Below are positions 1 through 32,063 of a stretch of 32,063 nt of DNA, piece after piece. Position numbers and translations under genes: made by a program. The notes under the pieces were generated by a model, which was given only the letters and a program-made list of their open reading frames with translations, searched no databases and had not been told where the DNA came from. Source of the stretch: a virus; IMG/VR virus record IMGVR_UViG_3300025109_000039, positions 1 through 32,063 of that record; one strand, written 5' to 3'. How positions within the stretch are numbered: position 1 is the stretch's first letter; each line of letters starts with the position of its first letter.

Positions 1-587
1 GTCGATGCTGATGTGGTTCGCGACATCGTCTCGACTCGAGAAGGACGCGCGCCCCTCTCTGAACGCTGTCGGCGCAACCATCGCAGACGAGCGGGACGGA
101 TACTCGTGGTACCTCGGTTCGGTTGTCGCGGTGATGGAAGCGACTGCGTCGTGGGAGGTCGTGTCGAAGGGCCAGACAACTGGATGCCAGCCTCCGTCGG
201 TGCCGACCGAGATTCTCCACGAGACAGGCAGAATCGTGGACAGATGGTCCTCGACCCACGACCACGGAGAGAATCGCTTGTCAGGAGAACAACAGATGGC
301 GACGTCGATGCGGTATTGATTCAGCCGCGGGATGGCTGCGGCGAGTCTGCCGCGGTCGATTCTCTGCGACGACGAGCGCAGCATATAGCGCAGCACGTCG
401 CCCGCGCCAGTCATCGCCGAGCCGTCGGGGTGCATCAACCCGCCGCCGTCGTCGTGAAACTTGCAGAAGAACGAATCGTCGACCTCGGGATGGTTACTCG
501 TGCCCGATCCGATCGTGTTGTTCGTCATCTCTGCGAGCGCAACGGCATGTCCGTTCGCGTCGACCGTGTTCGTCACGGCGCACCGCT
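1..587. repeat. Left copy of imperfect terminal overlap (partner 31477-32063)
   Basis: This stretch aligns without gaps to 31477-32063. By hand comparison there are 18 substitutions (positions 193, 250, 274, 283, 316, 319, 322, 327, 328, 346, 400, 438, 474, 475, 484, 508, 547, 577) and the first 192 bases are identical. It lies inside a tail gene that runs off both window edges in the same frame. The simplest reading is a circular or circularly permuted genome of 31,476 bp whose contig ends come from two strains. True direct terminal repeats are normally identical. Confidence 0.9.
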
Positions 588-1275
588 CCCGCAAGCCAGT
601 TTCGTCGCAAGCAATCCAGACGTGGGTCGCCTCGATGTGGTGACCCGCGATGAGTAGCGAGTGGCTACCGGCGTCGTGATACGAAACCATTTGGACCTGG
701 TAGGAGAAGCCATGCGGCGTGTCGGCGGTGCTCGTGTCGTACTGATACCCCGGTTGCCCGAAGACCCATGGATACCGCTCGCCGCGACTCTTCTCGACAC
801 TGTTGGGCCAGGTGGTCTCGGTGATTCTGGCAGGCTGCGGAGGGAACAAGCCGACATCGTCTGCGAAGACCTCCTCGAGCGAGAATGTCAACGACTCCTC
901 GATGCCTCCGAACTCGCCGTTCCGAACGACGCCATCGAGGAACAGGACAGCCGTCTCCGAGTTGCGCTCGTATAGCCAGAGCTTCCCCCGGGCTGCCGCG
1001 AAGTCATAGCCCCGACTGAACTCCTCCGCGACTTTGACAAGCACCGAAGCGTGGAGAGTTATCTCGACAGTGCGCTCCGAGGGAGTCGCGCCGAAGGGGT
1101 CGATGCCGTCCTCGAACTGCTCGCTGAACTCAAGCCCGCCGACATACTCGAGCTCCTCGCCAGCAATCGTCGCGGTTAGCGGGACGCGAGCGAAGCGGAG
1201 CGTCTGGTCTTTGACGACGAAGTCGAACAGCCACTCGAGGTCGCCGCCTATCAGTTCGGAGGGAAGGAAGGGCAA
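1..1275 (-). CDS. Tail hub-like minor tail protein, N-terminal part (runs off window edge)
   Basis: An open frame runs from a TTG at 1275-1273 to the window edge and joins, across the circular junction, the frame ending at 31021. The whole protein would be 576 residues (1731 nt, in frame). The TTG start is chosen because AGGAAG lies 6 nt upstream, inside the end of the previous gene, whose stop is at 1279-1277; no ATG exists nearby in frame. The N-terminus begins MPFLPSELIGGDLEW. I do not recognise a named domain. Position after the tape measure and the large Asp-box protein, size, and the C-terminal region (GDVLLL, then an FVVEQVTW segment) suit a tail-tip/hub component. Function is inferred from position. 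Confidence 0.72.
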   Translation of the reverse strand, partial: MPFLPSELIGGDLEWLFDFVVKDQTLRFARVPLTATIAGEELEYVGGLEFSEQFEDGIDPFGATPSERTVEITLHASVLVKVAEEFSRGYDFAAARGKLWLYERNSETAVLFLDGVVRNGEFGGIEESLTFSLEEVFADDVGLFPPQPARITETTWPNSVEKSRGERYPWVFGQPGYQYDTSTADTPHGFSYQVQMVSYHDAGSHSLLIAGHHIEATHVWIACDETGLRERCAVTNTVDANGHAVALAEMTNNTIGSGTSNHPEVDDSFFCKFHDDGGGLMHPDGSAMTGAGDVLRYMLRSSSQRIDRGRLAAAIPRLNQYRIDVAICCSPDKRFSPWSWVEDHLSTILPVSWRISVGTDGGWHPVVWPFDTTSHDAVASITATTEPRYHEYPSRSSAMVAPTAFREGRASFSSRDDVANHISID

Positions 1276-1276
1276 G

Positions 1277-4200
1277 TCACACTTCCTCAGTGATGGTGAT
1301 GGTGTTCAGTCGCTGAACCTCATCGACTCCCTCGTTGCCTTGCACAACTTCGTATTGATGCCCGCCGTCGATGCGACCGTACAGGAACAGCTTATCGTCG
1401 GCGAACTGCACGACCTCCATCGACGAGCCGCTCTGAACTGGCAGGCGAGGCATGAAGACGATGGGCTGCGTGCTGCCGCCTGTCTGCCTGACGATGCCTT
1501 CCATCAGCGAGACGGTGTCATGCTTCGACGCGACAGGCAGTCCCGACGCAGTCAGCGCGACGTAGTCTGGATTATTCGCGGTGCCTGCGAGCGTCTCGCT
1601 GTCGTCTGATAGCCCGCCCTGAGTGCGTGTCGCGTCGATTGCAGTCTCTGCCCAGGCGAGCTGGACAGCACGTCGAATGGGTCCGAGATTGTGCGGTCGC
1701 CTCGAGCCGTCGGGTCGACTGATGTCTTGCACGTTCGGCATCGTCTGCCACGACAGACCTCGGTCGAATTGATGACCGAAGACAGCGACCTCGCCGATGA
1801 TGACAGAGCCGATCTGGAAGTATCCGTCCGCGTTCGCTTGCGCGGGGATGCGAAGACGCAAGACAGGCTCGGCAATGGTGACGGCAGGATTGAAGTTGTA
1901 CACGACCGCTCCCATGTTCCGCCGCCAGACAGCAGCGCTGCCAGCAGCGCTCGAGATAGGGTCGCCCGCTGACAACTCCGAAGTCTCGTACATGATCCGA
2001 GCGCTCCGAGTCGGCAGAGTACCCGAGCCATCCGAGTACCAGCTTCCCTCGGTGTTGCCGCGGATGTGCTTGTAGCGCGCGAGCGCAGAGCCCGACCCCA
2101 TGTCGAGCGTCGCGCCCACCAGCTCGTTGCGGTGCAGCCACTTTGGAGCAGTCGCAGCGCTCGACGGGTTCGGCCTGATGATGGACCCGTTGCGTGTGTA
2201 TGTCAGCGGGTCGAGGTCGATGGATGCGTCCAGCTCTGCGAGTGTATGCCAGGCTCCCGAGTAATACCGTTCGAGGAACGCCGACTTGAAGTTGCAGTTT
2301 AGCAAGACGACGCCGAAGGCGAAGTTGCCGAAGTCGAGCGACCACGCGGCGTGCTTGTCTTCGAGCCTCCAGACGATTGTCTGTTCGGTCAGCGAGCCGC
2401 CTGGCGTCTCTTCTCTCGACCGCCACGGAACGCGCGGGCTCGCGTTGCTGGTCGTGTCGATATTCTCAATGCCGAAGTCATAGCGTGGCTCGATTGTCCA
2501 CTTGTCTCCTTCTTTGCCTGGCCCATCGCCAGCAGAGATTCGGACGCCGTCGATGAGTAGCGCGGGAACCGTCGGCCATTCTCTCGAGTTCAGCGCGGAG
2601 ACCCTGACTTGTGGGTCGGTGGTCGTCCCGCCGATCCAGTTCGCGACGTACTCGAGCCCCTGACGCGGAGCGAACTCTCGCCCAGCGACGCTGCTGCCGA
2701 CGAAGCTCCACCGGCTAACTGCCACGCCTGTGTTGACGTGTCCCCAGTCGAGTCGAGAGCGCTGCGTCAGCGACCCGCCACCACCGCCCGTCTGGTCGAT
2801 AATGCCATCGGTTGCGACCGCTGGGGTTAGCGCTCGGCGTTGCGTACCTAGCCCGCCAGCGGTGTCGTGCTCTTCGTGGTCCCTGCCGTAAAACAGCGCG
2901 ACCTCTCCAGTCGCGACATTGCCGCCAGCGAGCGCGATATATATCCACGTCGGATCGGTCATGTCGAAGTCGACATCGACGACCGTGCTGCCGTCGTCTT
3001 CGTCGAGCAGTCGGAACCCGGTCGTGTTGATGCAGAGTTTCACCGCATGGTTGAAGGATGCGTTGACGGTGCCCGGCGTCGTCTCGCAGTCGGTCACCCG
3101 AAGAATCAGGCCACACTCTGTTGTCGTCCTCGAGCCGCCCGAGACGCACTGAACCCGGACGGCGACGGTGTTGACTCGCTCGTCGCCGTAGCCCGCAGCC
3201 TCTGCGATATTGTAGGAGACGACTCCAGTCGCCGACGTCAACGTCAACTCGCCGACGTTAACAGTCAGCGCGGACGACGATGACCCAGAGGTCAGCTCGA
3301 CCCATCCCGAATCGTCTGGCAGTACGACTGGCAGGTAGCACCGACCCTTCAGCGCGGAGCTGGTCGTATCCGACTCGGGCGACCAGCCGATGTAGCTGGT
3401 CGGATTGAAGACGTCGGTGCCGTGCGTAGCGCAGACAGTCTGCCGCGCATGCCCGCCGAGATATAGGACGCTGATGCGCTCCTCGTCTGCGAAGCCATGC
3501 GTCTCTGCGCCCTCTCCATCCTCGCCTGAGTAGTAGGTGTCGTAATCGAAGAATGACAGCACGACAGCACGACCGCCGACAGAGTTCGCGGCGTACTTCA
3601 TCGCGTGAACCTTGTCCATGTAGATACAGCCCTGCGTGGCGTATGTCAGCCAGGAGTGACCGCTGTCTTCGGAGCGGAAGATTGCAGTCATGGTGGTGTG
3701 CGAGTAGCCCTGCCCGCCGAAGTTCGCCAGCAGGTAGCAGGTTCGGTCCTCGTCTCGCCATGTCCAGATACACGCCTCCTCCTGAATGACGAGGTCGGTC
3801 GATGTTGCGGCGTTGGCGACGTACTCGCCGAGCTGGTTATAGATAGGCTGCGCCGGGTCGACTGGCCCGCACCGATACTTCGCCTTGCCTGCTGCGAGCC
3901 CGCTGCCTCGGTCTGCGTAGCCGACGAGGAAGATGCCGTTGTCGAGCCCCTCGACTGTTGGCGAATACCCCTGCTGGCCCCCCGTACCATAGCCACCTGT
4001 CGACGCGCTGAACTCGGTGCCGACTTGGTCGAAGGTACAGCCGAGGTCGTAGCTTATCCACTGTTCCATTCTCGGCTCTGCGGCTCCCACCTGACTGCTC
4101 GTCAGCATCAGCACGACGCCCGCAGAATACGAGACAGCCATCCCACTGATAGGCTCGGCGCTATCGTTCAAGACGCTGTTCGCGTAGTTCGTCCACGTCG

Positions 4201-4897
4201 CTCCGCTATCGTCGCTCGATGTCGCGTTGACTTGGTTCGCGTTGGCGTCGACCCAGAACATGACGACGCGCCCGCTCGGAAGAGCGACGAGAGAGACCGG
4301 ACGGTCGTCTGCGTTCGCTCCGTCGAGACTTGTCCACGTTGACTCCCAGACCCCCGTACTCGGGTCGTATCTGACGACGACGAGAGTGCCGTCTCCCGAC
4401 GCCAAGCTCTTCTCATAGTACGCACCGAGCAGGTCGCCGAAGTGGAGGCGAATTAAATCGGGGCGGGTGTACATGTCTTCGACGTTCAGGTCGAGCGGGT
4501 TTGGAAAGCGTCGCTCGCCGTCCCACCCGGTGATGACTTGGTACCCATCGTGACCGTACGGGAGCGACCTCTCGTACCCATCTGGCCCGAACGTGTCCTC
4601 GCTTGCGTCGTCGTGCCAGACGAACCCGCCATCAGACGGCAGCGGGTGTCCCGCCGTGCGTGTCTCGACTGTGTAAGACGTGCCTGCCGTCTGCGTCTCG
4701 CTCGCCTTGAGGATTAGACTTGAGCGCTGCTGCGGCTCTGGCACGCCCGCCTTGACTCCCTGCTGCGTGAAGCTCGAGCCGTACGGCGCGGCGACCCTCG
4801 CTCCCTGGATCGCGCCGTGCTGGATGCGTGGGTCTTGCAAGACGATGCCTTGCAGCTTCCCGTCCTTGCCGACTGGCGGCGTCTTATTCGCTCCCAT
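1277..4897 (-). CDS. Large tail protein with sialidase-type Asp-box (BNR) repeats
   Basis: This 1206-residue protein is the second gene after the tape measure's promoter-proximal neighbours and directly precedes the hub-like gene. Its N-terminal third carries three Asp-box motifs (S-x-D-x-G-x-T/S-W/F): residues 228-235 (SDDSGATW), 282-289 (SYDLGCTF) and 409-416 (SEDSGHSW). In known families these sit on beta-turns of sialidase/BNR six-bladed propellers. The remainder looks beta-rich, with no recognisable catalytic triad. ATG at 4897 follows GGAAGG by 8 nt, just after the tape-measure stop. A role in tail-tip or receptor/glycan recognition is inferred; enzymatic activity is not shown, since Asp-boxes also occur in non-enzymatic propellers. 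Confidence 0.75.
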   Translation of the reverse strand: MGANKTPPVGKDGKLQGIVLQDPRIQHGAIQGARVAAPYGSSFTQQGVKAGVPEPQQRSSLILKASETQTAGTSYTVETRTAGHPLPSDGGFVWHDDASEDTFGPDGYERSLPYGHDGYQVITGWDGERRFPNPLDLNVEDMYTRPDLIRLHFGDLLGAYYEKSLASGDGTLVVVRYDPSTGVWESTWTSLDGANADDRPVSLVALPSGRVVMFWVDANANQVNATSSDDSGATWTNYANSVLNDSAEPISGMAVSYSAGVVLMLTSSQVGAAEPRMEQWISYDLGCTFDQVGTEFSASTGGYGTGGQQGYSPTVEGLDNGIFLVGYADRGSGLAAGKAKYRCGPVDPAQPIYNQLGEYVANAATSTDLVIQEEACIWTWRDEDRTCYLLANFGGQGYSHTTMTAIFRSEDSGHSWLTYATQGCIYMDKVHAMKYAANSVGGRAVVLSFFDYDTYYSGEDGEGAETHGFADEERISVLYLGGHARQTVCATHGTDVFNPTSYIGWSPESDTTSSALKGRCYLPVVLPDDSGWVELTSGSSSSALTVNVGELTLTSATGVVSYNIAEAAGYGDERVNTVAVRVQCVSGGSRTTTECGLILRVTDCETTPGTVNASFNHAVKLCINTTGFRLLDEDDGSTVVDVDFDMTDPTWIYIALAGGNVATGEVALFYGRDHEEHDTAGGLGTQRRALTPAVATDGIIDQTGGGGGSLTQRSRLDWGHVNTGVAVSRWSFVGSSVAGREFAPRQGLEYVANWIGGTTTDPQVRVSALNSREWPTVPALLIDGVRISAGDGPGKEGDKWTIEPRYDFGIENIDTTSNASPRVPWRSREETPGGSLTEQTIVWRLEDKHAAWSLDFGNFAFGVVLLNCNFKSAFLERYYSGAWHTLAELDASIDLDPLTYTRNGSIIRPNPSSAATAPKWLHRNELVGATLDMGSGSALARYKHIRGNTEGSWYSDGSGTLPTRSARIMYETSELSAGDPISSAAGSAAVWRRNMGAVVYNFNPAVTIAEPVLRLRIPAQANADGYFQIGSVIIGEVAVFGHQFDRGLSWQTMPNVQDISRPDGSRRPHNLGPIRRAVQLAWAETAIDATRTQGGLSDDSETLAGTANNPDYVALTASGLPVASKHDTVSLMEGIVRQTGGSTQPIVFMPRLPVQSGSSMEVVQFADDKLFLYGRIDGGHQYEVVQGNEGVDEVQRLNTITITEEV

Positions 4898-4900
4898 TAT

Positions 4901-7432
4901 CTATGCCTTCCCGCTTCTCGCATCATGCCTGCCGACTCGTGGTCGTACACTACCAAACGCGCGAGACAGTCGCGACGAGCTGATTCGGAGAGTGTCGTGC
5001 ATGATTGCCTCCGTTGTTCGCGGGCCGACTCTGATGATGTTCACGGTGCCACCACCCGCGCCTGCGCCTGCGTTCAGAGCGTCGACTCCTCGCTCGCCTC
5101 CTGCGGCTGCTACTCCCTGCGGCGAGAGCATAGCCTCGCCCTGCCTGGCCCGCACGAAGACCTCGTCGGACGCCATCGACTGCCCCGACAGGCCCGCAGG
5201 TATCATGCCGCCCGAGTGTAGCTGCGGCGGCTGCTCGGCTGCGATTGCTGCGATTGACGCAGCGCCAGCGATGCCAGCGGCAGCGGCAGCGACAATGCCC
5301 GCGGGGAACGGGACCGTTGTCAATCCGTTGATGACGGCCAATGCCGTCGAGATTATGGCAGACGTGAGCGAGACTGCCTTATTAGCTCGCCAGGCGTCGA
5401 GCGCTGCCTCCTTCTCTGCAGCTGACTGCTCCTCGAGGACAGCCTTCTCGCGCTCGAGCTGCTCTCTCGCTGAGTTGGTCAAATCGCCCATCAGCGCTTC
5501 GTCGATGTCTGCGATTCTGTCCGACGTCTCTGCGAACGCCACAGCCTTCTCGTCATATACCACCTTGGCCATCGCGCCGATAGCGTCGAAGACCTCTCGG
5601 TGCATGCTCATGATTTGAGCATTGACGACGGCAAGGTCTTCCATGTCCTTGTCCCACGTCTCTCGCATGAACTCGCCCTGGGTCTGCGAGTTCGCCATAC
5701 GCTCTGCATGTAGCTCGGCGTCCATCTGCTTCTGTAGCTCGACCGCCTCCTCTGCGTTCCGCACACCCTCGAAGCGCATATCCCTCTCGGCGTTCGCCAT
5801 CTCGACCATGAGGTCTGCGCGCTTCTGAGCATATTCCTGCTCCACCCCTTCGATGCGCTTCATCGCCGCCTCTGCAAGCTCCGCCTTCTTCGCTGCGGAA
5901 ACCCCAGTGGCGGCGATTGCATCTCCTGCCGTCTCCTGAATTGTCTCGAGCAGACGCGCTTCCTCTGCGTCGAGCTTCTCGATGTCTTCGAGCCTGTCGA
6001 TGGTCGCTTGCTCGTTCGCCTTCGACCACGTCTCGACTTGCGTCGTCGCTGCCGCCATGTTCGCCTTGGCTGCTGCTGCGTATGCCTTGCTCCGCGCCGC
6101 TCTCTTCTTCTCGTCCTCTGCTGCTTTCTTGCGAGCCTCTGCGAGCTTCTTCTCCTTCTCTGCCAGGTCTCTTGATGCGTCCTGCGCCTTCAGTCGAGCA
6201 TCAGACAGCCTCGCCTCTTCCATCTCGAGCAGCTTCGTCCAGGTTCGCAACTCCTTGGCGGCTCCGATTCGTCCGCCATGACGCAGCTTCCCGTCCTCAT
6301 AAATCTGATTACTGGAGCTGTTCAGCTCCCGCTCGATTTGGGCGACATCCTCCAGAGTCTTCGTATGGTCGCGCCAAGGAGTTGCCTTGATTAGATCGTT
6401 CAAAAACTTCTGCTTCTCTCGAGCTTCGGCGACCACTCCGGATAGCTCGGCGATCTTCCCCTTGTATTTTTCAAGGTCTGCGGAGGAGTCGCTCTGCGCC
6501 GCTGCCGCATCCGATGTCTCTTTCTTGAACCGCTCGACCTCGTCGGTCAGCCCGATGAACTTCTCGGCCACGAAGGCAACCGCCTTGGCTGTCGCCTCCA
6601 GCACCCCCGTCTCCGAGAGGACTTGAAACATCTCGCCGAGCTTGGTCACGATGACAGTCACCACAGGAATCAGAGGCTCGAGCGCGCCGTCCTTGAGTCG
6701 CTGCCACTGTCTCGTTGCGATGGTGACAGCGTCGGTCAGGAACTCGCTCTCCTTCGCTGTCTCGTTGCTGATGATGCCAGCAGCCTTGACCATCTCCGAA
6801 GACTTCCGAATCGCGGCGCCGCCCTCGTCGAAGGCTGCGAGCATGTCGACCGCGCCTCGACCGAGCAGCGCTTGCGCCGCTTGCGCTCGCTTGCTCTGGC
6901 TGGTCATGGCGACCATGCCGTCTGCGATGAGTGCGATCTTCTCGTCGAGCGGGACTGCCTCGAGCTGCTCGAAGGTCAGGTTCAAGTCCTCGAGTGCCTC
7001 GACTTGCATCTTGCTGCCTTTTGCAGCCATGCCGAGGTTGACGCTGAGCTTCTGGATTGCGTTCGCTGTCGTCTCTGCTGCGACGCCGCCAAGCTCGAGC
7101 GCTCCTTGCATGACTTGCAAGTCCTCTGCCGAAGTGCCAATGGCGCGGGCCTTCTTGGCAATTACGTCGGCTCTAGCTGCGAAGTCGATAGTCGCCTGCG
7201 ATGCTTTGACGAGCGCAACGCCGAGCGCTGCTGACGCGGCGACCATCGCCATAAGAGCGGGGTGCGCCTTGACAAACTGCTTCCCCATCGCGAGCGCACC
7301 GCCCGCGCCCTTCTTGTTGAACGTATCGTCGAACGAGCCGCCGAGCTTGTCGCTGTCTTGCTGTACTTGGTCGAGGCTGCCTTGGAGCTGGCTGGTATCT
7401 CCGACGAACTCGAACCGAATCTTGCGTGCCAT
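4901..7432 (-). CDS. Tail tape measure protein
   Basis: 843 residues, the longest gene but one. The tape measure sets tail length and passes through the tube lumen. The N-terminus is followed by an alanine-rich hydrophobic stretch (about residues 55-77), long charged heptad-like coiled coil with many K/E/A residues (about 320-480), and a second hydrophobic, alanine/glycine-rich segment (about 690-745), then a glycine-rich C-terminus with GGMIPAGLSG and an RQGEAMLSP motif typical of tape-measure ends. It lies just after the tail-chaperone locus, the standard position. AAGGAG precedes the ATG by 6 nt. At about 0.15 nm per residue, a family rule of thumb, the tail would be roughly 125 nm. Confidence 0.93.
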   Translation of the reverse strand: MARKIRFEFVGDTSQLQGSLDQVQQDSDKLGGSFDDTFNKKGAGGALAMGKQFVKAHPALMAMVAASAALGVALVKASQATIDFAARADVIAKKARAIGTSAEDLQVMQGALELGGVAAETTANAIQKLSVNLGMAAKGSKMQVEALEDLNLTFEQLEAVPLDEKIALIADGMVAMTSQSKRAQAAQALLGRGAVDMLAAFDEGGAAIRKSSEMVKAAGIISNETAKESEFLTDAVTIATRQWQRLKDGALEPLIPVVTVIVTKLGEMFQVLSETGVLEATAKAVAFVAEKFIGLTDEVERFKKETSDAAAAQSDSSADLEKYKGKIAELSGVVAEAREKQKFLNDLIKATPWRDHTKTLEDVAQIERELNSSSNQIYEDGKLRHGGRIGAAKELRTWTKLLEMEEARLSDARLKAQDASRDLAEKEKKLAEARKKAAEDEKKRAARSKAYAAAAKANMAAATTQVETWSKANEQATIDRLEDIEKLDAEEARLLETIQETAGDAIAATGVSAAKKAELAEAAMKRIEGVEQEYAQKRADLMVEMANAERDMRFEGVRNAEEAVELQKQMDAELHAERMANSQTQGEFMRETWDKDMEDLAVVNAQIMSMHREVFDAIGAMAKVVYDEKAVAFAETSDRIADIDEALMGDLTNSAREQLEREKAVLEEQSAAEKEAALDAWRANKAVSLTSAIISTALAVINGLTTVPFPAGIVAAAAAGIAGAASIAAIAAEQPPQLHSGGMIPAGLSGQSMASDEVFVRARQGEAMLSPQGVAAAGGERGVDALNAGAGAGGGTVNIIRVGPRTTEAIMHDTLRISSSRLSRAFGSVRPRVGRHDARSGKA

Positions 7433-7441
7433 GCTCGCTCC

Positions 7442-7795
7442 TTACTGCTGCAACCAGAAGTCCAGCGTCTTCTCGCTTGCGCCGCCCTGCTTCCACGCAG
7501 AACGAAGGCCCGCGCCTTGCTTGTCCTTGCTCGGTGCCGGGTGCGACATCAGCCAGACATGGGCCATGTCTCCTGCTGTCGCTGGCGTCCCGGTCATCAT
7601 GCGAAGGTCGGACGGCTTCAGCGCAGACGCTCGTCCGCTCCCCTTGCGGTGGTCTGTCGCTCGAAGGATCTGCCAGTACGCTCGAAGTTCGAGACGTGTC
7701 TCCTCGTCGAACTGGAGCAGCGCGTGCGGCTCCCCGAACAGCGAGACTCCTAGGTCGAGGTCAAGGAAGTCTCCGAACCCGTCCGGGGTACAGTA
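7442..7795 (-). CDS. Tail assembly chaperone extension (gpT-like), start unclear, probably frameshift-expressed
   Basis: This frame is open from about 7920 to a TAA at 7444-7442, 9 nt before the tape measure ATG. It lies in the -1 frame relative to the upstream chaperone ORF. The translation looks like real protein (for example DFLDLDLGVSLFGEPHALLQ, then RLELRAYWQILR, ending in LDFWLQQ). It has no ATG, GTG or TTG before an internal ATG pair near 7600. A -1 ribosomal shift near GAT-TTT-ACT (7800-7792) would fuse it to the upstream ORF; coordinates given start there and yield 117 residues. The alternative is a CTG at 7741 with AGGAG 5 nt upstream, giving 99 residues. A sequencing indel is a third option. 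Confidence 0.62.
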   Translation of the reverse strand, partial: YCTPDGFGDFLDLDLGVSLFGEPHALLQFDEETRLELRAYWQILRATDHRKGSGRASALKPSDLRMMTGTPATAGDMAHVWLMSHPAPSKDKQGAGLRSAWKQGGASEKTLDFWLQQ

Positions 7796-8247
7796 AAATC
7801 CACGCGCTCCTGCACCTCCTTGGCAGGCGACGGGAACGCAATCATCAACTTGGTCACCATCTCGTTGCCGAGCACTGTCACCTGGTCTTGGGAGTAGCCC
7901 GCTTCGTACAGCTCGCCCATGACCTCAGCACCGAACTCCATCAGACCGTCGACGCCGCGCTCGAAGTCTCGACGCTTCGTCTCCATCTCCAGTTCGCGAT
8001 GTCGCCAACAGATGCCAATGGCTGCGCCGACTGACTCTTCGACAAGCTCGGCTTGGACGTCTTCGATGTTGCCGACGGCGTCTCGATTGATGTTCCACAA
8101 GCCCGACTGGATGAGTGGCTTCAAGAGTCGAGCAGCGATAGACGGTCGCGGGACGCGGTAGTCGTGGTCGCCGTGACCTGGCACGAACGCAACGAAGTAG
8201 GCGGGCGAGCTATCAGGAATCGTCCGAGGATGCTGGAGTCGACGCAC
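7750..8247 (-). CDS. Tail assembly chaperone (gpG-like)
   Basis: The frame lies between tail tube and tape measure, where siphophages encode tail assembly chaperones. Its protein contains FVAFVPGHGDHDYRVPRPSI, a mixed helical middle, and ends TGSETSLTST. The start is uncertain. There is no ATG at its head; a GTG at 8247 (165 residues) has AAGG about 9 nt upstream and overlaps the 55-residue ORF by 35 nt. Alternatively the frame is entered by +1 shifting at the end of the 55-residue ORF (UCC-UGA-U, 8218-8212), which would make a 209-residue fusion. A -1 shift near its own end may add a further 117 residues. Confidence 0.68.
   Translation of the reverse strand: MRRLQHPRTIPDSSPAYFVAFVPGHGDHDYRVPRPSIAARLLKPLIQSGLWNINRDAVGNIEDVQAELVEESVGAAIGICWRHRELEMETKRRDFERGVDGLMEFGAEVMGELYEAGYSQDQVTVLGNEMVTKLMIAFPSPAKEVQERVDFTVPRTGSETSLTST
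7792..7821 (-). other. Candidate -1 ribosomal frameshift signal between chaperone ORFs
   Basis: On the minus strand AAGGAGGTG (7821-7813), a full match to the anti-SD, and a second CAGGAG (7812-7807) sit 14 and 8 nt upstream of TTTT (7798-7795). The upstream frame reads GAT-TTT-ACT here. tRNA-Phe on TTT can slip back one base and re-pair with TTT because the preceding base is T. Internal SDs about 10 nt upstream stimulate -1 shifting in E. coli dnaX. The site is not a canonical X-XXY-YYZ heptamer, so this is a candidate only. Neither SD is followed by a start codon in the downstream frame. Confidence 0.42.
8212..8221 (-). other. Candidate +1 frameshift site (GAT TCC TGA T)
   Basis: The 55-residue ORF ends GAT-TCC-TGA, followed at once by TAG in the same frame. 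Skipping the T at 8215 places the ribosome on GAT-AGC-TCG in the downstream chaperone frame. UCC-UGA-U is the exact core of the animal antizyme +1 site, and Listeria phage PSA uses a CCC-UGA +1 site in structural genes. I see no adjacent SD or pseudoknot that would stimulate it. The alternative is initiation at GTG 8247. Confidence 0.4.
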
Positions 8248-8380
8248 CGTTCCCGCCCTTCTTCTTCGCCGCCTTGGCGACTTCTTTGGAGAGTTCAGCT
8301 TGAAGGAGCGCGATGTCCGACGAGCGTCGCTTGCGAGCGTCGGCAATCTGCTCTTGTAGTTTCTCGACCTTGCTAGCCAT
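8213..8380 (-). CDS. Small charged helical protein upstream of tail chaperone (55 aa)
   Basis: Starts MASKVEKLQEQIADARKRR and ends PASSDDS. It is lysine/glutamate/alanine-rich, predicted as one helix or coiled coil with a lysine patch (AKAAKKKGG). The ATG at 8380 shares one base with the tail-tube stop (TGATG), so translation is probably coupled; an upstream in-frame GTG near 8410 would lie inside the tail-tube gene and is less likely. It overlaps the next chaperone frame and may be its N-terminal part through +1 recoding. Function is inferred from position. Confidence 0.65.
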   Translation of the reverse strand: MASKVEKLQEQIADARKRRSSDIALLQAELSKEVAKAAKKKGGNGASTPASSDDS

Positions 8381-8937
8381 CAGAGAATCACCGACGGCTC
8401 TGCGGCCCAACAGGTGCCGTTGATGGTGACCGTGTTCGGGTCGCCTTCGGCGATGGCGCAGTTCACCGTGCAGTACGGCAGGACGAGCTTGTGAACGTCG
8501 GCCGCGTTGCCCTGGTTAGTCACAATCCATCGGAGGTCGATAGTGAAGACCTCGGCATCGTCTGACGCGATGGAGGTCGACAGAGTCGACACCCAGTTGG
8601 AGCCTGCGTAGCCCTCGTTGTTGATGATGTCCACCAGCGCTGGAGCGGAGGCATCTGTCAGGTCCCGGAAGTAGGCACTGAACGAGAAGGTGATGGCTTG
8701 GTCATCACCGTACCGAATACTCGGCGGACTCGTGAGCTTGCCGCGGTCGAGGTAGCTGGAGACGGTCGCCTGCGGGATAGTCAACGACAAGTCGCCAGCC
8801 TCGTAGGCGACGGTGTAAGTGTCCGCGCCTGAGTTGATGCCAGCGGCACCGCTGAACGCGCCGCCGCCTGCGGTGCACTGAGAACCCAGCGTCAACTGCC
8901 CGTCGAGCTTAGTGTGGATGATTGTGGATTCGGTCAT
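8380..8937 (-). CDS. Major tail (tube) protein
   Basis: 185 residues, a typical size for a siphophage tube protein, located between the neck genes and the chaperone/tape-measure cluster. The sequence is rich in short beta strands (DTYTVAYEAGDLSLTI, then ITFSFSAYFRDLTD) and ends CWAAEPSVIL. The order neck, tube, chaperones, tape measure is the main support. The ATG follows an AGGAGAATAAGGAC leader with two SD-like elements. No direct motif is diagnostic. Confidence 0.78.
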   Translation of the reverse strand: MTESTIIHTKLDGQLTLGSQCTAGGGAFSGAAGINSGADTYTVAYEAGDLSLTIPQATVSSYLDRGKLTSPPSIRYGDDQAITFSFSAYFRDLTDASAPALVDIINNEGYAGSNWVSTLSTSIASDDAEVFTIDLRWIVTNQGNAADVHKLVLPYCTVNCAIAEGDPNTVTINGTCWAAEPSVIL

Positions 8938-8957
8938 GTCCTTATTCTCCTATCGGG

Positions 8958-9500
8958 TCATCCCCGTCGTCGTCGTTGTTGTCTTCCACTCTCGCGGGAC
9001 GCAATTGACGAGAGTGTAAACGTCTCGCGGAGTGCAGTAAAGAGTTCGCCGCCTGGCAGCTCATCAACGCCAGCCAGCCGCATCGCCGCAGTCGTCGCAG
9101 CAGCGGAGACGACATCGCCGAGAAGGGAGCCGTCGACGTCGCCCTCGACGATGCGGCGCATGCGTCCCTGCTTCTGCTGCCAGCCTCGCTCGGCTTCAAT
9201 CTGAATCATCTCCGCAGATATGCCGAGGTCATCGCCGCGATGCTTCGTGCCCTTCGGGTGGACCCACGATGCGTACTCGACTGGATTCTCGATGATGAGG
9301 TTCAAGCCGTCGACGAAGACGCGCCACGCCCGAAGGCTCCTGCCAGTGTCGACGGGCCAGCTCGTGAAGATTGTTTCCTCGACTGCGTCAGCGATGCCTT
9401 CGATTATCTCCTCGAGTTCGCCGAGAGCGCTGTCAGAGAGTGCGTCAGCAGAGACACCGAGTCGACGCTCTCCGTCGATGCTGAGATTGACGAACGTCAT
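8958..9500 (-). CDS. HK97 gp10-like neck/tail-completion protein
   Basis: 180 residues, start ATG at 9500 overlapping the previous stop as ATGA; the frame is open further upstream, but that part is the shadow of the preceding gene. It contains WPVDTGRSLRAW (about residues 50-61), which matches the V-D-T-G-x-L-R-x-S signature of HK97 gp10-family head-tail proteins, followed by IENPVEYASWVH, a usual companion motif. It lies two genes before the tube protein. The role in head-tail joining is inferred from family and position. Confidence 0.7.
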   Translation of the reverse strand: MTFVNLSIDGERRLGVSADALSDSALGELEEIIEGIADAVEETIFTSWPVDTGRSLRAWRVFVDGLNLIIENPVEYASWVHPKGTKHRGDDLGISAEMIQIEAERGWQQKQGRMRRIVEGDVDGSLLGDVVSAAATTAAMRLAGVDELPGGELFTALRETFTLSSIASRESGRQQRRRRG

Positions 9501-9967
9501 GCCAGCGACCCGTTCAGGTGGTCTTCGATGACGTCTGCCATCTCGTCTGCTGCTCTCGCCCAATCCTTCTCGAGGAACCTCGTCACCACCTTGAGTCCTT
9601 CGCCGGGGTCCTCGTCGACCTTGTGCGCGTGGACGGCATACGGGACGCGACTCTCGACCGTTGCGTTCGTGCCCTTGAACTTCCAGTTCCAGCCCGCGAC
9701 GAAGCGCCCGCTCTTGACTGGCAGGTCGCCCTCGGTGTTCGCTGCTTCGATGACTCTGCCGGTCTTCCAATCTCGGATCGCTGAGGTCGCCTTCACCCTA
9801 CGAAGACGAACGATGCCGCCGAAGTCCTCCTTGCGGAACTCCATGTCGAAGCGACCCTCGCTCTCGGCGAGAGTCTTCAGCAAGTCTCGACGGAGCTTCG
9901 GCGTGAACTCCACCGACTTCATAACGTCGGCGAGGTCGAGAGCAACTGCTTGGAAGGTGTCGCCCAT
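9497..9967 (-). CDS. Neck protein, possible gp10-type paralogue
   Basis: 156 residues. It has RVPYAVHAHKVDE (about residues 107-119), resembling the Y-A-x-x-x-H region of gp10-type minor tail/neck proteins, and LPVKSGRFVAGWNW, in the place of the VDTG-L-R motif. It may be a paralogue of the following gene, with which it overlaps by 4 nt; two such genes in tandem are unusual but plausible as neck rings of different type. The start is separated by one base from the preceding stop. Confidence 0.6.
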   Translation of the reverse strand: MGDTFQAVALDLADVMKSVEFTPKLRRDLLKTLAESEGRFDMEFRKEDFGGIVRLRRVKATSAIRDWKTGRVIEAANTEGDLPVKSGRFVAGWNWKFKGTNATVESRVPYAVHAHKVDEDPGEGLKVVTRFLEKDWARAADEMADVIEDHLNGSLA

Positions 9968-9968
9968 G

Positions 9969-10412
9969 TCAGCCCGCCAGGTCGAACAAGGAGAAGGCCT
10001 TGATGGTGATGTCCCAGATGAGCCACTCTCGCGATGGGCTCAGCCGCTCGACGTCGTTCCACGACGTGACTTCGAGGCTCGCCCGCGCTGCGTTCGTCGA
10101 GTTGCGAACAGCTCGCTCGAGCGCGTCGAGGTTGTCGAGCGCTGCGTCTCGAGTTGTCTCTCTGTCTTTGGGATTGATGCGGTGAGCGTATCGAACGACG
10201 AGCGAGTACCGACGCCCGACGACTGTCCCTGTCCTTGCTCGATGTCCAGCGTCAGCGCTCGAGATAGAGGCAAGCGACCAATACAAGTGCGCTCTGCCTT
10301 GCGGCCCCGACTCGACGTCAATCCATGCGGACTCGGCAACGCCAGAAGCAGCCCCGAGAAGCGTCGACATATTCGCTCGGACTTGCGAGCGGTTCAGCGC
10401 CCCCACTGCCAT
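9969..10412 (-). CDS. Probable tail terminator / head-tail joining protein
   Basis: 147 residues beginning MAVGALNRSQVRANMS. A helical first part is followed by a strand-rich segment (GRRYSLVVRYAHRIN), a helix (AALDNLDALERAVRNS) and a final strand (REWLIWDITIKAFSLFDLAG). This helix/strand order and size fit phage tail-terminator or minor-tail-U-like proteins. It overlaps the end of the connector gene by 19 nt. Assignment is by size, position and pattern, not by a signature motif. Confidence 0.5.
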   Translation of the reverse strand: MAVGALNRSQVRANMSTLLGAASGVAESAWIDVESGPQGRAHLYWSLASISSADAGHRARTGTVVGRRYSLVVRYAHRINPKDRETTRDAALDNLDALERAVRNSTNAARASLEVTSWNDVERLSPSREWLIWDITIKAFSLFDLAG

Positions 10413-11149
10413 CGTGCGCTCCTGCCTGGGCCACCGAGGTAGACTGCTGTCGGGCCAGCTATGCCTTGCTCATCGCTTGCGGCGACGCCGTCTTCGTCCA
10501 TGTCATAGGTCAGCGACAACCGCGCCCATTCTTGTTCGTATCGTTCGAGACTCTGCTCTGCCATCTCTGACCATCTGCCGTCGCCCACCGAACTGGCTGC
10601 GTCAAGGAACAGCAGACCGACCGCGAGCTGCCTGTGAACATCGAACAAGGCGAAGTCGGAAAGGACGAGATAGGGTCGACGACCAGCAGCTAACAGCCTG
10701 CGCTGAATCATGTCCCACGCTTCGTCGATGAAGTTCGCGAGCGTCTGTCCCGAAGCGAGCAGCGACGAGGCGTCCTGATGGATTGCGCTGATGTCTGCGG
10801 GAGTCACGACAGGATGAAGCTCGCGGCGCACGAGAGCAGCAGAGCGCTGGAAGGTGTGAGCGCTGCCCGCCAGAGTCAGCGACCAGACAATGAGCCAATT
10901 GTCCTCGAGCGACATCGTCGTCGGTAGCGTCAGCGCTGCGACGCTATAGGTGGCGATGTCTGCCGTGATGGTGACAGACTGCCCGTCGACGAGCTTCGTG
11001 CCGTCGCCCTTGAATACATCGACAGTGCCGCTCGACGGAGCCGTCAACGTCGAGCCGCTATAGACCGGGCACTCGAGCAGGTTGACCCTGCCTCGAACGA
11101 TGAAGTCGGGAAGTCCGTGTCGGTGCGCGTACTGCGTCTCCTGCGGCAT
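10394..11149 (-). CDS. Putative head-tail connector/adaptor protein
   Basis: 251 residues. The N-terminal half is beta-rich with a GTVDVFKGDGTKL segment; the C-terminal half is helical (FIDEAWDMIQRRLLAAGRR, then FDVHRQLAVGLLFLDAASS), resembling gp6/gp15-type connector adaptors. It lies between capsid-associated genes and the tail terminator. The ATG shares one base with the preceding stop (TGATG). The domain identity is inferred. Confidence 0.5.
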   Translation of the reverse strand: MPQETQYAHRHGLPDFIVRGRVNLLECPVYSGSTLTAPSSGTVDVFKGDGTKLVDGQSVTITADIATYSVAALTLPTTMSLEDNWLIVWSLTLAGSAHTFQRSAALVRRELHPVVTPADISAIHQDASSLLASGQTLANFIDEAWDMIQRRLLAAGRRPYLVLSDFALFDVHRQLAVGLLFLDAASSVGDGRWSEMAEQSLERYEQEWARLSLTYDMDEDGVAASDEQGIAGPTAVYLGGPGRSARWQWGR

Positions 11150-11436
11150 CAGAGAATCTCCACAGTATTAAACCATCCGCCCTCGGCCATGTCTGCCGGG
11201 GTGTACAGCGCGGCGCGCTCGATGTCTGTCAGCAACATGGATAAGTCAATCTCGCAACCGTGGGACCACGACCAGACGTTGCTTGGGACTGGCACGGCTC
11301 CGCGCCCGTCGATGTGACTGATAGCCTCCACGATGCGGTCTGTCGCTGTCGCTGGGCGCGGGTAGCCCGTCGCTGCTGACAACTCAGCCTCGCGCGCCCT
11401 GGCGGCGCCCGCTGTCTCCAGGACTAACCACCGCAT
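11149..11436 (-). CDS. Small protein of unknown function in head-tail region
   Basis: 95 residues, starting MRWLVLETAGAARAREAELS and containing GCEIDLSMLLTDIERAALYT. It has one-base stop/start overlaps (TGATG) with genes on both sides, so it is very likely translated. The size and location are those of a head-completion protein, but no family is recognised. Confidence 0.6.
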   Translation of the reverse strand: MRWLVLETAGAARAREAELSAATGYPRPATATDRIVEAISHIDGRGAVPVPSNVWSWSHGCEIDLSMLLTDIERAALYTPADMAEGGWFNTVEIL

Positions 11437-12254
11437 CAGTGCGCCATCCTGACGCTATAGCGGTCGCTGAGGTAGTCCTCAAGCGATGCGAGTTCATTCT
11501 GCCTCAGCACGCCATCGAAGATCAACACCTCAGAGATAGCGCCGTCCCAGTGCGCCGTCTGGCTGGTGCCGTGACCTACCGCGAGGGTCGTCGCGAGCGC
11601 GTTCAGATCGCCCGCGGAAACCACAGACCCAGCCTCACCGTTGATCCTGGTCACTAGATCGCCGTCGCTCACCGCAACCCAAACAAGATCTGCGCCCTCG
11701 TCGCCCGCCGAATCTGCGGGTGCGACGGCAGGCGCAGGGGCACCGTCCGGATAAAACCCAGAAGTGGGACCCTGACTGCTGTTGCCCACGACAAGACTGA
11801 AGTATGAACCGCTATCCGATGGAGCGCCCATCACAGCGCGACCATGGGCTGTGCCCCACGTTGGTCCATAAGTAGCTCCCCAGGTCCAGCCGCGGCAGAT
11901 CACGATGATCGTCCACTCGCCCACGTCGCTAAGCATGCCGTACAAACTCGACCCTTCGAGCGCGTCATCCGATCCGTCGAAGGTTAGCTCTGGGCGCCTG
12001 CCGAGACCCCGCTCGGATAGCGCTGGCTGCTCTGATGCTGTCGCCTGCGAGAAGTCGCGACCGCGCCCGCTCATGTCGCGCCATCCGGAAACGGTCGACC
12101 CGTTCGTCTCTACGCCAGCGTCAGCTCGGCACCAAACAAGGAGTTCGGTGCTCAGATGTCTCGGGTCGAAGCCTTGCGCCGGATGCTCTGTCTGCACCTG
12201 CGATCGTGGGACCGGCTGCTCCTGCTTCGGATGCTTGCGGAAGACCGCGCCCAT
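11436..12254 (-). CDS. LamG/ConA-like lectin-fold protein
   Basis: 272 residues. After a proline- and glutamine-rich N-terminus (residues 1-35) it has the pattern of ConA-like LamG domains: LVWCRADAGV, WRDMSGRGRDFSQ, LTFDGSDDALEGSS, then a C-terminal EVLIFDGVLRQNELASLEDY and SDRYSV, a common ending of these domains. No signal peptide is visible. Such folds bind glycans or act as trimeric adhesins. It sits among head and connector genes rather than tail-fibre genes, so a capsid-surface or neck fibre is possible. Overlaps the next gene by one base. Confidence 0.72.
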   Translation of the reverse strand: MGAVFRKHPKQEQPVPRSQVQTEHPAQGFDPRHLSTELLVWCRADAGVETNGSTVSGWRDMSGRGRDFSQATASEQPALSERGLGRRPELTFDGSDDALEGSSLYGMLSDVGEWTIIVICRGWTWGATYGPTWGTAHGRAVMGAPSDSGSYFSLVVGNSSQGPTSGFYPDGAPAPAVAPADSAGDEGADLVWVAVSDGDLVTRINGEAGSVVSAGDLNALATTLAVGHGTSQTAHWDGAISEVLIFDGVLRQNELASLEDYLSDRYSVRMAH

Positions 12255-12257
12255 GCT

Positions 12258-12638
12258 TCACCTGCCGTCGTCGATGTACAGCGTGACCACCATGTCGGTG
12301 TCCGCTTGAGATGCGGGGGTGATGGTTACGTGCGGCTGAGCAAAGAACGGAACGGGACTGGCGAGGAGGTCGCTGAGCGTCTCCGCATCAGACGAGAACG
12401 AGAAGTCGGCAGAGTACAATTCTTCTCCACCACCAGCGACCGTGAGCGCGCTGCTCTTGTAGACCTTGATCGTCACCGCATCGCCAGTGTCGCCGTCGTT
12501 GTCAGAGATGGTGGCTCGGACCCCGAGGAGCCTTCCCACTGCGACCCCTGCCCCGCCATCTTCGGTGACTGCCTGGGCGGCGCTCTCGCTGACTGCCTGG
12601 TTCGTGAACGTCAGAGCGTCCACGTTGAATAAACTCAT
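12258..12638 (-). CDS. Beta-rich hypothetical structural protein
   Basis: 126 residues, start MSLFNVDALTFTNQAVSESA. Alternating short strands (AVTIKVYKSSALTV, ADFSFSSDAETL, HVTITPASQADTDMVVTLYI) suggest a small beta-sandwich, as in capsid decoration or spike proteins. It is 4 bases from the LamG-type gene and probably co-translated. No family recognised. Confidence 0.6.
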   Translation of the reverse strand: MSLFNVDALTFTNQAVSESAAQAVTEDGGAGVAVGRLLGVRATISDNDGDTGDAVTIKVYKSSALTVAGGGEELYSADFSFSSDAETLSDLLASPVPFFAQPHVTITPASQADTDMVVTLYIDDGR

Positions 12639-12647
12639 GGTCGCCCC

Positions 12648-12872
12648 CTAGTCGAACGCGACCGTTAGGGTCTTGCTGGTTGTGCCGTTGCTGTAGACCA
12701 CGGTTGCCTTGAAGTTGTCGCCCGACTCGTCGAGCCAGAAGACAATCTCGCCAGCCTTGCCGCTGGCAGACGCGAAGCCGCTGGTGGTGGCAGCGTCGAG
12801 CGCTCGGATATAGACCGCGCCGTCGTCTCGGACCTGCACGCCTTGATTGATATGCTTGCTGCCTTTTGCCAT
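12648..12872 (-). CDS. Small hypothetical structural protein (74 aa)
   Basis: Starts MAKGSKHINQGVQVRDDGAV and ends with short strands (FKATVVYSNGTTSKTLTVAF). AAGGAG lies upstream of the ATG. Beta-rich and small, in the capsid cluster; possibly a decoration protein. No family recognised. Confidence 0.6.
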   Translation of the reverse strand: MAKGSKHINQGVQVRDDGAVYIRALDAATTSGFASASGKAGEIVFWLDESGDNFKATVVYSNGTTSKTLTVAFD

Positions 12873-12892
12873 GATACCCGCTCCTTGTAAGA

Positions 12893-12908
12893 GCCTGCCG
12901 AGGCAGGC
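12893..12908 (-). terminator. GC-rich hairpin between small capsid genes
   Basis: GCCTGC and GCAGGC form a 6-bp stem around a 4-base loop, just after the 52-residue gene and just before the SD of the next gene. No U-run follows, so it is more likely an RNA-processing or stability element than a true intrinsic terminator. Confidence 0.35.
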
Positions 12909-12913
12909 GGGTG

Positions 12914-13072
12914 CTATTGCTTGCGCTTGTCGCTGCCGTCTCTGGCAGCTCTGTCTCTCTTGATTGCTGTCTCTCGCGCCTTCTGCTCTGCGCGCCTCGA
13001 GTCCATGCCGCTCTCGACCATGCGACCTTGCAGTCGCACCATCGCCTCGCGGTAGCCCTGCTTCTCGCTCAT
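12914..13072 (-). CDS. Short basic helical protein (52 aa)
   Basis: ATG at 13072 overlaps the previous stop as ATGA; stop TAG at 12916-12914. The sequence begins MSEKQGYREAMVRLQGRMVE and ends RAARDGSDKRKQ. It is strongly charged, predicted helical, with many R, K, E and D. Translational coupling and the tight fit between neighbours support it as a gene. Function unknown. Confidence 0.6.
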   Translation of the reverse strand: MSEKQGYREAMVRLQGRMVESGMDSRRAEQKARETAIKRDRAARDGSDKRKQ

Positions 13073-13728
13073 GTCATGTCCATCGACTTGCGTCGCTTCG
13101 ACTTCGGCTTCGTGTCGATAGTCGCGAGTGGCTTGCGTTGCATTGCCTCGAGAGTCCTCGTCGCCGCATCGAGCCTGGCGCTGAGGATTTGATTGTGCGG
13201 CGCGTTGGCGACTGCGCTCTGCATGCGGTCGATGGTCTGCAACTGCTGCTCGACCTTGAGTCGGACGACTTGCTTGCTGACGGTGGCGATGATGCCAGAC
13301 GACGACAGATGGCGTAGGAACTCATAGTAGGCCTCGCCGCCCGCGGCCCAGAACGCACGCCCGCCAACAACTTCGACGCTCTCGGTGGCGTCACAGTAAA
13401 CCGAACCCTTGCCTGCCTTCGGAATCTTCTGAACGTACCAGCGGAACTTGCCGAGCCGCTCGTCGCTCGGTCGAATCATGTGCCAGCCTCGGCGCGTATG
13501 CTGCGCCACTGCGAGGTCGGTCCCGCCCTCGTCTGTCACGCCGCCGACGCCGGGGTCTGTCTTCAGCTTGCCCAGGAGCGGCAGCCACTCGCCCGTCTCC
13601 TCGATGAACTGCCACCGATGCGGGTGGTGCATGTACATGAAGCTCGAGGTCGACTTCGTCCGAGCGGGTAGCTTCGGCGCGTCGGGGCTGTCTTGCTGAG
13701 TAACTCTCTGTCCGACTATTGCTGACAT
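13069..13728 (-). CDS. Hypothetical head-region protein (219 aa)
   Basis: The first gene after the major capsid protein. It has a mixed N-terminal part with HHPHRWQFIEETGEWLPLLG and a tryptophan-rich segment (GWHMIRPSDERLGKFRWYVQ), then a helical C-terminal part and a basic tail (PKSKRRKSMDMT). An AAGGACAGGAACAG leader precedes the ATG. Position suggests a capsid-associated or head-completion role. No family recognised with confidence. Confidence 0.65.
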   Translation of the reverse strand: MSAIVGQRVTQQDSPDAPKLPARTKSTSSFMYMHHPHRWQFIEETGEWLPLLGKLKTDPGVGGVTDEGGTDLAVAQHTRRGWHMIRPSDERLGKFRWYVQKIPKAGKGSVYCDATESVEVVGGRAFWAAGGEAYYEFLRHLSSSGIIATVSKQVVRLKVEQQLQTIDRMQSAVANAPHNQILSARLDAATRTLEAMQRKPLATIDTKPKSKRRKSMDMT

Positions 13729-13757
13729 TCTGTTCCTGTCCTTGTTGTGAACCGCGA

Positions 13758-13790
13758 GCGGCGGGGCGAGGTTGAGGGGAGCCCCGCCGC
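13758..13790 (-). terminator. Strong hairpin after the major capsid gene
   Basis: GCGGCGGGGC and GCCCCGCCGC form a perfect 10-bp stem with a 13-base loop, 25 bases past the capsid stop. No U-run follows on the minus strand. It may protect the capsid mRNA 3' end or act as a partial or factor-assisted terminator that lowers expression of the genes below. Confidence 0.5.
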
Positions 13791-13814
13791 CCGAGTTCCT
13801 GTTGACGTCGCCGA

Positions 13815-14741
13815 CTATCGGTCAGTGATAATTGACACGCCTCGGAGATCTTCAATTGCTGACACGCCAACGAAGGCGTGGGCGACGATGCGAGAGATGC
13901 CGGGGTCGGCAGTCCTCGCGAACTCTGCGTATACCGGACTACCGGCTGGAACGGATGCCGCAATGGAACCCGGCATCTGCGACTTCGCAGACGCTTCGAC
14001 ATAACCCCACGCACCAGCACCGAACATGGCACCAGCGGAGTCGGCACCAGCGTTCGCAGTTGCGACGCTGTCACTGGTCCAGATGTCAACGCCGAGATAG
14101 CTTCCCTTGAAGCCTGGGCTTCGAATCGCGAGCTGCTCGGCAGTCGCAGGCATGAACTGCACCGCGCCGCCTTCGCTTCGCAGCGAGGACTGGAGGTCGG
14201 TGTATTGCGTCGGGAACAAGACCGCGGCATACGGTCCCGGAACGATATTCTGCTCCAAGCTGAAAATAGCGTCGAACCACTCATCCGTGGTTAGATCCAC
14301 GGTCGTGGTTCCTACCGCCGTGGCGAAGCTATCGATGATGCCGCACACCATATCGGTTACTCGTAGCGAGTACGCATCAGCAGCAGCCTGGGCGAGTCGA
14401 CCGAGGTCGAGCTGGCCCGCTGCGCCAGTGATCATAAACTTGTCCGAGAGCCCGTAGCTTATGATTTGCTGGGCCACGGAAACCGAGAATTGGGCATGGG
14501 TCAAGGCGTCATTATCGAACGCGGCCGTCTCGTTGGTGTTGGCTGCGTTCATCGGATCGGCGAGTGTCACCGTCGGAGTCGCGAGCGTGTCGGAGCCAGA
14601 GCCACCGACGTCGCCGAGCTTCAAGCCGAGCGAGCGTAGATCGATTCGGTCGCAGAGGTTTTCCCACAGGAGGGTATTGAACACCTCAGCGGCGCGCATA
14701 TTGCCGCCCTGTGTCCCGGTATAGGTAATTTCATTGGCCAT
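13815..14741 (-). CDS. Major capsid protein
   Basis: 308 residues, the usual size for an HK97-fold capsid subunit without a protease domain. It follows the scaffold gene, in the standard order terminase, portal, scaffold, capsid. Landmarks include AEVFNTLLWENLCDRI near the N-terminus (the spread N-arm), QQIISYGLSDKFMITG in the middle, PGPYAAVLFPTQYTDLQSSL and a C-terminal GSYLGVDIWTSDSV typical of the P-domain/A-domain strands. The C-terminus has alanine/glycine-rich linkers. An AAGGA lies 9 nt before the ATG. Confidence 0.88.
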   Translation of the reverse strand: MANEITYTGTQGGNMRAAEVFNTLLWENLCDRIDLRSLGLKLGDVGGSGSDTLATPTVTLADPMNAANTNETAAFDNDALTHAQFSVSVAQQIISYGLSDKFMITGAAGQLDLGRLAQAAADAYSLRVTDMVCGIIDSFATAVGTTTVDLTTDEWFDAIFSLEQNIVPGPYAAVLFPTQYTDLQSSLRSEGGAVQFMPATAEQLAIRSPGFKGSYLGVDIWTSDSVATANAGADSAGAMFGAGAWGYVEASAKSQMPGSIAASVPAGSPVYAEFARTADPGISRIVAHAFVGVSAIEDLRGVSIITDR

Positions 14742-14760
14742 GGTAGGCAGTCCTTATTCT

Positions 14761-14777
14761 TTGACGCAGCGCGTCAA
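14761..14777. promoter_or_regulatory. Perfect palindrome upstream of the capsid gene
   Basis: TTGACGC and GCGTCAA flank a 3-base centre, 20 bases upstream of the capsid ATG and immediately before its SD on the minus strand. It could be an operator, or an mRNA hairpin that affects capsid translation or transcript processing. No U-run follows it. Confidence 0.45.
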
Positions 14778-14799
14778 GTTGATGTTTCGTCTGTTCGGT

Positions 14800-14880
14800 C
14801 CTTAGCGCCCGTTGGACTACCCGGCGACGGCGTGACCGATGACGTCTCTTCCCTTAGCGCCCGATTATCCCCGGCGACGG
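14800..14880. repeat. Two imperfect direct repeats between scaffold and capsid genes
   Basis: Copies lie at 14800-14830 and 14852-14880. The outer arms are the same (CCTTAGCGCCCG on the left, CCCGGCGACGG on the right), while the 5-8 base centre differs. The arms contain CGCC and GGCG, so each copy can form a short weak stem. The 194-base gap (14742-14935) holds no convincing ORF. These may be protein-binding sites or promoter parts for late capsid expression. Confidence 0.6.
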
Positions 14881-14935
14881 GACGGAAGCGACATCAGTGA
14901 CAACGATAGGCAGACGACGCCGAGACTGTCAACCG

Positions 14936-15541
14936 TCAAGATGACCACGGCAAGACGAGTCCTTGCATCAGCTCGCCCTTATTCGCTTTCCATTCGTCCA
15001 TCGCCAGGCCCGAGATAGAACCGGGGACGTATGACTGCGTCGGAGGCGGGGTAGGCTGCGCGCCGTTGTTCGCTTGCGGTGCGGGCACAGGCACAGGGGC
15101 GGGCGCTGACGGCTGCTCGAGTGCGGGCGTCGTCGCTGTCGGCGCTGCTGCGACGGGCTCAGGTGGACGCAGCGAGGACAGGTCTTGAATCATGCGGTCT
15201 TTGTTCGTAGTGAACCACGAGTCCCACGTCTGCGCCTCTGCGCCTGCCTGCTCTGCGTGCTGCTGATGCTGGTGCAGCATGAAGTCTCGGACGCTCTGCG
15301 TGCGGACGCCATTCTCGAGCATGCCGACGTGGTGCGCCTGTGTCTGCGCCGAGCGCGTCGCTACGTCGAGCTGGGCTTGTAGCGTCGACGATGCTTCGAC
15401 TCGTGCTGTCAGCTCGGCGACTTGCGCCGTCAGCGCTGCGTGGCTCTCTGCCGCTTCTGCCGCCTGGCGCTCTGCTGCCTTGCGTCTCTCGACCTCCTGC
15501 TGGAAGCGCTCCTCTGGAATGGTTGCTGTCGCGTCTGTCAC
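14936..15541 (-). CDS. Capsid scaffolding protein
   Basis: 201 residues between portal and capsid genes. Residues about 9-75 are a coiled coil rich in A, E, R and Q (EERFQQEVERRKAAERQAAE onward). The middle is a proline/alanine/valine-rich linker, and the C-terminus is short. This build, with an acidic coiled coil and flexible proline region, is typical of siphophage scaffolds that leave the procapsid. ATG overlaps the portal stop (ATGA). Confidence 0.82.
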   Translation of the reverse strand: MTDATATIPEERFQQEVERRKAAERQAAEAAESHAALTAQVAELTARVEASSTLQAQLDVATRSAQTQAHHVGMLENGVRTQSVRDFMLHQHQQHAEQAGAEAQTWDSWFTTNKDRMIQDLSSLRPPEPVAAAPTATTPALEQPSAPAPVPVPAPQANNGAQPTPPPTQSYVPGSISGLAMDEWKANKGELMQGLVLPWSS

Positions 15542-17286
15542 TGTTCACCTCCTGCTGATTGCTCTGGTTGTGCGGGACGAAACCCTCGACCCACCGACCC
15601 CATGATTCTTTCCGCTGCGTCTCTCGGAAGATTGAAGAACTCGGACAGCATCGACAGGCCCGCGTCTCGGGGCAGGGTGCCCTCTGCCACGCTCTGAACG
15701 ATGGTCATCGCTGCGACGACCTGAGCGCCGTTGAGGGCGGTGTCCGCGAGCTTCTCTTCGGCTGGCGCGCTCTCTGTCTCTGCGACGTCTCCTGCTTCAT
15801 CCTCGCCGCCCTCAGCCTGCTCCTCGACTCCGGTCGTGACAGAGACACCACGCAGGGCGGCGCTCTCCGCTTGGACGCGCTCGAGCCACGAGGCAGCCTC
15901 GTCTCGGGTCCATCCAGGATTCTCGGCGATGACGACATCGACGATGGAGCGGGTGCCGAGTTCAAGTCCCGCCCGAGCTTCGGCGATGCGCGCAGTGCGC
16001 TCGTCTGTCGTCAGCGGGATCTGGCTGTACCGAAGATTCCACCCGACATCTGGGAACGACTCGCCCTCGTATCGATTGCAGAGACTCGCAGCGAGAGCGA
16101 GGACGCGACGGTCGCCCGCCTCCATCTGAGGCATCAGCGCCTGCTGCCGCTCTCGCACTGCTTCGCGCTTCAAGCTGATAGCGTAGCCGCTCTGGGAGCC
16201 TGTCTGCTGAATGTCTGCGGGACTGATGCCAGCAGAGATGAGCGAGCGTTGTTCGTAGGCGTCAATGGCAAGCTGGAGGTTCGAGGGGTCGGAGCCTGCG
16301 CTCCATTGCAGCGCTTGCACCGAGCCAGCTCCCTCGCTGTCAATCATCAGCATGGTGGTCGGGTCTGCTGCGACTTCTCGTCTCGATGACCTGTTGCCGC
16401 CCTTCGTAGCGGTGCCCCTGATGATGCCGTTCGCCAGCCCGCGTATTGGGTGGGACGCATCCCGCACGCAGTAGTTCCAGAAGGTCCAGAGCGTCGCGAC
16501 AGTCAACGTGGCTTCGACCATCTCCTTGCCGGTGTACGCATCCCACAGGCTGTCGCCGCCTCCCTCTGCGTGGTAGAGGACGTACGGGATGACAGGCTTG
16601 CTGTCGACGACGTACGGGTATGCGCTGCCCGAGAAGTCGCCGCCGAGGACTTGCTCGGTGATGTCTGTCGCCTTGTCGAGTCTCGCGCCGTCAGGCAGGA
16701 CGACCCGATAGCTCGGCTCGTCTCTGATGTCGAGGACGTCCCACGTCCAGCGAGCCTCCTCCTTGCCCTTGATGGTCAACGTCCTGATGCGCGCCTCGAT
16801 GATTGCGCTCGGGTCGTTCGGTCGGTCGGGCGTCGCTGCGGCCCATACCATGTCAGACGGCACGACACGGAACTGGAGCCCGTCGTCGGGTACATACGCA
16901 ACACGCACGAGCGACTCCCGCATGCCGACCACCTGTCGCTGGTTGCGACCGAGTACGGGCCACAGCTCAGCAGCTCGGAGCTTGTTCGAGAAGTCTGCGA
17001 CCTTGTCCTCGTTCGCGTCAGCATGCTCGATGGTGGGTGGCTTGCCGTACAGTCGCGACATCTGGTCGACGATGGAGCGGAACAGGTTCCGAGTCTGGTC
17101 GCGGTACCCGAGCCTGGCCGCTGTACCTTCTGCGAAGAACTCAGCGACGCGCTCGTCGAGGTCACGACGCCACCATCCTTCGATGATGCGACGACGCAGA
17201 CGAGAGTGGGCGCGCCGCTTCTCGTCTTCGTTGTCAGGCAGAGGAGGTCGCTGCTGCTGCGGTCTAGGGTCGTTGGTATGAGCCAT
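15538..17286 (-). CDS. Portal protein
   Basis: 582 residues, right after the large terminase and ahead of scaffold and capsid. It has the features of SPP1/HK97-type portals: an N-terminal helical region (NLFRSIVDQMSRLYGKPPTI), a central strand-rich wing, VIPYVLYHAEGGGDSLWDAY, and the QRSLISAGISPADIQQTGSQ segment with SGYAISLKREA, the usual stem/tunnel region. The C-terminus is acidic and low complexity (VEEQAEGGEDEAGDVAETES) and then forms helices. It makes the dodecameric ring through which DNA enters and leaves the head. AAGGTGA precedes the start. Confidence 0.88.
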   Translation of the reverse strand: MAHTNDPRPQQQRPPLPDNEDEKRRAHSRLRRRIIEGWWRRDLDERVAEFFAEGTAARLGYRDQTRNLFRSIVDQMSRLYGKPPTIEHADANEDKVADFSNKLRAAELWPVLGRNQRQVVGMRESLVRVAYVPDDGLQFRVVPSDMVWAAATPDRPNDPSAIIEARIRTLTIKGKEEARWTWDVLDIRDEPSYRVVLPDGARLDKATDITEQVLGGDFSGSAYPYVVDSKPVIPYVLYHAEGGGDSLWDAYTGKEMVEATLTVATLWTFWNYCVRDASHPIRGLANGIIRGTATKGGNRSSRREVAADPTTMLMIDSEGAGSVQALQWSAGSDPSNLQLAIDAYEQRSLISAGISPADIQQTGSQSGYAISLKREAVRERQQALMPQMEAGDRRVLALAASLCNRYEGESFPDVGWNLRYSQIPLTTDERTARIAEARAGLELGTRSIVDVVIAENPGWTRDEAASWLERVQAESAALRGVSVTTGVEEQAEGGEDEAGDVAETESAPAEEKLADTALNGAQVVAAMTIVQSVAEGTLPRDAGLSMLSEFFNLPRDAAERIMGSVGRGFRPAQPEQSAGGEQ

Positions 17287-17292
17287 GCGGGG

Positions 17293-18639
17293 TCACCTTA
17301 CACGGAGAGACTGGATGCCTCCAGCGCGAGTGTCAAGGAAGGAGCGCCCGATGTAGCGTGCCGCATCGAGAGCGTGGGAGAGGTCTTTGTTTTTCTGGTC
17401 GCCGCCAGGCCCGCGCCAATGACGGAAGCTCTCGACGAGATTCGAGCAGCGCGGATGGATACGCATGTCCCCCTTCACCATGGCGGCGTGAAGGAGACGG
17501 CTCGTGTAGACAACGCTGCCGGGTCCCTTGCGTGCTGGCTTGATGCGAAAGGGCGGCGAGTGTTCGGGGTAGCCCGAGAGCGTCGCGATGCTCTCTGTCA
17601 AGAGCGTGTTGATCGCGTACCCTGCCTGGGACTTGCCTGCTGAGTTCGTATCACCTCGAGCTTCGTCGACCGCTTCTGGCCCGACGCCAGCGCGCTCGAG
17701 CATGGCGACAATGCCGAGCGCGTCTGCTTCGATGCCTGTCTTGCCTTGCGAGACGTACTCATCGAGGAAGTACACCTTCGGTCGCCTCGGGTCACGCTCG
17801 AAGGCGCAGAGCAGGGCGACCTCTCGACCGACGTCTTCGCCGTGGTCGATGCCGAGCCCTATCTGCAACTCTCTGTCCGGCAACTCGTCGCTGACCATGT
17901 CGTCGTCGAACGCTGCGAAGTAGCGGTCGGGCGTGACACCATCCCAGTCGCCATAGATGACCTGCGGGCGTTGGCTAGGCAGGCACACTGCGATGGCCTC
18001 GTCGACTTGCTCTTGTGTCATCCACGGACATGCCTTCGTCGACAGTGCGAAGTGCGTCTCGCTGATGACTCCCGTCTCGACGACTTCACGCAGCCAGTCG
18101 ACAGGGCGACCGATGGGCGTGAGTGTCATGTACAGGCAGCCGCCTGTCTGCACGAGACGAGAGACGCTCTCCGCGTACATCTCAGGCGGGGGCACCTCAT
18201 CCATCCAGCAGAGGTCGAGAGTCGCTGATGCGAGCGCCAGGCGAGCCTGCTCGCTCGTCACGAAGACGACGCGGCTGCCGTTGATGAAGGTGACAGTCGA
18301 GTGCTTGAAGCCTCGAGTCGGATGGAACGTGCAGTCGGGCACCAGTACGCCATTCGGTATCATGTCGAAGACCTTTGCCTGCACGACGACCGATTGCTTG
18401 AAGCTATGGCAGACGACTCGAGCTTCGATGGGTGCGGGCGGGACGTCTTGATAGGGGTGCACACCGAGACAGCGGCACACCGTCTCATAGGCTGCGGCGA
18501 GCGTCTTGCCTGACTGCGACGGCGCACGCAGCAGACGGAAGCGAGCGTCGCTCTCGAGGAAGGCGCGATGAGGCGGGCCGGGTTCGTAGCGTGCAAGCGG
18601 CGACGCTCGCAGTCGACGCAGAGCCGATGCCGCTGTCAT
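17293..18639 (-). CDS. terL: Terminase large subunit
   Basis: 448 residues, standard length. The ATPase domain has Walker A APSQSGKT (residues 39-46), Walker B LCWMDE (143-148, with the catalytic Glu) and motif III TLTP (172-175). The RNase H-like nuclease domain carries acidic residues at D265 (GIDHGED), the DEARGD region (about 325-330) and D419/D425 (KDLSHALDAARY). It overlaps the small subunit by 4 nt. It cuts the concatemer and drives DNA into the procapsid; with circularly permuted ends, headful packaging is the natural inference. Confidence 0.95.
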   Translation of the reverse strand: MTAASALRRLRASPLARYEPGPPHRAFLESDARFRLLRAPSQSGKTLAAAYETVCRCLGVHPYQDVPPAPIEARVVCHSFKQSVVVQAKVFDMIPNGVLVPDCTFHPTRGFKHSTVTFINGSRVVFVTSEQARLALASATLDLCWMDEVPPPEMYAESVSRLVQTGGCLYMTLTPIGRPVDWLREVVETGVISETHFALSTKACPWMTQEQVDEAIAVCLPSQRPQVIYGDWDGVTPDRYFAAFDDDMVSDELPDRELQIGLGIDHGEDVGREVALLCAFERDPRRPKVYFLDEYVSQGKTGIEADALGIVAMLERAGVGPEAVDEARGDTNSAGKSQAGYAINTLLTESIATLSGYPEHSPPFRIKPARKGPGSVVYTSRLLHAAMVKGDMRIHPRCSNLVESFRHWRGPGGDQKNKDLSHALDAARYIGRSFLDTRAGGIQSLRVR

Positions 18640-19076
18640 TCGCCCACCTGTATCTCTCGCAGTCGTTCGACCTCATCGACTGACAGATCGCCTGCCAGCT
18701 CCTCGAGCAACTGCTGACGCGTCAGCGCGCCGATGTGGTCGTCGACCTTCTGCGGGGTGGGTGCGTCTGCTCCGGTGATGCGCGCTTCGAGATGCAGCAT
18801 CGACGCGAGCGGCCCCATGCGACCCGTTGCCAGGCATGCGCGCTGATGCCCTCGCAGTCGACCGAGGAACTCTGCTCGTCGACGCTCGAGCGGCTCGCCG
18901 TCCAGCTCCTCTCGATAGACATCGACGAGGTCTGCCTTGTAGCGGTCGACAGTACGAACAGAGACACCGAACTCCGCAGACAGGGCGCGCTTCAATTGAA
19001 GCGACCAACCCCGCTCTCCGATAGCTCTCTCGAGTACGGCGATGCGCCTGTATCTCTCTGTCTTCGATGTTCCCAC
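18636..19076 (-). CDS. terS: Terminase small subunit
   Basis: 146 residues directly upstream of the large subunit. The N-terminal part has a helix-turn-helix (EFGVSVRTVDRYKADL, about residues 35-50), then a charged helix-rich oligomerisation region and an acidic C-terminus. The start is a GTG with AAGGAG 4 nt upstream, chosen over later ATGs. It recognises the packaging site; no pac site could be identified in the sequence. Confidence 0.85.
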   Translation of the reverse strand: MGTSKTERYRRIAVLERAIGERGWSLQLKRALSAEFGVSVRTVDRYKADLVDVYREELDGEPLERRRAEFLGRLRGHQRACLATGRMGPLASMLHLEARITGADAPTPQKVDDHIGALTRQQLLEELAGDLSVDEVERLREIQVGE

Positions 19077-19112
19077 TGCGCTCCTTATAGCGTCCCTATC
19101 CTGACGACGACG

Positions 19113-19529
19113 CTACCACCCGACACGTATCTCGACGCGAGGAGATTCGTCGCCAGCGCAGAACAAGGCGATGCAGTCAATCGACCAGACGCTCTTGTCG
19201 TCTCGGTATATCCCTGCCTTCTGCGCTGCGTCCAGCACTGCCTTCGCGACGTTGTCGATGTCCGGCTTCTGACAATACGGCTCCCGCCCCATCGGCTTTG
19301 TCTTCCATATCATGCGCTGGGGGCGCGGGAACAGGGCAAGAATTCCGACACTGATGGGGCAGTCGAGCGGTGCTTGTAGCCAGGTGTCCATCAGTGTCGA
19401 CGCCGCTACCGCCTCCCACTGCGCTGTCTTCTTCGGCGTGTACGTTCGCACGAAGCCAGCTCGAGCAGTCGCTCTCGGTCGTCCCTTGCCTATCGGTGGT
19501 CCCGGTATCGTTGCGCGCCATTCGTTCAT
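19113..19529 (-). CDS. rusA: RusA-family Holliday junction resolvase
   Basis: 138 residues. It has the RusA signature: GKGRPRATARAGFVRTYTPK near the N-terminus (about residues 14-33), KPDIDN (88-93) with two catalytic Asp, then YRDDKSVW (108-115) with a third. These match the acidic triad of E. coli RusA. It resolves Holliday junctions and branched DNA before packaging. ATG overlaps the upstream methyltransferase stop (ATGA). All catalytic residues are present. Confidence 0.93.
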   Translation of the reverse strand: MNEWRATIPGPPIGKGRPRATARAGFVRTYTPKKTAQWEAVAASTLMDTWLQAPLDCPISVGILALFPRPQRMIWKTKPMGREPYCQKPDIDNVAKAVLDAAQKAGIYRDDKSVWSIDCIALFCAGDESPRVEIRVGW

Positions 19530-20944
19530 GGCTTACGAAAATGGAACATGGGCTCGGACGCAACTTCGTCGAGCTGATTCGCTCCGAATCGTCGAGTCAA
19601 TGGGAAGCGCTCGGTGCCTACATGCTCGAAGCCAGCAGCGAGAGCGGCTTCGACGACGGGACCTTCGAGCGGGACTGTCGTGCCTGCGATGTTGACGTCT
19701 GCGATGTTGACAATCGACAGAGAGCCGCTCCGAAGCGCTGCGAACTGTAGCGCAAGGACAGGCTCGAGGAAGCCCTCGACCCATTCGTCTGGTGTCTTGT
19801 ATCGAATCCACGACTGCGTTGGCTCGTCGCAGTAATGCTCCTTCGAGAAGTATGGCGGGCTCGTGAACGCGAAGTCGCACGAGTCGCGCACCTCATCGGC
19901 CGGGACATCCTCTGCTGGCAGGTTGATGAGTTCGACGCTGTCGTCGAAGCCGAGCTCGCTCGTCATCTGCACGTTGCCCGCGTGCGTCTCGACGCTCGGG
20001 TCGATGCCGATGTACCGCTTGACGTTGTTCGCAGCGAAGAACCCGACGAGCCTCCCACCGTAGCCTGTCGACGTATCGAGTACCGTCCCGCCCTCGGGAC
20101 AGTGTCGTCGGTACATCATCATCGCGACAGCGGGTCGGAAGTTCGCGCACGCTTGCGCGCCTCGAGTCAGCGAGAGCGTGCCGTATACGCCCGCCGGAAT
20201 CTTGCCTCCATACTCCAGCACCAGCTCGAGCGACTGTCGCAGCCAGGCGTCTTCCTCGAACGCTTCAGCGGGTGCCCGCTTGCCCTTCACGGTCGCATGG
20301 AAGCGGTGCGGGTGGTAGGTGTCTGCGACGTGGTAGCCGAGGTTCGAGTTGCGCCACCCGTCGCTCTCCTCGAGCGCTGACAACTTGTTGATTTCCTGCA
20401 TCGAGACATGGAGTGCGAGCTTGCGATACGGGAACCCGGTCGCCCTGAAGTAGTCGAACGCAGCGTCGACGACGTCGCTGTCTGCGAACGGTCGCGGCTG
20501 CCCCGGCTCTGCTTCGACGGGGAGGGCTTCGCCTAGCAGCGACGCAACCTCTTGAGCATCGAAGCCAGCCAGCAGCGCGTCGTCTTCGTCCAGCCTGCTC
20601 AGGATGCTTGCCAACGCATCATCGTCCCAGCTCGCTGCTTCGCTTAACTTGTTGTCAGCGAGCGCGAGCAGCGCACTGTCAGCAGGGTCGAGGTCCATGT
20701 ACCGCACTGGCACCTTCGTCAAGCCGAGCCGCTGCGCTGCCTTCAGCCTGGTATGCCCGGCGATGACCATGCCGTCTGCCTTGCGTGCGACGATGGGCGC
20801 GGCGAAGCCGAAGCGCTTGATGGAGTTCGCGACTCCCTCGACTGCGTCGTCGTTGTCTCGAGGGTTGTCAGCCCACGGCATCAGCACGCTCGCATCTTCC
20901 CACGTCGCAGCGCTGTCTAGTGCTTTTTCTTTTCCTTTGGACAT
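19526..20944 (-). CDS. ParB-like domain fused to DNA methyltransferase
   Basis: 472 residues. The N-terminal ParB/Srx-type domain has the GHTRLKAA motif (about residues 63-70) inside VIAGHTRLKAAQRLGL. The C-terminal half is a Rossmann-type methyltransferase: DTSTGYGGR (about 290-298) is the AdoMet-binding motif and TSPPYF (361-366) is the catalytic (S/D)PPY-type motif of N6-adenine/N4-cytosine enzymes. A region of about 150 residues in between is unassigned. ParB-MTase fusions are known in phages. It is the first gene of the minus-strand unit, next to the divergent promoter region, with AAGGGA 7 nt before its ATG. Likely role: modification of phage DNA; the target sequence is unknown. Confidence 0.85.
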   Translation of the reverse strand: MSKGKEKALDSAATWEDASVLMPWADNPRDNDDAVEGVANSIKRFGFAAPIVARKADGMVIAGHTRLKAAQRLGLTKVPVRYMDLDPADSALLALADNKLSEAASWDDDALASILSRLDEDDALLAGFDAQEVASLLGEALPVEAEPGQPRPFADSDVVDAAFDYFRATGFPYRKLALHVSMQEINKLSALEESDGWRNSNLGYHVADTYHPHRFHATVKGKRAPAEAFEEDAWLRQSLELVLEYGGKIPAGVYGTLSLTRGAQACANFRPAVAMMMYRRHCPEGGTVLDTSTGYGGRLVGFFAANNVKRYIGIDPSVETHAGNVQMTSELGFDDSVELINLPAEDVPADEVRDSCDFAFTSPPYFSKEHYCDEPTQSWIRYKTPDEWVEGFLEPVLALQFAALRSGSLSIVNIADVNIAGTTVPLEGPVVEAALAAGFEHVGTERFPLTRRFGANQLDEVASEPMFHFRKP

Positions 20945-21044
20945 GTTTCGTTCCCTTGCGTCTTCGTGTATCGTGCGAGCGGCGCTTCTGCGTCGAATCG
21001 AATCGTACCGAGGACGTGCCGCGTCCGCAACTCAAGGAGACACG
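20945..21044. promoter_or_regulatory. Divergent promoter region between the two transcription units
   Basis: This 100-base gap separates genes transcribed away from each other, so it should hold promoters for both. It carries TCGAA repeated in tandem around 20993-21003 and a GGACG/CGTCC inverted repeat near 21012-21026, just before the AAGGAG SD of the plus-strand HTH gene. No clear -35/-10 pair stands out in either direction. Confidence 0.45.
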
Positions 21045-21278
21045 ATGGAACCCCGAGACATTCTGAACACGGAAGAGGGAGCGCAACTGCTTCGGATGAG
21101 CAAGGCGAAGCTGCGAGAGTTGGCGAACGACGGCGAGCTGCCAGCGTTCAGAGTCGGCAATCGTCTGCGGTATCGACGCTGCGACTTGCTCTTATGGGTC
21201 GAGGAACAAGCGCTTGCGAACGTCGACAGAGAGCGCACCCACGGCGACGACGCAATCGACTATGGGCAGCTCCCCTAA
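21045..21278 (+). CDS. Excisionase-like HTH DNA-binding protein
   Basis: 77 residues: ILNTEEGAQLLRMSKAKLRE, then LANDGELPAFRVGNRLRYRR, closely follow the pattern of the excisionase/HTH_17 family (helix-turn-helix plus wing with G-x-R-x-R-F/Y). The ATG at 21045 has AAGGAG 5 nt upstream; the longer open frame to the left is only the shadow of the methyltransferase gene. It is the first gene of the early unit. No integrase is present, so a role as transcription or replication regulator is more likely than excision. Overlaps the next gene by one base (TAATG). Confidence 0.82.
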   Translation: MEPRDILNTEEGAQLLRMSKAKLRELANDGELPAFRVGNRLRYRRCDLLLWVEEQALANVDRERTHGDDAIDYGQLP

Positions 21279-22159
21279 TGCCCCGAACTCGCCTCATCAA
21301 TCCCAGCTTTTTCCTACATGAAGACCTCGGCCGCTGCACCGCCCACGCTCGTCTGCTGTTCGTCGCACTCTGGACGCAGGCAGACAAGCTGGGACGACTG
21401 CGCTGGCTGCCCCTCAAGGTACATGGCGAGTCGTTCCCGCACGAGCCCGAGGTCAACGTCATCCACTTGGCGCAGGAACTCGTCGCTGCTGGCGTGTTGA
21501 GTATCTACGAAGCGTCCGGTCGACTGTACGCGCACCTGCCAGGCTTCAAGACATGGCAGCGACCGCATCGCAACGAGCAGCCGTCTGCGTGTCCTGCTCC
21601 CCCTGACGAGATGCTCGTCGACGACTCTCTCGACCTGCTGACAATGGAGTCTCGAAGACAGCGACTCGCGACAAAGGACAACCAAGGGACAACCAAAGGC
21701 AGTCACTATACCGTATTACCGTATACCGATAACCGTATGCCGTTATCTAGTCCATCTTCCTCTATGGAGGAAGATTCAGCGCAACGACGTCGAAGCGACG
21801 TCCCTGACGCTGCGCCGTCCAAACCTCGAGTCGTGATGAAGACTCCAACTGGCGACGACACGCTCGACTTCCTGCTCGAGACGTGGCCGACGCTGCTCGG
21901 GAAGCACGAGACACTGGAGCGCTGGCTTGCAACGAGTCGCGATGCCTTCCCCGGTATCGACCTACTCGCAGAGGCGCGCCGAGCGTCAGCATGGCAGCTC
22001 GGCAATCCAGCGAACAAGAAACGACAGGTACGCGCCTTCCTGACTCGATGGTGGGGCAAGGCGCAAGACAACGGGCCGCGAGCTGCGACGAAGCAGTCGA
22101 GCAGCGCAAGCAACGACGACGCCATAGCGATGGCGAGAAGTCTAGGAGCGAAGATATGA
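21278..22159 (+). CDS. Replication initiation-like (winged-helix) protein
   Basis: 293 residues. The N-terminus (LINPSFFLHEDLGRCTAHAR, then LLFVALWTQADKLGRLRWLP, SIYEASGRLYAHLPGFKTWQ and RPHRNEQPS) is the pattern of phage replisome-organiser proteins, whose winged-helix domain binds origin DNA. A serine-rich linker (about 130-190) follows, then a helical domain containing WWGKAQDNGPRA near the end. It sits beside a possible loader gene, as O and P do in lambda-type phages. Start shares one base with the upstream stop. Later translated frames to its left are shadow. Confidence 0.78.
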   Translation: MPRTRLINPSFFLHEDLGRCTAHARLLFVALWTQADKLGRLRWLPLKVHGESFPHEPEVNVIHLAQELVAAGVLSIYEASGRLYAHLPGFKTWQRPHRNEQPSACPAPPDEMLVDDSLDLLTMESRRQRLATKDNQGTTKGSHYTVLPYTDNRMPLSSPSSSMEEDSAQRRRSDVPDAAPSKPRVVMKTPTGDDTLDFLLETWPTLLGKHETLERWLATSRDAFPGIDLLAEARRASAWQLGNPANKKRQVRAFLTRWWGKAQDNGPRAATKQSSSASNDDAIAMARSLGAKI

Positions 22160-22719
22160 CAGCCGAAGCACGAGCGAGACTCATCAGCGCACACCTCGAA
22201 GCAGTCAGCAGGGGCCGCTCTCCGACCGCTGAACAGGTCGGCATCTGGTTGCGCGAACTCGAAGACATCCCACTCGAAGACCTCGACGACACGATTCGCC
22301 TGGCGCGTCGACATCATGCCGAGCAGACAGACAAGGGCAAGCGATGGGGGAAGCTGACACCCGACGACGTGCTGCACTCATACAAGGCAGAGCGCAAGGT
22401 CGTCGAGGAGACACCCCACAATCCCGACTGCCAGCATCGCTGCGACGACGGGCTCGTCTCGATGCGAGATGACAAGGGGCTGGACTATGCGGTGCGCTGC
22501 GTCTGCTTCGCTGGTCAGTCGTGGGACAAGCATCCGACATTCGGCAAGCGCTGTCCGAACGTCGAACAAGCGCTCGAGCAGCTCGGGTGGACGCTCGTCA
22601 AGCAAGTCTCGACGATGCCAGCGAGTCATGGCGAGTGGTTGGAGAAGCGCACTCGGCAAGTCGGGTTCGCACGAGCATCGAACGAGTACCGGGAGTGGAT
22701 GGATGCTAGGGAACCGTGA
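22156..22719 (+). CDS. Replication-associated protein of unknown type (possible helicase-loader analogue)
   Basis: 187 residues, ATG at 22156 overlapping the initiator stop (ATGA) with AGGAG 8 nt upstream. N-terminal helices (LEAVSRGRSPTAEQVGIWLR) are followed by a Cys/His cluster: PDCQHRCDDG (about residues 95-104) and RCVCF, which could bind zinc. No Walker motif is present, so it is not a DnaC-type ATPase. Position after the initiator suggests it helps load the host helicase, but this is inference. Confidence 0.6.
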   Translation: MTAEARARLISAHLEAVSRGRSPTAEQVGIWLRELEDIPLEDLDDTIRLARRHHAEQTDKGKRWGKLTPDDVLHSYKAERKVVEETPHNPDCQHRCDDGLVSMRDDKGLDYAVRCVCFAGQSWDKHPTFGKRCPNVEQALEQLGWTLVKQVSTMPASHGEWLEKRTRQVGFARASNEYREWMDAREP

Positions 22720-22856
22720 AGGCTGTCAAGGATATGTAAACAATCCGTCACAATCCGCACGGTTTTGTGGTGTTTCGGCACTTTTCGCGCCGTTTCCGCT
22801 ATATATAAGACATGAGCAACGAACAACAACGAGACAACAGCGAAGGAATCTCGAAC
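22720..22856 (+). promoter_or_regulatory. AT-rich promoter-like region with tandem repeat
   Basis: Coding pressure ends at 22719. The gap contains CACAATCCG-type direct repeats (about 22739-22759), T-rich runs, and TATATATAA (22800-22808), a clear -10-like element in GC-rich DNA. A transcript would start near 22812-22816. An ATG at 22812 has no SD and would be leaderless or nearly so; the ATG at 22857 has AAGGAA 8 nt upstream and is preferred. No convincing -35 box is seen. Confidence 0.5.
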
Positions 22857-24575
22857 ATGACTGCACTCAACAGCTTGATAGACAATATCTACACCGACAT
22901 GCTCAGCGACGTACACGAAGCGCAAGGCGAGCCCGTCGACTTTGCGAGCGAGCCCGACTTCATCGTCGACGAAGAGACCCCGATGGAACCCCTCGCGCTG
23001 ACGCTTCTCGAAGCCGTCGTCGAGTCTGTCGCTTTCTTCTCGCAGCCCGGAATCGTCGTCACCCTCGGAGCGGTCATCGACCGACTACGCAACACGCACG
23101 GCATCGACAACATCGAGCGGAACGGTCGCGTCTCTGACTGCGTCGCTCTCGTCAATGAGGGAGTCGAGGCGGGTGTCATCGTCAAGGGACAGATCGCCGC
23201 ACTGCACTCGGTCGCGCTGACTCCCGCAGGACGCGAACTCGCAGTCGAACGAGGATGGGCCACGCAGACGTGTCTGCGCTGCAACGACGCCCTCAGAGAA
23301 GTCGACATCAGCGAAGACGGATGGTGCGAAGACTGCGTGTCAATCGTCAACGCGATTGACAAGGAGCGCTTCGACGACGCGCAGACGTCCAAAGACTTCG
23401 ACGACACCCCGCCCGACATGCGCTATGGGACAGCAGAGCGCGAGATAGAGCGCGACGGCGAGAGCAGCCCTGTGTTCTTCTACCGCGCTGCGATGGGGAA
23501 GGCGACGCTCGTCGACGCTATCGAGGGCGAGGGCTGTCGGGACTATCTCTCGGGACTCAAGAACAACAAGCAACGAGCGCAGTTCCTGAACGACCTCCGC
23601 GCTGCGACGGCGCGACTCCAACAGGAAGCGGAAGCAGACGCGCTCGACGAGAGCGACGACGACACTCCCGACCCAGACTTTCTGGACGAAGGGTGCCCAT
23701 CCTTTGCGACTCCCAGCGACGTCGCCGACGAGCCGGGGTGCCTCTGTGATTGCGTCGACTACGAGGGCGTGAACCACCTTGAGCGCTGCCCAGACCATCC
23801 CGAAGCCGACGACGACGAGAGCGACGCACCCTTGACGTTCGGCGACCTGGCCTTCGGTGAGTTCGCCCGCACGAAGCAGGGAGCGCTGCGAATGTATGTC
23901 CGCCCAGCGACGAACTCGAGCAAGGTCGCTGTCGTTCGTCAGTGCAAAGACGGGACGTGGACGACAAGCAGCGTAAAAGCAGACGCACCCGCGACGCTCG
24001 TCAAGTTCGCAGACGACGCTGACGAGCGTCTCTCCGCATATGCTGCGATGACTCGCAAGGACCGAGACGCGCTGTTGACGAGAGAAGCCCGCAAGAGCAG
24101 CTATTCGCACAACCCTGAGAGCGCTCCCGCAATCAGCAGCGAAGACGTCCAGACATCTAAGAACATCGCAGCAGCCGAGGAGGCCGAGTGGCGCAAGGCG
24201 GCGACGTTAGCCGCCTTCCCCGAACTCGCCTTCGGGTACGTCGACGAAGATGAGAGCGACCTACCCGCTGTCGGACACGAGTTCGGCGACTGCGACGACC
24301 GCAGCTACGCACTCGAGCAGCGCATCAAGGCGCAAGACGAGCGCATCAAGATACAAGACGACCGCATCGACGAGCGCACCGAGCGCATCGACGAACTCGA
24401 GGACATGCATCTCGACGAGATGCGCAAGCGCGTCGCGCAAGACGAGCGCATCGAAGCGCAAGACGAACGCATCGACGAACTCGAGCGACGACTTGACGCG
24501 ACACTCGCAGCGCTATCGGAGATGACGTCTATCTCGCTCTCGCTGCGTCAGATTGACCACCCTGGATTCAAGTAG
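22857..24575 (+). CDS. Large multidomain protein: winged-helix-like, zinc ribbon, acidic linker, coiled coil
   Basis: 572 residues with ATG at 22857 (SD AAGGAA); a start at 22812 would add 15 residues. Order: a likely winged-helix segment (about 60-130, with VTLGAVIDRLRNTHGIDNIE), a zinc ribbon with C139-x2-C142 and C157-x2-C160, a second Cys-rich patch with CLCDC, long Asp/Glu-rich low-complexity parts, and a C-terminal heptad coiled coil (about 489-544). The layout resembles a DNA- or RNA-binding oligomer, not an enzyme. I do not recognise a family. It begins a new transcript in the early unit. Confidence 0.75.
   Translation: MTALNSLIDNIYTDMLSDVHEAQGEPVDFASEPDFIVDEETPMEPLALTLLEAVVESVAFFSQPGIVVTLGAVIDRLRNTHGIDNIERNGRVSDCVALVNEGVEAGVIVKGQIAALHSVALTPAGRELAVERGWATQTCLRCNDALREVDISEDGWCEDCVSIVNAIDKERFDDAQTSKDFDDTPPDMRYGTAEREIERDGESSPVFFYRAAMGKATLVDAIEGEGCRDYLSGLKNNKQRAQFLNDLRAATARLQQEAEADALDESDDDTPDPDFLDEGCPSFATPSDVADEPGCLCDCVDYEGVNHLERCPDHPEADDDESDAPLTFGDLAFGEFARTKQGALRMYVRPATNSSKVAVVRQCKDGTWTTSSVKADAPATLVKFADDADERLSAYAAMTRKDRDALLTREARKSSYSHNPESAPAISSEDVQTSKNIAAAEEAEWRKAATLAAFPELAFGYVDEDESDLPAVGHEFGDCDDRSYALEQRIKAQDERIKIQDDRIDERTERIDELEDMHLDEMRKRVAQDERIEAQDERIDELERRLDATLAALSEMTSISLSLRQIDHPGFK
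24321..24488 (+). repeat. In-frame 21-base repeats coding coiled-coil heptads
   Basis: Degenerate copies built on GCGCAAGACGAGCGCATC code seven-residue units such as RI(K/E)AQDE and RIDELE(D/R). Their length matches a heptad. The repeats keep reading frame, so they are part of the protein and not a non-coding array. Confidence 0.8.
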
Positions 24576-24587
24576 CATCAAGACAAC

Positions 24588-24608
24588 CCGGGACAGATTC
24601 TGTCCCGG
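24588..24608 (+). terminator. Perfect 9-bp hairpin after the multidomain gene
   Basis: CCGGGACAG and CTGTCCCGG flank a 3-base loop (ATT), 12 bases past the stop codon. The following bases are CGACCCCC, not a U-run, so termination would be imperfect; a processing or stability role is equally possible. Confidence 0.45.
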
Positions 24609-24643
24609 CGACCCCCTAGACTCTCTGCGAAGGAGAACAGAAC

Positions 24644-25846
24644 ATGAGCCAAGTCACAGTTATCGACCGCCCCGACTCCCCAACCTTTGACATCGACGCG
24701 CTGCTCGAACGACGACAAGAGCGCGGCACTCTTGTTCCGCAATCAATCGAGACTCTTCAGACCTCGCTCGGCGAGCTGATGGAGCAACTCGACCCACAAG
24801 ACGAGATTCGCCCGCTGAATCAAGGCAGCGTTCGCTATGTCGACGGCAAGGCTGCATGGCAATTCCGCAACGAAGACGACTCCTGGTCGACTGCTTGCGG
24901 GTTCACCCATCGCGCTTATCGTCAGCTCGGCACGAAGGTACTCGGCAAGGGCGGGCTCGACTTCATCGAGCGACAGCGCACCTCTGGCGAGACTGGCGCG
25001 AAGATGGCGACCATCAACTGGATGGAGCGTCTGTCGCACAACACGACTCGCGGTCTGCTGCGCTCGATGCAGCTCCCTGGGCAGCAGTTTCGCACGATTC
25101 GTGGCGTACTCTCGGGCAGCGACCGCGGGTTCACTACGAACTTGGACAACCTCGACGTCGTCAACTTGCTGACAGAGACGCAAGCGTTCGCAGCGCTCCC
25201 TCTTATCTCGTGGCGCGTCACGCCCGACGCGATGCGGATTCGCGGTCTGCTGAACCCTGAGGACGGCAAGATGTTCGACGAGCATGGTCGACCGACAGAC
25301 TCGAAGCTGGTCAGCGCTCGCATCCCTGTCCCGATGTTCGAGATAGTGAACGGCGAGGTCGGCAATCACGCGCTCTCATTCACTGCTGGTGCCTACACCT
25401 ACATCTGCACGAACGGCATCGGCGGGTGGGGCGACGACAAGTTCACGAGTCGATGGACGCACACTGGCGGCAACGACAGAGGCGAGAAGATTCAGAACGC
25501 GATGGGCGACGCAATCAAGAGCGCTCGAGTCGCGTCGAACGGACTCATCGAGTCGTTTAAGTCTGCGACTGCTGTCGCAATCGACGACGCCTTTGCTCTG
25601 CTCGACGCGTGGGGACGCAAGGAAGGTCTGCTGACAGCGGGACAGACACGTCGAGCGGTCGACGCGATGCGAGATGAGACCAGCTTCCCTGGTCGCAATC
25701 TCGCGGCAGTCGTCTCTGGTATCACTCTCGCAGCCCAGGACGAGAGCGATATGGACAAGCAACGAGACATGGAGCGAGCAGCGTCTCGCATCATGTACCG
25801 CGCGCTCCGCAGCCCTGACGCTGCGAACGCACTCGCAGAGGCGTAG
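24644..25846 (+). CDS. DUF932-like phage protein
   Basis: 400 residues. The middle has AGAYTYICTNGIGGWGDDKF, followed by TSRWTHTGGNDRGEKIQNAM, resembling the conserved R/Y-x-x-C-x-N-x...HTG region of DUF932 (TIGR03299-type phage/plasmid proteins). The biochemical function of that family is not established. The N-terminal part has a W-rich stretch (KAAWQFRNEDDSWSTACGFT). It has AAGGAG 8 nt before its ATG and sits between stem-loop elements. The name rests on pattern memory, so confidence in the family is moderate. Confidence 0.65.
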   Translation: MSQVTVIDRPDSPTFDIDALLERRQERGTLVPQSIETLQTSLGELMEQLDPQDEIRPLNQGSVRYVDGKAAWQFRNEDDSWSTACGFTHRAYRQLGTKVLGKGGLDFIERQRTSGETGAKMATINWMERLSHNTTRGLLRSMQLPGQQFRTIRGVLSGSDRGFTTNLDNLDVVNLLTETQAFAALPLISWRVTPDAMRIRGLLNPEDGKMFDEHGRPTDSKLVSARIPVPMFEIVNGEVGNHALSFTAGAYTYICTNGIGGWGDDKFTSRWTHTGGNDRGEKIQNAMGDAIKSARVASNGLIESFKSATAVAIDDAFALLDAWGRKEGLLTAGQTRRAVDAMRDETSFPGRNLAAVVSGITLAAQDESDMDKQRDMERAASRIMYRALRSPDAANALAEA

Positions 25847-25859
25847 TCGTCGAGAGTCT

Positions 25860-25883
25860 GTCGTCGCTCTTCGGGGCGGCGAC
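25860..25883 (+). terminator. 10-bp hairpin capped by a C(UUCG)G tetraloop
   Basis: GTCGTCGCTC pairs with GGGCGGCGAC through G-U wobbles around a TTCG loop. The C(UUCG)G closing loop is exceptionally stable. It lies 13 bases past the DUF932-like stop, with no U-run after it. An RNA stability or processing element is likely. Confidence 0.5.
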
Positions 25884-25936
25884 AGCGACAGCATCGAAGA
25901 GAGAGAACAGACAACCCAAAAACAAGGAGAGAACAG

Positions 25937-26371
25937 ATGTCAGAACGACAATTCTTCGAGAGTGGATATGGAAGACACTTCTTCGGGTCGCAGTTTCCGC
26001 GACTCATCAGAGCGCTGGAGTCAATCGCCGCCGAGCTGACGCAACAACGCAAGACGCGACACTGCGGAACCTGGGGGTGCATGCTTCCCGTCGGCTTCGA
26101 TTCAGAGTTCGGCGACGGCCCCGTCTGCATGGTCTGCGAGCAAGACTTGCGACCGAGCGCTCCGCCGTCGTCGCTCGTTGCGATGCGAGAAGCAGCGGAC
26201 GCGCTCGACGCGTACTGCGACGACCACAACAGCAGCAACCCCACGGACCCGACTGTCGTCTTGCCGATGCTGCGAGAGGCGATCGCCGAGGCCGAGGCAG
26301 ACGAGGCGAGCGCGCTTCGAGAGAGCGCAGCAGCAGAGTACCGCGACATCATTCGCGGGGGTGCACGATGA
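25937..26371 (+). CDS. Small zinc-finger-like protein
   Basis: 144 residues. A helix-rich N-terminus is followed by a Cys pattern HCGTWGC (C43, C48) and CMVC (C64, C67), enough for one zinc site. The C-terminal half is alanine/glutamate-rich helix. AAGGAGAGAACAG precedes the ATG, and it overlaps the nuclease start by 4 nt, so it is translated with it. Function unknown. Confidence 0.62.
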   Translation: MSERQFFESGYGRHFFGSQFPRLIRALESIAAELTQQRKTRHCGTWGCMLPVGFDSEFGDGPVCMVCEQDLRPSAPPSSLVAMREAADALDAYCDDHNSSNPTDPTVVLPMLREAIAEAEADEASALRESAAAEYRDIIRGGAR

Positions 26372-27273
26372 GGGCTGTCACTCAGTCATATATGCGGACG
26401 ATGATGTCATGCGAGGAGAAGGCGCGACTGCGCTATCTCGAGCGCATGCGTTCGCCCACTATCACGCCAGCTCTGCCGATGGGTATCGCGGTCCACTATG
26501 GGGTCCTCGAAGCGAAGTCTGCCGACGACGCTGTCGAGCGCTTCAAGAGCGAGCGGGCTCCCGCCTGGCTCGAGCATGAAGCAGACAACCTCGAGCGAGA
26601 CGCGACAATCGTGCGAGCGATGGTCGAAGGCGCGCTCGCTGTCTGGACCGACTGGCCCAAGACGACAGAGAAGCGATTCCGCGTTCCTTTCTACAATCCC
26701 GACACAGGCAAGCCCAGTACGAAGCACACCTTCGAGGGAGTCTTCGACGGCATCTGGCGTCCCGGCGAACGAGACAACGCGGACCCCGTCCTGCTCGAAC
26801 TCAAGACAGCGGGGCGACTCGACTCGAGTTACCTCGAGCGACTCGACATCGACTGGCAGGTCTCGGCGTACATGGCGGCAGCGTCAATCGTCTACAGCAA
26901 CCCCGTCCGAGCGATGGTCTACCGAATCATCCGCAAGCCGAGCATCCGACAGCGCAAGACAGAGACGCTGTCAGAGTTCGCGCTGCGACTCTCGAGCGAC
27001 TACAAAGACCGTCCCGAGTTTTACTTCGAGGAGGTCATCGTGCGACGTACTGACGACCAGATTCGTCGCTGGTGGTATGAAGCGTGGGAGCTGCACGAGC
27101 GCATCCTCCGCATCGAGAACGGCGGGATGACCGTTCGCAACTCGCAGCATTGTCTCGACTTCGGGCGATGCAACTACTTCGACCTATGCCGAGGGGTATC
27201 TGGCCCCGAGGCTTTCCGCGTCATCGACGACGCCCACCCTGAACTGCGAAGGAGAACAAATCATGAAGGGTAA
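26368..27273 (+). CDS. PD-(D/E)XK nuclease with probable Fe-S cluster (Cas4/RecB-like)
   Basis: 301 residues from the ATG at 26368 (ATGA overlap). The nuclease core is complete: H43 (GIAVHYG), D127 (EGVFDGIW), E144-L-K146 (VLLELKTAG) and Q164-x3-Y168. One Cys at the N-terminus (C15, MSCEEKAR) and three at the C-terminus (C262, C268, C274 in HCLDFGRCNYFDLC) match the 4Fe-4S arrangement of Cas4 and AddB-type exonucleases. It lies directly before an annealase-type ATPase and an SSB-like gene, so a role in end resection for recombination-dependent replication is likely. No CRISPR array is present. Confidence 0.88.
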   Translation: MRAVTQSYMRTMMSCEEKARLRYLERMRSPTITPALPMGIAVHYGVLEAKSADDAVERFKSERAPAWLEHEADNLERDATIVRAMVEGALAVWTDWPKTTEKRFRVPFYNPDTGKPSTKHTFEGVFDGIWRPGERDNADPVLLELKTAGRLDSSYLERLDIDWQVSAYMAAASIVYSNPVRAMVYRIIRKPSIRQRKTETLSEFALRLSSDYKDRPEFYFEEVIVRRTDDQIRRWWYEAWELHERILRIENGGMTVRNSQHCLDFGRCNYFDLCRGVSGPEAFRVIDDAHPELRRRTNHEG

Positions 27274-28042
27274 GAACAACGTGCTGCCGACTGCGGCGCA
27301 CAAACCGAAGGGGCTCAAGGATTCGTCCGCTGTCCTATTCGGTAGACACGGACTCGGCAAGACGTACTTGCTGACGACATTCTTGAAGTCGCTCATCATC
27401 GACTTGGAGGGCGGCTCAAGAATGATGGAGGCAACGGCGATTGAGCCGAACTCGTGGACCGAGCTATTAGGCTGGATTGACAAGCTGGAGGTCGATGACC
27501 ACCAGTTCAACACCGTCGCAATCGACACCGCCGACAGGGCGTGGGCGATGCTCGAAGAGAGCGTGTGTAGGGAACTCGGCGTCAAGACCGTCGGCGACGC
27601 AGCGCACGGAAAGGGATGGGCGATGATGAAAGCACAGTGGTCACGATTCGTTTACCGACTCATCAATCTGCGAGCTAATGACGGACGCAAGATTCTGCCG
27701 GTATTTCTATGCCACGAGAAACTGGTGCCGATGACAGAGCGGCGCGGTGAGGTATCAATCGAGACGGGCAGAACGCTCGTCAGCGTCAACCTGCCGAACT
27801 CGGCAAAATTGATACTCTTGTCCGCTGTCGATTTCGTCTTTCACTTGTTCATCGACGAGAAGTCGGGCAAGCGACTACTTCGGACGCAAGCGACAGACAC
27901 CGCGGAATTCCGCATCGAGGCGAAGGGGCGAGGCGCGCCAGGTTGCGCCCTGCCCCCCGTCATCCACGCACACTTCGGCGCGCTCTGCGCTGAGTTCGAC
28001 AAGGCATTCAACAATGAAGGAGAACAGACAGATGCCATCTGA
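27263..28042 (+). CDS. Sak4-like RecA-fold ATPase (single-strand annealing)
   Basis: 259 residues. Walker A GRHGLGKT (residues 27-34) and a Walker B-like FNTVAIDTAD (82-91) are clear; FLCHEKLVPM and RIEAKGRGAP follow at positions seen in phage Sak4-type AAA_24 proteins. These act as single-strand annealing recombinases with SSB. Codon choice looks different from its neighbours, with fewer CGA/GAC codons, which may indicate separate acquisition. Starts 11 nt before the nuclease gene ends, with AAGGAG 8 nt upstream, and overlaps the SSB-like gene. Confidence 0.82.
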   Translation: MKGKNNVLPTAAHKPKGLKDSSAVLFGRHGLGKTYLLTTFLKSLIIDLEGGSRMMEATAIEPNSWTELLGWIDKLEVDDHQFNTVAIDTADRAWAMLEESVCRELGVKTVGDAAHGKGWAMMKAQWSRFVYRLINLRANDGRKILPVFLCHEKLVPMTERRGEVSIETGRTLVSVNLPNSAKLILLSAVDFVFHLFIDEKSGKRLLRTQATDTAEFRIEAKGRGAPGCALPPVIHAHFGALCAEFDKAFNNEGEQTDAI

Positions 28043-28637
28043 TGATTATTTCGAGACATGGACAACAGCCAACCCAGTCGAGGAGAAGAAGAAGGACGGC
28101 GAGTCAGACCCCAGCATCGAGGACGGCGTTCACCGCTGCCGCATCGTCGGGTTCCGCTGCTTCGAGTCGAAGAAGGGAGACGTCTGGATGGTCTTCGAGT
28201 TCGCCGTGATGGGTGGACTGTTCGACGGTCGGACGCTCGTTCGAATGGTCGCCCCGCTCGGTCGACGTACTGACGACACGGCGCGACGAGAGACGCAAGC
28301 GAACTGGGCTCGGCGCGACTTGCAGACGGTACTCGGGCGCGTCCCGCAGTTGTTTCCCGAGCTGCTGAATCCCGACACGATGATGACGGGAACGGTCGCG
28401 TCCGAGATTGTCGGCGCAGTCGTCAACGTCGAGAAGGAGACGAAGAAGGGCGACTCTCGCGACTTCATCAATGTCTACCTCGTCGAGCTTGTGTCGAACA
28501 CTGCGACAGCAGCAGCGCCCGAGGACAGCGCTCCCCCCGAGCCGCCGCCCGCTGACGACTTGCCGCCCTTGCCCGACTCCCCGAGTCGAGGCTCTGGCAT
28601 GATTGACCCCGACGAACTCGACGAGATTCCATTCTGA
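28032..28637 (+). CDS. Single-stranded DNA-binding-like protein
   Basis: 201 residues from ATG 28032 (AAGGAG 9 nt upstream; an earlier ATG at 28014 lacks an SD). The N-terminal domain (HRCRIVGFRCFESKKGDVWM, then VFEFAVMGGLFDGRTLV) fits an OB-fold of the DUF669 type. The tail is proline/acid-rich and ends DPDELDEIPF, closely like the DDDIPF end of bacterial SSB, which binds partner proteins. Gene order nuclease, Sak4, SSB supports the call. Confidence 0.82.
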   Translation: MPSDDYFETWTTANPVEEKKKDGESDPSIEDGVHRCRIVGFRCFESKKGDVWMVFEFAVMGGLFDGRTLVRMVAPLGRRTDDTARRETQANWARRDLQTVLGRVPQLFPELLNPDTMMTGTVASEIVGAVVNVEKETKKGDSRDFINVYLVELVSNTATAAAPEDSAPPEPPPADDLPPLPDSPSRGSGMIDPDELDEIPF

Positions 28638-28785
28638 CGGTAGAAGGTATACGCGCTCGGTCCTTCGCACGGCTGTCTGGCAGCTCCGAGCGCGTCTGTT
28701 CCGTTGCCAGCGTGGTCTAGCTACGCGCCCAAGCGAATGTCTCTCGACGATACGGAGAGACGGGGCGCACTCATCGGAGGAACAG
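28638..28785 (+). ncRNA. Structured intergenic element (candidate ncRNA or 5' leader)
   Basis: 148 bases without a credible ORF. ACGCGCTCGG (28651-28660) pairs perfectly with CCGAGCGCGT (28686-28695) around a 25-base interior that has its own GCTG/CAGC stem. A second hairpin, GTCTCTC/GAGAGAC (28739-28745 with 28755-28761), has a 9-base loop. The element ends at the GGAGG SD of the next gene. It has no tRNA D-arm or acceptor stem. It could be a leader that controls the following Cys-rich genes, or a separate small RNA. Confidence 0.45.
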
Positions 28786-29040
28786 ATGGACAGAATCGAA
28801 TCGACGGTCGTCTGCGAGACGCTCCCGCAATTCCTAGACGACGCGACGCGTGTCGGGCGCTGCTTCAGGTGCGCCGCTCTCGTCGACCCCGAAGAAGAGA
28901 AGTGGGCGAACGTCGCGCAGGTGATGCGACCTCTCGGCGTCTGCCTCGTTGTCGGCGGTATGCTCTGTCGGTCGTGCGTCGAGTCGTGGCGCGAATGGTT
29001 GCTAATAGAAAGGGCGAACGATGACACTCTGTACAGATGA
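28786..29040 (+). CDS. Small Cys-rich protein (84 aa, two CxxC)
   Basis: ATG at 28786 is preceded by GGAGGAACAG. CFRC (26-29) and CRSC (61-64) suggest a zinc-binding treble-clef or ribbon. The open frame continues upstream, but only through the structured intergenic element. It overlaps the next gene by 20 nt. Function unknown. Confidence 0.66.
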   Translation: MDRIESTVVCETLPQFLDDATRVGRCFRCAALVDPEEEKWANVAQVMRPLGVCLVVGGMLCRSCVESWREWLLIERANDDTLYR

Positions 29041-29245
29041 CACCGTCGACGAAGGCTTCCTTGCTCTGCGTGTCGCTGTCGTCTCGTCAATCGAGCAGCA
29101 ACGAGAGAAGGACGGACTCTGCGTCGAGTGCGGCGCAGAGGACCACGACGGCTGCCTTCTCGCAGAGGGGCCGCTGATAACAGCTCAGGAGTTCCTCGAC
29201 CACGCCGCCTACCTCATCGCGGCGACTGTCGAGCTGCGAAGCTAA
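29021..29245 (+). CDS. Small Cys-rich protein (74 aa)
   Basis: Last gene of the plus-strand unit. GLCVECGAEDHDGC gives three Cys plus His that could hold zinc; the rest is helical (SSIEQQREK and AQEFLDHAAYLIAATVE). AAAGGG precedes the ATG. Its stop overlaps the stop of the convergent minus-strand gene. Function unknown. Confidence 0.66.
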   Translation: MTLCTDDTVDEGFLALRVAVVSSIEQQREKDGLCVECGAEDHDGCLLAEGPLITAQEFLDHAAYLIAATVELRS

Positions 29246-29736
29246 CCCTCGAGACGCTTAATTCTGCGCTCGAGTCGCAGTCGCTGTCCTGCTGTCAACT
29301 TGTCAGCTCGCTCGACCAATCGGTCTTTGAGCCGAGACAGTCTCTTCGACTTGATATTCTCGTGGCGCTCGACAGCGCGGAAGATTCCGACGGCGGCAGC
29401 AGCGACGAAGAACAACACGAGTCCGTCAAGGGCCTCTAGCAACGGGTCGCCGAAGTCGACAGCCTTGTCGAGTCGATGGGCCAGCTCGGCACAGTAGGCC
29501 AGGTCCTGTTCCATTCGATTCAGCCCATCGACCTCGTCTGCGAGTTCGTGGACGACATCTGCGAGAAGGCGCAGGACGGGCCCTGAGTGCTTCTCGATTG
29601 CTTCTGCTGCGCGTTGCTTGTGTTCGAGCCTGCGACGTCTTGTCGACGCTCTGGGCGCGTCAGGTTTCGATGTCTGCTTCTTCGCTGCGACCTTCTTTGC
29701 TGCTGGCTTCTTCTTTGCTGCTGGCTTACGAGGCAT
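29242..29736 (-). CDS. Lysine/alanine-rich tail plus membrane helix protein
   Basis: 164 residues. The N-terminus (PRKPAAKKKPAAKKVAAKKQ) resembles histone H1-type tails. Charged helices follow, then a hydrophobic helix (LLEALDGLVLFFVAAAAVGI, about residues 97-116), and a basic C-terminal helix. Last gene of the late unit, overlapping the small holin-like gene by 11 nt. It may be a membrane-anchored lysis accessory, or bind nucleic acid; the evidence does not decide. Confidence 0.62.
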   Translation of the reverse strand: MPRKPAAKKKPAAKKVAAKKQTSKPDAPRASTRRRRLEHKQRAAEAIEKHSGPVLRLLADVVHELADEVDGLNRMEQDLAYCAELAHRLDKAVDFGDPLLEALDGLVLFFVAAAAVGIFRAVERHENIKSKRLSRLKDRLVERADKLTAGQRLRLERRIKRLEG

Positions 29737-29926
29737 CAGAGCCTCCCTTCTTCTGCGAGTCTTGCCACGCCTGTCCGAGAATGTACGAAACGAGAATGGC
29801 GGCAGCAGCCTCGAGCCCGCGCTCGGGAGGCACCTCGCCGTTGAATACTGGAAGCGCGACGCCGAGCAGTGCGCCTGTCACCGCGAGCCAGAACTTCCGG
29901 CTGCGTAGTCTGTCGGGAATGGTCAT
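29726..29926 (-). CDS. Small holin-like membrane protein
   Basis: 66 residues. Two hydrophobic segments, FWLAVTGALLGVALPVF (12-28) and LEAAAAILVSYILGQAW (38-54), separated by a short polar turn, with a basic N-terminus. This is a typical two-helix phage holin layout, next to the wall enzyme gene. ATGA overlap with the upstream gene. Holin function is inferred. Confidence 0.65.
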   Translation of the reverse strand: MTIPDRLRSRKFWLAVTGALLGVALPVFNGEVPPERGLEAAAAILVSYILGQAWQDSQKKGGSDAS

Positions 29927-30117
29927 CTCTTCTCCTTCGGAGCTGGGGGTAGGTGGTCGAATCTTCCGCTGTCGTCATCGTCTGCGCTGTCGTCGTCTTC
30001 GACTTCGGCTTGTTCGGCTGGCTCGCTGTCGCGTCGAAGCGCGGAGAAGCCCGCGATGATTGCGACGACGAGCAGAATCGCGCCGACTGTGACTGTCTGG
30101 CTGGCTCGTGGGGTCAT
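29923..30117 (-). CDS. Single-pass membrane protein with acidic tail (lysis cassette)
   Basis: 64 residues. One membrane helix (TVTVGAILLVVAIIAGFSAL) then an Asp/Glu-rich linker (VEDDDSADDDDSG) and a basic-proline end. ATG at 30117 overlaps the endolysin stop (ATGA), with GGAG 5 nt upstream; a GTG two codons earlier is less likely. It could be a holin-associated or spanin-like protein. Confidence 0.62.
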   Translation of the reverse strand: MTPRASQTVTVGAILLVVAIIAGFSALRRDSEPAEQAEVEDDDSADDDDSGRFDHLPPAPKEKR

Positions 30118-30704
30118 GTCCACTCCGAGAGAAGGGTGTAGGTGAAGCGCTCGAAGCCTCGCTCGCTCTGCTGCTTTTTACAAAGTCGAATGAAGGCGTC
30201 GAAGTCGCTCGGGTCTGCGAAGACTTGGCAGCCTGCGCTCCACTTGTCAACTCGAACCGAGCCGCCGCTGCGTGTCGTGGCCCGGTGGCAGTTGATAGCG
30301 TGGTTGCCGATGTCGATATTGTCTTCGCGGTAATCGACCTTCGTGTCGAGGTTGTCGTCCCGATGGACGGCGATGTCGTTGCAGCCTCGTTGAACCAAGG
30401 CGAGATACTTGCCTCGATGTAGACCGAGCCTCCAGACGCTTCGATACTGACGGTCGGCAACGACAGCAGCGCAGCCGAGACGATTCATCGGATGCTGGAG
30501 CCAGTACGTTCCGGGGTCGGTCGTGATAGGCCACCATCGGTCGACCCACTGCCCGCGCTCCTTGTAGAGAACATGGAGAACGTCGTCGAAGACGTTGGGC
30601 GCGCCGCGCCAGGTTCGGATGCCGACGATGTTCAGATTGTAATTGCCGTCCGTGAAGACTGCGCCGCCGATTTCCTTGACTCTGTCGAGGACGGGGTGGG
30701 TCAC
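30114..30704 (-). CDS. YkuD (L,D-transpeptidase)-like cell-wall enzyme, probable endolysin
   Basis: 196 residues. The block TTDPGTYWL, GLHRGKYLALVQ, HAINCHRA (H135, H140) and DKWSAGC (S156-A-G-C159) follows the catalytic plan of YkuD-type L,D-transpeptidases (H, 14-20 residues, then S-x-G-C). The usual second His of SHGC is Ala here. Proteins with this pattern occur in phage lysis cassettes. It starts at GTG 30704 with GGAGAG 8 nt upstream and GTGA overlap. No signal peptide is seen, so a holin should release it. Whether it cuts or transfers peptide bonds is unknown. Confidence 0.65.
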   Translation of the reverse strand: MTHPVLDRVKEIGGAVFTDGNYNLNIVGIRTWRGAPNVFDDVLHVLYKERGQWVDRWWPITTDPGTYWLQHPMNRLGCAAVVADRQYRSVWRLGLHRGKYLALVQRGCNDIAVHRDDNLDTKVDYREDNIDIGNHAINCHRATTRSGGSVRVDKWSAGCQVFADPSDFDAFIRLCKKQQSERGFERFTYTLLSEWT

Positions 30705-31018
30705 CTGACGCGCTCTCCGAGTCTGTCGACGCTCGACGCTAGCTTCTCGAGCGTCGCGACGAGACTGCGCGGCGTGTAGCAGAGCGGCAATCCGTCGGGG
30801 TCGGTGCGCGACAGTATCGCCGACATCTGCAACGTCGCCGCGGACATGTCGTCGAGCTTGGTGTCGATGCTCTTGAGCTTGCCGAGAGCTTCGTCGCAGT
30901 CGCCGTCGTCGTCCTTGCTCGCAGCTTCGCGAGCCTTGAGGAACGAGAACACCTCTCGAATGATGAGCACCGCAGCAACGATGCCGATGCCTGCGTCTCC
31001 GAGCGCTTCAAGTCCCAT
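30701..31018 (-). CDS. Membrane helix plus coiled-coil protein (lysis-associated)
   Basis: 105 residues from ATG 31018 (GAGGAG 8 nt upstream; an in-frame TTG at 31024 lies too close to that SD). A hydrophobic helix (GIGIVAAVLIIREVFSFL, about 9-26) is followed by a charged coiled coil (EALGKLKSIDTKLDDMSAAT) and a second helix (SLVATLEKLASSVDRLGERV). It lies between the tail hub and endolysin genes. It may be a holin or inner spanin-like subunit. Confidence 0.6.
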   Translation of the reverse strand: MGLEALGDAGIGIVAAVLIIREVFSFLKAREAASKDDDGDCDEALGKLKSIDTKLDDMSAATLQMSAILSRTDPDGLPLCYTPRSLVATLEKLASSVDRLGERVR

Positions 31019-31020
31019 GG

Positions 31021-32063
31021 TCAATGCTCCTCGCCTTCCGCGCCTGCCAGGTCTCGCGCTGCGTCAGGCAGCGAGCGAAGCGCCAGCGACAGGAAGCGGT
31101 CGGACCTCCATGTTACCTGCTCGACTACGAACAGGTACTCCGAGAACTCCAACTCGCTGTCAGTCAGGAGCAATACATCGCCTGGCTCGAGGTGACCAGC
31201 GACTTCCGCGTCGACTGTATACGAAACGAGAACAGCTTGGAGCGCATGCTTGCGACTGCGCCATGACAGAATCGCCGCCGCTGTCGCATCGTCCCAGACG
31301 ACATCGGATGTCAGCTCGAGGGGCACGGTCAATGGCAGATTGTTCGCGTCCCTGTATCGCGTTCGCGAGGTGTGGCAGTAGAGATTCGATCCTGCTCTGC
31401 CAGCAGCCAGCTCGGCGGGGTCTGCTGATAGCGTCTTCGTTGACCAATACATACCGTCCTTGATGTCATTCTGGTAGTCGATGCTGATGTGGTTCGCGAC
31501 ATCGTCTCGACTCGAGAAGGACGCGCGCCCCTCTCTGAACGCTGTCGGCGCAACCATCGCAGACGAGCGGGACGGATACTCGTGGTACCTCGGTTCGGTT
31601 GTCGCGGTGATGGAAGCGACTGCGTCGTGGGAGGTCGTGTCGAAGGGCCAGACAACTGGATGCCAGCCGCCGTCGGTGCCGACCGAGATTCTCCACGAGA
31701 CAGGCAGAATCGTGGACAGATGGTCTTCGACCCACGACCACGGAGAGAAGCGCTTGTCGGGAGAACAACAGATGGCGACGTCGATGCGGTACTGGTTGAG
31801 CCTGGGGATGGCTGCGGCGAGCCTGCCGCGGTCGATTCTCTGCGACGACGAGCGCAGCATATAGCGCAGCACGTCTCCCGCGCCAGTCATCGCCGAGCCG
31901 TCGGGGTGCATCAGCCCGCCGCCGTCGTCGTGAAACTTGCAGAAGAACGTGTCGTCGACTTCGGGATGGTTACTCGTGCCCGAGCCGATCGTGTTGTTCG
32001 TCATCTCTGCGAGCGCAACGGCGTGTCCGTTCGCGTCGACCGTGTTCGTCACAGCGCACCGCT
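31021..32063 (-). CDS. Tail hub-like minor tail protein, C-terminal part (runs off window edge)
   Basis: Open to the window edge; together with 1-1275 it makes one 576-residue gene once the 587-base overlap is collapsed. The right copy of the overlap differs from the left in 18 bases but in only one residue (Thr here, Ser at the left, in the EVDD(S/T)FFCKF stretch). The C-terminus (HLEPGDVLLLTDSELEFSEY, then LFVVEQVTWRSDRFLSLALR) suits a tail-hub or baseplate-type domain. It ends in TGA at 31023-31021. Confidence 0.75.
   Translation of the reverse strand, partial: RCAVTNTVDANGHAVALAEMTNNTIGSGTSNHPEVDDTFFCKFHDDGGGLMHPDGSAMTGAGDVLRYMLRSSSQRIDRGRLAAAIPRLNQYRIDVAICCSPDKRFSPWSWVEDHLSTILPVSWRISVGTDGGWHPVVWPFDTTSHDAVASITATTEPRYHEYPSRSSAMVAPTAFREGRASFSSRDDVANHISIDYQNDIKDGMYWSTKTLSADPAELAAGRAGSNLYCHTSRTRYRDANNLPLTVPLELTSDVVWDDATAAAILSWRSRKHALQAVLVSYTVDAEVAGHLEPGDVLLLTDSELEFSEYLFVVEQVTWRSDRFLSLALRSLPDAARDLAGAEGEEH
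31477..32063. repeat. Right copy of imperfect terminal overlap (partner 1-587)
   Basis: Gap-free alignment with 1-587, 569 of 587 bases identical (96.9%). The first 192 bases match exactly and all 18 differences lie in the remaining 395. This sharp change is expected if two strain sequences were joined during assembly. It marks the contig closure point. Confidence 0.9.

Follow-up and report, generated by a model that had tools for sequence, protein, structure and literature searches.

The sequence analysed here is a single virus record of 32,063 bases (referred to below as the window), whose source phage is uncultured, and the locus of interest lies on its minus strand. ORF2, a putative G-like chaperone reading frame of 165 amino acids, runs from a GTG start at 8247 to a TAG stop at 7752-7750; both the GTG and the N-terminus, MxxLxxxRTIPD, are conserved among close relatives. 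It overlaps ORF3, a T-like extension in the -1 frame relative to ORF2, which reads from a TAC codon at 7795 to a CAG codon at 7445, encodes 117 amino acids and is closed by a TAA stop at 7444-7442. At the junction, AAGGAGGTGCAGGAGCGC GTG GAT TTT ACT, the candidate slip heptamer G_GAT_TTT (G_GAU_UUU in the mRNA) occupies positions 7801-7795, and GGATTTT occurs only this once in the 32 kb window, both strands considered. The heptamer is preceded at 13 nt by AAGGAGG (7815..7821), a Shine-Dalgarno-like candidate stimulator, and followed after 6 nt by a candidate stimulatory stem-loop (7732..7788) with arms CCCCGGACGG (7788-7779) and CTGTTCGGGG (7741-7732). The next gene downstream of ORF3, at 4901..7432, encodes a tape-measure protein that matches PHROGs tape-measure families (best E 6e-17), and the upstream gene at 8380..8937, which matched no family in Pfam or PHROGs searches, probably encodes the tail tube protein, judging from its position. 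All of these genes are on the minus strand.

A small, conserved ORF of 55 amino acids (MASKVEKL..DDS, minus strand, 8380-8213) overlaps the start of ORF2, and its end, TTCC-TGA, is invariant in 8/8 close-clade sequences. A +1 shift leading from this ORF into ORF2 at an antizyme-like TCC_TGA was considered and rejected, since ORF2 has its own conserved GTG at 8247 and no such shift is needed; differences within the overlap also fall mostly at ORF2 third positions. The record carries a direct repeat at its two ends, positions 1-587 and 31477-32063; the copies differ at 18 of 587 bases, which looks as though reads from a variant had closed a genome that is circular or terminally redundant.

The first relatives examined (L001/L009, L002/L010 and L003/L011, together with L014/L015, fetched through the tape measure) display the same -1 relation between ORF2 and ORF3 as the window, and the block GTGGATTTTACTGTACCCCGGACGG is unchanged in L009, L010 and L011, its place being taken in L014 by GTAAATTTTACTGCACC. 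A profile of ORF2 alone added L025, L026 and L029, which carry GTGGGTTTTACTG, GTAAATTTTACTG and GTGGGTTTTACTG, respectively. The final ORF2-profile scan of viral_contigs yielded 55 homologous loci, with identities down to approximately 25%; these, with the window and minus one truncated locus, provide 55 complete junctions. All 55 carry a slip-competent -1 heptamer at the homologous place, a count to be read with the caution that the junctions were collected by ORF2 similarity and that the profile includes residues coded by the heptamer; the scan patterns GAA[ILV]G[ITV]CW and EL[YH]E[AE]GY[TS] lie well upstream of it. The heptamers are GGGTTTT (25 junctions), GGATTTT (24), AAATTTT (3), and GGATTTC, GGGAAAT and GGGAAAC (one each), and in every junction the ORF2 stop follows 9-16 codons later. 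Grouped by the C-terminal 80 residues of ORF2 with a threshold of 90% identity, the junctions form 18 clusters, of which nine employ GGATTTT, and the first three bases of the heptamer are always GGA, GGG or AAA. On the ORF2 tree, some of whose deep branches are long and uncertain, the heptamer has changed at least eight times, remaining slip-competent throughout. As background, among 27,970 codon positions from these phages' long frames, 4 carry a slip-competent heptamer in frame, or approximately 0.2% per 12-codon interval; the 18/18 clusters at the junction far exceed what chance would give. The window's G_GAU_UUU does not fit the X_XXY_YYZ pattern, its first three bases not being identical, and relatives L025, L029, L014 and L026, as well as the L051 clade, do fit it. 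Of 100 Phe codons counted in six genes of the window, 9 are TTT.

The recurrence of this arrangement bears upon two explanations that do not involve the ribosome. The preliminary description had allowed for an indel, in which case sequencing or assembly would have split a single gene, an error that a lone contig could not exclude; since 55 junctions, in 18 clusters and from many metagenomes, share one frame relation, an indel is effectively excluded, and its probability is negligible. The four-T run at the slip site could in turn suggest that the -1 frame is generated by transcriptional slippage. However, runs linked to transcriptional realignment exceed 7 A or 8 T (PMC3711429), and the GGGAAAT, GGGAAAC and GGATTTC of relatives include no run longer than three, so that this explanation is also effectively excluded, its chance being minute.

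The question of how the ORF3 frame is entered is answered by the same relatives. In the window this frame is open from 7924, and the preliminary description had taken it as protein-like from 7442 to about 7920; its protein-like character stands, but it begins at the heptamer (FYCTPDG..), because relatives have stops in the -1 frame upstream. The distance from the end of such a stop, a TGA in each case, to the -1 TTT codon is 21 nt in L011 and 9 nt in L025 and L014, and in L063, L064, L072 and L081 a -1-frame TGA lies immediately before the heptamer; therefore, frame entry must be on the heptamer itself. The encoded protein is conserved from this point, as FYCTPDGFGDF.DLDLG in close relatives, which are 50-73% identical to the window over the -1 frame, and as FYR..GG.DAVA.EIGL.YCGDP.AFY in distant ones. 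Between the slip site and the ORF2 stop, differences show a slight excess at ORF3 third positions, as expected for a doubly coding stretch, and past the ORF2 stop they fall strongly at ORF3 third positions (279/460). No ATG, GTG or TTG occurs in the ORF3 frame ahead of its conserved part, the first ATGs lying approximately 65 codons into ORF3, and in this respect the window agrees with the initial observation of a -1 frame lacking a normal start at its head. An internal start at the in-frame GTG at 7803 was rejected, as relatives have GTA, GCG, GAG or other codons there. A separate start for ORF3 had also been proposed at CTG 7741, where it would depend on reinitiation past the ORF2 stop, and another non-standard start could be imagined. 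In the window, TAGGAG does lie 5 nt before CTG 7741; however, the codon is CTC in L014, TTA in L029 and ATG in L025, the -1 frame is conserved for approximately 18 codons upstream of it, and the stops that abut the heptamer in four relatives leave no codon for any start. A start at the CTG is effectively excluded, and separate initiation of ORF3 as a whole is very improbable. The stops and the conservation from the heptamer onwards thus indicate that the switch occurs on the heptamer, without initiation.

On these comparative grounds we are highly confident that a ribosomal -1 slip at GGAUUUU joins ORF2 and ORF3 in a putative tail chaperone locus; comparative evidence, above all the 55/55 junctions, lends strong support to the earlier suggestion that a tail chaperone resembling lambda G/GT is recoded by a -1 shift. 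In the mechanism that we propose, most ribosomes would read ORF2 through to its stop, generating the 165-residue G-like protein, and a minority would slip by -1 on G_GAU_UUU (7801-7795), the P site being occupied by tRNA-Asp and the A site by tRNA-Phe, continuing in ORF3 to produce the predicted fusion of approximately 151 + 117 = 268 amino acids. The tRNA-Phe would re-pair perfectly on UUU, and the tRNA-Asp pairs poorly once moved from GAU to GGA. H_HH.U_UU.Y (H being U, C or A) is among the most effective heptamers in E. coli, where both A_AAU_UUU and the tetramer U_UUU are shift-prone (PMC4066793). The rate of slippage could be low, because of the poor tRNA-Asp re-pairing and because G_GGU_UUU is absent from the listed most efficient E. 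coli heptamers (PMC4066793).

The imbalance between the two sites evokes a variant of the same mechanism, namely -1 slippage of a single tRNA on U_UUU, in which the 5' GG has no re-pairing role and the slippage is not tandem. Perfect A-site re-pairing next to a poor GAU-to-GGA exchange speaks in its favor, as does the ability of U_UUU to function as a tetramer in E. coli (PMC4066793). The restriction of the first three bases to GGA, GGG or AAA across 18 clusters argues against it, and so does pea enation mosaic virus, where a block of P-site re-pairing at GGAUUUU reduces shifting to 36-40% (PMC4737148); the variant is rather unlikely. It is probable that G_GAU_UUU serves as a programmed -1 site for bacterial ribosomes, with the Shine-Dalgarno-like element and the stem offsetting the weak P-site pairing; descriptions of this site were otherwise located only for RNA viruses that infect eukaryotes. 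From its distribution among relatives, it likewise seems likely that this heptamer has been kept by half the clusters of a widespread phage family over long evolution and is interchangeable with canonical heptamers.

Of the two candidate stimulators, the upstream one was described initially as a full anti-Shine-Dalgarno match 14 nt before the slip site. The match is present and conserved in the close clade, but its GGAGG (7819-7815) ends 13 nt before the heptamer, within the 9-14 nt over which such elements stimulate -1 shifting (PMC5009743). All close-clade sequences (8/8) have GGAGG at this exact distance, a conservation that is partly due to that of the Glu-Val codons it forms. Conservation of both frames and of the Shine-Dalgarno element in homologous phages, named in the preliminary description as support for recoding, holds for the frames, together with the heptamer, and, as regards the element, for the close clade. 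Distant clades have a weaker version (GAGGT at 12 nt) or one displaced to 16-19 nt, and no such element could be seen in the L039 junction. Pairing of GGAGG with 16S rRNA probably raises the slip rate, and this sequence is a likely Shine-Dalgarno stimulator. CAGGAG, placed 8 nt upstream in the preliminary description, ends in fact 6 nt before GAT and is not conserved in relatives.

The downstream stem, of 10 bp, folds in the window, L010 and L011, all of the window's GGATTTT subclade, with dinucleotide z-scores for the full arms of -1.4, -2.4 and -1.8, respectively (in the z-score set, L010 and L011 appear under the handles L032 and L031). The codons TCG CTG TTC GGG GAG, in and around its 3' arm, are identical in all three (5/5), compared to 28% of same-residue codons further downstream; the expectation for such a five-codon run is approximately 0.002, the run having been picked out by the fold. 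Strong downstream stems are also found in L038 (z -3.9), L046 and L051; the stem is not common to all relatives, z-scores are modest, and 90-nt downstream folds gave no clear signal. The evidence for the stem as a stimulator that probably raises the slip rate is suggestive. The heptamer of L038, G_GAU_UUC (L038:4020-4026), is followed by a stem stronger than any other in the set, which hints that stronger stems could accompany weaker slip sites.

The function of the locus is suggested by its surroundings. Seven divergent members, the window included, have a tape-measure gene downstream; it is directly next in the window, L034, L038, L039 and L040, and comes after a gap of approximately 570 nt in L045 and L051, the candidate in L041 giving no match. 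In this distant clade (L041, L045, L051), the approximately 570 nt between ORF3 and the next long ORF leave room for an extra gene, one that the clade of the window lacks. Neither ORF2 nor ORF3 matched any family in Pfam or PHROGs, and no counterpart of either was found in cultured phages, plasmids or bacterial genomes; low similarity is usual within the class of tail assembly chaperones (PMC5009743). AlphaFold modelled ORF2 with low confidence (mean pLDDT 59), and a fold search against the PDB gave nothing useful. A viral structure library returned N15 GT and several tail assembly chaperones as low-ranking matches; because the model is weak and these matches all have E > 1, the fold offers only a hint of a chaperone. 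A tail assembly chaperone is the best reading, given the position before the tape measure and the G/GT layout, and we infer that ORF2 and ORF3 are probably a siphophage locus of the lambda G/GT type. By analogy with gpG and gpGT, the probable task of the protein pair is to load the tape measure and to recruit subunits of the tail tube.

This work adds a hitherto unannotated, putative tail chaperone family from approximately 55 viral contigs; automatic gene prediction would usually overlook the second half of the chaperone or assign it a wrong start. Events of this kind are known; the new parts are the family, for which Pfam, PHROGs and cultured phages gave no match, and its recourse to GGAUUUU, half of its clusters carrying a heptamer outside X_XXY_YYZ. 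The family also offers naturally evolved variants of a single slip site, which has taken the form of six heptamers, GGAUUUU and GGAUUUC being non-standard ones; on these variants, bacterial -1 re-pairing rules and compensation by stimulators can be probed.

Among known systems, the -1 frameshift of E. coli dnaX employs A_AAA_AAG with a Shine-Dalgarno sequence upstream and a hairpin downstream, and its efficiency is much higher. The window displays the same elements in the same order, with a different heptamer; the dnaX shift shortens its product, whereas that of the window would extend it. The slip site of lambda gpG/gpGT is G_GGA_AAG, in contrast to the G_GAU_UUU of the window. The lambda locus, as here, encodes a short protein and a -1 extended one in overlapping ORFs just before the tape-measure gene; the two loci have no sequence relation detectable by Pfam or PHROGs, and the close clade of the window differs in its conserved Shine-Dalgarno-like candidate stimulator. 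For the lambda frameshift, PMC5009743 cites Levin 1993 and Xu 2004. Literature matches for GGATTTT frameshifting in phages were nil, and those listed for GGAUUUU frameshifting concerned viruses of eukaryotes, plus one general review. The motif 'twoonefour' of PRFect, proposed in PMC10885494 for annotated actinophage (SEA-PHAGES) tail chaperones, is a 2-1-4 pattern that, judged by its name, would cover GG-A-TTTT; as presented there it comes from annotation, without comparative proof. Since it may be the same pattern, GGATTTT is not claimed here as a first in phages.

The preliminary description had viewed the slip site as unusual and possibly of a new type. It is unusual in departing from X_XXY_YYZ, but it is not new, being the heptamer of umbraviruses: pea enation mosaic virus RNA2 shifts to -1 on GGAUUUU, as do four other umbraviruses (PMC4737148; also PMC5009743). 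The umbravirus site serves a plant RNA virus polymerase and eukaryotic ribosomes, with no Shine-Dalgarno element, unlike the phage locus, and a stop codon follows it after 3 nt, compared to 14 codons in the window. In both systems the heptamer is identical and a stem-loop, a candidate one in the window, lies within a few nucleotides downstream, and just as AAAUUUU replaces GGAUUUU in two umbraviruses (PMC4737148), the same exchange is found among the relatives of the window's phage.
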